This document shows positions 1 through 64,000 of a stretch of DNA of 64,000 nt, one piece after another. The DNA lies in NCBI GenBank assembly GCA_944470555.2, contig OX104127.1, forward strand, positions 132,495,113 through 132,559,112. Direction: 5' to 3'. The stretch's first letter is position 1, and each line of letters begins with the position of its first letter. This DNA is from Heterobilharzia americana (Eukaryota > Platyhelminthes > Trematoda > Strigeidida > Schistosomatidae). The notes under the pieces are model-generated. The model saw only the letters and a list, made by a program, of their open reading frames with translations. It did not search any database and was not told the DNA's origin. A program made the translations under genes and the position numbers.

Positions 1-144
1 GGAATCGTTTTATCCCAACCCAATCATAACTCAAAACAGTGTCAATAAAAGGTTAACATTTCTCGACGGGTTAAGTTTAAATCAGTGTCTGGGTCAGATA
101 GTAAAATTGTGGAGGTGGAAAAAGAATAAAAATACAAACAAATT

Positions 145-310
145 TGGTCAGTAGTCAGGCGTCGTAGCTGAATTGGTAGAGCATCGGGTCGGAAACTCGG
201 CGGTCGCTGGTTAGAATCCAGTCGCGGTCTAAATTTTCATTTCACCTTCAATCATCCCCAGTATCAATACTAGTCTGCCAAACTACGGCTATCTCAGATA
301 GTCAAAATGA
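145..310 (+). mobile_element. tRNA-headed SINE (SINE-3), partial
   Basis: A tRNA-like head lies at 161-230, with an A-box-like stretch (tagctgaattggtagagca) and a degraded B box (ggttagaatcc). The body that follows (ttcaccttcaatcatcccca, then ctatctcagatagtcaaaat) recurs at 11774-11872, 49340-49780 and 52862-53298. The B box has an A where a tRNA has C, so this is a repeat and not a working tRNA gene. Pol III transcription of the ancestor is inferred. Confidence 0.6.
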
Positions 311-370
311 TAGGCATATATACATAAAATTTTCAAAGGGTCTATACTCAATGACAAAGTAAATCAGTGG

Positions 371-875
371 CTACTGTGGAATTTGGGGGTTAACAACTGT
401 CTCTTTTTGAATGCACAAATTCAGTTTAATCCTTCTGACAGAGTATTGCTTTTGTGAATCTGAATAAATTAGGATAGTTTTATTTCGTCGTGTAAGGTGT
501 ATTTTGTTCTCATATACTGCCCCGGGATTATACGAGTAAAAATACGCCTTATACAATGAATCACACTAACTTGGTGCTCAAGATTTTTTTAAATCATTCA
601 GTTCATTGTTGGTCAGGATAGCTTTATAGTTTTATTTGTCGATTATTTTAAACGAATTCGTGATCTGGACATCATGTCCGGTGCTTATCGATGTTTAGCA
701 ATGGAAATTTTAAGACAATTTGTCACTTTCAAGTCTAACTTATTTGGAATGTGTTTACAAAATCGAGTCTCAACCCTTTTCTCCGTCTCTTTGATGTACA
801 TGCTCTGGTATGTACATGTGAATTGGTAAACACAATTTGAAGTGACATTAGCCAGAAAGCTGTCCATTTTCAATT
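371..875 (-). mobile_element. Penelope-like element, GIY-YIG endonuclease remnant
   Basis: The minus strand encodes a decayed GIY-YIG (URI) nuclease domain of the kind found C-terminal to RT in Penelope-like elements. A first piece reads CVYQFTC...YIKETEKRVETRF...HIPNKL (873-685). After frameshifts, a second piece near 480-371 carries SVRRIKLNLCIQKETVV, the usual C-terminal end. The catalytic YIGxT glycine is changed (YIKET), so it is probably inactive. The 3' part (about 510-640) matches 38640-38790. Confidence 0.6.
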
Positions 876-1171
876 ATTGTAGTGAACACTTTATTTTGCA
901 CAAGGAAACTGATTTTTAGTGCACTCCTTATTCCTTCTATTAACCCTATTCATCAATCCACCTATATTGAAAATCAGAAAAATAAACATAGTTTTCTCAA
1001 AATTATTAAAATGATAAATTCTATTTTCAAGGTTGGATTTAACATTCTACTCTGAAGATAATAATTCACAAGCGATGAATACCATACGATGATGCTCATC
1101 AGACTTACTTGAATGAACCAACTATCCAACATTTTAAATGTCTTTTCGATCATTATTATTATTATCATTAT

Positions 1172-1313
1172 GGAAGGCCTTGGGTTCGACCTGTGGAGCG
1201 GTCATGGGAGCACACTGCTGAGGAGCTCCACACCAGGACGAAAAAGCTGTCCGGTGCTCCCAGGTTTTCAATGGTTTCCCAACTGATATCAGTTCGTGAT
1301 GAATACTACCTCA
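1172..1313 (+). mobile_element. SINE-2 fragment with degraded hammerhead motif
   Basis: A B-box relic (gggttcgacc) is followed by a hammerhead-like block at 1206-1261 (CTGAGGA, then AGGAC, GAAA and GTC) and the SINE-2 tail (ccaactgatatcagttcgtg). Stem II is damaged (GCTCC opposite AGGAC) and stem III no longer pairs. The fragment sits inside ATT repeats on both sides, which suggests insertion into a microsatellite. Confidence 0.55.
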
Positions 1314-1343
1314 TTATTATCATTATTATTATTATTATTATTA
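1309..1343. repeat. (ATT)n microsatellite
   Basis: Interrupted ATT/TTA triplets immediately follow the SINE-2 tail; a shorter ATT tract lies at 1153-1170 on its other side. Confidence 0.85.
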
Positions 1344-1467
1344 AATTAAGCCTAATCACAATAAAAACAAAACGAAGCAGATAAAACTGAAAAGTAGTCG
1401 TCGACAAACGTGACAACCTTGAGCATAAATTAGAATAAACTACGACTAAACAATTTATTATCGTTAT

Positions 1468-1612
1468 TTACCTGGTTGTAGTTAGAAGAGAAATGCAGGA
1501 CAAGCGTTTCGTCCTATCTAGGACTCGTCATCTGAACGTGCTTGCACCCCAGTGAGTGAATTTGTTCCCACTGAGACTCGAACCTCACACTCATCACTTC
1601 AAAGGTCACCAA
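1468..1612 (-). mobile_element. SM-alpha SINE, degraded hammerhead
   Basis: Reading the minus strand gives the tRNA-like head remnant, the ribozyme block (1494-1540) and the tail. Stem II (GTCC/GGAC) and GAAA are present. The core reads ATGACGA in place of CTGANGA, so the invariant C3 is lost and self-cleavage is not expected. Confidence 0.65.
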
Positions 1613-1917
1613 TCAATAGTTAAATATTCTGGCATCTTCAGAATCGCTTCAACAAATATTGAGCAGTGTGGTTCACTCATTTGAGCACTCAACTTATAAT
1701 CTGTAAGTCATAGGGCTATCCTATAATCCATTGACAGAGATTTCGCGTAGTCAAGTATTACGTAAACATAGCTTATAGCCCAATACACTAACATCTATGT
1801 GGTTATTGAGTTTTATTCATTCAGTTACAGAGTTGATAAACTTGTGGTACAAAAATTCATGTTAATTCTCAAGTAACTTTAAACAGTCGTTACAACAATG
1901 ATAATAATAGTATTATT

Positions 1918-2245
1918 ACTTGTATTACACCGTCGTTGGTTGGACCGAATTGATCAGTCTCTGTTGGCATATGGGCTTCTGTGCGGATGCCTCGATATTG
2001 CCTGTGTTCTTAACTATATAGTAATGATGAATAAGACTGAAGCTATACCCGTCGCACAAGAAGTGGTTACCGTGATTCGGTGGTCTAGTGGATAACGCTC
2101 TGGTGTTTAAAGCGATCGCCCCCGAGTCCGAATCCCGGTGGGAACAACATCACTCACTGAGAGACAGGTACATCCAGCTGATGAGTCCCAAATAGGACGA
2201 AATGCGCGTCTTGGATTCCATTGCTAGCCACTATCCAGTATTACT
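1918..2245 (+). mobile_element. SM-alpha SINE copy with intact hammerhead
   Basis: This copy holds a tail-type segment (1930-2010, ccgtcgttggttggaccgaa), then a tRNA-like head with A box (gtggtctagtggataacg) and B-box-like stretch (gagtccgaatcccg), then the ribozyme at 2172-2216 and the TAGCCAC tail. A tail preceding a head is the order expected from a head-to-tail array. SM-alpha is known from schistosomes as a hammerhead-bearing, tRNA-headed SINE/satellite family. Confidence 0.75.
2172..2216 (+). ncRNA. Hammerhead ribozyme, SM-alpha type, core intact
   Basis: Stem I is ATCCAG (2172-2177) with TTGGAT (2211-2216). The core CTGATGA is at 2178-2184. Stem II is GTCC (2185-2188) and GGAC (2195-2198) around a CAAATA loop. 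GAAA is at 2199-2202, and the minimal stem III ATGC/GCGT at 2202-2209. Cleavage is predicted after C2210 (GTC triplet). Every invariant core position I can check is kept. Stem III is too short for a stable loop, so a dimeric fold may be needed, as known for this family. Confidence 0.8.
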
Positions 2246-2293
2246 ATATCACGATACAAACAGCTAAATAGTTCATACATAGTAATTTAATTG

Positions 2294-2490
2294 TTTGTAG
2301 CTACCACAGGAATCCAGAATTCGCGTTTCATCCTGGATTCCTCTGCTAGCCACAACCAAGTAAATTATCATAATTAATATTTGGGCAATAACGAGACACT
2401 TGCATAGGAGCCCATATGTCGACCAATTCGATCCAGTAAAACAACGGAGAACTACAAGCATATCAATAAATAGTAATAGTTCATACATAC
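2294..2490 (+). mobile_element. SM-alpha SINE, rearranged ribozyme plus tail
   Basis: A short minus-oriented ribozyme end (aatccagaattcgcgtttca) is joined directly to a plus-oriented end (tcctggattcctctgctagc). It is followed by the plus-strand tail with gcataggagcccatatgtcg. The join lies in the ribozyme stem region. The copy ends about 45 bp from the splice donor of the leftmost exon. Confidence 0.6.
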
Positions 2491-2534
2491 TTTTAGACTT
2501 TTCGAACAACAACAGCAATCAAATTAAAACTCAC

Positions 2535-2946
2535 GCATCAGTTCAGAGACTAGTTGACCATGTCGAGTATCCCAAGATTCATCACAACTGTCTGTTGAAA
2601 CACTATCCAAATCATTTGATATAACCGGCTGACTTATTGGTTTACATTTGAAATCATCTTCATTTTTAACTGAATTTAATCTAGTAGATTGATGTGATTG
2701 ACTAGAAGATAATCCATGCTGTAATTGATGATGTTGACGATGATGAGATGGAATAATTGGTGGAGCGGAGGAAGTTGGATGAAAAAGATTACTTGAACCG
2801 GGATAATGAATACTTGATTGAATATCAGCCTGATTTGATTTGACAGTTTTAGTTAATGCTGTTGTCATTGTATTCGTATATTTTGGTGTAATCGGTATGA
2901 CCGAAGAATCATTAGAAGAGTTGTTAATGGCCAGATTTAAATTGAA
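2535..2946 (-). CDS. Leftmost coding exon (exon E) of the large minus-strand gene
   Basis: This 412-nt exon has acceptor ...CTTTACGTAG before base 2946 and donor GC|GTGAGT after 2535. It enters in phase 0, matching the upstream exon that ends on a codon boundary. It leaves one base of a split codon, so the gene continues past the left window edge. It encodes about 137 residues, hydrophilic and low-complexity, rich in Ser, His, Gln and Asn (for example PSHHRQHHQLQHG), ending near DSCDESWDTRHGQLVSELM. No domain is recognised. An in-frame ATG at 2868 is internal, because the open frame extends upstream to the acceptor. Confidence is moderate and rests on splice signals and phase. Confidence 0.65.
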
Positions 2947-2956
2947 CTACGTAAAG

Positions 2957-2999
2957 ATAATAATAATAATAATAATTATTATTATTATTATTATTAATA
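2957..2999. repeat. (TAA)n/(TTA)n microsatellite beside a splice acceptor
   Basis: TAA repeats switch to TTA repeats in the middle, giving a palindromic simple repeat. On the coding (minus) strand it lies about 10 bases upstream of the exon E acceptor, where the pyrimidine tract should be. Confidence 0.85.
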
Positions 3000-3255
3000 A
3001 ATTTTTAGTTATTGTAGGTACAACAAATTCGATTAAAGTAATTTATGAAGAAATCATTTCGATAGCAGTTATATGGATAGCTGGACAATTGTAACAACGC
3101 AAAATAATACAGAAAAAAAGTGCTCAATCTCAAGTTTTATATTTCTCAAAGGCAAAAATGAGGAAATCACCAAACTAATAGGCAATAGGAGAAAAAGAAA
3201 AGCACAACATGAGTGTTTATGCACACATATAACACAAACTACAAAGAAGGGACCG

Positions 3256-3427
3256 TGGTCCAAGTGACCTAGTGAATAACGTCTTAGCATCTTAAGTGAT
3301 GGGTACGGGGTTTAAGTCTCAATGAAGACAACATTACTCACTGGGATGCAGGTACATCCAAAGGAAGAGTCCCACATAGAACGAAACGTGCGACTTGGAT
3401 TCTTCTGCTAGCCTCAATCAAGCAAAT
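3256..3427 (+). mobile_element. SM-alpha SINE, dead ribozyme
   Basis: An A box (gtgacctagtgaataacg), a weak B box (gggtttaagtctc), the CACTGGGATGCAGGTACATCC linker and a ribozyme remnant (3353-3400) are visible. CTGANGA is replaced by AAGGAAGA and GGAC by GAAC. Confidence 0.6.
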
Positions 3428-3429
3428 GT

Positions 3430-4045
3430 TTTAAAACTTGCTTAAAATCTATAAGTAAACGCATTATGATTCCATAGAATAAAAAAATAGATATCTACAC
3501 AGCAGCCTAACAAACAATTTCTATGAATTATGACAATTAAAAAGCACAACCCCACCCCTTCCCCCCCCTTTCGCCTAATTTTGAGCTACGAACAGATTTA
3601 TTATCTACTACAGGAAATAGAAATACAAAACAAGGTACCATACCGTAGGTGAATACGTGAAATAAACGCCCCCTTAAGATAAATCCATGATACAATTCTT
3701 CTTCGTTTTACTTGTTATCGAGTACCATAGAACTTAATGACGTGTTAAAAAAAAGGAACAAATGAATATCGATCAACCGCTCAGAACTCCATAGAACAAA
3801 TCAACCAGAAAGTAATACGAGATCAGTTCGCAATAATTCAGTAACCGGAAGCTAAATAAACTCATGGTAATAAACGTCAGTTAACCGATTGCATATACCA
3901 GAACACATACATACTTCCTAAAAATTAGAAAACAATTTTTAATTTAGATAAGAAACAGAGAAGTAGATTGATACTAGGAGTCATAGTATAAATCAACAAT
4001 TTAGGAGGAAAACCTAATTAGATTTGGAGGTTTGTGAGGACTTAT
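3430..4045. other. Intron, no recognised feature
   Basis: AT-rich intron with a short C-rich run at 3548-3572 (about 17 of 25 bases are C). I see no gene, RNA or repeat family member. Confidence 0.5.
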
Positions 4046-4048
4046 CGA

Positions 4049-4275
4049 TTTCAAGTTAGTATTCATCATGGACTGATTCCAGTTGAAAAAACCAGTGAAA
4101 ACTTGGGAGTAATGGACAGTTGTCTCAGCCTGGTACGGAACTCTTCAGCAGGGATCGGTATCAAGACCTTAATATTTCAGGGCGAGGACGTTGCCATTGA
4201 ACCATTGGATCCACTTCATGATATAGCGCAACCTTCATCCAATGTCATCTTTGAGTATTTCTCCCCAAGTGATGA
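4049..4275 (-). mobile_element. SINE-2 copy, degraded hammerhead
   Basis: The minus strand carries the SINE-2 order: 5' region (tatcatgaagtggatcc side), tRNA-like head remnant, hammerhead remnant (4105-4160) and tail ending at the conserved ggactga / attcatcatgg motif. The core reads CTGAAGA, but GAAA has become GAGA and the stem II strands no longer match. Confidence 0.55.
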
Positions 4276-4409
4276 CGAATATCAACATAAAATCAGATTA
4301 CATGTGAAGAATTAATGACAACATAGAAAGATGGATAAACACAATGAAAGTCAACATAGGAGTATACTATAGTTTCCAAACGTCGTCATTACTAGTATAA
4401 CTGCCTGTA

Positions 4410-4570
4410 CTATACTGTCGTTGATTGGACCGAATTGATCGGTCTCTATTAACATATGGGCTCCTGGGCGTACATCACTCACTGGGAGGCAGGTACATCC
4501 AGCTGACGAGTCCCAAATAAAACGAAAAGCGCATCTTGGATTCCACTGTTACCCACTATCCATCATTACT
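4410..4570 (+). mobile_element. SM-alpha SINE with internal deletion
   Basis: A tail-type segment (ctgtcgttgattggaccgaa) runs straight into the linker and ribozyme (4495-4540), so the tRNA-like head is deleted. The core CTGACGA and GAAA survive. Stem II is broken (GTCC opposite AAAC). Confidence 0.6.
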
Positions 4571-4889
4571 ATAATTATCATTACTCATGAAATAACCGTT
4601 GGCTTCCTGGAAGATTTGATGGTAACAGGGATTATAATCTGGTATACGGTGAACATTGCCTGCTGCACAAATGTCCACATGGCTGACTGTAAATAGAAGT
4701 TTATGGACTATACATTTCATCCTTACTTTATTTATCTAAAACTTAAACTGACTGACTATACGTCGTGCAAATCAAGAAATGTACCACAAAGAAAGAATGC
4801 AACAACTTTATGAAAACATAAAATTGACATAGAAAGAAATGGATAAGAACAAACGTAGCAAAACGTTAGAGAAAAAATGAATGTAGCGT

Positions 4890-5760
4890 TCATGACTTTC
4901 ATCTTGCCTTTCCATGGGAGGAGACAAGAAAGATGTAATATTGTCAGTCATATTTGATAAAGTTTCATGCCAGTGAGTTGTATCCTCTGTCTGACATCAA
5001 CTAGAGAGTTAGCATGCATTAATAGATGCTAACTAACTACAGCCATCATCCATGCTATAAGGTCACTATTTTCATCCGCTCTAAGGACTGACAAAGCAAG
5101 GAATAGTATAAGAGACCCAATGACAATATTCATAATGCATCCAATTCACCAAAGTCAGTGTTTCAAGATGACTTCACTTAACCAGTAGCAAACTGAATCA
5201 TGCATAAAGATGCACTACCTTAATTCAGAAATACTTAAACATGGTGATTTCATCGGATGAGAGTGGCCCAATGAAGACGAAAATGATCGAACACGCAGCT
5301 TCAAATCATGGCAGAACGACATATGACCTGGACTGGTGCATGCCACCCTCATATTCAGTATACAGTTGATAATGTCATCAGTCATATCTCCACCACAATG
5401 CACAATGGTTTCAACTAATTCCAACAGTTCACCAACAAACATCCTTGAAAGCACAAAATTCTGCCTATCTTAAAAAGATACTTCTTACTTCGTTGATGCA
5501 AATCACACTGATTAGCAACTGATTAAGTGGGAATTGAGTAGGCTATATGTTGTCGGTATACTAAGACGATATCGTCCACATACTCAAGATGGAAACATTC
5601 CTCACCAGGTGACAGATTTAAATCATAAGCACTACCCACCTTGTGTCTATAGCTATTTCAAGGAGGTCATCGACTATAAAGTTGAAGAGAAATCGAGGAA
5701 TTAAGCAAACCCACCTGAATGTTAATCTTACTTCGAAACAGTGTAGAGACACTTGTATAC
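4890..5760 (-). mobile_element. LINE reverse transcriptase remnant with YVDD box
   Basis: On the minus strand, frames near 5690-5560 read FLFNFIVDDLLEIAID and then LEYVDDIVL. These are the RT motif after GVRQG and the catalytic YVDD box of a non-LTR retrotransposon. Frameshifts and stops interrupt it throughout. A downstream open stretch (5454-5215) continues the same orientation but is not recognised motif by motif. The outer limits are approximate. Confidence 0.55.
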
Positions 5761-5839
5761 CTTCACATTACGTAATGTGCTTTTTCAGACACTTCACATT
5801 CTAACAGACGACTCCAAAGGACTGTCCTGTCTAAAGATT

Positions 5840-6720
5840 AGAAGATAACCAAAATATCAAACAAAAAAAACAACAAAGGTCGTTGATCACCAATACGTGC
5901 GACAGCATCCGAGTATCTGACTGATGAACAAGTAAAATCCGAGTCAATCTGTTCCTCAAAAATCGGTTTTTCACACGTTTCACAAAGTCTTTACAGTAAC
6001 AATAACTAATATTTTCAAGACAACTGATATCAGAATAATAACTTGATGGGACAAAACTTTATTTTCATTTCTTTGAAACAAAGAAACTGAAGGTCATGTC
6101 ATATAGCTGTATAAACTATGATTAAACCACAATTGATTAAACTGGACATAACATACTATTATAAATGATCACTTAGTACCGAAATGTATTCGATTATACG
6201 ATAATTGTAGGATTTCAACACAGAATGGAATAATGTTCAAACAGCTGGTCTCATCAACTTGAAAACGAAATTCTACACTTGAATACTCAAGTCAAGAGAT
6301 AGAATTGCTCAAACCTTAGCTACAGTAAGCTTGTAATACATAAGGTTATACAATTCACGACAAAAGTGGTTATCACTAACATGAAGCATCAGAAATTGAT
6401 ATGATATAAAACGAATATATGTTGATGGCAACAGCTTTAAGCTACTACTAATGCCTATTAATAATATTACTATTATGCAGTAGGTTTCTACAGTTATTCC
6501 AGGTGCATTAACGCAGATGTAACCATTAAAAGCATTACTTCGGTAGGATTGTGAAGTAAGATCAGTGTAGGGGTAGTTGAAACATGACAAATATTAGTTT
6601 GAACTCCACAATAGACAGACAATCAATGTAAAACCCTGCAAACAAAACTATTAGTTCAAACTATCACAGTTCCCAACAGTGCACAAAAAACAAATGGATA
6701 GAAAAAGATAAAGTTGAGTG
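5840..6720. other. Intron, no recognised feature
   Basis: AT-rich sequence with only short open frames; the longest (6590-6309, minus) has no recognisable motif. No repeat family seen elsewhere in the window is visible here. Confidence 0.45.
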
Positions 6721-6724
6721 AGAG

Positions 6725-7200
6725 AATAAAAACAATCACTGATTCCTATCCTCTCGAAAACCACAGTCAGGTCGTCTACATCTTCCCATACACGACTGAG
6801 ACCAAACGTCACAGACTCCATAGACTGGTCACACGTCTTGGTCTGCCCACACTCAACCGTCTTCCAACCTAATCCAACTTCCCCGAGCTTGGCACGTCAA
6901 GGAAGCAGTGACTAATCATATGCAGTACATGGGTAAGTCATTTCGGTCGACTAAGGTTCACAACTTCATCAATCGACTTGCCTAGAACCCTTTGCTTGAC
7001 CTTAAAGTTGCTCACATAGTAATTCTAACAAACACAAGCAATCCTACGAACACATCGAGGATCAAAAACCTGGAACCGCTTCATGTCTAATACTCTTAAC
7101 GACCATGTCTCAAAGCCATATGAGACAGGATGAACTACAGCGTGATATACTCGTCCTTTAACAGATGGTCAGATATCCTGCCAGTCGGCGTCACAGGTGA
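6725..7200 (-). mobile_element. LINE 3'-coding fragment, decayed
   Basis: The minus strand aligns by eye with the C-terminal region of the LINE at 55480-57062. It has matching landmarks for the disrupted equivalents of the VFDHRCLRSI, VNLHRLRWL and GWKK segments (for example ggttcacaacttcatcaatc at 6956). No frame stays open. Confidence 0.5.
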
Positions 7201-7424
7201 CGCAATAACCACTTCGTCCATAAATAATGATACAACAGTTTATTTCGAATGACAATGATAATAATAATAAGAAGAAGAAACATTGCAGAAAAAAGAAACA
7301 TCTATACAATTTCACACTATCACTATGGTTGCAGTATTCTATTTCGAAAATGCGAGTGAAAAAGAATGATACAGTGGGTAAATGTTTTATGATCCTGTTT
7401 GGAGATTAAGGTAGGAGGGTTGTT

Positions 7425-7530
7425 AAGTGATTTCAGGTTAGAATTCATTATGGACTGATATAAGTTGGAGGAACATTGAAGACCTGGGAGCACTGGATAG
7501 CCATTTCGTCCAAGTAGGGGACCTAAGTCT
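7425..7530 (-). mobile_element. SINE-2 tail and hammerhead fragment
   Basis: The tail motif (ttcattatggactgatataa) and the block cctgggagcactggatagcc mark a truncated SINE-2 on the minus strand, cut where the next LINE begins. Confidence 0.5.
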
Positions 7531-7870
7531 TTGCAAGAAGTGGCGCCGAATCATGTGCCTGTCCACCTCAAGCAAAACATTAACCCGTGTCATCCTGGAG
7601 AGACTAGAAAATGCTCTGCACTGAAAATTACGACCGGAACAGGCTGGCCAGATACAAGAAAAAAAATCATATGTGGATCAAATTGCAACGCTAGGCTACG
7701 TATCACCATAGAACAGGGCACACAATGACAGTCAACTGGATCTTTACCTCAAACTTCATCGATTTTGTAAACGCCTTCGACAGCGTAGACCGAGAAGTTA
7801 TTTGGCAAGCACCTGCTTAACACTACGCTTACAGTGCCACAAACCACCATCAACCTCATTCAACAGCAGC

Positions 7871-7873
<3 letters not shown>

Positions 7874-7911
<38 letters not shown>
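7874..7911. repeat. (TA)n microsatellite
   Basis: An uninterrupted run of about 19 TA units lies inside LINE copy A. Confidence 0.95.
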
Positions 7912-7912
<1 letters not shown>

Positions 7913-8285
7913 GCATGCTATATGATGCTACATTCCAAGTCATTCACAATCGAAACCTCAGTGATGCCTTTGAAGTCAAGTGAAGACACAAGTAACACAA
8001 GACTGCCGCCTACTATCTATCATCCATGATCTTCCTGACTAGATGGGACTGGGTCATGCAACAAACTGTGAGGAGGTCAGCATATGCTAACTGGACCCAT
8101 GAAAATACACTAGAAAATTCAGATTTCGCCGATCATCATTTCATGTCTGATATCTTGTGTAGCACAAACTCCAAGATCTACAGGTAAAAACAAACAAGTT
8201 GGCAGAAGAGGGAGGTGAGGCAGCCAAGACGGCACTTGCTTCAGGTGAATGTAGAAAAAACAGAGATGATGAAGATACCCAACCA

Positions 8286-8308
8286 ACAACAACAACAACA
8301 ACAACAAG
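8286..8308. repeat. (CAA)n microsatellite
   Basis: Repeated CAA triplets lie inside LINE copy A; a shorter CAA tract occurs at the same element position in copy B (about 50757-50775). Confidence 0.85.
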
Positions 8309-8489
8309 CACCAACAACCATCAACGGGAGAAATCTAAACAAAGTTGTCCCTTTCACCCACTAACCTAGGCAACATCGTCTCAACTACACACGGCAGCGG
8401 CACACATGAGGACGTCAAAGCCACAATCGGAAAGACAACAAGACAGACCTTCATTAATCTGAAATCAGTGTGGAGATCTACTCCACTCC

Positions 8490-8523
8490 ACTGTACTGTA
8501 CTGTACTGTACTGTACTGTACTC
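8490..8523. repeat. (CTGTA)n pentamer repeat
   Basis: About six CTGTA units lie in LINE copy A. The same element position in copy B (50950-50975) carries CACTC-type units. Confidence 0.9.
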
Positions 8524-8810
8524 TACAGCACTCAACTCAGCATAAAGCGTTAACAATATCCACATTCTCAACACTAATTCAGTCAGGTAAGTCAATGCTT
8601 CTATGTGATGCTTCACAGACTCGGTGTGTTGCGAAAACTATTTCCAACAAACTGCAGACATACATGAACAGCTGCCACCTAACCTCACTCGATGCTGAAG
8701 ATCAAATGGATGGCCAGAAGAATAAGCAACAAGAAACTCACTCTGGTAACAAACAAACAAACCAAAAAGCCATCGCTTAACAAATACAAATATGCAGAAG
8801 AACAAAGTGG

Positions 8811-8838
8811 AGATGGATTGGATTGGATTGGATTGGAC
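8811..8838. repeat. (GGATT)n pentamer repeat
   Basis: GATTG/GGATT units expand the codons for the W-I-G-L-D-W-I-G segment of the LINE. Copy B (51308-51330) shows the same motif in a shorter form. Confidence 0.85.
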
Positions 8839-9139
8839 ATACACTGAGAAGACCACTTGGGGACATCACGAATCACATCAGGTCGTCCAGTGGAACTCTC
8901 ACGGGAAACGACGAGTTGGGCATCCGAGGTGAGGGTGACATGGAGGATAGCATATGAGGAAGAAATTGAAGCGTGTGAACATTCGTGGAGCCAGATTCAG
9001 AAGACTAGAGAGAAGAGAGTGAAATGGTGACGTGCTACTGAAGCCCTATGTTCCACTAGGAACCCAAAGGACATATAATATTCTATGGCTTTGAAAGATG
9101 GTCATTGAAAGCAAAATATTTAAAGATAGGACGGATTTT

Positions 9140-9835
9140 TTTTAACCATAGACACCTTCGTAACAGTGTTTGCATGTGATAGTACCGTATAGTGAGCAAT
9201 GCTGAAGATGAGCGCACATGAAGGAAACTAAGTCAATTGATTGGGTTATGAACCTTCACCGACTTACGCGGTTTCAGAAGTGTGTTGTACAATCGAGACC
9301 ACCGTCTACCCCGGTGCTTGACGTTAGCCAAATAGAAATGGGTTGAAAGAAGAGTCAGGGTGGCCAGACTGAGTCATGGCACCAGTCAATGAAGTTACTA
9401 ACTGTTAGTTTTAGTCATGTAAAGAGGAGTAAACTGTTTGGTCGAGGTCCTCAAGAGGATAGGAATCAACGGTAGGAAAATCTTGGTGATATATCGAAAA
9501 ATCGGTCATAATGACGCAGATGTATACACTGTTTATCATCTTTTCACCTTAGTCTATCAGCTTTGATGTTATTCATTTTCCGCTTATACTTTTACATGTT
9601 GTTGTGATGCATGGTAACCTGGACCGATCCACTTTCGTGTTAGGTTTTATGTTGACTTCTGTGTCTGTCTGCTAGTTGATGAGATGGCTCATGGTTATAT
9701 CACTTTTTATCATTTACGTTAGCCCCTTTACTATTCGTTTGACGATTTTCTCACACTTATACTCATTTCTTTGTCTTTTATCTTATTGCTTTGTATCTTG
9801 ATGTGTTGTCGCAATGAAGTATGGAAACTCTAACT
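9140..9835 (+). mobile_element. LINE 3' region (family of 55480-57062), decayed
   Basis: Landmarks match the C-terminal coding region and 3' UTR of the LINE at 55480-57062: tgaaccttcaccgacttac, caggGTGGCCAGACTgagtc, and the cgcagatgtatacactgttt stop region. A T-rich 3' UTR ends near the GCAATGAAGTATGG motif (about 9812). It directly follows LINE copy A in the same orientation, as an adjacent and independent insertion. Confidence 0.55.
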
Positions 9836-9839
9836 GTTT

Positions 9840-10440
9840 CGTAGTGACTTACTGACCGATAACTAACCTTAAAACCGCTACATCTACCTCAATTCTGCTA
9901 CAACCCAACTTCTCAGTTCGATTTTAATCCTTACCTCATTATATACTTCATTTTTTGTCAAAGCAATAATATGAAGTGAACCAGACGGAAAACTGAAACC
10001 ATGTTGACTAGTCTCATTTTTGACTTTGTTTTTTTCTGGTCTAGACTATCACCATGTGGTGCCGTAAAAAAAAGTGTGTAAATGAGCGAGAAAAAGACTT
10101 TCTTGGTATTGTTCATGTAAACTATATATATATATACTTGAAATACAAGGTAAGAAAGAAAATCCACTCCAGACAAATATAAAAAGAAACGGTAGAAGAT
10201 GAATGTCACGATCATCATGTATCCCACAGGTTGCGGAGAATAATAACATATATAAATAGACATTTACAGTGTACAAAGTTATGCATAAAGTATCACATTT
10301 TCAAATCTAAACAACATATACATTTAAGGTAGTGTAGTCAATTCTATTATCTCAAAGGTCAAGAGACTCGACCCTGTATAGCAACGAGAAATTAAAAGTA
10401 TTATTACAAGCAAGTGATACCTGTTGCACAAAAGGTGAAT
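9840..10440. other. Intron, no recognised feature
   Basis: AT-rich; a short TATATATATATA run lies at 10122-10134. No gene or family repeat is seen. Confidence 0.45.
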
Positions 10441-10442
10441 AT

Positions 10443-10618
10443 TGTACCCCAGTGGCTTATTGGATAACGCTCTAGCATGTGAAGCGAAGGGTACTGGGTT
10501 CAAGCCTCATTAGGAACAACACTACTCACTAAGATGCAGGTATACCCAGCAAACGAGTCCCAAATAGGGTAAAACGCGCGTCCTGAATTCCTCTGCTAAT
10601 CACCAAGATCAATATAAT
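10443..10618 (+). mobile_element. SM-alpha SINE, dead ribozyme
   Basis: A box (agtggcttattggataacg), B box (gggttcaagcctc), linker and ribozyme remnant (10548-10598). The core is CAAACGA and the second strand reads GGGTAAAA, so both invariant blocks are broken. The tail (ctaatcaccaagatcaatat) marks a subfamily also seen at 25650-26035 and 34824-35175. Confidence 0.65.
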
Positions 10619-10844
10619 ATCTCAAAGATATTTATCCATACACTGAAATTACCTACTGTTTATCTTTCAGTGATGTGCACTTAAAAAGTTAATTGAGCTC
10701 GCATGAAATGAAGAGTAAAACTAAAAATCATCCTTTATGTGTCAGTCATAGCGTTCTGCGTGAAAATGTGTATCTTCTGTATTCTATATGCTGCTTATAT
10801 TCTGAAGTGAAAACTGCAACCATAAACCTTTATTTTAATGATGG

Positions 10845-11032
10845 ATCGTGGCTAGCAGTGGAATCTAAGATGCGCATTTCGTCCTATTTAGGATTCGCCA
10901 GCTGGATGTACCTGCTTCCCAGTGAGTGATGTTGTTCCCACCAGCATCCAGACTCGGGAGCGATCGCTTCAAACGCCAGCACGTTATCCACTAGACCACC
11001 GAGTCACGATAGCCACTTCTTGTGTGACGAGT
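10845..11032 (-). mobile_element. SM-alpha SINE, near-intact ribozyme
   Basis: The minus strand gives a full head (A box ggtggtctagtggataacg, B-box-like stretch), linker and ribozyme (about 10868-10913). The core reads CTGGCGA, with invariant A6 changed to G, and stem II is ATCC/GGAC. Cleavage is not expected. Confidence 0.65.
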
Positions 11033-11044
11033 ATAGTTTTTAGT

Positions 11045-11277
11045 ACACTTGTTTTTATATGATACCGTCGTTGATTGGACTGAATTGATCGGTCTCTATT
11101 GGCATTTGGGCTCCTGAGTGAATGCCTCGATATTGCCTATGTTCTTAATTGTATAGTGTTGATGGGTAGTGGCTAGCAGTGGAATCCAGGATGCGCATTT
11201 CGTCCTATTTTGGACTCGTCAGCTGGGTGTACCTGTCTCCCAGTGAGTGATGTTGTTCCCACTGGGATTAGAACACT
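11045..11277 (-). mobile_element. SM-alpha SINE with intact-looking ribozyme, head truncated
   Basis: On the minus strand the linker and ribozyme (11184-11228) are followed by a full tail down to about 11051. The tRNA-like head is missing: the copy is cut at about 11277, where an inverted tail-only copy begins. Confidence 0.7.
11184..11228 (-). ncRNA. Hammerhead ribozyme, SM-alpha type, core intact
   Basis: Minus-strand reading: the stem I strand ACCCAG (11228-11223) faces CTGGAT (11089-equivalent block 11189-11184) with one mismatch. The core CTGACGA is at 11222-11216, stem II GTCC/GGAC at 11215-11212 and 11205-11202, and GAAA at 11201-11198. Stem III is the self-complementary ATGCGCAT (11198-11191). 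Cleavage is predicted after the base at 11190 (ATC triplet). N7 is C, which the hammerhead core tolerates. Confidence 0.7.
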
Positions 11278-11367
11278 GGCAATATCGAGGCATCCGCACA
11301 GGAGCCCATATGCCAATTGAGACCGATCAATTTGGTCCAATCAACGACGGTATCATATAAAAACAAT
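11278..11367 (+). mobile_element. SM-alpha tail, inverted relative to 11051-11137
   Basis: The segment is the reverse complement of 11051-11137 with few differences (ggcaatatcgaggcatccgc ... ccaatcaacgacggtatcat). The two form a long hairpin around the ribozyme-bearing copy. Confidence 0.75.
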
Positions 11368-11773
11368 TATACTATAAATCTTTATCGCCACAACTTCAAG
11401 CTTCAAAAAACTCATTGTCAGCTGTGAGCATCATTCACTCTGAATAACCGTACTTACTCTTTGCCTAGGAAGTGAAAGTGAATGAATAAGTGGTATGAAA
11501 TATGATTCAGTGCTAGACAGCATTGTAAGTTAGAGCAAAAATGGGTAAAATATTAATATGGAAAACAGAGAATATGCGCATTTTCACAAAGAACACTACA
11601 ACCTGTGACTAACACGATGTGTTAACCTGGGGATGACTTTTAACCCCATCAGAACAGAGTAAGATAAAAGTAAATAGTTTTGTATTACCTACTACAACTT
11701 ATACAGTTAGAATATTTCCATACTGTTGTCGTTTTGAAAATGGTTTCCTTTCTTTACGACTAGAATAATCATG

Positions 11774-11872
11774 ATTACCAGCGAACCAGTGACCACCGAG
11801 TCGCCGGTTCAAGTCCGACTGCGGTCCAAATTTTCACTTCACCATCAATTATCACCCAGTATGTGTCAAACA
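11774..11872 (+). mobile_element. SINE-3 fragment
   Basis: It starts inside the tRNA-like head (gaccaccgagtcgccggttc, with B box ggttcaagtcc). The SINE-3 body follows (aaattttcacttcaccatca) to the CACCCAGTAT end. Confidence 0.6.
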
Positions 11873-11949
11873 ACAATATCTAAACAAACTACGCTCAAGA
11901 TACACATCTGATGTACAGTTCCGCGTTAATAACACCTTGCACAACCAGA

Positions 11950-12970
11950 GAAATGTGGTGGCTATGGAATCATCACTACTGAGTTCACTGTTAGCGGATA
12001 CATTTATAGTCAAACTGGAAACAACCATACTTGTTCAATCCAGTTATCAGCAAGTTAAAATTCTACGGAAGATATGTCAATGATACATTCATTGTTTGTG
12101 ACAAAAATTAGGAATTACAAAAATTATTTCAATTCCTCACTGAATGTCACACCTCCATCAACGCTACAATGAAAATGGAATGACACTTAAAGATATCATT
12201 CCTCGACGAATTGTTAACAAGAAGATGATGAGGCACCTAAAAGATCCATTTGTTGAAAATCTACGTGGGATGGACAAGTGACGAAATGTCATTGCTGAAT
12301 TCTCATTAGCTGAAACAAAAATTTAATCTATACCCTTTCTTCTCGAATACAGAGGTTTTGTACTCCTGACACTTTAAAAGATGAAATTCAACTATCAACA
12401 TCGATGTTCATCAAAAATGGATACATCAGAATGTTACACATTAGTCTTTTATCACTGGGGAGAACAAGTTAACTTGGAATTCGGAATTCAATGGAAATGT
12501 AGCAAACGAGGTGCTCTAGCACAGAATAATGAAGGCTGTCAAAAGAACAGTCTATGAGAACTCTCTGCAAATTACTTATACTAATCATCCAAGGGTGAAG
12601 ACCTAAGCAAAGGACAAACTATCACTCCTAATCACCTCAATATCTGTATACCCATTTCTCTGTTTGTTTCTGTCGACTCAGCTAAATGGGCTATACGCAG
12701 AGACAGATTATCAAACTTCAACATCAACACCTTCCAGCATGCCTAAGTAAAGACAAACACAGAACAATTAACAGCTCCATATTGCAATATTTGGTTAACA
12801 ACGGACAACACAGTCTCACGAGATTCCTTTGTACGAGTCTATAAAGTCCATTGTTAAAGCTCTAACAATACAACAGTTGAAACTGGAATTGTGTATCCAC
12901 AAGCGACTTTACTATTCCCCTTCCTTATTCCTTTCTTAATCCATAAACTCTGCATTTATAAGGTCCAGCT
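11950..12970 (+). mobile_element. Penelope-like element, RT and GIY-YIG tail remnant
   Basis: Plus-strand frames read LSSVLADTF..KLE, then RYVNDTFIVCDKN (near 12070-12110; RYVDDTF is the RT catalytic box), then INATMKME and ISFLDELLTRR. These match the palm and thumb of Penelope-like RT. Later frames show remnants of the FSRIERFCTPDTLKDEIQ-type connector (about 12330-12385) and a nuclease C-terminus, IKSIVKALTIQQLKLELCIHK (about 12840-12900). Stops and the catalytic D-to-N change show decay. Confidence 0.6.
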
Positions 12971-13137
12971 GATTTTTGAATTTTCATGTTGTTATTACGT
13001 GAACGATTTTCGTTTAGCTCACTTATTAATTTCACATTCCCCTTCACACTGACAATTATCTACTCACTTTGTTACAAATTCTTTACTCCTTGATTTTCAT
13101 TCACATTTACTCACCTTATCAAATGTTTTCATATTTC

Positions 13138-13416
13138 AAACTGTTATTCATCGTGGACTGACATCAGTTACAGGAACATTGGATACCTGGGAATACTGGA
13201 CAGCTGTTTCATCCTAGTATGGGATTCCTCAGCAGTGCGCACCCATGACCCCCGCCACGCCAAGCCAGGTATCGAACCCAGGATATCCAGGTTCCGTGCC
13301 CAGTGCATTATCATTGAACCACTAGGTCGGAATCCAATGGTCCATATTTCCTTCTTCTGTCAGTTCACGATATAACACGACCTCTATCCAATGTCGTCGT
13401 TGAGTAACTGTCTTCA
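13138..13416 (-). mobile_element. SINE-2 copy, full-length, hammerhead core intact
   Basis: The minus strand runs from the 5' region (atgaagacagttactcaacg), through the tRNA-like head (A-box-like cctagtggttcaatgataat, B box gggttcgatacc) and the hammerhead at 13193-13244, to the tail at 13138. This copy has a compensated stem II. Confidence 0.65.
13193..13244 (-). ncRNA. Hammerhead motif, SINE-2 type, compensated stem II
   Basis: Minus-strand order: stem I strand GCACTG, core CTGAGGA (13232-13226), stem II ATCC/GGAT (13225-13222 and 13214-13211), GAAA (13210-13207), stem III ACAGCTGT (13207-13200) and cleavage C at 13199. Compared with GTCC/GGAC in other copies, both ends of one base pair have changed (G-C to A-T), so pairing is kept. 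Stem I keeps about four pairs and then mismatches. Confidence 0.6.
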
Positions 13417-13419
13417 TAT

Positions 13420-15585
13420 TCGAATTGGTTGACTCCACTGGTCTTTTTGTTATAAATATGATGCTTTAAGAGTATAGGAATATTAGTCATTTCAATCATA
13501 CTCATATTATTATTCCCCTTGATTAGTGAAATGCATATGCCTATGTGTGAAATAGGCTTTTCTTGAGTCAACGATGGAAAACACTGTAGGCAGCATATGT
13601 ACAAACGTTAAGTAACTATCAACTTGATTGATTGCCAGTAGAATAACCTACATAATGTCTTGCAATTAGGTGATACCGTTTGCCAACTAAGAGTCAAAAC
13701 ATTCTCCTACATAATTGCAATACGATTCAGACATCGACTATTTCTAAGTGTAACGTAATGTGAAAATAGGTGATGACATCGTGTTAGCCTATCTAAGTAA
13801 TCTAGTGGCACATTGAGTAATAGATACATATGACTGGCTGTATGCATTCAGTTGTTGTTGTTTTTTTCGAGAAAATATTACAATGATCGTTGAAAACCCT
13901 GTCAAACTTTTAAAGATCAAAAAAACTAATAAAACAATGTGGAACTTCGTACAAACGTCAATCGATTCATTTTGTCAGAATTCGAAACAGTTTTGAAAAA
14001 AAGAACAAACAAAACTATAATGATGCTAAAGTAACCAAAAAGATAAATGAGACAATATAAAATGAACAAATGAAAGTTGATAAAATGTTCAAAACTCTCG
14101 GGATTATAAAGAATGAATACCATTGCATCATTATAATAGACTTTCAAATATGTCACTTAAGTTATTCGACTAGTGATTCCTGATATCTCAAGCAGCTTAT
14201 ACTATATTAGACAATTTAAACCAACAGTCAATGACTTTAGACATGAGTGTTGTATCTCAATCTGGCTATCTACAGTTTCCTTACAAATGGATTCGATTAC
14301 AATAAGAATTCGGAGGTGGCTAGATAGGCGCAACACGCCTTTTAGTCATACCGAGTGACAAATTCTGACAACCTCATCATTTTCACATGGATATTCCTCT
14401 TAAACAAATTTCTTAGAGTAGTTACATCCATTCCTATAGATTGACGGCTGATGAAACTTCATAATGAATACAGAAACCCAACCAATGCATATTTATTATT
14501 TCAGTAAAATATCCAACTTAAAACGCAATTCAGTGAACAAGAAAATATATTCTTTTCAATAACTCTCACTTCACATAGATATCCAAATAGGTACGAAAAG
14601 ATGAATGAAGTGCTAGATTCGATGCTTTAAAACATATATCAACCGAAGTAGTCAATTGAAGTTTACTGGCAGCATTTCTCAGTTTGTTTCTGTTTCTTAT
14701 TGATAATAATTGTTGTACATAGGGCTATAGTTAAGTCTTCTTTTTAATACTGAACGGGTTTATACAGTGCATATTGTTCACGCTATTTAAGGAATAAGAG
14801 ACATTCCAATCACTCAACTTGTAACTACTGTGTGTCATGGATTCGAACCCGAATCCTACCTAAATTATTTTATGCCGTAGGACAGTATATCATCCTAGCT
14901 CGTGCAAGTTCGACGTACTTCAGAGAGTCTAACATCCGAGCTTTTGCAGCACTGCACTTTACAGTTGTTATATTGCTATGCTGTTACTAACTCACTAATA
15001 ATTTCAGCTGAAAGAAAATCCTAAAACAGGACACAGAAAATAGCAATAGATCAGTCTGGAGAATCCTATGTTATGACAGGTTTCTATTATTTTCTAGGTC
15101 GTCTAAATACAGACCCACAAAAAGGTGGATCGTTCTGGTTAAATTAATTGATCGGATTTTCCCGTCTCAACAATAGTATTGTATTCTATATATATAACGG
15201 TTAAGCACTATATGGTTTGGTCTATCAACTCTACAGATAACAACATATACCAAAAACACCAGTGAGATTTAGTAAAACTATCGATAAGATAATTGTAGTA
15301 CGAGGACAAGTTGGTTCTCATCATAGCTGAAACGATCGATGTCACGATCAGTGTTCTACTGACTACGCTAAGAGATTCAATTATTAACCACATCTCTACT
15401 TCGCTTTAATCACCTATAATTTGGGTAAGTGATGTATCATGAAAACATGCGTATACGAAATTATAGTGTGAACCAGTTGCAACTTTCTTCGTATCTTAAT
15501 CATTGAGAAACTATGTTACCTGACATGATCCATACGGATATAAATCTCTATTACCCATGGGACATTAGAGTGACTAGTATATCGT
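13420..15585. other. Intron, no clear feature
   Basis: This is a long AT-rich stretch with short open frames only. A sequence at about 14836-14858 (ggattcgaacccgaatcc) looks like a B box, but no A box or known body is visible. Otherwise I see nothing. Confidence 0.45.
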
Positions 15586-15587
15586 TT

Positions 15588-15965
15588 CATGCAAGTCAGC
15601 TAGCCAGGTTCAGGCGATATGAACTAATTTGGCTCTATAAGTTGAATCTGTCCGGGTACATCGTTGATGAAGAGTGAAACAGCCCTACAGCGTTTACATA
15701 ACTGATTTGCGGGATGAGATCTACAGGATAGCCTGAGTGGTTTTAAACTATCCAGGTTGGTCAGTAGTCGTATATTAGGCCAGTTGATGACACGTTTGAG
15801 TAAGAAAGGATACATACTGTGATCTCAGCTGCGGGGTGGTTTCCAATAGAAACCTTGTTGACACCACAGTTGGGCAGTTGAGAAATGTCAATGTGAACCA
15901 TGCAGTTCGTAAGTCACTTGCAAATTGATCTAAATCAGTACTTGTTGTGAATAATCAGTTGATTG
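15588..15965. repeat. Unclassified dispersed repeat, related to 60640-61000
   Basis: Segments such as gcaagtcagctagccaggtt and gggcagttgagaaatgtcaa recur at 60825-61000 and 60715-60800, but in swapped order. No coding capacity is seen. Confidence 0.55.
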
Positions 15966-16039
15966 TATGCAGCGTGGAGAACTGCACAGTTCATTATATC
16001 ATTCAGTTCAAATTTCAAACAGAATAATCCATCCATCCA

Positions 16040-16672
16040 AATCAACATAGGACCAGGCATTACTACGTAACGGTCCGAATTGCCACACTTCATATCAGTA
16101 CATCAAGTATAAAGGCAGTGAAGTGGAAGATGAAGAAAAGAAAATTCAGTCAAAAGAAATACAAATTACTAAAAGAAAAAGGAAGGAATGAGAAAATGGT
16201 GAGATTCGGTATAGCGTCGTTAAGATGAGGATAATGTGTGTATACATCTGCGACACTGACATCGGCTCTGGGCCTTATCGACTAGAGTCAGTTTCCAACC
16301 ACTGGTTTCTCTTGTCCCCGAACCCCAGCCCGCTAGTCTACATCGCCCCACATGGCTCAAAACAACAGTCAAACACTTCATATATTGATGCCATGTTTTA
16401 GTCTGACCACCCTCCAGCCTTTTTCCAGCTTGAACCTACTTCAGCCAACATTGTGTGATGAGGCAGACGGCGACTGGGCATACGTAATACGTGTCCAACC
16501 ATCTCAGTCGATGAAGGTTCACAACCGTGTCAACTAACTTACCCCTCCTCCCTAAAACTCTACACCTGACTTCTGCGTTACTCATGTGGTGACACCACGC
16601 AATACGGCCTATACTACGAAGGCAACGGTAGTCAAACACCTGAAGCCTTCTAAAGCAGAATAACCTGATCAT
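16040..16672 (-). mobile_element. LINE 3' region (family of 55480-57062)
   Basis: The minus strand reads LQVFDYRCLRSIGRIAWCHHMSNAEVRCRVLGRRGKLVDTVVNLHR across short stretches. This is the RT-distal C-terminal region, followed by the 3' UTR ending in ggaccgttacgtagtaatgc and a GATG-type simple tail. The copy is truncated at its 5' end, as usual for LINEs. Confidence 0.7.
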
Positions 16673-17079
16673 TAAGGCAACATATACAAAAACACCAATT
16701 CAAATACCTTGAAAAAAATCATTAGCAAGGCAACATAACAACGAAAAAAATTCGTTTGTAAAAAAATAACAAAAAGTATAGAGTATAAAGCAGAATGTAG
16801 GCTACAACTGAGCTGTAGTGATATAAACAAAGCAGTAAACACAAGAAAACAATGCCATTATAAAATGTACAACTACTGTTGTAGACCATACAATGCCATT
16901 GAAGTGAAGCTTGGATTTTATTTGAAGAGGGAGGGGCGGAGAGATTCTCTACAAAACAGTGTGCCAACTTCACTCAGTTAAAAATTAGATAGTTATAACC
17001 AATAGAAGATTGAATTTCTAGTTATAACTTTCGCATACGCATACCTCTAAAATCATCGAGTGAGCAATTTTGAGATCAG

Positions 17080-17610
17080 GTGAAGGATCCTAGGCAAAAC
17101 AGGGAAATGATTGATAAGGTTGTGAACCTTAGTCGACTTATATGACTTGAACGCGTACTGTGCATGCCGAGTCACCAACTATATCGAAATGCAAACTGAA
17201 TTATGTTGGAAGAGGGTTAATGGTGGCCACAACAAGACGTGGCACCAATCGGCGAAGTCTCTAACAGTCGGTCTGAGCCGTATGGCGACATAAAGTCTGG
17301 CTAGCTGGGGTCTCCTAGACGACAGAAGTCAATGGTTGAGGACACTCGGTGACATGGCTGAAAATCGGTGACGATGGCGCAGATTTATTCACTCTTTGAC
17401 GTCGTTTAAACCCTAAATATTTACATTAACCTTCATCTCCTAATGGTTTATTCCTTTATCTAGCTTTTTCTACACTGATATGTCATTTTCTACCCACTTT
17501 CTCTTTGTATGATACGGTTTGAACTGTGATTACTTGAACCGATGCACTTGTGTGTGAGGTTGTACGTTGAATTTCTCTGTCTCTTTGTCTATACCTCTGA
17601 AACAACGAGG
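17080..17610 (+). mobile_element. LINE 3' region, decayed
   Basis: Plus-strand landmarks ggttgtgaaccttagtcgac, ggtggccacaacaagacgtg and gatggcgcagatttattcac match the LINE C-terminus and stop region. A T-rich UTR follows. Confidence 0.55.
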
Positions 17611-17615
17611 CCATG

Positions 17616-17638
17616 ATGTGTGTGTGTGTGTGTGTGTG
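17616..17638. repeat. (TG)n microsatellite
   Basis: About eleven TG units lie at the end of the LINE 3' region. Confidence 0.9.
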
Positions 17639-17965
17639 CCATGCCAATCGTTGAAAGATTTTCACAACAAACATTTAGGAATAAAAGAAATTCTGTTATT
17701 GTTTTGCTTCTTTTTTCGAAGACTTACCTTAACGCCCATACTCCATGAACCATTGTAAGCATAATCGTATTCCCCATTGTTCTCTGTCAAATCTGTTTTC
17801 CCATTTGCCTGAATCATATAACACACAAATATACATACAAAAGAGTAATAACAGCACAAACTGGTGGGAACAATAACAATGTACTGATGATAAACATAAG
17901 GAGAATAAAAAGGGGAAAGCCACTATTATTCAAACTAACGTATTTATCATTCGGACGCATTTTTA

Positions 17966-18172
17966 TAGTAATGATAGATAGTGGCTAGCAGTGGAATCCA
18001 AGATGAGTGTCCTGTTCTCTTTGGGACTCGTTAGCTGGATGCACCTGCTTCCCAGTGAGCGATGTTATTCCCATGAGGCTTCGAACCCTGGACCGACTGC
18101 TTCGAACGCCAGAGAGTTATCCACAAGGCCATCAAGTCACGATAACCACTTCCTGTGAAACGGGTATAACTT
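17966..18172 (-). mobile_element. SM-alpha SINE, dead ribozyme
   Basis: The minus strand carries the head (gtgacttgatggccttgtgg), linker and ribozyme remnant (17997-18042). The core is CTAACGA, and the second stem II strand and GAAA are lost (AGAGAACAGG). Confidence 0.6.
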
Positions 18173-18174
18173 TC

Positions 18175-18945
18175 ATGTTATTGGACTGAATTTATTTGTC
18201 TCTATGATTGTGCATCGTTATGCTGTATGAAGCTGTCATTAACAGAGAGATTCAGAAATCTGCCCAGTATCACAAATAGTTCAGGTCAATCAATTCTTTG
18301 ATATCTATAACAACAGCTTTGTTAGGCATCCTGTTATCAGTTACATTGCATCAGATTATTTTATTCTATGCAACTGTTGTATGAAATTATCATTTATTTA
18401 TATATATTTTTTTAGTCACTAAGGTCTGAATTCACAGGTAAAGTTAGGTTCTTTGTGGAATACGTTTAATAAATGCGTTTGCACATCATTAATAGACAAT
18501 CGCCATCGACATTCAAACACAGCACTTAGAACAAGCTACCACCGCCGAAATACTAACACAAATTAGTATCAAGTTTAGAAAAAACTAATGGATAGGCGAT
18601 AGAAACATCAAGACAACAGTATACCTGTTGCAACAACATAATATGAAAAAATAGTAATATTGATAATAGTCATATAGTACTAAAATGTCAGTAACTAATA
18701 CACATAGAGAAGCTGTAAACACACAGAAATCAGAGATGCCTTCGATCGATAACAGTAAAAATTAACTTAACGAAAATGTGTTTTTGGGATAATAAAAAAG
18801 TCTCACTTAAAACAATTTATGCACTACAGTTCGTAGATATAAACCACAGACTGAAATGAGACAGACAAATATAAATGATCACTTTGATAAGGCTATCCTA
18901 ATGAGAATAGTAGTCTTTTCAAAAATTATTCACATTAATTGTGTT
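18175..18945. other. Intron, no recognised feature
   Basis: AT-rich sequence with no recognisable repeat, RNA or coding signal. Confidence 0.45.
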
Positions 18946-18954
18946 TTTAATGAC

Positions 18955-19110
18955 CCCTTAAGCAACTGCTGAAACAACCAATCAGGGTTCGGGATTTTGA
19001 CTAGGAAGGCAGTTGTTCATAAAACAGCAAAACCTAAATGGCTATTTCAACAGTTGTTAAAAAGGTCTTTAGAGTGACCCACAAATGATAATTGTCCCAG
19101 TGACAGACTT
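18955..19110. repeat. Unclassified dispersed repeat (pair with 58125-58270)
   Basis: Shared landmarks are gcaactgctga, ccaatcagggtt, cataaaacag and aaaaggtctttagagtgacc, which match diverged equivalents at 58130-58260 in the same orientation. Both copies are old and non-coding. Confidence 0.5.
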
Positions 19111-19922
19111 CAATGCAGAAAAGAAGAAAACGATCCAATCCCGTTCGGAGGAGTGCTTATCACAAGAAACCTGAACAAGACTTTAATGATTCAACTGCAC
19201 AGCAAAGTAAAACAGCGGACAAATTTCAATCTGTAACAAATCTCCAGTTCGGAAATGTTATATACCCCTAATTTTGCATATCTTTGGCCTGCTGATCTTA
19301 AAATGACCTACATGGCTGTTTTCACACAGTTACTAATTTTTCTTCCCTCTGCTCACACGGCTGAGCTCTCATTAGCTGTTAACTATTTTTACCTATGTGG
19401 ATTTAGTGTTGTCACGGTCGTTTAGAAATGTATATGTTCAGCATCGCTGTCAACTGTACTGACTGCTGTTGAGACAGTAGAAATCTCTCTATCAATGGTC
19501 TGTCCTCTCTTCTTATCTTCACGCGTCAGTGGTATTATTCTTGTGGTGGTGGTGGTGGTTGACGTTCTGATTTGCGTTAAAGTCGATTCGTTGCGCGTTA
19601 TATCCGCATCGTTCGCAATTTTCCGGACTCCTAGGCTATTAGGTCATACTACTGGTCATAGAAGGAAACTATATTCAAATGTAAAACCTACATAGCATGT
19701 AAGCGCTGTGGTAATAAAAATAGAATTACCTACCTTAAGTGTTCACGATGAATGGTCACATCAAAGACTTTTTCGTCTCATGTCAAATTGGAATGATAAA
19801 CAAACAAAAGGAAAGACTGTAGAATATCCTAGGTTAATAATAGTCCTCTCACTAAAGAACCATTACACAAATCAAAAATAACAGAGGAACTGTAGAGATT
19901 CTACGCAGAAACACTACATTAC

Positions 19923-20051
19923 CAAGCGCAGCAAGTGGATTCTTTGGTTTTTCATCAGCAATGTTCAAATCATCTATAGTGCAAAATTTAATGACCGTAC
20001 ATCGCACTTCTTCAGTTTTTATCGGTTCACACCCTGCTCCAGACAAATGAG
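19923..20051 (-). other. Possible small exon or coding relic, unplaced
   Basis: A 129-nt minus-strand block lies between an AG acceptor (tatatag, before 20051) and a GT donor (CTTG|GTAATG, after 19923). Its frame stays open for about 43 codons with ordinary protein-like composition (…EEVRCTVIKFCTIDDLN…). Both ends are phase 1. The surrounding intron joins exons in phase 0, so it does not fit that transcript as drawn. It could be an alternative exon, part of a nested gene, or an old mobile-element fragment. Confidence 0.25.
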
Positions 20052-20386
20052 CTATATTTGCTATATAAAAAAACCATTAATCTCCTGATTGGATTCTACC
20101 ACTTTTAATGTGCTAGCTAGCTCTTGTCTTTCAAGAATCACGGTACTTTTGTAGATATAGTCAGCATTTACAATTCTCAGTTCACTCTGCGAATCATTTG
20201 AGTTGACTCGTACCAACCTCAGACTCTAAGACGCTAATTATTACCAGGACTGATTTTTCAAATGAATCAGGCAGAACAATTACTGGAACAATTAAAGCTC
20301 ACTACTTAACTCCTATAGGTGCCTTGATCAACCTTACCATAAATTTCATGCATGATCCAGAAAACAATCTCACTTACAACATTTAG

Positions 20387-21107
20387 TAGAGATTTAGAGG
20401 TAGTGTTCATCACGGACCGTGATCAGTTGAGGAACAACTGTAAACTTGGTAGCAGTGGACAGCTGTTTCATTTTAGTATCGGACTTCTCAGCAACACGTA
20501 CCCACGACCCCACCACAGATCAAACTCAGGACATTCTGGTTTCAAGGCGAATGCGTAAACCATTCAGTCAACTGGTCGGAGTTCAATGGTTCATAGTTTC
20601 CAACTCAGTCAATTAACGATATAGCGCGACTATCACCCAAGGTCTTCAGTTGGCATCCGCTTCCCTTAAGGCTTGTTGGCCGCACAGGTCATGGCTTCTT
20701 ATCAAAACTTCGTGATATCCATCCGGAAGCATGACACTAATGAGCACTATACAGCAATGTATTTTTGAGATGAATGGGGGTTTTAATTTTGAGATGGTAT
20801 TCATCACTGAGTGACCTATGGGTCAATCAGTCGGAAGAACAGATCCTAAACGAAGACCTTGGGTGAGATTCGCGCTATATCGTATATTGACTGAAGTTGG
20901 AAACTATGAACCATTGAACTCCGACCAGTTGGCTGAATGGTTTACGCATTCGCCTTGAAACCAGAATGTCCTGAGTTTGATCTGTGGTAGGGCCGTAGGT
21001 GCGTACCGCTAAGGAGTCCCATACCAGGACGAAACAGCCATCCAATGCTCCCAGGTTTCTAATGGTTCCTCAATTGATGTCAGCCCGTGATGAATAGTAC
21101 CTCAAAA
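20387..21107. mobile_element. SINE-2 inverted dimer, diverged
   Basis: A minus-oriented SINE-2 arm (20387-20660) and a plus-oriented arm (about 20850-21107) face each other around a distinct centre (20660-20850). The arms share ttccaactcagtcaattaac and its complement, the tRNA-like head and the tail motif at both outer ends. Both hammerheads are broken: TTCA in the left arm's GAAA region, and CTAAGGA in the right arm at about 21018. Confidence 0.6.
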
Positions 21108-21214
21108 CTTAGTATAAATATTTTGAGAATCTCTTCAAAACCCATTCTACCAATCAGAATGATGGATGGAAAGTTTAACTTGTCCTCCAGAAACTAGGTT
21201 CATCAAAACTGAAA

Positions 21215-22300
21215 ACGTACTACAATCTTATGTTATACCAGAGCTCGTATGGGAGTACATTCAGTGTTACAATCAAAATCTTTGAGTTAACATTTCGGAG
21301 AACATCCATCTCTGTCCAATATACACTTACGATGCATTCAGCTAACAGTAAGCGATGATGATCCCTTCTCTTGAAGTGGCCGACCAATAATGTAGATGAT
21401 TTTAACAACAGACACCAATAAAGTACTAATTTAAATCTCTTATACTTATCAGCAGTATTCAGCGGTCGAAAAGTCCCCATATTTGCTAAGTTCACTAGAT
21501 AAAGATCCTTAGTTGACTCCCAATTAAAACAACGAACGAATACCAAAGTTCATCAAATCCGAGGTATAACGCCACTCTGATGCGATCTGATGGTCTAAAA
21601 TAATTCTGATGTCTATGAGTTTTCTCAGCCAACCAGATATTGATTATTGTCGAACTCTGAACCTCCCAAATTTGGGCTGTTATGCGATTGGTCTTACTCA
21701 CCCTCCATGCTTTGTACGTCGAATGTCAAGAAGTCTTCAATTTGTTGGCTCTGTAGCGCCTGGAACAACTTCAATGTATGCTTATTTAAACAACATAATT
21801 GCCAATAGTGCAAAATTGTGGTACATTACGATGTTAGCTTCAACTCATGTCAAAGAACACCTGAACCCCCCGCCAAACCCTGACTCCTGAAGGTGAGCAT
21901 TCAAACCATCCGCCTCTGTGACTATCTCAGGACAATAAGCTTTATGTAGCGAAATTGATAGCTTTTGATAGAATTCATCCTTTGCATCATCCGAACTGTA
22001 GTCAATCGGGGAGTATGCAGAGATCACGAATAGACATCGGGAATTCCCATGATCTTTCCCAGCTCTTACATATCCGTTCATTCGAACTTCACATAGACGG
22101 CAATTGACTGGCATCCAGTCGAAAAGTGCCCTTTCTACTTGAGAAGTGAGTGCTACTCCTGCATCAGCGAGCTCACGAGAACCAGTCACTGAGCCTCCAA
22201 ACACTTGTGAAGTGAATTTTTCTGGTCTGAAAAACTCAATATGGTGTATTATTCTCACACTTATAACCATATTCATCGCTGCTGCACCAACTTCCATGAT
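21215..22300 (-). mobile_element. LINE endonuclease domain remnant
   Basis: Minus-strand frames show an apurinic-type endonuclease region: LADAGVALTSQVERALFDW, VNCRLCEVRM, FVISAYSPIDYSSDDAKDEFY and a D-x-NA equivalent (ADGLNAHLQ). Past 21845 it continues with FKRRDHHRL, a segment normally followed by the substrate-binding SQIDY motif. Frames are broken at about 21845 and 21495. This is the 5'-coding part of a LINE whose RT is absent here. Confidence 0.6.
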
Positions 22301-22359
22301 GCTAGGGTGTTTTTATGGCATATTCTCACGCATCAAAAACTGACTGAAACCGTTATCAT

Positions 22360-22565
22360 AGGTTGATGGAACCCAATTTACATCTTATGAACTTCAAAAT
22401 GTTTGCTGACGACACCCTATCACTCAAATATGCTAACCAGTGTATCATTCACAAGCGGAAAGTTTCATTAACATATTCAAACGGTCAAATAACAAGAAAT
22501 CTCCACTCACAGCCTCTAAAGACACCTATCCATATATTGCAATACTCAAAAACGATCCTGTACCA
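22360..22565 (+). mobile_element. LINE RT fragment with FADD box
   Basis: A short plus-strand frame reads NFKMFADDTLSLKYANQC, consistent with the RT catalytic box (F/YADD) of a CR1- or jockey-like LINE. It is too short to classify and is not obviously part of the adjacent elements. Confidence 0.4.
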
Positions 22566-22879
22566 AATCATCGATCTCTAGCGGAAGTGCACTTATGAGG
22601 CAAAAACTAAGAACAACACGTCACATTGATTTTTAGAAAAATCAAGTCATTCCAGACTTCAGTAGAAAAAGCAGTTTTTCAGTAGGAGCAGCAACACTAC
22701 TGGTATTAGTCATCAGTACAAACATCAGATCCCAAAAGACATTGTCGTACTAGGCGTTCATCGACTTTAACTCAACAGTGACCACATTGAGATCAGTTAT
22801 CACTAGAGTGGATGTGAAAGATAGTGCTACTTCTTGAGCACATGTGTTGGACAGGGATTATGAATTGGTTTAAGCGTGT

Positions 22880-25125
22880 CTATTTATGCGCCTAAATGAA
22901 CTACAGCAACAAGACTATTCCGAGGGCAGCTGGACGATGAGAATATTCAGTCTGTTTTCAAAAAGGAACGGGTTAGACATTTATCGGAATACGGCAACAT
23001 CAATCGTTCTAAAGAAATGTGGCACTACCACCAGTCAAGTGTTAACAAAAGTGTCAAAGACAGTAACTAGCATTCGAAAAATAATTGGAAAAGACCAGTG
23101 GATATCAGCAGCTTCTTCTGAATCCATATATCCATAAAAACGCATTCTTAAAGGCTTAGAATGCAGTAAGGAGTGGAAGCAACCCATATATAGACTAACT
23201 AGAAGTCTACACAATGATCATGAGCAGTGGTGTACAGTGAAGGTTATAGAGATGAAGGTAGAGAGGACAGGTAACAGTGGACGGTCATTCGACCTACCAA
23301 AGAGAGGGGACAAAAAAGTCAGTGATTAGTGAGATCATAGTGCGTTCGGTTTGATCTCCGACCCCCTCCCAGGGGATACACAACTGGAACAACAGACGGA
23401 ACATTTTGAGGAACAGTTCAACTAGTATCCAGTTAATTCTCGATAGCCCACTATCCAGTCACATCCTGAATGGAACATCAGGATAAAGTTCCACGCTCTT
23501 TCAGAAGCTGAGAAAGTTTGAAAGTCACCCGAAACAGTGAACAGCAGCAGGCCCTGCTATGCATGCTCCTGATGAGCTTAAAGACAGTGATCGAGGATTG
23601 TTTGTTGGATTAACCTCAATATGTAGCTAATGTCTGAGAATCAGATATAATCCAACCCCATCGGTCGCAATCGCTGATTGCCGATAACATAGTCAGTGTG
23701 ATGAACATCGTGTCTAAGATCCTGATTCCTACCATCACTAGACACCTAAATAAAGCTCTGGAATAGCAAACCCGATGAACTGAGACAGGTTTCAGATCTG
23801 ACTGTCAATATCTCAACTAGGTCTCCATTCTTTGTTTCGTCTTGTAATACTATCAGAATTATCGTTGCCCGACACTAAGCTATACATTCTTCAACTGAAG
23901 GTGGTCTTCCACCCTATCATTCGAGAGACTCTATGGTGATATTTCTCACTGAAACAGGTGCTGCACACAACACTCTTTTTAAGGTTCTGTATACAAACAT
24001 CCACTTCTGTGCTGTAGCTGATAGTGACGAATCAGATGAGGTATGTACATCCAGTAGTGTTCTTTAATTGGTATTTAATCTCCTTACTTCATTTAGCTTT
24101 CATGGACAGACTTTGGGAGGTCTTCCTCTCCTCGTCTGACTTTAGCGCAACTGACGTCGTCGTAGATCTAAGATTTGCAGATAATATAATCCTGATAGAT
24201 GAAGAGGCTAATAAGACTCAGAGTCTTCTGGACACTTTGGGTAGCGATTTCAGAATGGGATACATTTCTCAAATGCAAATTTTTGCTCTAGAACTGGTCT
24301 GTGTTGATTCCACGTCTAACAATGGAGAGTGAGATAGTGGAACCCGCTAACCACTTGATTCGCTTGAGATACTGAATAAGCCCTGATGGGTCAGTGACTG
24401 AGGAATGTCCCAGCACGAAAACAAGAGGCCAGCTTGATTTTTGCCAAGGTAAGTCATTTATAGCACCGCCACAATATCCCATAGACTATAAAAAGTTAAG
24501 TGTACTACGCTTCAGTTCGCTTTGTTCTACTACATGGCTGTGGAAAATGGCCATTAAAGGTGGAGAACATGATAAGGTTTCGAGTGCCAGATCACCGTTG
24601 CCTTCATAGCAGAAGCCGTGTATCGTGATACCAGGTCAGGTTAAGAGGTTTAGGTGAAAGAGGAGTATCAGTGGACTCAGATGGTTAGGACAATTTGTGT
24701 ACGTCCGGCCACCGTTTCTCCCATCACGTAACGTCAATCGAAGTGAGCTTATTCTAGGAAAAGGTTAGAGGTGGCCAAAAAAAATGGCATCAGTCCATGA
24801 GGTCTGTGACTGGTGGTCTGAGCCATGTAAGCAAATGTAGACTTCCCAGCCAAGCGAAACCGATAGTCGGAGACTGTAGGTGATGTGGCTCGTGACCTAT
24901 CTGAATGGTGCAAATACACCCACATGTCTCACTCATCCTTATCGTTACACTGAGTTTCAGTAATTTTTCACCCCCTCCCCCAAATTACTCTCTCCTGACT
25001 TTCAGACAAATTCTTTTCCCCTATATGTTCGTTTCATATTGCTGTTTCATATCCTGATGTGCTGATGTGAGACAGCAACTTGGACCACTATACAATAATA
25101 ACCCGTAAATTCACATTGACTGACT
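22880..25125 (+). mobile_element. LINE, 5'-truncated and decayed, plus strand
   Basis: Segments appear in LINE order. QLEQQTEHFEEQFN and PTIQSHPEWNIRI (23380-23480) precede the RT. A palm region follows with PDYS/ATDVV and LRFADNIILIDEEANKTQSLLDTL (24120-24240; FAD box in place of YADD). The C-terminal landmarks are next (about 24500-24860), then a T-rich 3' UTR ending about 25100. Many frameshifts interrupt it. It is a distant relative of the 55480-57062 element. Confidence 0.6.
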
Positions 25126-25234
25126 GATTTCTACTTTGTTCAACATTCTACATCGAGGAAGTTTGGCAAGGTAAGGTTTAAAACTTCATTGATTGAACTG
25201 CTTTGCTTTAATTCCATCTGGAGGTTTATTAAAT

Positions 25235-25395
25235 GATTTCAGGTTGGAATTCATCATGGACTGACATCAGTTGGAGGAACATTGGAAACATGAGAGCACT
25301 GGACAGCTGTGCGCCCAATATTGTGAACTGAAAGAAGTAAGAAATATGGACCATTGGATTCTGACCCAGTGGCTCAATGGTAACGTGCTTTGCTT
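25235..25395 (-). mobile_element. SINE-2 copy with internal deletion
   Basis: The tail and the start of the hammerhead (gagcactggacagctg) are fused at 25311 to the 5' region and tRNA-like A box of the same family. Most of the ribozyme and the B box are deleted. Confidence 0.5.
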
Positions 25396-25654
25396 TACTA
25401 AAATTTCATGAATACAAGGGATACTCCAAAAGTATAATATCATCTACTTCTGAAAGCTGTGCCTCATATCCAGACTTATCCCATTTCTTAGATAAAAGAT
25501 GTGTGGCTAATGTACATCGAAATAGAAGATAACAACAACAACCACTCTGTTGCATAACGGTTTTCATATATCTAGTATCATTAATCCAATATTTTGAAGC
25601 AAAACTAGACAGATTTCGATAAACTGGATTTCAAAGTGGAACAAAATGAAGTAC

Positions 25655-26035
25655 AACACAACAATCCTATTAAGTTGTAATGAAACTTGTGATTTGCTGT
25701 TGCCATATAAGACTGAATTGCTCGACCTCTGTTCGCAGATGAGCTCCTGTCCGGATGCCTTGATACTGCCGAGCATTCATGATGTTATATTGATTTTGGT
25801 GATTAGCAGAAGAATCCAGGATGTGCGTTTCGTCCTATTTGGGACTCGTCAGCTGGATATACCTGCAACCCAGTGAGTAATGTTGTTTTTACTGTGGAGG
25901 GAACCCAGCACCCTTTGCTTCAAACACCTGAGAGTTATCCAGTAAGCCAGATACATCCAGCTAACGAGTCCCAAATAGGACGAAATGCACATCCTGGATT
26001 TCTCTGCTAGTCACCAAGATCAATATAACCATGTT
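25655..26035. mobile_element. SM-alpha SINEs, minus copy then plus fragment
   Basis: The copy at 25655-25940 is a minus-strand SM-alpha with tail, ribozyme and head. At about 25945 it switches to a plus-strand linker and ribozyme fragment (to 26035) whose core is CTAACGA. The two ribozymes therefore sit inverted around one shared head. Confidence 0.65.
25814..25858 (-). ncRNA. Hammerhead ribozyme, SM-alpha type, near-intact
   Basis: Minus strand: stem I ATCCAG/CTGGAT, six perfect pairs (25858-25853 and 25819-25814), core CTGACGA (25852-25846), stem II GTCC/GGAC, and GAAA (25831-25828). Stem III (ACGCACAT) contains mismatches, so activity in cis is doubtful. The cleavage base is at 25820. Confidence 0.6.
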
Positions 26036-26270
26036 AGAATTTGTCCACTAGTCACATCTACTTATATGAAGGCTTGTATGATACACTAACCTGTCTGCCT
26101 AAATCTCAATACATGACCCAGGTTGCGAAATTATGATCCACCACAGTTAAAATTCATTTGCTTAGATCAATGACCAAAAAAACTAAATGTAATTAATAAA
26201 ACAATAAGTACGAATAGTTAATCAACTAATTAATTAATAGTGAAATTACCATAATATGGATTCAACATAC

Positions 26271-26938
26271 CATATGACTAGAATGTGAACTCAAATGTGA
26301 ATGTTCATTATGATAAAATAATCGATTGATACCACTACCACCACCACCATTAGCTGATTTTCGATTCAATTGACCGGTAGTTATTTCTTTGGAATTACAA
26401 ACAAGATTTTTATCACCATCATCATTTACGTCATCATTAATTAATACTTCTGAATTATTGTTAGTCAATTTTGTTAACTTATCATCTGAAGATGTAACAT
26501 TTAGTAATTTTAAATTAGATTCTATTGAATGTGAATCATTAGAAAGGAGGATAGATTTTCTTTCATTCAACTGTTCTCTATTATAAAGTGATAAAGATTG
26601 AGGAGATATTACATTTCGCTGATTATCTTGGCCTAAAATAACAGATGATCTATCTACAACTGTAACATCAGATGGAATAGAAGGAAGAGATGGAACATAA
26701 TTTGGAATAGTTGACGAAATTGGAATAATAGACGGTAAACGTGATACACCAATCCCCAATTGACGAGCTAATTTTAAATCCCAAGCTTCTTCATAAGTTG
26801 GATAAGAACTGCATACACTGGAACGTGTACGTCCTGATCCCATTGGATTATTTCGGTTATTTACAGGACTTTGAGTACTAACCGATTTGATTTTATCTTC
26901 TCCATGTCTTAGCTGGTTAGACTCATTACACAAAACAT
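26271..26938 (-). CDS. Coding exon D of the large minus-strand gene
   Basis: This 668-nt exon has acceptor TCTATCCTCTCAG before 26938 and donor CATATG|GTATGT after 26271. It starts with the last two bases of a split codon, matching exon C, and ends on a codon boundary, matching exon E. It encodes about 222 residues. The region near the N-terminal third has SSYPTYEEAWDLKLARQLG; the tyrosine in YEEAWDLK is a candidate phosphorylation or docking site. The rest is Ser/Asn-rich and includes SSDDKLTKLTNNNSE and a GGGGSG run. The YEEAWDLK segment vaguely recalls the tyrosine motif upstream of SH2 in SHB-family adaptors, but this is a weak resemblance. No transmembrane or catalytic domain is seen. 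Confidence 0.7.
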
Positions 26939-27229
26939 CTGAGAGGATAGAGAAAAAAGTTGAGAGAAAAAAGTCATAACATGTTATTTAGACACCTGAT
27001 AACTCATAATCCAATCACTAAGTCTATCAACCAATTTTTACTATATTCCCTATTCGTCACAATATGTGCATATCCAATTCATCAATTTATCTTTTTGATT
27101 TTCAAGCTTGTCATGAACAAGGTATTTACAAAAGTGCATGTCATCATGTTTGTTTTAAAAACATACTTGAGGATAATAATATTAACAATAATGATATTTA
27201 CTTTATTCCAGGCAATTTGTGGTGCATAG

Positions 27230-27605
27230 TATAATTGTTTTTATATGATACCATCGTTGATTGGACCAAATTGATCGGTCTCTATTGGTATATGGGTTCC
27301 TGTGCGGATGCCTCGATATTGCCTACCTTCTAATTATGGTTATGATGGATCGTTGCTAGCAGTGGAATCCAGGATGCGCATTTCATCCTATTTGGGACTG
27401 ACGAGTCGCACAAGAAGTGACTATCGTGGGTCGGTGGTGTAGTGGATAACGCGCTGGTGTTTGAAGCGATCGTTTCCAAGTCCGAATCCCGGTGGGAACA
27501 ACATCACTCACTGGGAAGCAGGTACATCCAGCTGACGGTCCTAAATAGGACGAAATGCGCATCTGGATTCCACTGCCAGCCACGATACATCATTAACGTA
27601 ATTTG
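27230..27605. mobile_element. SM-alpha SINEs, inverted and joined inside the ribozyme
   Basis: A minus-oriented tail and partial ribozyme (27230-27405) join at gggactgacgagtc to a plus-oriented head and ribozyme (27410-27605). The plus ribozyme (about 27527-27575) reads CTGACG-GTCC: one or two core bases are missing, while stem II, GAAA and the ATGCGCAT stem III remain. Confidence 0.65.
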
Positions 27606-27659
27606 TGGTACAGTTTGGAATTCTCAGCATGATATACTGCAACAACAACAAAATATATG

Positions 27660-27960
27660 GTAATTTACTTGGTTGTGGCTAGCTGAAGAATCTAGGATGC
27701 GCGTTTCGTCATATTTGGGACTCGTCAACTGGACGTACCTGCACCCCAGTGCGGAGTGATGGTGTTCCCACTGAACGCAAACCCAGTATCTATCACTTCA
27801 ATCGCCAAGGCGTTATCCACTAGGCCACGGAACCACGATAGCCACCTCTTGTACAACATGTATTAATTATTACTATTTATGGATATGGTTGTAGTTTTCC
27901 GTTGTTTTACTGGATCGAGGTCAAACAATTCGATATGTTCCCATATAAATGAGTGGCAAA
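27660..27960 (-). mobile_element. SM-alpha SINE with upstream tail segment (tandem order)
   Basis: On the minus strand a tail-type segment (27960-27875) precedes a head (A box ctagtggataacgcc), linker and ribozyme (about 27684-27730). The core is TTGACGA (C3 lost) and stem II is damaged (GTCC/TGAC). Confidence 0.6.
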
Positions 27961-27964
27961 ACAG

Positions 27965-29340
27965 ACAATGGTATGCTTTCAAAGATCATAAACTATTGAA
28001 AACCTAGGTATCTTTATTTCTCGTGTAAAACAAATTTATAAGTCATCAACAAAATAACATTTCCCCCTAACAATTACGTTGCCCTTCACACTGTTGATTT
28101 TGATTGGTCAGTGCATACTTGAACGTGATTGGGTGTCACTAAAGTCTAATTCAACCTACAATACATTTATTTCCTATGGAAAAATATGGTGAAATATTAA
28201 CCAAATACACAATTAAATGATGTCAATACACAGACGTCAATCAACAATTAAATCCCAATAAAGTAGATCTTGTAGACAAACAATGTAACGACAAAATACA
28301 AAGTAATAATTGATGAATTTTGTACAAAGGAAAAAATTATTTCACCACATTAATAGTGGAAAGTGTTGGCACACAAGATTGACGAAATCCAAGTAGAATG
28401 AAATGCTCAACAATCGTCAATAAGCCATTTGACTCAGTAAGTAGTATGAGGATCACTAAACAACAAGGTCGTCGATTATTTTTCAAAAAAAATACTGTTT
28501 CACATACCAATCAGTATTCTTCTATAAAATACTAGGAGAAGGAATAATTGCAGAAACTAAAAATGTGTGGACAAGAAAATAGCAATGAATCATCTGGGAA
28601 TAAGTATTCTACTTCACACTGTGCTGCAAAATTGCCCCCCCCTCCCCTCCCCTACCAGAAATAATAAAACAGCAACAAACTGGTAAAAGGAGAGAAAATA
28701 TGTTAGTGTAAAATACATCCTGCATCCCTGAAATGACCTTCACAACTTCAAAAAATATTAGCACCGGTATGACTGTTTTACCAACCATGAATCTTTTTTT
28801 GTACTGTCGAACAGGCGAACACAATTTAAATGTTGTCTGAATTAGTGAATAGGTATAGAGTCATATGCTGTTTGAATGACTTTTAGCCTCTAGTTTTGTG
28901 TGTGTTCAGTCTTCGCTTCTACAACATATTTACACATGACAGATGGAGTGAATCAATGTTAGCCTACAAATTACACGAATATGTGTCAACTAAGATTTTA
29001 TGATTGTAACACAGCTGTTTTATACTATCAATGAGAACTAATGCTTGAAAATGCAGGCTAAATATAGATAGAGGGTAAGCGATGTGCATAGCTTTGAAAG
29101 AAGACAGATTTTACAACTTAAGGTGGTTTTGGCTCCCGACTTTCAGTCAATTAGTGCTAAAATAAACAAGGATAAAGAAGAATTGTAATATATTGGTAGG
29201 TAATCTAAAGAAAGAAAATTCTAAGCGATTTGCTACCATGATACACAAACACAAGTTACTTTCGAATAAAGTACAAATGACTAAACATATAGAGCTCTCT
29301 ATGTAGCCCAATTAATAGGCCTCCTAAAATGAAATGTTAT
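27965..29340. other. Intron between exons C and D, no recognised feature
   Basis: AT-rich with a short C-rich run at 28634-28650. No family repeat and no coding signal are seen. Confidence 0.45.
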
Positions 29341-29344
29341 GCGT

Positions 29345-29510
29345 ATTTGTATTTACAATAAGAAAAGGTACTCAACAACCTTTCAATAAGTAATGAGCTA
29401 CACCTATTGTGTGAGGGCTAATGAAGCTACCTGGATGCATGAAACACTGTAGGTAAAGCGCTGTTCGAACCCGTAGCCCTAAACCAATGAGTTATAGCAT
29501 CACAAAAAGT
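29345..29510 (-). mobile_element. tRNA-headed repeat (SINE-4)
   Basis: The minus strand has a tRNA-like head with A-box-like gctataactcattggtttag and B box gggttcgaaca. The body is a diverged match to 31200-31365 and 51690-51870 (ctacacctattgtgtgaggg versus its relatives). Confidence 0.5.
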
Positions 29511-29760
29511 TGGTACAAAAAACACAGCAATGTCTTCAAACTGTTTACAACGAAATATTTTGAGAAATATCTGAGAGAGCATGTTTTAGATGACGGAGTG
29601 ATGACTGTAGATAGGACTTTCAAATGGCGTTTCGAAGGTAAATTTTCCTTTATACTGGTTGGAAAGAAACAATCCCCACTGACCATTTTATCTTTTTAAA
29701 TTTGGAAATATACACATCTCAACATAACTTTGGCTTGGTAAAAAAAACGACCCAACTTAC

Positions 29761-30111
29761 TCGTTTCTCGACTTCCATTTATGTGAAAAGGTTGTTTTGA
29801 CGAAGAGTCAGAAGAATTCAGCGAAAATTCAGTCTGAACAGGCGATAAACCAACCATGGAGGTGTTAGCAGAAGAGACATTGTCAGAGTAACTGGTAGTA
29901 TTAATAGCAACGATGGTGGTGGTGGTGGTGGCAGTTGCTGTGACAGGTGTTGAAGTGATACTGGCCTTGAATGCTGATGATTGTACTGACTGCATTGGTA
30001 CTTTTGAATTTATTTCATTCTTCAGAATTGGACCACGAGGAACACGTGCAAAAGGGCTAGCTGGGTGATGTGTAATAACAGTGTTACCACGAGGTGAACT
30101 GGCAAAGCAAA
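29761..30111 (-). CDS. Coding exon C of the large minus-strand gene
   Basis: This 351-nt exon has acceptor CTTTTTGCTGTTTACAG before 30111 and donor AAACGA|GTAAGT after 29761. Both ends are phase 1, so its 117 codons could be skipped without a frameshift. The sequence is Ser/Thr-rich with an alternating Thr/Ala/Val run (TPVTATATTTTTIVA) and a short basic-hydrophobic stretch, FARVPRGPILKNEI. No known domain is seen. The entry and exit phases match exons B and D. An upstream in-frame Met in the intron is ignored because the acceptor lies after it. Confidence 0.7.
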
Positions 30112-30750
30112 CTGTAAACAGCAAAAAGCAAGTTTTAAGACTAGAAAATTGACAACAAAATACACAACATTTCTCTCTGTTACACATTAAACTTCTAAAT
30201 GGCGGCCCCTAAATAATAGTAATATGTAAGATTAGTTGGAAAGGGAAGGGAAATCCTACCATTGTACATGATGATAAAATGGCAGTAGTCAGGACGATTT
30301 ATTTCCACCCCTTTCAGATTGAGTAATTCGCTTAACTGTTTCAAAATCAGGTTAGGTATCACTACACTCAAGTATTGAAGAGTAAACTGATGTAGAATTT
30401 TCACATACTATACAAAAAAAGACTCACTTACTCTTCAAAATCTACGCTAAAGGTTAAAAATATAAACAAAAATAAAACTTAAGATCATCAAGGTAACTAC
30501 GACTGCAATTTTGATGTGTTTTAAAAAAAGTGTTATTACGGTTAGATTGAAAATAGAAGTTTTTTCTGAATTTCTTATCATAATTAAATGAACCATCCTT
30601 ATCAGTATCATGGTGCATAGTCCTGGTAGGACGTTAAACTAACGAAACAAAATTTGAGTGACGATAAAATTCGAAAGAAATCGCTTCATGAATGATAACT
30701 CTGTCGACTATTAGTATAGGCAAACAACTCTCAACCAATTAAATATTTTT
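30112..30750. other. Intron, no recognised feature
   Basis: AT-rich with no repeat family member or coding signal that I can support. Confidence 0.4.
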
Positions 30751-30751
30751 A

Positions 30752-31195
30752 CTTGGTTGTGGCTAGCAAAAGAATCCAGGATGCGCATTTCGTCCCATTT
30801 GAGATTCATCAGTTGGGTGTACCTGTACCCCAATTAAGAGTGTTGTTCCCTCTGTGACTCAAACCTCGTACCCGTCACTTCAAACACCAAGGAAGAACGA
30901 TAGCCACCTCTTGTACAACGGGTATTACATATTATTATTTATGGATATACTTGTAGTTCTCCATTGTTTCATTGGATCGAATTATTCCACCTCTATTGAC
31001 ATATGGGCTCCTATGCAGATACCTCGATATTACTTGAATGTTATTTATGGTAATTTACTTGGTTGTGGCTACCAGAGGAGTCCAGGATGCGCATACCATC
31101 CTATTTGGGACTCACTCGTCAGCTGGATGTACCTGCACTCCAGTTCGGAGTGATGTTGTTCCCACCAAGATTAGAACTTCGTAACCATCGATAGA
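30752..31195 (-). mobile_element. SM-alpha head-to-tail tandem pair
   Basis: Minus-strand order is head and ribozyme (about 31195-31080), tail (31065-30945), then a second linker/head and ribozyme (about 30925-30775). The spacing between ribozymes is about 305 bp. The upstream ribozyme has the GAGT insertion in its core and GAAA lost (GGTATG side). The downstream one has core CTGATGA and GAAA but a poor stem II (ATCT opposite GGAC). Confidence 0.65.
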
Positions 31196-31199
31196 ATTC

Positions 31200-31365
31200 T
31201 GTATGATTTTAAGTAGAAATCCACTCAGTAATGAGCCACAGCCAGTATGTGACGGTTAATAATACCTCCCAACTATGTGGCTATCCAAACTTCAGTAGGC
31301 GAAGAGGTGCTTGAACTCGTGACCCACTACTAATAAAAAGTCATCTTCCTAATTCAATTCCATAT
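31200..31365 (-). mobile_element. tRNA-headed repeat (SINE-4)
   Basis: The body (aatgagccacagccagtatg) and a degraded head with B-box-like gggtcacgagttcaagcacc on the minus strand match the copies at 29345 and 51690. Confidence 0.5.
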
Positions 31366-31617
31366 ACCAAAATTTGGAAGGAAAAACATTATTCCTACTA
31401 GCCTCTACGAAATACAATATCAACCTGGTCAAAATCTAATCTACGGATCTTCTCCACCTATTCACAACAGTAGTAACGTCGTATCTAAGACGTATGCAAC
31501 ATCTATGAGAATTACAACTACAGCTGCTTGTGAACTGCAAATATAAGTCTCAAATATCATATGGCATAAATGGCGTAACATGATAACCTGTCCATTTCAT
31601 GCCTATTATTAGACACA

Positions 31618-31665
31618 CTGCCTAGAAGACAGCTGTCTCATCCTAGTATGTGACTCCTCGGAAAT
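31618..31665 (-). mobile_element. SINE-2 hammerhead fragment
   Basis: Only agacagctgtctcatcctag and flanking bases remain. GAAA has become GAGA and the first core strand is CGAGGA. Confidence 0.4.
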
Positions 31666-31689
31666 CTCATTCAAAACGAAAAATTCGTC

Positions 31690-31905
31690 ATTCAAAACGA
31701 CTCACGAAGAACAAATGGTTGTAAACAAACAAAATCCTTGATTACCCCCCCCCTTGGATTCCTAGTGGAAAATAGGGCTTCAGTCGCACGTCTCCACTTC
31801 AATCTGTTCTCTGCAGTCTTTTGAAGCTGTCTGAAATGCAGAAACCAACTACAGACAAAATACTCTTCTCTTAGATACAAACTGCTTTTCTCTCTTGAAT
31901 TCCAA
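31690..31905 (-). mobile_element. LINE C-terminal fragment (copy A/B family)
   Basis: The minus-strand frame reads LQKTAENRLKWRRATEALFSTRNPRG, the extreme C-terminus of the LINE seen at 7540-9085 and 50640-51575. Confidence 0.65.
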
Positions 31906-32221
31906 GCAAAACGAAAATTTTACCCAGAAATTTAAATATAACCAGTTGATAATCTCAACAAACAAATAGAGATAAGCTCAAGCAGAACGTTGTATAGAAG
32001 TGCACACCACAGTCCTAAAGCATTATCTAACAAGTGGTACGTGTGAAGTTTACGCCACTAAGCAACAACTACATTTTATCACCATCTTCCCTCAACACGT
32101 GGGGCTATAACAAGTTTCAATCCGTACCCTCGACTATTGTTCTATTCTCAGATGGTTAGTAATGCTTACCGTTCGAATAAAAATAGTGTCAAAAATCCCC
32201 ATTCATCTCAAAAATACATTA

Positions 32222-32560
32222 CTGTATCCTTCCGGAAGGATACCATGAAGCTCTAATGAGGAGCCGTTACCTGTGGGATCAACCAGTCGGAAGGGAAGAG
32301 GATGGCAACTGAAGACCTTCGGTGATAGTCACACTATGTCATGAATTGACAAAAGTTGGAAATTGTGAACCAGTGGCTGAATGCTCAAGGCGTTCGCCTT
32401 GAAACCTGTAGGTCCTGAGTTCGGTCCTCAGTCGGGTCATGGGTGCATACTGCTGAAGAGTAGTCCCATACTGGGACGAAACAGCTGCCCAGTGCTCCCA
32501 AATTCCCAATGGTTCCCAACTGATGTCAGTCCATGACAAATACTACCTCTAAAAAGAACT
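32222..32560 (+). mobile_element. SINE-2 copy, full-length, near-intact hammerhead
   Basis: The 5' region (ccttccggaaggataccatg ... gaagaccttcggtgatag), the tRNA-like head (agtggctgaatgctcaaggc, B-box remnant), a hammerhead at about 32443-32500 and the tail to tactacct are visible. The core CTGAAGA and GAAA remain. The cleavage triplet is GCC in place of GTC, and stem II has an inserted TA. Confidence 0.6.
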
Positions 32561-32639
32561 CATTTTATTTTTACACATCTCAAGGTTAAGAGAAAACTTT
32601 ATACTAAAAATCAGTATTGTTATCAACTCATCCCCCTGA

Positions 32640-33300
32640 TACCTTAAGCTTTGCAAACATTTTCAGCTGTCACCAAGGTTCTCCAACCATTGGTCCGTAT
32701 TATCTTGAGGACCCTAACCAAGCAGTTTGTACCTCTTTAAACAGTTCAAACCAACAATCAAAAGACTTCATGGACTGATACCACGTTATTAAGTGAGCAG
32801 TTTTAAGAAGACGTCTATGATCAAAGACCTGTAAGGTCTTCATTTCTTCCACTTTCAATGATCATGTCTCACAGCAGTATGATAGGACAGAGCGAACTGT
32901 AATGCAGTATACTCTTTAACAGGTAGCGGTATATCTTGATAGTCCCAGAGATGACGTAATTTGTGTCGACTTTGCCTGTATGTCTGACATAAGTTGGTAA
33001 ACATCAAGTAGGACTTTTGTATCCAAACTGAGATTTCCTTAGCGACTAATCTCTTTGGGTTGATTCAACTCCTCAAATAAATGAAATTGTCAACGTATTC
33101 TACTATTTCACTTCCTATCCTTAAATTAAAAGTCGGCGCAGACCACTCTTGAAGCACCTGAGTGGTGCAAAATGCACGCAAAATATACTTACTGTTCAAG
33201 GCAATCAGATAACTCAGCACTTTGCTTACGTTTCGCTTAACAGTATCATATCGTCTGAGTACTAATCCCGTGAAAATATTATAACTAACTGACAAATAAA
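32640..33300 (-). mobile_element. LINE RT-distal fragment, decayed
   Basis: The minus strand includes LRIGSEIVEYVDNFIYLRS (33110-33065 region), equivalent to the ..VECVDHLNYLGS.. segment of the 55480-57062 element. Downstream landmarks, such as the gagacatgatcattgaaagt complement, fall in the expected order. Confidence 0.55.
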
Positions 33301-33532
33301 CCAGTGATCTTCATCAAACAACCACATAAATGTTACGCTCCCTGATGGGTGTACAACTGAGTAAGGAATACTGCTAGTAGAATGAGCGACAAAAAAAACT
33401 GCAATATAGATTCTTTCCCGCGTTTACTTTTCACTAGTAATCATACGAAAGTCTAAGAGTTAAAGTTTTGTTCAAATTCGATGACAACTTGAACAAATTC
33501 AGACATAATGGTGTAATTAACTAACTTCAAAA

Positions 33533-33585
<53 letters not shown>

Positions 33586-34160
33586 GTATCTAAAGTATAA
33601 ACTGTTTTCTTTTGGTATCCAAATGATGTGTGTCCAAATGACCTACAGACACTTTAACATTGAACAGTTTCATCTAAGATCTATAACAATTTCATTCTTG
33701 CTTTGTTTATTAATAAGCATGTGATACAATTAAACAATAAATATTTACAAAAACAAAAATGTCTATGCAATAAAAACAAAGAAGGTAAATATTGTTTTAT
33801 GCACGATGATATAAAACAAAATTTGATAGACAAGAAACTTTATAACCTTATAGATAGATCTCTTTACTGGCTAATAGAGACCATATGTATCTTATAAGCT
33901 AATTGGTTACCTTAAGTTTCATAAAAAGGGTATCGAACACTGAAGGCAACAAATCACAAATTATATTAGATCAAGTGGCTACTGTGCTTATCCACATACT
34001 TCTTTTAAAATCAGTCATAAAGTGTTCTGAATAAATGTTTACATATAAAGTCAGAGATGTAAAAATATAATCAGATTTTACGAAGGAATAGTTTCCTCAT
34101 AATCCAAATATACATAAAAATTGAAATTAAATTAAATTCAAACTAATATGATAAATTGAC
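33300..34160. other. Intron with a (TA)n tract, otherwise unrecognised
   Basis: Apart from the microsatellite at 33536-33581, this AT-rich stretch has only short open frames without motifs. Confidence 0.45.
33536..33581. repeat. (TA)n microsatellite
   Basis: About 22 uninterrupted TA units. Confidence 0.95.
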
Positions 34161-34164
34161 TTGT

Positions 34165-34575
34165 TTGTGGCTAGCACTGGGATCTAAATTGCGCATCTCA
34201 TCTTATTTTAAACTCGTCAGCTGGATGTACCTACATACATCCAAATGAGGCTTTAAACTTATACCCATCGCTACAAACACCAACATCTGATAACTGTTGT
34301 GCAAGAGGTAGTTCTACTTCCTCACTAGTCTAGTGGGGTAACTCTTTGGCGTTTGTAACGATGGAAATGAGATTTGAGTCTCAGTGGGAACAAGATCACT
34401 TACTGGGGTGTAGGTACCTACAGCTGATGAGTCCTAAATAAGACAAAAGGCTCTTCATGGATTCCAATGATAGTCATCAAGATGAATACAACATTATTGA
34501 AGCAACAACGTAGGAACCCATCTCCCAACAGATGTTGATCAATCCGTTTCAATGTAACAACGGAAAATTCCAGGT
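34165..34575. mobile_element. SM-alpha inverted pair, head to head
   Basis: A minus copy (34165-34300) and a plus copy (34305-34575) meet at their heads. The minus ribozyme keeps CTGACGA but has a broken stem II and GAGA. The plus ribozyme (about 34425-34470) keeps CTGATGA but reads AAAA for GAAA. Confidence 0.6.
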
Positions 34576-34749
34576 AACAACACATGACAATAGTATAATA
34601 AAGTTTTAGAGACCACTATCTCGACTGTAATGTTACGACGAACTGCCTAAATTCGAATCCCTCACTTCTAGAAGTATATAATACAACACAATAACTTTCT
34701 TGCAGTGTTAGGTAAATGAAAAGACTCAAATATATTCAAGGACATTGGT

Positions 34750-34812
34750 CTTGGTGATTAGTAGGAGTCCACGATGCGTGTTTCGTCCTATTTCGGACTC
34801 GGACTTAGGACT
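34750..34812 (-). mobile_element. SM-alpha ribozyme-end fragment
   Basis: A minus-strand 3' ribozyme half (gtccgaaataggacgaaaca complement) is present. The copy is cut inside the first core strand. Confidence 0.55.
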
Positions 34813-34815
34813 CGG

Positions 34816-35175
34816 TCTTATATAGCAACGGGGAATTACAAGTATCATTACAAGGACTAACACCCGTTGCACAAGATATGGCTAACATGCCCCCAATGGC
34901 TTAGTAGATAAAGCTTGGTCTGTGAAGCGACGGGTACTGGTTCGAGCCTCATTAGGAACAGCATCAATTGCTGGAGGTGCAGGTATATCCAGCTGACGAG
35001 TCCCAGATAGGACATAACGCTTGTCCTGGATTCCTTCACTAGTCACCAAGATCAATATAACATCAAGAATATCCAGGAGTATCAAAGTATCCACATAGGA
35101 GCCAATCTACAAACAGAAGTTGAGTAATTCATCCCCGTACAGCAACGGGAAATTACAAGTATCATTACAGTATTC
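34816..35175 (+). mobile_element. SM-alpha one-unit tandem (tail, head, ribozyme, tail)
   Basis: The tail end agcaacgggAaattacaagt-type sequence occurs at both 34824 and 35141, about 317 bp apart. In between lie an A box (aatggcttagtagataaagc), a B box (ggttcgagcctc) and a ribozyme (34984-35030). The ribozyme has CTGACGA and GTCC/GGAC but ATAA in place of GAAA. Confidence 0.65.
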
Positions 35176-35394
35176 AAGGACAGATGGATGCCATACTGGA
35201 AGATAATTAGGTTTTTATAGGAAAAAAAGTAGTTTCGAAAACTTAGGCTTCATATGAGACGCTTATCAATGGATGAATATGCATAAATTATGAATACACT
35301 TCTGTAAAACATCCATAAAATAATATTGAATCGACAAGACAAGAGAAACTGTGGAAAGCAATCAACTTTTCAGTTAAAAACTGATAAACAATCA

Positions 35395-35665
35395 GACAAA
35401 CCATGCCGGTAGATTTTCTCGTATCCTGAGACGGACGTGTCTAATAGTGCGCCCTATATAACTTGTTTGACTGGAACAGCTGAATCGGTATTTGCATGAT
35501 GATGAACTCAAGTGAGTTAAGGTGTCCTTAAGTCTCAGGTTGAACAATGGTTGTCTGGCTATTAAAGGATAGGTATAGACGTCCTGAGTGAAACTTTCTA
35601 TTTATTGCTCTGGGTAGACATGGTGATAAAATTTCACTCGGGGTGTCTCCTTTAAACTAAACAGT
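35395..35665 (-). mobile_element. Penelope-like GIY-YIG fragment (inverted copy of 47308-47575)
   Basis: The minus strand encodes SCSSQTSYIGRTIR followed by RLRIRENLPAW, a GIY-YIG nuclease start with an intact YIGRT motif. It is preceded by a short connector region. It matches 47308-47575 base for base over most of its length, in opposite orientation. Confidence 0.7.
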
Positions 35666-35741
35666 TTTCCCTCAACCCTTTCGTTTCTTTTCTGATCTTT
35701 CTTTTTCATCCCCGCTCCCTTTTTTGTTACTTTATTTCCCG

Positions 35742-36056
35742 AAGTTCCAATGAGAAGTCATGACCGGTGAGGGCAGAGCCTGATGGTCATGAGGACAGTT
35801 ACTCAACGATGATATTGGGTGGTGGTTGCGCTATATCGTGAGCTAACAGAATTTGGAAATATGGAGCATTGGATTCTGACCCAGTGGCTCAATGAGGTGC
35901 TGGCCACGAACCTGAAGGTCGCGGGTTCGAGCCCCAGCGACGTCGTGCGTGCGTACTGCTGAGGAGTCCCGCACTAGGACGAGACAGCTGTCCAGTGCTC
36001 CCAGGTTTCCTTTGTTCCTCCAACTGATGTCAGATTACGATGAATAACAACTTGAA
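35742..36056 (+). mobile_element. SINE-2 copy, full-length single arm
   Basis: The 5' region (gagggcagagcctgatggtc ... acagttactcaacgatg) leads to the tRNA-like head (cccagtggctcaatg, B box ggttcgagcccc), the hammerhead (35950-36000) and the tail (ttgttcctccaactgatgtc). Core CTGAGGA, stem II and the palindromic stem III are kept. GAAA has become GAGA. Confidence 0.65.
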
Positions 36057-36194
36057 AAAAGTGTAAAACGGAATTATTATCATTACTAACGCTATTTTTT
36101 AAATCAGACTTCCCTCCCGTCTTGTTATAATAAACCTTTAAAATTCCTGTTGAAACATTTTTTTCCCACACTATTACTACGCTCATCATCTCAT

Positions 36195-36330
36195 TCATTT
36201 CACATACTAACCATCTTATGATGACACATCACTCCATTTCTGCCCTTGGGTAAATTCGTGTCATGCTTAATGCTAAACACTCACTCAACACAATGTGCAA
36301 CCTTGAACTTCATTCATAATTTTCCATCCA
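36195..36330. repeat. Dispersed repeat, unoccupied version of 47985-48370
   Basis: The sequence aaccatcttatgatgacaca ... ctccatttctgcccttgggt matches 47998-48030 and 48309-48335 but lacks the SINE-2 that splits the latter. Confidence 0.6.
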
Positions 36331-36399
36331 CATACGTTGGATCAACAATCAATCGGGTGACGAATACATTACATTAAATTAAAAGGTCCTATTCTTCAT

Positions 36400-36725
36400 T
36401 TGAAACAACAAAACTGTGTTTATAAGGTAGACTATAGTGAATGCGATGCCACATACATTGGAGAGACATCACGTCAATAACCAGCGTCTAAGCGAACACG
36501 GTAGAAGTTCCAAAAACCACCAAAAAATTCCTATGATCTAGGGAAACTTCAAAAAAGCTCCGCTGTCGCGGCTCATGCCCTATTCAGGTCATAAAATATC
36601 ATTCGAATAGACAAAAGTTCTGCAAAAGGGTTTTCTCTCCCACAAAGAGCGGACCATTGCAGAGGCTTTGTACATCTGTTCATATCCTTCTTCGATCAAC
36701 AAAAAAGATGGGTTAAACATCCCAC
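36400..36725 (+). mobile_element. Penelope-like GIY-YIG remnant
   Basis: A plus-strand frame reads VYKVDYSECDATYIGETSRQ (36418-36478), a GIY-YIG nuclease start with the YIGET motif. Stops follow, and later frames (SSAKGFSLPQR..) hold nothing clear. Confidence 0.55.
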
Positions 36726-36775
36726 CAATATGGCAAACATCAATGATTTAAAGCAACTGTCCCATTTGATAAATT

Positions 36776-36891
36776 TAAACAGCATAATGCGAAGACGAAG
36801 ATTATCTGAAACATGTGATGTATTGTTCGAAATGTATAGTGTTAATACATCACATGTTTCAGATAATCTCGTCTTCGCATTACGCTGTTTA
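36776..36891. repeat. 48-bp near-perfect inverted repeat (hairpin)
   Basis: The left arm (36776-36824) and right arm (36844-36891) are reverse complements with one mismatch and one single-base insertion, around a 19-nt loop. It follows the GIY-YIG remnant and belongs to no family I recognise here. Confidence 0.85.
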
Positions 36892-37263
36892 GGCATTAAT
36901 GACTCGTCTAGGCAGTTGTAAATAATATATGAACAGAAGGTAGAACACAATTTCATTCCACATGATCTATTCCGAAATTCACTTTTGTTTGAATACTTCC
37001 CGGTATTATTTCTCCTAATCGTCTTAACCAAGAGGAAAAGGAAAAAATATTGATTGGATTTTAACAGCTTGTCTAGTCCTACTACATAGCACTTATTGAT
37101 CTACTATTTTCATCAGTTTTACACTACTTTCTGAGTCATATACATTGGATGAACCATACATAACATAATCCATTTTTTTAAGGGAGTTGTGGAGATTTGG
37201 AATTATTTCAAGTTGTTATTCATCGTAGACTGACATCAGTTGGAGGACAAAGGAAACCTGGGA

Positions 37264-37309
37264 GCACTGGACAGCTGTTTCGTCCTAGCATGGGACTCCT
37301 CAGCAGTGC
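37264..37309 (-). ncRNA. Hammerhead motif, SINE-2 type, intact
   Basis: Minus strand: stem I GCACTG (37309-37304) with CAGTGC (37269-37264), six pairs. Core CTGAGGA (37303-37297); stem II GTCC (37296-37293) and GGAC (37285-37282) with loop CATGCTA; GAAA (37281-37278). Stem III is the palindrome ACAGCTGT (37278-37271). Predicted cleavage is after the base at 37270 (GTC). All core positions fit the hammerhead consensus. Confidence 0.72.
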
Positions 37310-37611
37310 GCGCCCACGACCCCCCAGCAGGGATCGAACACGCGACCTTCAGGTTCCGTGGCCAGCGCGTTACCATTGAGCCACTGGGTCAGAATCCAAT
37401 GTTCCATATTTCCAACTTCTGTTAGCTCACGATATATAGCGCAACCGCCACCCAATGTCATCGCTGAGTATTTGTCCTCATGGCCATCAGGCTTTGACTC
37501 CACGGTCACGACTTGTCATTGGAACTTCTGACCCAGTGGCTCAATGGTAACGCGCTGGCCGCGGAACCTGAAGGTCGCGGGTTCGATCCCTGCTGGCGGG
37601 GTCGTGGGTGC

Positions 37612-37657
37612 GCACTGCTGAGGAGTCCCATATTAGGACGAAACAGCTGTCCAGTGC
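37612..37657 (+). ncRNA. Hammerhead motif, SINE-2 type, intact
   Basis: Plus strand: stem I GCACTG (37612-37617) with CAGTGC (37652-37657). Core CTGAGGA (37618-37624); stem II GTCC (37625-37628) and GGAC (37636-37639) with loop CATATTA; GAAA (37640-37643). Stem III is ACAGCTGT (37643-37650), with predicted cleavage after C37651. Only the stem II loop differs from the paired minus copy. Confidence 0.72.
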
Positions 37658-38054
37658 TCCCAGGTTTCCTTTGTTCCTCCAACTGATGTCAGTCTACGAT
37701 GAATAACAACTTGAAATAATCCATTTTGTTATCACGCATACTTCAAGTGTTATCAAAAGTACATTTATGGTTATCATTTATTATTATTTATTTAAGGATA
37801 TAATGTCTGATCTTCAAATATTCATCCTTCCAAACTGTAATCTATTCTTTCTCACCCTTGATGTCTCACAACCCCATTGTACTTTTAATAGACTAACTGA
37901 AAAAAATTTTCTCACCCTATTTGTTCCACCCTACTAGTACAACGAAAAGAAAACCTTTCTGACCGATTGCTTATTCACTCACCTGTATTAAGTTGATCTT
38001 TGCTCCATATCACTATGTAATTGGATGATTGTGAAGGTCACCACTTGCTGTCAC

Positions 38055-38535
38055 AATCATCAATATCAACATAGGACCAGGTATTACTACGTAACGGTCC
38101 AAATTGCCACATCTCACATCAGTACATAAAGTAAAAAGGCAGAGAGGTGAAGGATGAAGATAAGAGAATGCAGTCAAAAGAAATATAAACTACGACAAGA
38201 AACAAAAGAAGAATGACAAAATGATGAGATTCGGTATAGCGTCGTTAAGATGAGGATAACCTGTGTATACATCCGCGCCGCTCACATCGGTTGTCAGCCA
38301 TATCACCTAGTTTCTAACCACTGGTTCCTCCTGTCTCGTGGACCCTAACCACCTAGTCCGCATCGTCCCACATGGCTCAGACCAACAGTCAGAAACTTCA
38401 TACATTGGTCACCTCGGGCCTTTTTCCAGCCTGGGCCTACTTCGGCCAACATTGTGTGAAGAGGCAATCGGTGACTAGGCATACGTAGTACGTGTCCCAA
38501 CCATCTCAATCGATGACGATCATCACCTCGTCAAC
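38055..38535 (-). mobile_element. LINE 3' region (family of 55480-57062)
   Basis: The minus-strand C-terminus and 3' UTR share landmarks with 55480-55950 (ggaccgttacgtagtaatac, the atggctgacaaccgatgtga region, gcgcggatgtatacacaggt). The 5' end is truncated near 38535. The 3' tail is ttgatattgatgattg-like simple sequence. Confidence 0.7.
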
Positions 38536-38639
38536 CACAACCACTTGCTGTACCAAAACTTGAATATTAACCTTATGTCAGATTCATACTCTTGATGAAA
38601 AGGATCTTCCTAGCAAGATCGGAACGTTGAGTAATGATA

Positions 38640-38790
38640 CAAAATATTTATTGATTTTGTTATTTGTTCTAATAAACTACACCGGGATTACATAAGTAAA
38701 AATACACCTTATACAATGAATTATACTGCTAGGTGCCAAGTTTTTCCAAACCATCCAGTCCATTGTTGGTCAGGACGCCTTCGAATTTAT
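38640..38790 (-). mobile_element. Penelope-like 3' flank fragment
   Basis: The sequence matches 480-640 (gggattacataagtaaaaat, ccttatacaatgaattatac, cagtccattgttggtcagga). It sits directly against the SM-alpha-like duplication that follows. Confidence 0.5.
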
Positions 38791-39390
38791 TGATAACTTG
38801 TAATTCTCTGTCGTTTCATCGATCCAATTGTTCCACCTCCATTGACATGTCGCCTACTATAAGATACACCTCGATATTACCTGATTATCAATTACGGTCA
38901 TTTAATTGGTGTTGGCTACCACACGAATCCACGATGCACGGCCCATCCTCTTTAGGAATCACTCCTCAGCTGCCTGCATCTACCTACACTCCACTACTCC
39001 ACTCCACCCACTCCATTCCACTCCACTCCACTTCGGACTCAAGTCATCTTCTTCCCAAAGAGACATCAACCTCGTTGTACAAAAAGTGGCTATCGTTCCT
39101 CCAAGGCATAGTAGATAACGCCTTGGCGTTTGAAGTGATGGGTACGAAGTTCGAGTCTCGGTCGGAACAACATCACTCCCCACTCGGGTGCAGGTACGTC
39201 TAGCTGACGAATCCCAAATACGTCGAAACGTGCATCCTGGATTTTTCTGCTAGCTACAACCAACTAAGTTACTATAGGTCACATTCTAATTATCACTCCA
39301 TACCCATTCCTAAATGAATTTTATAACAGTAGAACCTGATGAGAAGTTACTGGAAAGAATATTCTTCGTTCATAATTGACTTTTACAATA
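38790..39390 (+). repeat. 600-bp duplicated segment, SM-alpha derived (copy 1)
   Basis: It is almost identical to 48503-49102. It contains an SM-alpha tail, a minus-oriented ribozyme remnant (38920-38970), a CACTC pentamer tract (38995-39030), a plus-oriented head and a ribozyme (39197-39242) with CTGACGA and GAAA but weak stem II (ATCC opposite CGTC). The two copies differ at only about eight to twelve sites by eye. Confidence 0.75.
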
Positions 39391-39469
39391 TCGAATGGGA
39401 ATTTTTAATTGTCTATAATAGTTTTGTCACATGGACCTCAACATAAAAGTTTACATTTCCCAACACAGC

Positions 39470-40960
39470 TCAAAATCTGAGTCAGAGACTTCATGAACTG
39501 ACGTCATGTGTTTAGTCTGGAAGTCGTTAACTTTTCTCCAGCTTAATCCTACTGAAGTTGATATGGTGTATCAAGGTAAACAGTGGACCGATAAGAGCAA
39601 CATATACTCCAGCCATCTGAATTCACTTAGTCCAAAATTTTATCAAATGACACCTAAGACGTGGAATGCCTTGCCTCTGTTTTTTCACGCGGTAAGTCAA
39701 ACATATGCAGCCAATGTTTCTAAGACAAAGGTGGTTGAGTTTCGAGAACTGTCTTATGTCATGCACTTCTAATGGACATATTTCAAAGTAATCGAGTAGA
39801 AGAGAAATGACTGTTGGTTAGTACATACAATCCATGTTAGGAATACTGATATATCACTAGTGTGGAAATGGAGTATATTGTTGAAAGCTAATCGAGACTT
39901 ATCTATCCTTGTGACATTTTGTGCACCAACAATCTACAAGTAAAGTCGTCAATACACCCAATTATATCACTTCACATCGTCAGATAAGGTATCAACATAG
40001 ATCAAGAAGATGACAAAATATAGAGTCTTCTGAACTCCTTGAGCAGAAATCTAAGTATGTTTGGCATGCGTCTCCTATATGCTCTCTAATCACTGCTACT
40101 TCAACAAAAGACAGTGAGGTGGTGGTATGTGTCGACCACTTCACTTACCTGGGGAGTTGTCTCATGCGAAACGGTTTAGTTGCTGACGGAATCTCAGCTC
40201 GGATACAGGTCAGCTTGCCATTTGCTAACTTGCATCATTTGCAGTGCCAACTAGTGAGATATCCGACTATTTATCACAAAACGAGTATACTATGGTGCAA
40301 TCAATTCTGTCCTGCTATGTAACTGTATGACATGATCATTAAAAGTAGAAGACATGAAGCAGTTACAGTGTCTTCAACGGACTGTTCACGTTTGGTGGAA
40401 TCACTATGTGAGCAATGTTGAAGTCAGGTGAAAGGTTCTAGGAAAAGAAGACAAATCAGTCAATGAGGTCATAAACCTTAGTCGACAGAGGTGACTTGGA
40501 AATGTGTTGGGCATACCCATCCACCACCTAGCTCGATATGCCATGCTAGGTGAAGTTGCATTAGGTTGGGAGAGGGTTCAGGATGATCGGACCAAGAAGT
40601 TGAAGTAGTCAGTGAACTCCCTTACTGTTGGTCTGAGCTGTATGGGGAGATTTAGACTACCTGCCTGGGATGCCCGAGACTATAAAAATCAGTGGTTGTT
40701 GACTTTTGGTGATATGGTTGGAAATCGGTTTGAATGGTGCAGACATAATCACTCCTTGACGTATTCTAAAGCTTAAATACTTGCAGATTGTTGATTCTTT
40801 TGTGCGACTTTATCTACTTCGATATCACTCTTTTTCTATCGGCTTTTTTGTATACTACTATGTGAAGCGTAGTAACTTGGAATGATATATTTGTGTACAA
40901 GGTTCTACACTGATTTTTTCTGTTTGTCAGTCAATATAGATCAATCTTGAAGTAACACTT
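39470..40960 (+). mobile_element. LINE fragment, decayed, plus strand
   Basis: The RT-distal part is recognisable: SEVVVCVDHFTYLGSCLMRNGLVADGISARIQ (40105-40205), then LPFANLHHL. The C-terminal landmarks (gtcataaaccttagtcgaca, ggttgggagagggttcagga) and the stop region (gaatggtgcagacataatca) follow. A segment before it (about 39990-40080) has SLLNSLSRN / MFGMRLL-like remnants. The stretch 39470-39780 in the same orientation is less certain. Confidence 0.55.
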
Positions 40961-41189
40961 TGTATATGATAGATGAGAAATCTATTAACAAAGTATATTA
41001 ACATTTTACCTACATATGTATACCACAAGTTATAGATTCATACACAGTCATTAAAAATGATCTAGAGGCATGCAATAAACTTTATTTTTAAACCCTTACA
41101 AGATAAAGGTGAAGTGATTTCATAAAGAAAGAAAAGTCGTTACAAGCAGTAATTTCTAGTGGACTAAACAATTTACGCCCTATTTTGTT

Positions 41190-41665
41190 AAATGCATTTA
41201 ATTGTTAACCAGACCCGTGAACCTTCATCGACTGAGATGGTTGGAACACGTGTTACATATGTCTGGTGACCGATTGCCTCATCACACAATGTTGGTTGAA
41301 GAAGTATCTGGTTGGAAAAAGGCTGGAGGGTGGTCAGACTAAAACATGGGATCAATGTATGAAGTGTTTGACTGTTGGTTTGAGCCATGTGGGGCGACGC
41401 AGACTAGGTGGTTAGGGTCGACGAGACAGAGGAACCAGTGATTAGAAACTCTATGTGATATGGCTGAGAACCGATGTGAGTGGCGCGGATGTATACACAG
41501 GTTATCCTCATCTTAACGCCATATCGAATCTCATCATTTTCTCGTTCTTCATCTTCCACTTCACTGCCTTTTTACTTGATGTACTGATATGAAGTGTGGC
41601 AATTCGGACCGTTACGTAGTAATGCCTGGTCCTATGTTGTCTTGGATGATGATGAATGATGTTAA
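41190..41665 (+). mobile_element. LINE 3' region (family of 55480-57062)
   Basis: The plus strand starts in the C-terminal region (acccgtgaaccttcatcgac, tggttggaaaaaggctggag). It runs through the stop region and UTR to ggaccgttacgtagtaatgc and a GATGATGAATGATG tail. The simple-sequence tail, without poly(A), is typical of this element. Confidence 0.7.
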
Positions 41666-41838
41666 CCAGAACAACAACAAACTTTGAGTTTATATTATGC
41701 AAACTGTATAATGAAATTGTCAACTAGAAATAACCTAAACAGATCATCTTTTTGTAGGCAAAACGTAATCATTATTCATCTTCAGATAAGCATGGATAGT
41801 TCATATTGATAAGTATAGTTTAGAAATATATATCTTAC

Positions 41839-42110
41839 CACTAGATTGTGAATTATTATTATTACTTTTCGATTGAATGCCAACGGAGTTACTGATCACA
41901 TGAATTTCACTAGTATTCACCAAAGGAGTGATACAAGAGATAGGTGATGGTGAATGATTACCTTGAAGTGATTCTGTCGTTGTTTTTATTGTTGAAGGAA
42001 GTAAAGGCGTGCTGGCTGTTGGTGTTGTCTCCAACGAGTTAACATGATGTTGAGTACAACCACAGTCATGATGGTCAACATGATGGCTACAATTGTCATT
42101 GGTGGGTAGA
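41839..42110 (-). CDS. Coding exon B of the large minus-strand gene
   Basis: This 272-nt exon has acceptor TTTCTATTCTCTCCTAG before 42110 and donor CTAGTG|GTAAGA after 41839. It begins with the last base of a split codon, completing the two bases left by exon A, and ends with one base, matching exon C. It encodes about 90 residues. A His/Cys-rich start (NDNCSHHVDHHDCGCTQHH) is followed by a Ser/Thr/Pro region and an Asn/Ser-rich end. The His/Cys cluster could bind metal, but no known zinc-binding pattern is recognised. A hydrophobic stretch before it lies in the intron, so it is not a signal peptide. Confidence 0.7.
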
Positions 42111-42404
42111 CTAGGAGAGAATAGAAATAATATATAATTAAGCAAAAACATTATGTCAAGAGATAGTTACACTTCTTCGAATAATATCATTAATAATTCG
42201 TGAAAAACATGAACAGAACAGAAAACTGACACATATTCAAGGAATCTTCCCATACTTCTAAACTGATACCACAAAATACTCCACAATAGTTGTTGAGCAG
42301 AAAAGTCTAAGGTATATACAAAACACTTCACCTTTTTGCCGGTACTCAACTGGTATTTAAACATACATACACATTCAGAAAAAGAACAATTATTACTAAT
42401 TGTT

Positions 42405-42520
42405 GGCATACATGTAATTCTCCGTCGTTTCATTGGATCGAATTGTTCCACCTCTATTGGTATATGGGCTCCTCTATGTGGATGTCTCGATATTGCCTGA
42501 ATGTCAATTATGGTAATTTT
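42405..42520 (-). mobile_element. SM-alpha tail fragment
   Basis: The block gtaattctccgtcgtttcat ... ctcgatattgcctgaatg is the minus-oriented SM-alpha tail, without head or ribozyme. Confidence 0.6.
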
Positions 42521-42824
42521 TTAGTTGTCTTAGCAAATAACTATGTAATGGAAATGATATTGATTGATAAATGAGAAGTTTTTGGCTATTGTAATCTCTT
42601 ATATGGAAAATTTAGTAACCAAATATACAGAACCTTGACAATTGACGAACAAAATCTATATCGTATAGTAGTGATTTCATGATCACAAATAATTGTCTAA
42701 TGCTACAAGTTATTTGACACCTTCAGTCGGATATTTCAGCCTAACAGTTACAAAATCAGAACAAAAAGTTATTTCAATCTCATATGTTGCTAATAAAGGA
42801 GAAGCAAAACAACTACTGACAAGC

Positions 42825-43170
42825 CCTCTTGGATTGCACTGTTAATCACAAAGCAAACTACAATACAACGAACATTCAGGCAGTATTGAAGCATACGCAT
42901 AGAAGCCTATATATCAAAAAAGATCAAGGAATTCGATCCAGTGTAGCAACGGGAAATTAAAAGAATTCACAAACGACAACTGATACCCATTCCACCAGTG
43001 GCGAGTCTCACAATCTAGTGGGCAACGCTATGATGTTTTAAGCGATGGTTACTAGATTCCGATTCCAGTGGTGACAACATCAATCAATGAGGTTCAGGCG
43101 CATCCGGTTGGCGAGTCCCGAATAGGACGAAACGCGTAACCTGGATTCTATACTACTAGCCACCAAGTAG
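42825..43170 (+). mobile_element. SM-alpha tandem-order copy, dead ribozyme
   Basis: A tail segment (42830-42985) precedes a head (ctagtgggcaacgctatgat) and ribozyme (43094-43140). The core reads TTGGCGA. Stem II and GAAA are kept. Confidence 0.6.
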
Positions 43171-43610
43171 ACTATAGAATAGTTAAATTTCATTCTGCTA
43201 CCTAACAGGATCAGTTTCATTCCAAATTCAAAAAGGAATGAATCTCTTTTAGTTATGTGGCAGATTGCGCTAATCATATTACTAATAATAACAATAACAG
43301 TCACATATTACCTTCAATAAAAGTAAGATCTCTGATAAAGTCATTGTAGATACGTATAATAAGAATGGAACCGCTAGATTTGCATTGAATGCAAAATTCG
43401 ATATATTCACATGTTAGCACTAAAAAGCATGACGCATACACAGGCATACATACTTCATCAACTATCGTACGCGTGAAGTAAAAAAAAAAACTCACAGAAT
43501 AGCGCACTGCGTTAGTACAAAGATTAGCCATCGAAAAAATGATAAAAGGTTGCATAAAACAGCTGGTACAGCCTGTGATCACGTAGTTCTATGATGGGTA
43601 CTTGAAAAAG
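43170..43610. other. Intron, no recognised feature
   Basis: AT-rich; nothing identifiable. Confidence 0.4.
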
Positions 43611-43930
43611 GTTTGTATCACCACATAGCTCATGGGACATCTGCTTAGGCCTCTCCTATCACACACAGCCTTTTGTGGGTTACTGTTTTCAGGTCTGGTT
43701 GTTCTAACGACGGAGCGAGAAAACCCGTACCACAGGCATCGGAAGACTGTGGGGGCAGTGAGGAGTGTGCAATTTTGGGGACTGACTTTCTCTAACCCCT
43801 ACTTCCCATGAGGAAGGCAGCATCAGAGTAGCACTACTGTTCATCCAAGGAAACACTCTACTATTGTCACATCCCATCCGGCTAGCAGCAATGAGACTTC
43901 GCCTTTCATTCGTCGCCCGGTACATATAAG
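43610..43930 (-). mobile_element. LINE 5'-region fragment (pair with 59324-59650)
   Basis: The minus strand matches plus-strand 59345-59640 with moderate divergence: ctgcttaggcctctc, the ggtcttccgatgcctgtg complement, and catgggaagt. No open frame is conserved, which fits a 5' UTR or 5'-coding region of a retroelement. That assignment is an inference. Confidence 0.4.
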
Positions 43931-44585
43931 GAAATGCGTAACTAGGTTGAACACAATGCATTACTTCACGATAGATAAGTGTAGGCTCAAGTAGATAATA
44001 ATGTATCCTGAAATGATCTAAACTGCATAAAGTAACAATATTAAGCATTGCAATGGTATTAACACTACAAATAATCAGGACAAATATCTACACGAAAAAC
44101 GCCGTAACCGTATCGATACACACCAATGTACTTTTTCTGTGTATATGTTTAATGATCATGTGATGACACTGGAAGCAATACTGACTAAGATTAATAGTGA
44201 ATAGAAGTCGGTCAAGTTTTACAGAAAGGAAATCAAACAACTTGTGTTAGTGTATCTCTATGTATGTATCTGAGTATATCGGCCATACGTTCGTGCATTT
44301 TGTCGAAAACTTTAAAAAATATATAAATTAAAAGGTCAAAAAACAGGGATTTTTCAAGTAAGCGCCTATCTGTAGACTGTAATTATTTGAATGAAAAAAT
44401 AAATACACTGAATTTACATTCTCTATTGACTGAGATAAGCAGAAATAATATAAAAAGTTGGACAGAACAAGTGTTCAAAACTAAGGTTAATAAAGTGCAA
44501 GACACTCCCTCTTACTCACTCACTAGTAGACGTAAATAGAAGGATTAATCTATTTATTTTTTTTATTGAAACACTATTTTCAGGG
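43930..44585. other. Intron, no recognised feature
   Basis: AT-rich, without recognisable repeats or coding motifs. Confidence 0.4.
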
Positions 44586-44599
44586 TGGGATCCAAAAGG

Positions 44600-44760
44600 G
44601 ATTAATATAATCTGGGAAACCATTGAAAAAATTTGGGAGCAGTGGACATCTGTTTCGTCCTAGTGTAGGACTCTTCAGAAATGTGCATCTATGGCCCTCA
44701 CTCAGGTTTTCAGTGATTCTTCAACTGGTGTCAGTTGGTGATGAATACCATCCTGAAATC
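44600..44760 (-). mobile_element. SINE-2 fragment, hammerhead core kept but stem I lost
   Basis: Minus strand: core CTGAAGA (44678-44672), stem II GTCC/GGAC (44671-44668, 44660-44657), GAAA (44656-44653), short stem III and a GTC triplet at 44645. The flanking stem I strands no longer pair, and the tRNA-like head is gone. Confidence 0.55.
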
Positions 44761-44764
44761 AGTC

Positions 44765-46540
44765 ATCTCCCCCCCCCCCCTCCTACAAAGTCAAATGCTA
44801 TTTTTTTCAGTAAACAATATATCATACTAATAAAACCATCATGTACAAGTAGTATTTGGGGGATAAAAATGGTTGTACATAGAACAAGACTTCTGTTAAT
44901 TCAACATCCTTTTAGCAACCACTTTTAAACCACAGGTCTGGTATATCATTAGATGAAGTAAGAAATGACTCTTACAGTGATTGATCACTACAGAGTAACC
45001 AATTTCATGTTATCTAGTCTTAAATGCTGACCGAATTTTATCGATCATTTTCGAAATTTAGCCACCAAGCTAGGCGACTCAGTATCACGATTCCATTTTG
45101 ATAGATATTTATTGGATGGAGGCAATCGGTAGGAAGATTCAAGAGTGATTTTTGACACTCATTAATAACTATCAATTATGAGACTTTCTAATGTTGTACC
45201 AGAAATTATCTTTAATAATCAGTCGATTAATGCTGTATCATTTTGTTATTTGGATTGTGCAAAGAAAACTTCATCGACTACATACACACTATATAACCAG
45301 ATACTGAGTGAATTGAATTAGAGAGTTGTACAACTCGTTCAAATTCAACAGTATTCTTGGTTTTCTGAACATTTCTCTACACATAGTGTATTGGATACTA
45401 CTGATAAGAATGGATATACGTAGTATATGTTGAGAGGTCAGCAGAAGTCATAGACAATTACTAACAATGGGTAAATATTCTGTAAAGAGAAACACAAGAG
45501 ACAATATGAGCGTATGAAGCGCAAATGAAGATGGATGAAGAAAAGAAGATAAAGCACATTGTGAAAATGAAAATGGAAAGTGTACAATATTTTATCAATA
45601 CTATACGTCTCATTCTTGTCGTTTCCAACAACTGGTGTCGCTGCCAGTAATAGTTCTCATGAGAAAGATAGAACTCATACACATCCTATGAAATTAAAAC
45701 AAGATTCAAACTACATAACAATTGGTTGATTTGATGATATACAGCTTTATATGCTGGCAATCTTGATACAAGTTACAGTGTGGAACAGATCAGGGTTATA
45801 TGATCTAAACCATAGTGAAATTTCTAACCATGAACTGTGTAGTATCTACACTCTACTGTTTCGATACATGTTTATATAGTCTAATAGTTTATGGATCAAT
45901 AAAATATCGATCGTAGGCAATATCCAGTAATCGACAAGGATGAATAGTTATCGGAGAAAACATTACAACAAACATAGTGGATAAGATAAGATATGATAAG
46001 TAAAAAACGAAAAGATTAATGTGAATGAAATAAGCGAACTACAGTCAATATAAGCTAAAAATTGGCTTCCAAGAGAGCTATTGAAGCATGTGAAGGGAGA
46101 GAGAGAGAGAATATAAAAATCATCTCATAGCTTGCTTTAACGGTTAATCAATCAATATGAATCAATTATCTTCTTTTTTCTCTCCAAAAGTAAACGATAT
46201 TCATAAAGAACAAAGAACACTAGACAAGCCAATCATATTAATAGAAACTTAAATATGAAATATTCTATTTACACTGTTGGAAGGTTTAAAGCAGGTAATC
46301 AAGTTGGTAGGTAGGTACGTAAAAGTGTTCAAAGAAAAATACAGCAGAAATTATGAATTTCAACACATCATTAAACATTATCAACAGTATGAGCAGTAAA
46401 ACTAATTCCCCTAACCATAATCAAATATCTGACAAATTAGCATTCAACTTTATGAGATACTGTGCATTTTCTTTCACCCAGTCCTGACCTTCATCTAGGT
46501 TATTTTTACATATATCTTCTTTTACCCATAATCCCATATT
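44765..46540. other. Intron, no recognised feature
   Basis: Long AT-rich stretch with a short C-run at 44769-44781 and a (GA)n at 46098-46112. I found no coding or repeat-family signal. Confidence 0.45.
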
Positions 46541-46544
46541 TCTC

Positions 46545-47185
46545 TCAATTGACAAAGAGACAGACAGAATCAACGTAGAACCTCGCACACAAGTGTATCA
46601 CTCCAAATTGCGACACTTCACACCATAGCATACAAGGAATAGTTGGATAAAAACGAGTGATATAATAGTGGACAAAGTTGTGTAAAAGAATAAACAATCT
46701 GAAAGCAACGGTTAGTGCAAGTATTTAAGCTTTAGAAGACGTCAAAGAGTGAATATATCTGCGCCATTGTGAAACTGATTCCCAACAATATTATCAAAAG
46801 TCAACAACCACTGATTTCTATCGTCCCGGGGATCTCAGCCAATTAGAGACTATATCTCCCCACACAGCTCAGACCAACAGCAAAGGAATTCATTAACTAG
46901 TCCAGCTTCTTGGTATGAGCATCATGAAACCCCTTTCAAACCAATGCAACTTCCCCTAGCATATCACGTCGAGGTAGGTGGTAGGTCGGTATGCACAACA
47001 CATTTCCAAGCCAACTCAGTAGAATAGGGTTCATAATCCCATGAACTGACTTGCTGTCCTGTCCGAGAACCTTTCGCCTGACTTCAAAATTGCTCACATA
47101 GTGATTCCACTAAATGTGGGAAATGCGACAATACGCCTATGATCATGTCTCACAGTCATATAACAGGACAGAACAATTGCATCAT
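46545..47185 (-). mobile_element. LINE 3' region, decayed
   Basis: The minus strand carries the C-terminal and UTR landmarks of the LINE family (ggggagatatagtctctaat, ggtttcatgatgctcatacc, cactatgtgagcaattttga). It is closest by eye to the 39970-40960 subfamily, which has TTCACACC/GCGACACTTC near its 3' end. Confidence 0.6.
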
Positions 47186-47234
47186 TATCTTCGGCAAAAT
47201 CATACTATCCAGAAAAGTTTATAAAAGTGAACAT

Positions 47235-47790
47235 CACTCATAATACCCACAAACATGAGTTGATAAGAGAGCAGAAGAAACCTTGATTTATGCATCTGCA
47301 ATTTAAAGAAGACACCTCAAGTGAAATTTTATCACCATGTCTACCCAGAGCAATAAATAGAACGTTTCACTCAAAACGTCTATACCTATCCTTTAATAGC
47401 CAGACAACCATTGTTCAACCTGAGACTTAAGGACACCTTAACTCACTTGAGTTCATCATCATGCATATATACCGATTCAGCTGTTCCAGTCAAACAAGTT
47501 ATATAGGGCGCACTATTAGACACATCCGTCTCAGGATACGAGAAAATCTACCGGCATGGTTTGTAAAGGGTGAGATCAAATCCATTAGAAGTCCTATACT
47601 AGCACATCTAATAGATACAGAACATTAAATAGATGCTGGCACAGCTTTCACTATGATACACTGCGTTTCGAGGACTCTACCATGTGTCATTCGTTTACGC
47701 ATTCTCCATAGAGCGGAAGCTGCAGCTATAAGATCAACGAAGCCTCAACTTTGTATTCAAAAATAAAACGTCCATGCTGTACTCCTCCCT
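47235..47790 (+). mobile_element. Penelope-like element, GIY-YIG nuclease, best copy
   Basis: A plus-strand frame reads ..LPRAINRTFHSKRLYLSFNSQTTIV.., then IYRFSCSSQTSYIGRTIRHI and RLRIRENLPAWFVKGE. After it come ILAHLIDTEH and, past a frameshift, LRILHRAEAAAIRSTKPQLCIQK. This is the connector, the GIY-YIG core with YIGRT, and the conserved C-terminus of a Penelope-like nuclease. The RT is absent. Confidence 0.7.
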
Positions 47791-47821
47791 TGGCCTTCCA
47801 TCATCATCATTACTATGAAAT

Positions 47822-47916
47822 TTAAACGATAGGCAATATCGGGGCATCCACGCACCAGCACGTATGCAAATACAGACAGATCAATTCGGTCCAATCAACG
47901 ACGGAATAATACAAGC
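47822..47916 (+). mobile_element. SM-alpha tail fragment
   Basis: The sequence aggcaatatcggggcatcca ... tcaattcggtccaatcaacg matches the tail of SM-alpha; no head or ribozyme is present. Confidence 0.6.
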
Positions 47917-48028
47917 GACAAAATAAAAACTTTTAAAAGACCTGGTAAAACATATTTTTCACGTTAATATTACTCTTATTATCTGAACCATTTCACATTT
48001 TAACCATCTAATGATGACATATCTGCTC

Positions 48029-48308
48029 CAAACCTGGTGACCGTGAGGACAAATGCTCAACGATGACATTGGTTGATGGCCGCGCTATGTCGTGAACTGA
48101 CAGAAGTTGGAAATATGAACCATTGGATTCCGGCCCATTGGCTCAATGGTAACGTGCCGGCCAAGGGACTTGAAGGTCGCGGGTTCGATCCCTGACAAGG
48201 TCATGGGTGTGCACTTCCATACCAGGACGAAGGGGATCTCCAGTGCTCCCAGGTTCCTTATGTTCCTCCAACTGATGTCAACCCATAATGAATACAAACT
48301 TGAAAGAA
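48029..48308 (+). mobile_element. SINE-2 copy, full-length, in a filled site
   Basis: It runs from acctggtgaccgtgaggaca through the tRNA-like head (cattggctcaatggtaacgt, B box gggttcgatccc) to the tail ending acaaacttgaaagaa. The hammerhead has lost its first core strand by deletion, and GAAA is GAAG. The empty counterpart at 36195-36330 defines the ends. Confidence 0.65.
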
Positions 48309-48502
48309 CACTCCATCTCTGCCCTTAGGTAAATTCATGTCATTCTTTGTGTTAACGCTTCATTAGACACAATGTGACCTTCAACTTCTTTTTATTTATT
48401 TTCCTTTCCTATGCTGTGAACAGTCACTACGACTGATCGTCAGTCGATTGACTCAGTTTATGCTGTCATCTACAAACTTTAAAGAGCCATATTTTATGAT
48501 TA

Positions 48503-49102
48503 TTTATTGATCTACTTGTAATTCTCTGTCGCTTCATCCGATCCAATTGTTCCACCTCCATTGACATGTCGGCTACTATAAGAATACACCACGATATTAC
48601 CTGATTATCAATTATGGTCATTTAATTGGTTGTGGCTACCACACGAATCCACGATGCACGGCCCATCCTCTTTAGGAATCACTCCTCAGCTGCCTGCATC
48701 TACCTACACTCCACTACTCCACTCCACCCCACTCCATTCCACTCCACTCCACTTCGGACTCAAGTCATCTTCTTCCCAAAGAGACATCAACCTCGTTGTA
48801 CAAAAAGTGGCTATCGTTCCTCCAAGGCATAGTAGATAACGCCTTGGTGTTTGAAGTGATGGGTACGAAGTTCGAGTCTCGGTCGGAACAACATCACTCC
48901 CCACTCGGGTGCAGGTACGTCTAGCTGACGAATCCCAAATACGTCGAAACGTGCATCCTGGATTTTTCTGCTAGCTACAACCAACTAAGTTACTATAGGT
49001 CGCATTCTAATTATCACTCCATACCCATTCCTAAATGAATTTTATAACAGTAGAACCTGATGAGAAGTTACTGGAAAGAATATTCTTCGTTCATATTTGA
49101 CT
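48503..49102 (+). repeat. 600-bp duplicated segment, SM-alpha derived (copy 2)
   Basis: This is a near-identical copy of 38790-39390 in the same orientation. Flanking sequence differs immediately outside both ends, with tttattgat shared at the left junction. It contains the same inverted ribozyme remnants and CACTC tract. Confidence 0.75.
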
Positions 49103-49334
49103 TTTAAATCATAATAGTTGCATTTCAGTATTCAATACTGACTGATCGGTCTTAGGACAGTTACTTCCAGTACTAAGTTGAAATTGAATGTTACTAATTT
49201 AATCGAGTGTTTTGCATTAATAGGGGCATTATTATCCCTTAAAGCAGGATAAGTCAGTTATCTAATTAGAGGGTTAAATCAATTATGGCAGAGAATTCAT
49301 TGATATTCAAATTATGAATAACTGAAACATCATA

Positions 49335-49790
49335 ACCTACTGATTTCACTGTGGCCGCTGGTTCGAATCCCATCGAGGTCCGAATTTTAATTGCACCTTC
49401 GATCATTACCCAGTATCAATAGGAGCCCCAAATAGTCACAAATTAATAGTCAATATGATGCTCCTAACCTCCAACTGAAAGAGATTTGGATTCGGATGAG
49501 AAGTCCTGACTGGGCAGTCAGTTTGAATACCATCAAGAGGTAGTAACGCGTGACGAATACACATGGTAGTCGGTCAAGACCCTTGGTGGTTGAAACGATA
49601 TAAAAATCTGGTCAGTAGTTTGGCCCCGTAGCTCAGTTGGTACAGCATTGGGCAGGAAGCTCGGTGGTCACTGGTTCGAATCCGGCCGCGGCTCAAATTT
49701 TGACTTCACTTTCAATAACCCCCCAGTATCAATGCTATTCTCCCAGGCCGCGGCTATCTCAGATAGTCAAAATGATATTCACATAGAGCC
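49335..49790 (+). mobile_element. SINE-3 tandem pair
   Basis: A tRNA-like half (ggtcactggttcgaatccc-type, 49350-49380) with body is followed, after a spacer (ggatgagaagtcctgactgg), by a second complete head at 49622-49690. That head has A box tagctcagttggtacagca and B box ggttcgaatcc, followed by its body to about 49790. This B box is perfect. Confidence 0.65.
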
Positions 49791-49799
49791 TAATCATCA

Positions 49800-50640
49800 T
49801 GGGATCAATACTTATAGGCAGATCATAGTACGATCCTAGTGATGAGAACTGCTATAGTGAGAAGAGTCGAATATTAGTAAGGATCAAGGTCATGAAATTA
49901 GTCAGTGATAGATCTTCTCCATTCGACATGATACACTGAAGCAGTCAGTCGAGAGTGTCTGAATGAAGTAACAATAACCAGATAAATACATTTATTCTGA
50001 ATACTCAGCATATAATAAATACACGGCATTAATAAGATGAGGATTTTAAAAGTGAATAAGCCTCACCCACTAACAAACTCAGAACAAAGTATGCCTTACT
50101 CAAGGGGAACACTTTAGTCTAATCCATAAAATCTACTGTTAGTTTGGTAGACTCAACTTTATTCCAAACATGCAATTTAAAAAAAGAAAAGAATTCCTAT
50201 AAAAATATTATTAACCATTCATTATTCTACTAGATGGCATGAGATCAATGGGATGTAAGAAAAGAGAATGAGAGAAGAAGAAGAAGAAGAAGGAGAGAGA
50301 GAGAGAGAGAGAGAGAGAGTAACACTCCTAATGAACAGCAAAATGGTTTATACACTTGATTAAGTTTGTTATTTGGACAGTTATATATAAGAAAAAAAAG
50401 CCATGGAATTACATCCTTTATCACAAATGTAACTAGCATAGCTATTTCACCTGTTTTCTTCCCTCATCATTATTTACAGATGTACTATGAAGAGTATAAC
50501 AGCGAATTTCAACAAATTACAACGACAGATTTAAATACTTCGTTACTGTGATAGTCATTGGCTCTATATACTTAAACATCACATGCTTCATGCTTTCCCA
50601 TAATAATCAGCTATTGTGGCAATGATCATGATCAACGGAC
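49800..50640. other. Intron with purine microsatellite, otherwise unrecognised
   Basis: Contains (AAG)n then (GA)n at 50275-50320. No family repeat or gene is seen. Confidence 0.45.
50275..50320. repeat. (AAG)n/(GA)n microsatellite
   Basis: AGA triplets pass into GA dinucleotides in an all-purine run. Confidence 0.9.
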
Positions 50641-51575
50641 AGCTACGCACAACTTTGTCAAATGAAGTGAAATCAAGACCGAGTCATTACTTTAATCAAG
50701 TAGCTTCATTGGGACTTCAGCTGAACGCATAGAAGACAGAGGTGATGAAGATACACAACCAACAACAACAACGAGCACCAAAAACCACTAACCGGAGAAA
50801 TCTAAACAAAGTTGTCTCTTTCACCCACTAACCTAGGCAGCATCGTTTCAACTACAGGCAGCGGCACACATGACGATGTGAAATCCACGATCGGAAAGAC
50901 AACAAGATAGGCCTTCCTGCATTAATGTGAAATCAGTGTGGAGATCTACTCCACTCCACTGCACTCCACTCAACTCAGCATAAAGCGTGAACAACATCCA
51001 CATTTGCAACACTAATTCAGTCAGGTAAGTCAATGCTTCTATGTGATGGTTGACAGACTTGACACGTTACGAAAAGCATTTCCAACAAACTACAGACAGA
51101 CATACATGAACAGCTGCCACCTACCCTCACTACTCGATGCTGAAGATGAGATCAGATGGTCAGAAAGAATAAGTGACGAGGAACTCACTGTGACTGCCTG
51201 GCTTGCTGGCTGGCTGGCTGGCTGGCAGGCAGGCAGGCAGACAGGCAATTAACCAATCGACCAAGAAGCTATCACCCAACAAATATGCAGAAGAAGGAAG
51301 TGGAGATCGATTGGGTTGGATTGGATTGGACATACACTGAGAAGACTGTTTGGGGACATCGCATGCGAGGTCACACCCCTGAGTGGAATCCTCACGGGAA
51401 ATGACAGGTTTGGTGTCTGAGGCGAGGGTTACATGGAGGGGGGGGGAGATGATGTGAGGAAGAGATGAAAGCTTGTGGGCAGTCGTGGAGCTAGGTTGAA
51501 GAGACTGTAGAGAAGAGAGCGAAATGGTGATGTGCTTCTGAATCCCTATGTTCCACTAGGAACCCAAGGTAAAAA
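50640..51575 (+). mobile_element. LINE copy B (RTE-like), C-terminal half
   Basis: The same element as 7540-9085, starting later. Landmarks are aagacagaggtgatgaagat, the ctaacctaggcagcatcg region, TYMNSCH, KWRSIGLDWIGHTLRR-type remnants (51298-51345) and the end ccactaggaacccaaggta. The frame is broken. Internal CACTC and CTGG repeats have expanded. Confidence 0.65.
51196..51246. repeat. (CTGG)n/(CAGG)n tetramer repeat
   Basis: TGGC units switch to AGGC units in LINE copy B. Copy A lacks this expansion. Confidence 0.85.
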
Positions 51576-51689
51576 TAATAATAAAGTAGCTTCATCAGTA
51601 GAATGTCGTCCAAATAACTCAAAAGTCATATGACTCAAACCCTGCAGTGATCTCAGGCTTTCTTCTGAATCCAGTCCTCTTCCATCTAT

Positions 51690-51870
51690 ATAATTCACAG
51701 GTAGAACAAGAATTGTGGCTCATTGGTTAAAAAAGATGACTTCCAACCAATGCGTCACGGGTTTGAACCCCACTCCACTTATCAGGTAGTAGTATCACTG
51801 AACCTCACACAATAGGTGTGGCTTACTACTGTTGGGAGCATTTCATTTCACTCGTGTTATCAACATGAAA
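51690..51870 (+). mobile_element. tRNA-headed repeat (SINE-4)
   Basis: The head has A-box-like gtggctcattggttaaaaaa and B box gggtttgaacccc. The body (tcacacaataggtgtggctt) matches 29345-29510 and 31200-31365 in reverse. Confidence 0.55.
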
Positions 51871-52029
51871 GAATATCACGATTGAAAAGACAGACAAAAG
51901 AACTGAATAAAAGTTAATAGAAAGGTGAAACGCGAGATCTGTCATTTATGCTGTAAGCGTTAAAAAAACCACTCATTCATGCGATACTAAAGTCATACAT
52001 CTTGATTACATAAAAGAAGAATAAACCGC

Positions 52030-52861
52030 AATACTGGAATAATTACACTGCAAAAAACTTGGTTACATGAACTTCATAATGACAATTTCATTTCTCTGAA
52101 TGATTCAAAATTTTCCGTCAAGATCAATATACCTCTACTAAGAAAAGTCAAGGTGGAGTAGCTACCTTCATCAATATCCATCGGTGCATTTCCAGTTATA
52201 AATCCTTCAAATTCTCTAATGACTACAAAGATTTTATCACTGTAAAATCCCGCCCAATACATTTGAACAAATATCGCTTTATTTATATCACAAATATCTA
52301 CCTGACACCTGGTTGCATTTTCTTCAAACTATCCAGTTCCTCTGATATATTTACGGAATTTGCAGCTCCTATACTCTGTGGTTCCCTGTCAATAATATGT
52401 GGTGATTTCAATTCTTGTGACCAAAGCTTTCTCCAAACTCTTGGTCATCAAAACCTTGTTAACTTCACAACACGTCAGGATGCAATATTAGACTTGGTAT
52501 TTGTCAATGATACTGATATATGTGAAACTTGAAGGAGATCCCCACTGTTCAGCTCAGATCATTGCATTATACGTGTTTTGCCCAAAATATATGGCAATCT
52601 ACACAAAACAGCCTTTACATATAAGAAGATTGTACATAGAAACTATTCACTTAGTATAAAGACAAAAGAAATTCTGTTAAGTATGAAAAACTCAAATAGA
52701 CTGATTGCGACATCTATGCTTTTGATGATACACCGAACTGCGAACGCAATAAAATCATATTGCCATTCCGAAAGCCCAAATACGAAGGTAGATATCTTTC
52801 CACATTCACATACATATACACAATATGGTACATATTCACTGGAAAATTTACTGATAACCAT
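52030..52861 (+). mobile_element. CR1-like LINE, endonuclease domain remnant
   Basis: Plus-strand frames read ITLQKTWLHE, then IYLTPGCIFFK, ICGDFNSCDQSF (52396-52432), ILDLVFVNDTDICET and SSDHCIIRV (52548-52572). These are the YxPP-, GDFN- and SDH-type catalytic motifs of an apurinic-type LINE endonuclease, as in the CR1-like schistosome SR1 type. Further frames to 52861 follow in the linker. Stops interrupt it near 52155 and 52533. Confidence 0.65.
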
Positions 52862-53312
52862 TCTGACTATCTGAGATAGCTGTGGTTTGGCAGACTAGTA
52901 TTTATACTGGATGGTGATTGAAGGTGAAATGAAAATTTTGACCGCGGTCGGATTCAAACCAGCGTCCACCTGGTTTTCGGCCCGATGCTCTACATTCACC
53001 TTCAATCACCACCCAGTATACATGTTCCCCATCTCTAATTGACCGAGATTTGGATACGGATGAGAAGTCCTGACTGGGCAGCTAATGAGTGCGACCAGGC
53101 GGTAGTAACGCATAACGAATTCATATAGCAGTCGTTCAAAACACCTGGTGGTTGGAATGGTCAAATAAAAATTTGGTCAGTAGTCAGGTCTCGTAGCTCA
53201 GTTGACAGAGCATCCGACCGAAAATCCGGTGGTCACTGGTTCGAATCCTACTGCGGCCTAAATTCTCATTTCACTTTCAATCACCACCCAGTATCAACTT
53301 ACTGATAACCAT
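52848..53312. mobile_element. SINE-3 composite inserted in the LINE, with 14-bp TSD
   Basis: TTACTGATAACCAT occurs at 52848-52861 and 53299-53312, flanking the insert 52862-53298. The insert holds a truncated minus-oriented head and body (52862-52997), a spacer shared with 49480-49620, and a complete plus-oriented head (53190-53260, B box ggttcgaatcc) with body ending cacccagtatcaa. It interrupts the LINE frame and is therefore younger than the LINE. Confidence 0.75.
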
Positions 53313-53785
53313 ACATGAACAGCCATAACCAATAGTGATTAAGATTGATGATAATGTATGATAGCCTTCGTTGCGTTCCTGTGACATTCAAAAACAGTTC
53401 TTTTCTAATGACATAAACAACGAACTGATTGAGTTATATGATTATGGTTTATAAGACAAACAGAGCAACTGTAAATAAACAGCAACCTTTTTAAAAACTG
53501 TTTTGCAACAGGACATGTTGATAATGTTACATTTTTCAAAAAAATTTACTGTACACAAATATTGATCATCTCCAAAACGGACTGACAGGGAGAATAGTGT
53601 GTCCAGATTACCCCCTTCGAATCACCACGCTTTGGAACAGCATGGAATGAGAGAATAATCATAAGTAGAGCAATAACGAATAAAATCACAACAAGTACAC
53701 AAACAAAAGTGGGAATTCGACAAATATCTAAAGATGATTTAAATGGTCAAAATTCGGAAGGTCTAAAAACTGAGTAAACTTTATT
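53313..53785 (+). mobile_element. CR1-like LINE continuation, poorly preserved
   Basis: This continues the interrupted element (duplicated site at its start). Weak frames are visible but no RT catalytic box, so the RT is either gone or unrecognisable. Confidence 0.35.
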
Positions 53786-54149
53786 TTGAGTAATATCACC
53801 ATGATTATATGAGAGCAATAATCACCAAGATTTCTAGGACTGCACAACTATCCTACATAGCATAAACCAACAGTCTGTAACCTTATCAAGCGTTGTCAGG
53901 TATTCATCTTATCACGACTACATGAACCTAAGCTCAAAAGAAATACAAGGTCACTACAGCTCACTGAAACATACGACAAAACTATTTTCCGTTCGTCTCA
54001 ACTATACACAGATATAGCACAAAAGCTAAGCATATTACATGACCTGTTACTTGAATAACACCAAAACTCTTAAAAGCTGTGTGAGTTAAATGAATGGTCA
54101 ATGGTAGATAACGGATAGAATTTGAATGTTTGTGGGGATTTAGAGATTT

Positions 54150-54496
54150 TAAAAGTTAGTATTCACCATGGACTGACATCAGTTGGAGGAGCATTGGAAA
54201 CCTGGGAGCACTGGACAGCTATTTCGTCCTAGTATGGGACTCAGCAGTGCGCACCCATGACTCTGCCAGGGATCGAACCCGAGACCTCCAGGTTCCATGG
54301 CCAGCACGTTACCATTGGATCCCGACCCAGTGGCCCAATGGTAACGTGTTGGCCACGGAACCTGAAGGTCGTAGGTTCGATCCCTGGCGGGAACTACTGA
54401 AGAGTCCCATACTGGGGAGAAACAGCTGTCCAGTGCTCCCAGGTTTCCAAGGTTCCTCCAACTGATATCAGTCCATGATGAATACCAACTTGAAGA
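54150..54496. mobile_element. SINE-2 inverted dimer, compact
   Basis: A minus arm (54150-54325) and a plus arm (54315-54496) are joined almost directly at their tRNA-like heads. The tail motif (tggactgacatcagttgg and its complement) lies at both outer ends. The minus hammerhead has lost three core bases (CTGA-GTCC). The plus one has CTGAAGA and GAAA but weak stem II and a rebuilt stem I. Confidence 0.65.
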
Positions 54497-54679
54497 TATC
54501 GAGTAGTTGACAAAAATCATTAAAAGAATCTCAAGGGAAATGAGATCAAAGATATTTCTTTCAAAACCATGTTAAATTATGCTCTTATATGGCTATCACA
54601 CTAAGTTAACCTTCAATGTTTTCCATCTAAGCAAAAATTTAGCAGTACAACAAACTCCAGAAAGAAAGATTATTACTAT

Positions 54680-55010
54680 TTATTGATATACTTGTAATTC
54701 TCCGTTATTTCACTGGATCGAAATGTTTGACCTGTATTGGTATATGGACCCTATGCAAATGTCTCAATATTGCCTAAATATGAATTATTATGCCTAACAG
54801 AGGAATTCAGGATGCGCGTTTCGTACTATTTGGGACTCACTCGTCAGTTGGATGTACCTGCACCCCAAGGAGTGTTGTTCCCACTAAGACTCGAACCTCG
54901 TACTAATCAATTCAAACTCCATAGTGTTATCCACTAGGCCATGAGTCCCAAATAGGATGAGACATACGTCCTGAATTCCTCTGCTGGCCACAACCAAGCA
55001 CATTACCAAA
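54680..55010 (-). mobile_element. SM-alpha copy with core-insertion ribozyme
   Basis: Minus strand: a partial ribozyme (54945-54990 region, plus orientation) caps a head. The main ribozyme (54806-54860) contains the GAGT insertion, and the tail runs to 54690. GAAA is kept but stem II reads GTCC/GTAC. Confidence 0.6.
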
Positions 55011-55014
55011 GAAA

Positions 55015-55475
55015 TATTATGTTTGAAAACGTCATCGGTCAGACATATGATATGTTCACTTCATCTAAAGGACACTTTGGCCACTTAAAGTTTATCATTA
55101 AGTTGATAACTTTTATCCACAAACATCAATCACAACACATTGTTTGGAGTTGCATTAAAGAGTCTATGCAATTGAAGAGTTACGATGAAATCATATTCTT
55201 CACAGCTTACATAACCTACACAAAGGAATAACGATGATGAGAGCATTATTCTAAGCATAACTACAATAATGACAAATTAAATGTATCTTTGATTATTTAT
55301 AATTCTCAGTAACAAAACATTCACACTGGAGAGATGATTGGTTACACTAGAAGTGAATGAATGAGCACATTTACTCTGTGCACAATTTTCACACTTATTT
55401 ACGGTTTCCGCACCAAAAGTGATCTAGAAAGCACCATATTAAAAATTGACATCCATTTAGAAGATCAATCAAGGA
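55015..55475. other. Intron, no recognised feature
   Basis: One short plus-strand open frame (55019-55231) has no recognisable motif. Otherwise unremarkable AT-rich sequence. Confidence 0.4.
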
Positions 55476-55479
55476 ATCA

Positions 55480-57062
55480 ATATCAACATAGGACCAGGCA
55501 TTACTACGTAACGGTCCGAATTGCCACACCTTATATCAGCATATCAAGTAAAAAGGCAGTGAGGCGCAGGATGAAGAGAGAATGCAGTCGAAAGAAATAT
55601 AAAGTACGAAAAGAGAGAAAAGAAGAATGAGAAAATGATGAGATTCGATATAGCGTTAAAATGAGGATAACCTGTGAATACATCCGCGCCACTCACATCG
55701 GTTCTCAGCCATATCACCTAGAGTTTCTAATCACTGGTTCCTCCTGTCTCGTCGACCCTAACCACCTAGTCTGCGTCGCCCCACATGGCTCAAACCAACA
55801 GTCAAACACTTCATACACTCATCCCATATTTTAGTCTGGCCACCCTCCAGCCTTTTTCCAACCAGATACTACTTCAACCAACATTGTGTGATGAGGCAAT
55901 CGGTCACCAGACATATGTAACACGTGTTCCAACCATCTCAGTCGATGAAAGTTAACAACCGTGTCAACTGATTTACCTCTTCTCCCTAAAACTCTACGCA
56001 TGACTTCTGCATTACTCACGTGGTGACACCACGCAATACAGGGCCTATACTACGAAGGCAACGGTGGTCGAACACTTGAAGCCTTTTCATGTCTTCCACC
56101 TTCAATGGCCGTGTTTCACAGCCATACAGTAGAACAGACCGGACTGCTGTGCAGTACACGCGACCCTCAATGGACAATCGGATATCACGGCGGCGCCATA
56201 GGTGGTGTAAGTTGGCGAAAGCCAATCGAGTCTTTTGTATCCGTGCAGAGATTTCATCGGCAACTGCCCCACCAGGGCTGATACTACTTCCCAGGTAATT
56301 CAAGTGGTCAACACACTCAACCACTTCACTCTCTCTTTTGTTAGCCATGGCACCTCTGAAGACCAGTCCTGCAGCAGCAATTTGCATTTGGGTGGTGAGA
56401 AACGCACACCAAACATTCTCAAATTCCCACTCAAAGTGTTCAGAAGACTCTGCATCTTGTCAGCGGCTTCACCTAACAGGACAATGTCATCTGCATACTC
56501 TACGTCTAACGAAAATTCTCCACCGACTACGTCAACGTCTGTGTAATCAGGCGACGAGAGGGAAACCTCCATAAGAGTATCATCTATGATAAAATTAAAT
56601 AAGAATGGAGAAAGTGGGTATCCTTGACGGACACCACTCAATGGGTACAGCTCACCTGACATCTCACCATAGGCTCAACATGCCCACAAGTGTTCGAGTA
56701 GAGAGCCTTCAATAAGGTGATGTATGTATTCGAAACGCCTTTCAGTGAGAGACACTGCCATAAGACTTCTCGATCAACGGAGTCGAATGCCGCCACTTCC
56801 AGGTCCAGAAATACAGCTACTGGTGGGCGCCGGTAAGCGTGTCTGTGTTACAAAACCTGGCGCAGTGTGAATATTTGGTCGACACATCCACGGCCAGGTC
56901 TAAAGCCTGCTTGGTTTTCTCGGACTTGATGTTCCCGAGCTCCACTCAGGCGTCGGAGAATTATAGAACCTAGGATCTTGGACACTGTGTTCGTCAGACT
57001 GATTCCTCTGTGGTTATCACAAGAGGACTTCTCGCCTTTCTTGAAGACTGGGATAATCATTT
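55480..57062 (-). mobile_element. LINE, RT to 3' end, best-preserved copy
   Basis: Minus-strand frames in order: RT fingers IIPVFKKGEKSSCDNHRGIS and ENQAGFRPGRGCVDQIFTLR (57060-56850), a disrupted AFDSVDREVLW segment (near 56790), then SGVRQGYPLSPFLFNFIIDD (about 56640-56580). The catalytic box is EYADDIVLLGEAADKMQSLLN (about 56500-56440). Further on are VVECVDHLNYLGSSISPG, LYGCETRPLKVEDMKRLQVF and the C-terminus VNFHRLRWLEHVLHMSGDRL. Only a few frameshifts break it. It ends in a 3' UTR with ggaccgttacgtagtaatgc and an ATTGAT-type simple tail. The endonuclease is missing, so it is 5'-truncated. It is RTE- or CR1-like; the clade is not certain. Confidence 0.8.
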
Positions 57063-57289
57063 AGAAGATTATACTCAGTGTTAAATAAAAATAATTCTGG
57101 TCAACGATTTATTTGAATAAACCGACAAATAACAATCAAGGCAAAATTGTATGAATTAATTTCCTTTTAAGAGTTCAAATCACCTAGAATAATTTCAAGA
57201 TGAAATATAGAGACACATTCTTCATACACTTTTGTTTAGTACACAGGCAGTGAGGTTAACAGATAGCACCATTGCATGAAATCTTTTGA

Positions 57290-57612
57290 CTGTTTGATTG
57301 GAACAATGTAAGGAGACGTAGCCTACCCGGTTGGAGTCCACGTGACAACAGAAACTAATAGTTGAAGACTTTAAGTGATATGGCGCAGATATATCCACAC
57401 ATTATCCTCATCTTAACCACTATATTGAATTCCATCATCTCATTCTTTCCCCACTCTCTTACAACTTTCTACTTCTACCTTCTTTGACCAATTTTTCTTT
57501 TCTTCTTTATCTTCCATTTTATCGCCTTGTTACTTGATGTGCTGATATGACGTGTGGCGACTTTCACTGTTACGCAGTAATACATGGTTCTATGTTGATG
57601 ATGAATGAATGA
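57290..57612 (+). mobile_element. LINE 3' UTR fragment
   Basis: The plus-strand stop region (atggcgcagatatatccaca) and UTR run to ctgttacgcagtaatacatg and a GATGAATGAATGAAT tail. Very short 5'-truncated copy. Confidence 0.65.
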
Positions 57613-57614
57613 AT

Positions 57615-58120
57615 ACAGGGGAAAGTTGATTAACGAGGAAGGTACACTGGCATGCTACTGTCGGATACATCGGGTTATCTACTCATTATATAAGTGGATG
57701 GGTATTCTATATAAATAATAGGTCTCGAAAGCTAATGCTGACAAAAACTTCCTACAAATATAACACTTAGATCATTGACTAAACAAGCAGCATAAAGAGT
57801 TAACACTAGCTGAGAGAACGAAACACACAGAAGCATTTTCCCCTTCTATACATCAACCCCATCAAGTGTACTAAGGCTCTCCTAGATGGTTTAACAAAAA
57901 CTAAAGACAGTGAATACTTTAACCAACCAATCATCATGGAGTTTTACTACTATCGTAGAGATCGACAAACCATAACTTATTCAAAAGATATACGCGACTC
58001 AAATGAGTACCATTAATTACCCTCAAATCTATGATCAAAACAATAACCCTAACCAGTCTACACACTTAAAGTTAAATCTATTTTAAAATGAACTATGAAG
58101 ATACATGAATGATTTTAAAA
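57615..58120. other. Intron, no recognised feature
   Basis: AT-rich; nothing identifiable. Confidence 0.4.
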
Positions 58121-58124
58121 GTCA

Positions 58125-58270
58125 ACCCTAGCAACTGCTGAATGCACCAATCAGGGTTTAGTATTTCGTCTGGGAAAGTACTTTCCGTAAAACAGAGGAA
58201 TATAATTGGCTGTTTCATCAGCTGCCAAGGTGGCCTTTGAAGTCATCCCCAGCGACATAGAGAACTATTC
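58125..58270. repeat. Unclassified dispersed repeat (pair with 18955-19110)
   Basis: Shares gcaactgctga, accaatcagggtt, cgtaaaacag and ggcctttgaagtcatccc-type blocks with the other copy, in the same orientation. Confidence 0.5.
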
Positions 58271-58274
58271 CAGT

Positions 58275-59320
58275 ACTAAAAAGCTAATGACTTAGTGTTC
58301 ATCAAGTCCAATCCTTACGTCATAATGCGATGAAGAACAACTTTTACATAAAATACAATCACAAACAGGATTATGGTTAGCTCCACAGTACTAGTATTCA
58401 TGATAAAAAAGTGGGTGAAATCACTGAACAGTCATGCCTGATTTATGTTTCAACGTTGTTCTCCCTTATAACTAAGGTATATTATCAAATTTTGAGGAAA
58501 TTCATGCTCTTCGCAGTGATTTAAGCCTTGTTTGTACCATTTATGACTACGTTTCTGTAGGACTGGGCCAAGTATACTGCTCGATCAGAAATTAATGTAA
58601 GAAAGCACAATAAATAACCCAGCTAGCTATAGGAGCTACAGCGTACTACCTCGTACAACCAACCAAAAGAAGAATACAGTGCACTTCAATGTCTAGTTAC
58701 TCAACTTATTAACAATACTGTACAGTGGATTGGGAGAACCCTATCAGTGTAGGACTGGACACCATGGCATTATTCACTCATATACGCAATATGATGTGGC
58801 TTTTATATGAGACTAATGAGGAGGTCTGAGTACCCCTTTGGTAGAGCATTATGCATTCATCTAAAGTGAATTTATTGCATAATTATGGTCATATAGTTGA
58901 CGTTTCGAAAAAAATACTAATCTAGTGTGTATTGCTGTAGCCAAACAATTTTATTTGGATTAGCTTGCATTTTGACAAGTACCCTAAGCTATGAGACGCC
59001 AATCGACTATCTTTGGTTTTACATAAAAAGACCCATCAGTAACTTTCTTGCATGGTTGATAGTAGTTGTTTTTCGAAATCAAGCTACTCTTGTTGCTCAT
59101 TCCTCATTGTTCTGTAAAATCTTGTAGTGCAGTCTAGTCTTAATAGGTAGGCGATTGAATATCTCATATTGAGATCAAGGATGAATGTGTAAATACTGAG
59201 CAAGTATAGTTAACAACACGGACCAAAACAATCCTATTATTAAATCAAACAACTACGGTGGTTCGATTACCAGTAAAAAAATTGATCAAATTGAGAGGGT
59301 AATAAATCGAAGAACGTCGA
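58275..59320. other. Intron, no recognised feature
   Basis: AT-rich; one short plus frame (58927-59127) has no motif. Confidence 0.4.
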
Positions 59321-59323
59321 TGT

Positions 59324-59650
59324 AGTGTGGAATTACTACACTATGATAGGGTCTGAGGGCGAAGTGGTATTACTGCTAAGTGCATGGGGTGTGACAGCAG
59401 TAGTGTTTCTCTTAGATGATCAGTGGTGCCACTCTGATGCTGTCTTCCCAACCCCAAAAGAGGAGGGCTACAGAAGGTCTTCCCCCAAAATAGCACATTC
59501 CCCACTGCCCCAAGGTCTTCCGATGCCTGTGATAAAGGCTTTCCCTCTCCATCGTTGGAACAACCAAACATCAAAACAACAACCCGCAAAAGGCCGTGTG
59601 ACAGAAGGGTCTCAAGTAGATATCCCATGGGCTCTGTGGTCACACAAAAC
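59324..59650 (+). mobile_element. LINE 5'-region fragment (pair with 43610-43930)
   Basis: The plus-strand landmarks gtgtgacagcagtagtgttt, gcacattccccactgcccca and ggtcttccgatgcctgtgat have diverged counterparts, reverse-complemented, at 43640-43910. The open frame over it (59325-59699) is not conserved in the other copy and is probably chance. Confidence 0.4.
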
Positions 59651-60330
59651 TTTTTTCTCTTTCACGTACCTTAAGAAGAAAATAACTGAGTTTGCCTAAA
59701 ATGATTATGAATGCAGGAAATAAAGCACGCCACTCAGATACTTTTTGGATCAAACTTCCCAGTCCATAAGTCGGGCATTTCTTTTCAGACAACAAACAGC
59801 ATGATTTAAAAAACCATAGAAATACGGCAATCTTTACATGCAGGAATAGAACCAATAAAAAGTAGCAGGAAGTCAAAGAATTTGAGGGAGATTATTGTAT
59901 TGTCTACAGTCTTGAACCATTTGACTATCAACATTCTGAGAAGCTTAGCCAATTAACCTACAGATGAAAACGGAGACCAGCTTTACAATTAAACTACCCC
60001 ACCACTTATGTTACAACCAAATATCAGCGCAACCCCTCTGCCAATATATCTGATAGGTGCAAAACGCAAACAAAACACTCTCCGCTTCTCTCAAGGTATT
60101 TCAACAACACTGAGTCCAGTCGGAATCCTAGACAATGTATACTAAATTAAGCGTAAAATAATCAGTTAGAAGGTTAATCAAACAAAGGTAAATACAGTCA
60201 AATCTATCAGTATTGTCAAAACAGAAAAAAAATGATGATAGTGAACATACTCCAATCACGCTGATAGATGTCTACATCTCAGGTAACAACTCAAGCATAA
60301 AACAGTTTGGTCAATTGACAGTTAACTCAC
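59650..60330. other. Intron, no recognised feature
   Basis: AT-rich; nothing identifiable. Confidence 0.4.
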
Positions 60331-60334
60331 AAAT

Positions 60335-61075
60335 TGTGCGGTACACACTGACATTTCTCACAGTTGAGTAGATTTCAACTGCCCAGTTGTGTGTTCAATA
60401 AGATTTCCGCTGAAAACCACTCAGCCAAGATCACAAGGTGCGATCTCTGACATAAACTAGCAAAATATACTACTACTGAACAACATAAATGGTTAGAAAC
60501 CACTCAGACCGATCTGTAGTATTTCACCAGCGAGATAAGAGGAATCTAAACACCTGACGAACGTTTTGTACATTTAGGGCCGATCAGCTCATAAGGCCGG
60601 ATTAGCTCAGATCAGCCTGAGTGAATTCCAACTACTCAGCTAGTTCGTGACACTTTTGTCTCAGAGATCATACCTTGTGATCTTGACTGGGTGGTGGTTT
60701 TCACCGATAATCTTGTTGGGCAGTCGATAAACTACTCAGGTATGAGAAATGTCCACGTGGACCGTGAAATTTGTAAATCGTTAGCAAATTGATCATCGTA
60801 TTTTCAGTAGACCAGTCAATGCAAGTCAGCTAGCCAGATCCAGGTGACCTGAATTACATTCAGTTCTATGAGCTGAATTTGTCCAGGTACATTACTGATC
60901 ACCTCAGTCCTAAACGAACGAAACGGCTGTTCGGTTTTTAGATTACACTGATCTGATCGACAAAATACTACAGATCACCCTGAAAGGTTTATAACTACTC
61001 ACTTTGTTCAGTAGTAGTATCGAGCACAGAACGTTTGTTGGCGTGATGAACATACTTATAGCTTCATTTGCAATC
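60335..61075. repeat. Unclassified foldback repeat, related to 15588-15965
   Basis: Two arms, about 60340-60460 and 60650-60770, are imperfect reverse complements (gatcacaaggtgcgatctct versus agatcataccttgtgatctt). The right part (60715-61000) shares blocks with 15588-15965 in permuted order. No coding capacity or tRNA-like head. Confidence 0.55.
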
Positions 61076-61459
61076 AAGCATCCTTGACGATGGAGTCAGG
61101 TATCAGATGTTCTGGTGAAGACTGACAATGTATTCAATTTAATGCAGTTTAAAACTGAAACCTATATGATTTTACAGACTATTCTGTTTCACAGCTAAAC
61201 TATCAAAACCAACGTTAGTCAAGCAGATCCCCTAGTGGTTAGCAGTCAAGAATTCTTGTTGGTTATTATAAATCATAATAACAAAAAATCGGTATTGGTC
61301 ACCTTGGATATATATCAGAGTTCTAACAAAAGAAAATTTCAGGAACTCCCTTTTGAGTTCAATGTACCAACACCCTCTTAATGAAACAGTCTACAAAGCT
61401 ATCACATATATTAATATTTTACTGATATTGAAATCATGAAATAAATAACTAAAGATATT

Positions 61460-61775
61460 ATTATTTAGTAGGTTGTGGCTAGCAGAAGAATCCAGGAAGC
61501 ATATTTCGTCCTATTTGGGACTCACTCGTCAGCTGGATGTACCTGCACTCCAGGGAGTGTTGTTCCCACCGAGACTCGAACCCCGTTCTCATTGCTTCAA
61601 ACGCCGAAGCGTTACCCACAAGGCCACTGAGGCACAATAGCCACCTGGATTCCTCTTCTAGCTACAACTAAGTAAATTATCATAATGGTTAATTCAGACA
61701 ATATTGAGGCATTCGCATAGGAGCCCATGTGTCAACAGAGGTCAAACAATTCGATACGGTAAAATAACAGAGAAC
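61460..61775 (-). mobile_element. SM-alpha SINE with core-insertion ribozyme
   Basis: The minus-strand head (cagtggccttgtgggtaacg, B box gggttcgagtctc) is followed by a ribozyme at 61487-61540. It has perfect stem II GTCC/GGAC, GAAA, and CTGACGA followed by an extra GTGA/GAGT. A plus-oriented tail fragment (61640-61775) lies on the head side. The B box is clean, so this is a fairly young copy, about 50 bp from the exon A donor. Confidence 0.65.
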
Positions 61776-61826
61776 ACAAGCGTATCTACAAATATTATTA
61801 TTATTATGACCAGTATTTGCTATTAC

Positions 61827-62836
61827 CTGCCAACATTTGAGTGAAGGGCGAAAGCACTCAAGTCTTTACAGCATGAAACTGGGAATTCTGAACGCATAAG
61901 AAAGATATCATCATGACTATTATTTGTAGTGTTCGCATTAGGATTCGCTAGCCACAGATTACATCCAGAGCCAAACCAATTCTGATCTGGATCACTAGGT
62001 GTTCGATTCAATTTACACTGGTGCGATGATGATGAAGGTATGTTAAAGTTTACAGAACCTTTCTTCTTCCTCTTCTTACCATTAGGGTAATCTGACTTTT
62101 TCTGTGTTCCAGGGGTGTAATACAAGGGTTCAGACTTAACATTAATACTATCATTACTACCGTTATCCTCGTCACCATCATATATGTTACCATTATGACT
62201 TAGTTGAACGTGTGATGAGAGGTAATCATAGTCTGGCCAATATACTCCATGACCACAGAAATCAGTAGATTCATCAGTAACTAATCGACAACTGTACTGA
62301 TTAGATGTATCATTATCAACTTTTTCATGAAATGAATTCCTCTTATAATTCTCGTAAATATCTTCATCGTCCCCTTCATCTTCTGCTGTTTCTGTACAAT
62401 CATTATCAAAATAATCTTTAACCATATTCCTTTCTCTTTTTAGAAGATAACCATCTTCACTGTTATTCATACAATTATTGTATATATCCACTTTACCATC
62501 GTCTTTTTCCTGATCGATATCTTCTCTCTCTTCATCTTCGTCTTCTTCCTCTTCTTCATCCTCTTCAGGTATTGATGGTGGTGGACTTGTACCCAGCATA
62601 CAACATCGATTCAAATGTGATAATTTATGTTTAGCCATTTTGCGAAATTGACTTGTAATCAATGAAGAACGTGAATACCTTGCAATATGCTCATTAATAC
62701 CTCCTGTGATATTACCAATTTCATCGGGATGATTTAATAAATAAGAACAGTAAGCATAATAATCCATTGTAAGTGGAGGAGGTGGTGGCGGAGCGAAGTG
62801 CTGTTCATTCAGTTGCAACTGTCTATGACGATTCAT
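61827..62836 (-). CDS. First recognised coding exon (exon A) of the large minus-strand gene
   Basis: This 1010-nt exon starts at ATG 62836 and ends at donor TTGGCAG|GTAATA after 61827, leaving two bases for exon B. I chose this ATG because an in-frame TGA lies two codons upstream and the frame is open downstream. A second Met is at residue 24. It encodes 336 residues. A proline run is at 16-21, an acidic Glu/Asp tract at about 91-113, a second acidic patch at about 149-160, and DIYENY at 159-164, whose Y161-E-N fits a generic phosphotyrosine-x-Asn docking motif. VKSE at 233-236 fits a generic sumoylation motif, and the basic cluster KKRKKK at 254-259 could be a nuclear signal. There is no signal peptide or membrane segment. 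These motifs are short and common. Family unknown; the protein is probably intracellular. Confidence 0.75.
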
Positions 62837-62839
62837 GAT

Positions 62840-63580
62840 TCACTCATGTGATTCCTCCCCTCGTCGTTGGCAAACAACAATAATCCTGGTTAAAGAAGTA
62901 CACTAAGTAGTAGATGATACTGTTGAATGAGATTTATTCAGCAACACTGCTTCGAACATATAATATAATCGTAATGTTCAAGATTGTACGAACTGCTCAA
63001 TCAAATGTTTTGAGAAAAACAGTGCACATATGAGATCATCGACCTGTAATGTGTATGCGCTTATACACGTATGCTTATATGGTTTTATGTGCATATATAT
63101 ATGTAAACCATGTGAATACGAAAATGCATAGATTGGTTGGATAATAAATAGTTTATCAAGGACTAGCTAATTAAAAGGCGTACACGTAAATTCTTAATAT
63201 AACAAGACATACGCGAGCACAGGCACACACACATACACACATAGCATAATTATGCAACACCTTAAAGAAGAAAAGAAACGGTCGATTTCAATGTTTATAT
63301 ACTGACACTATAAGAGCTGATGAAAAATAATTCTTAATACCTTAAAATGATCAGCTGACTAGTTGAGTAACAATCTGTTGTGTGTGTGTGCATGTGTGAA
63401 AAACCAAAATGATCATGAACTATGGTGTTATCAGTACCACTACTACTGAGACTACCACTAGTTACTTCGAACAGTTTAGAGCGATGCACGGTCAAGCCTA
63501 CAAAGCATATCTTAGTGACAGTCTTGTACAGGTAACTAGTGGAAAATTAAGGATAAATAGCGAAACAACCTTTTTTCATT
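62840..63580. promoter_or_regulatory. 5' flank of the large gene, promoter not resolved
   Basis: The region upstream of the start codon is AT-rich, with TATATATATATG at 63093-63104, CA-rich stretches at 63218-63242 and a TG run at 63379-63389. A promoter or 5' untranslated exon may lie here, but I see no decisive element. No SINE or LINE copy is present, which contrasts with the introns. Confidence 0.3.
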
Positions 63581-63584
63581 GGTA

Positions 63585-63796
63585 ATGATGGATACTGGCT
63601 AGCAGTGAAACTCAGGACGTGCGTTTCGTCTTATCTGAGACTCATCATCTGGATGCACCTGCCTCCAAGTGAGTGATGTTATACTCGCTAAGACTATGCC
63701 CCAGAGCCCATCACCTCAAACGCCAGAGCGTAATTCACTATCTCATGACTGATTGGACCGAATTGATCGAGTCTTGGTGGGAACAACATCGTTCAA
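63585..63796 (-). mobile_element. SM-alpha SINE, dead ribozyme
   Basis: Minus strand: head remnant, linker and ribozyme (63618-63662). The core is ATGATGA (C3 lost). Stem II and GAAA are kept with changes. It is cut at 63796 by the LINE fragment. Confidence 0.6.
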
Positions 63797-64000
63797 GATG
63801 AAGAGAGAATGCAGTCGAAAGAAATATAAAGTACGAAAAGAGAGAAAAGAAGAATGAGAAAATGATGAGATTCGATATAGCGTTAAAATGAGGATAACCT
63901 GTGAATACATCCGCGCCACTCACATCGGTTCTCAGCCATATCACCTAGAGTTTCTAATCACTGGTTCCTCCTGTCTCGTCGACCCTAACCACCTAGTCTG
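63797..64000 (-). mobile_element. LINE fragment identical to 55570-55773
   Basis: From gatgaagagagaatgcagtc to the window edge I find no difference from 55570-55773. The element's 3' end is missing: the copy starts abruptly inside the 3' UTR next to the SM-alpha fragment. Confidence 0.75.

Follow-up and report, generated by a model that had tools for sequence, protein, structure and literature searches.

The window analyzed here, a stretch of 64,000 nucleotides from the 664.9-Mb genome of Heterobilharzia americana (C1:132495113-132559112), contains 20 Hammerhead_1 matches that reach the gathering score in a cmscan search against Rfam 15. Two of these, each 46 nt long, lie in opposite orientations at 37612-37657 on the plus strand (RF00163, 45.8 bits, E 1.4e-8) and at 37264-37309 on the minus strand (RF00163, 44.6 bits, E 3.3e-8), so that the covariance-model search which an earlier note on this DNA had named as a check places both over the gathering score. 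Both motifs contain the perfect 6-bp stem I (GCACTG/CAGTGC) and the other elements that this note had reported, with CTGAGGA, GTCC/GGAC, GAAA, ACAGCTGT, and a GTC cleavage site all present. They have the features of the RF00163 class (a CUGANGA...GAAA core, three stems, open at stem I, and an NUH site), and from their sequence we classify both as type I hammerheads, with self-cleavage predicted between 37651 and 37652 in the plus-strand motif and between 37270 and 37269 in the minus-strand motif.

When 18 of the 20 window hammerheads were aligned, 89.2% of the pair cells held standard pairs compared to 79.2% in shuffles, and versions of the alignment that had been slid had only 20 to 38% of cells paired. 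Two-sided changes were found in 10 of the 14 pairs in this alignment (5 of 6 in stem I, 2 of 4 in stem II, and 3 of 4 in stem III). Read by eye, stem I has the layout seen in SM-alpha, with six pairs, a small asymmetric internal loop, and a G/C clamp. The window also contains, at about 36780-36887 (L002:1091-1198), a long inverted repeat that scores with several miRNA models on both strands, all below the gathering score.

The two opposed copies that carry these hammerheads are both present as the earlier note had described them, but they are the head-to-head arms of one insertion event and not separate elements. The element and its target-site duplication (TSD) span 37165-37727, with an exact 12-bp repeat (ATAATCCATTTT) at 37165-37176 on the left and 37716-37727 on the right. 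The left, inverted arm (37176-37528, minus strand; 97.2% identity to the consensus of a 404-bp unit) runs from unit position 144 through 404 to 95, and its outermost 3' end falls in a class of ends that we call A; the right arm (37517-37720, plus strand; 97.5%) runs from 272 through 404 to 69 and has its 3' end, also outermost, in a second class, B. The two arm alignments overlap by 12 bp of microhomology at the head-to-head junction (37517-37528), next to a tRNA-like region at 37530-37603 on the plus strand with A-box-like and B-box-like stretches (B box at 37580-37590). The locus records a single insertion of SINE-2, as we call this non-autonomous retroposon with its hammerhead.

The SINE-2 unit is circularly permuted and 403 to 404 bp long. 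With position 1 at the base that directly follows the hammerhead cleavage site, it consists of a tail (1-91), a spacer, a 5' region, the tRNA-like region from 283, and the hammerhead, which ends at 404. The earlier description of the family as tRNA-headed is weak: A-box-like and B-box-like stretches are found at unit positions 291 and 333, but an Rfam search of window positions 37500-37720 gave no tRNA match up to E ≤10, and the tRNA-like region does not lie at the 5' end, as it follows 282 nt of the unit. This region may resemble tRNA-Trp. Elsewhere in the window, tRNA matches over the gathering score were found on the plus strand at 158-230, 49622-49694, and 53187-53259, and ARAGORN reads the one at 49622 as tRNA-Ser(GGA).

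A profile search detected 18 SINE-2 pieces at 13 loci in the window (E ≤7.2e-6), of which 11 copies had seeded the profile and match by construction; a blastn search with only the two original copies had already located the same places. The related copies listed in the earlier note are thus real, and the loci at 7430, 25235/25308, and 31628 are additional to that list. The SINE-2 loci of the window include an older inverted pair at 54116-54494 (about 81% identity to the unit; minus-strand arm ending at unit 99, class A, and plus-strand arm at unit 64, class B), an old inverted pair at 20392-21107 whose outer ends are both B (66 and 65), and single-arm copies at 35736-36067 (plus strand, with a hammerhead at 35953-35998), 13132-13443 (minus strand, with a hammerhead at 13193-13238), 48027-48319 (plus strand), and 32230-32553 (plus strand, old). 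Only four SINE-2 pieces in the window have hammerheads at the gathering score (37264, 37612, 13193, and 35953). SINE-2 copies are short, dispersed, flanked by TSDs, and non-coding, and a first look at the genome gave 5,076 candidates. Exact-pattern scans found no match in viral contigs and a single match in genome contigs (L001), which we take for chance, judging from the length of the pattern.

The literature has referred to hammerheads in schistosome SINEs since 1998. Like SM-alpha and Sj-alpha, SINE-2 has a zero-loop stem III in its type I hammerhead and a tRNA-like region upstream of this ribozyme, and it differs from SM-alpha in the sequences of stem I and stem III, in the tail, and in a loop II that is longer by one nucleotide. 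The units are also of different length (404 bp compared to a rough 318 bp), and the SINE-2 profile reached SM-alpha copies weakly, with a best E value of 3.8e-5 at 2072-2203, so that SINE-2 does not have whole-unit identity to SM-alpha and the proposal of a hammerhead family distinct from it holds. It is doubtful, however, that the family is little described, as the note had supposed. The available text of a study of Schistosoma mansoni W elements describes a family, W27.2, with a 403-bp monomer and a hammerhead weakly like that of SM-alpha, with relatives in all schistosome species that its authors examined (PMC8490949). SINE-2 is probably a relative of W27.2, and the family was probably already known as a hammerhead repeat, judging from unit length and description. 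W27.2, grouped with W25.2 and W26.2, shares with SINE-2 a 403-bp tandem monomer, a type I hammerhead weakly like that of SM-alpha, and autosomal dispersal; the same text differs from our results in giving a possible TSD for one W25.2 copy and reporting no Penelope-like anatomy (PMC8490949).

We asked how SINE-2 insertions are built across the genome by segmenting 59 loci (L010 to L068) against the 404-bp unit; these loci were drawn from the top of two ranked lists and are well-preserved copies and not a random sample. An inverted second arm, head to head with the first, was found in 41 of the 59 loci, a lower bound because short arms were missed (L045 was counted as single, yet its flank contains a short inverted arm with an A end). 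TSDs of at least 10 nt were found in 38 of the 59 loci, 28 of them 12 to 13 nt long and 12 nt being the commonest length, compared to 40 of 3,422 mismatched pairings of left and right flanks between loci; two of these TSDs are doubtful, since that of L047 is a TA run and that of L053 lies 8 to 11 nt off the arm ends. Such TSDs were present in 32 of the 41 loci with an inverted arm and in 6 of the 18 without. The SINE-2 TSDs are 78% A+T, compared to 62% for the window. In these same dispersed loci, the hammerhead is identical to the intact consensus in 38 of the 87 copies read, and 39 arms are partial tandems with at least 20 duplicated columns.

The outer ends of the paired arms follow a simple rule. 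With end classes that were defined after the data had been seen (A, unit 90-107; B, unit 54-75), exactly one A end was found in 39 of the 41 pairs, while the mean for random assignment was 20.7 and none of 100,000 label shuffles reached the observed number. The pairs comprise 27 A+B, 12 A+other, 1 A+A (L048), and 1 B+B (L053), with L043, which has three segments, counted by its outer ends. The flanks of L048 are inverted repeats of each other, and this locus is therefore a larger palindrome or an assembly fold-back. Among the 18 single-arm loci, 12 end at B, 5 at A, and 1 elsewhere. In the window itself, two of the five pairs keep the rule (the 37165-37727 locus and 54116-54494), while the pair at 20392-21107 breaks it as B+B and two pairs have other ends. 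The distance between A (about unit 100) and B (about unit 67) is about 33 nt.

SM-alpha insertions in the same genome are alike in having inverted pairs with one A end. We mapped 20 SM-alpha loci on a rough 318-bp unit joined from two copies and found an inverted arm in 16 of them. With end classes again set after the data had been seen (A, 130-155; B, 30-50), all 16 pairs have exactly one A-type end (13 A+B and 3 A+other), a result reached by 14 of 100,000 shuffles. TSDs of at least 10 nt were found in 9 of 19 loci, with L106 excluded as too near the end of its stretch, compared to 0 of 342 controls; the apparent TSD of L092 is a TAA run at a 12-nt offset. The spacing between A and B is about 110 nt in SM-alpha, compared to about 33 nt in SINE-2. 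An SM-alpha-bearing stretch is also duplicated in the window, at 39204-39356 and 48925-49077, with identical pattern hits 9,721 bp apart.

If an inverted dimer arose when a single cDNA folded back and copied itself, the two arms of a pair would share a source. We found that arms within a pair differ at 2.2% of positions compared to 3.7% for random arms (41 pairs), and in 15 of the 41 pairs the difference is below half the random mean (0 of 308 positions in L027), as such a snap-back predicts and as would also be expected from a mechanism with one template. Self-priming on an antisense template has also been proposed for rotifer Penelope (PMC3846280, available text). In contrast, other pairs have arms that differ about as much as random arms do (18 of 211 positions in L064, 12 of 217 in L040, and 11 of 221 in L052; also L068 and L026), and snap-back does not predict outer ends that fall in different start classes. 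The within-pair differences look like a mixture, and because some pairs are as unlike as random arms, at least some insertions appear to have had two different templates, which may have been separate RNAs or divergent units within a single RNA. We had initially assumed snap-back; given the unlike arms and the one-A rule we now regard it as quite improbable and prefer priming at two ends.

The partial tandem within an arm bears on the form of the template. Reverse transcription for more than one lap around a monomeric circular RNA, the model proposed for metazoan non-LTR retrozymes (PMC7229834 and PMC7761336, in the parts available), would explain a tail at both ends of an arm. However, in the 39 arms with at least 20 duplicated columns the tails within one arm differ at 83 of 2,683 positions (3.1%), close to the 3.6% found between the tails of different arms. 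At diagnostic column 45, 7 of 33 arms have A in the upstream and T in the downstream tail, and none has the reverse. Some arms do have identical tails (e.g., L012, L014, L025, L026, and L027), and none of the 87 arms with an A or B end contains a second full lap. On these sequence differences, a linear RNA read from a tandem source would account for the tails and a single-unit circle would not, which makes a circular template unlikely.

We found a candidate source of this kind on contig C128, where a tandem array of 403-bp SINE-2 units occupies about 70.9-72.3 kb and 78-80 kb, with further matches at multiples of 403 bp between the two stretches read. All seven hammerheads scanned there (L088 and L090) are intact, at 47.8 bits. 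Over about 54-80 kb of C128 (L088 to L090), the array is preceded by 5,504-bp repeats, two of which were read and carry about 1.6 to 1.7 units each, and a Twister-P1-like match lies at L088:3857-3930 on the minus strand (E 1.4e-5; its 38.8 bits fall short of the gathering score, 67.2). Such an array might suggest a plain satellite or foldback repeat that spreads without retrotransposition, an explanation to which we give almost no weight, as the dispersed copies have TSDs of 12 to 13 bp and variable 5' starts.

The 5' starts of the arms were compared to the predicted cleavage site in loci chosen for a spacer or a full copy. Among 87 arms with A or B ends, none starts at unit 1-11, 23 start at 12-40, and 9 start upstream of the cleavage site, so an exact start at that site was rejected as a rule. 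Arms with other 3' ends start at unit 3 (L057), unit 2 (L083), and unit 9 (the inverted arm of L014). These positions offer a suggestion only that templates often begin near a cleaved RNA end. Among 17 loci compared for arms with an upstream hammerhead, those ending at A or B start at -42 to -75 apart from L073, which starts at -122, one base before the tRNA-like region, and L076, which extends to -189; L044 starts at about -117, by eye. The start of L073 might resemble that of a Pol III transcript, again as a suggestion only, and the 5' end of the tRNA-like region as a stop for such arms was rejected because L076 passes beyond it, although L073 stops there. With none of the 87 A- or B-ending arms starting at unit 1-11 and 9 of them starting upstream of the site, a role for hammerhead cleavage in insertion is no more than putative.

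The anatomy of SINE-2 insertions resembles that of Penelope-like elements (PLEs). PLEs such as Penelope, Poseidon, Perere-10, and Sj-penelope2 share with SINE-2 a partial tandem (the pLTR), a head-to-head inverted arm, an optional tail at one end, a TSD, an A/T-rich target, and an internal start of reverse transcription, and they are associated with hammerheads in the literature, a review describing minimal hammerheads in PLEs (PMC6155905, available text). SINE-2 has the combination of partial tandem and inverted arm, and its A-B distance of about 33 nt matches the 30- to 40-nt tail that PLEs have at one end only; the SM-alpha spacing of about 110 nt is unlike such a tail. According to the parts available of two studies, rotifer Penelope inserts have a pair of direct pLTRs next to an inverted one, along with a 9-bp TSD and, at one of the ends, a tail of 31 bp, and Penelope is able to carry foreign sequence in trans (PMC3846280). 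For a lizard PLE, reverse transcription begins at two neighboring sites within the RNA, the interval between them forming a tail of 30 to 40 bp, and both strands of A/T-rich DNA are cut and extended (PMC11167929). The same lizard text saw no difference in start site between strands and describes insertion in vitro even by hammerhead mutants (PMC11167929). SINE-2 differs from PLEs in encoding no protein and in its Pol III-type box-like stretches, and since its 404-bp unit is too short for an RT plus GIY-YIG open reading frame, SINE-2 is not itself an autonomous PLE.

PLEs are present in this genome. A query with PLE RT gave 4,312 candidates, and among the 150 matches scored, many of which have long open frames, six are head-to-head neighbors with the minus-strand copy on the left. 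Four PLE loci were examined, three of them picked for lying in pairs, and L119 alone was covered to both ends. This locus contains two 844-codon open frames head to head in arms identical at 3,172 of 3,174 aligned positions, with direct repeats of 332 bp, a TSD of 12 nt (ATCCTGAAATTT), and a 26-nt difference between the outer ends; from its sequence it looks like a young PLE with an insertion anatomy similar to that of SINE-2, and in this one locus the one-A rule is followed. At its center, a hairpin (L119:3214-3343) scores with miRNA models below the gathering score. A second locus, L118, has an 808-codon open frame with a YVDD motif, and Pfam RVT_1 matched in both L118 and L119. For GIY-YIG, these two proposed helpers gave no Pfam match (E ≤0.01) and have a motif-only Y-x-G stretch after CIYQF. 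Elsewhere PF01541 had two matches, one a decayed PLE and the other, in our reading, an SLX1-like gene. Among the best 120 of 1,662 matches of the PLE protein, the named relatives are mostly fluke and tapeworm proteins with a few labeled as bacterial MAGs, and the nearest named ones are from Schistosoma spindalis (63% identity, full length) and Trichobilharzia regenti (70% over 68%).

The four PLE loci differ from SINE-2 in sequence. Apart from an old copy of SINE-2 that lies next to one of the PLEs, they had no match to the SINE-2 unit and no tail sequence in common with it, and they did not match the SM-alpha unit either, so sequence assigns no PLE partner. No hammerhead was recognized in these four loci (Rfam, E ≤1, and a core-motif search of the flanks of L118 and L119).

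SINEs are as a rule mobilized by LINEs, and an RTE, CR1, or other LINE could in principle mobilize SINE-2, with the inverted arms arising by ordinary twin priming. A LINE-type RT fragment, typed by our own reading, does lie in the window at 56303-56674 on the minus strand (RVT_1, E 2.5e-13), and according to the available text of a study of S. haematobium, 2 of 16 hammerhead sRNA clusters overlap LINE/RTE-BovB DNA and 7 of 16 overlap SINE/tRNA DNA (PMC5993326). However, twin priming on one RNA yields a 5' inversion and not a second overlapping copy, and the arms here overlap in the same stretch of the unit. We also know of no LINE signature in which two internal end classes occur with exactly one A per pair. 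On balance, a LINE is an unlikely agent, if slightly less so than a circular template is.

We favor as probable, from insertion anatomy, that PLE machinery mobilizes SINE-2 in trans, by target-primed reverse transcription from two ends. The template would be RNA that had been transcribed from a tandem source. At an A/T-rich target, a nick on one side would prime reverse transcription at internal site A (about unit 100), and another nick, in the opposite strand at a distance of about 12 bp, would prime a second reverse transcription, mostly at site B (about unit 67) and in some insertions at least on another template. Once the two cDNAs had joined head to head, the product would be an inverted dimer with a TSD of 12 to 13 bp on either side. 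What we read from sequence, and build on, is the unit, its classes of end, the TSDs, the inverted arms, the intact hammerheads, and a young PLE of similar anatomy in the same genome; the agency of a PLE, the use of the two nicks as primers, and the trimming of the RNA 5' end by hammerhead cleavage in an upstream unit are what we infer in addition. Two hammerheads could pair through the zero-loop, self-complementary stem III. With a little less confidence, we lean toward the broader reading that schistosome hammerhead SINEs, SM-alpha included, are parasites of PLEs and not of LINEs, and that their insertions would record two-ended target-primed reverse transcription with one priming per nick, at two different internal RNA sites and at least sometimes on two RNAs, which stem III might bring together.

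Animal hammerhead retrozymes have been proposed to use PLEs, as both have hammerheads, are tandem, and co-exist (PMC7229834 and PMC7761336, available text). Metazoan non-LTR retrozymes are like SINE-2 in being small, non-coding, non-autonomous hammerhead repeats found in tandem arrays (PMC7229834, available text), and they differ in their proposed circular template, against which the unlike duplicated tails of many SINE-2 insertions argue. In a limited collection of papers, our literature search found no description of a SINE with Penelope-type insertion anatomy and no demonstration of the machinery that moves schistosome hammerhead SINEs, and the Penelope-type anatomy of SINE-2 and SM-alpha insertions appears to be new. 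This anatomy provides structural evidence for the link between PLEs and hammerhead retrozymes and extends that link to SM-alpha in this genome, while the tail data argue against a one-circle RNA template for many SINE-2 insertions. The SINE-2 copies also offer a large natural set of insertions in which to read the poorly known Penelope mechanism, including which end starts where and whether one RNA or two are used.
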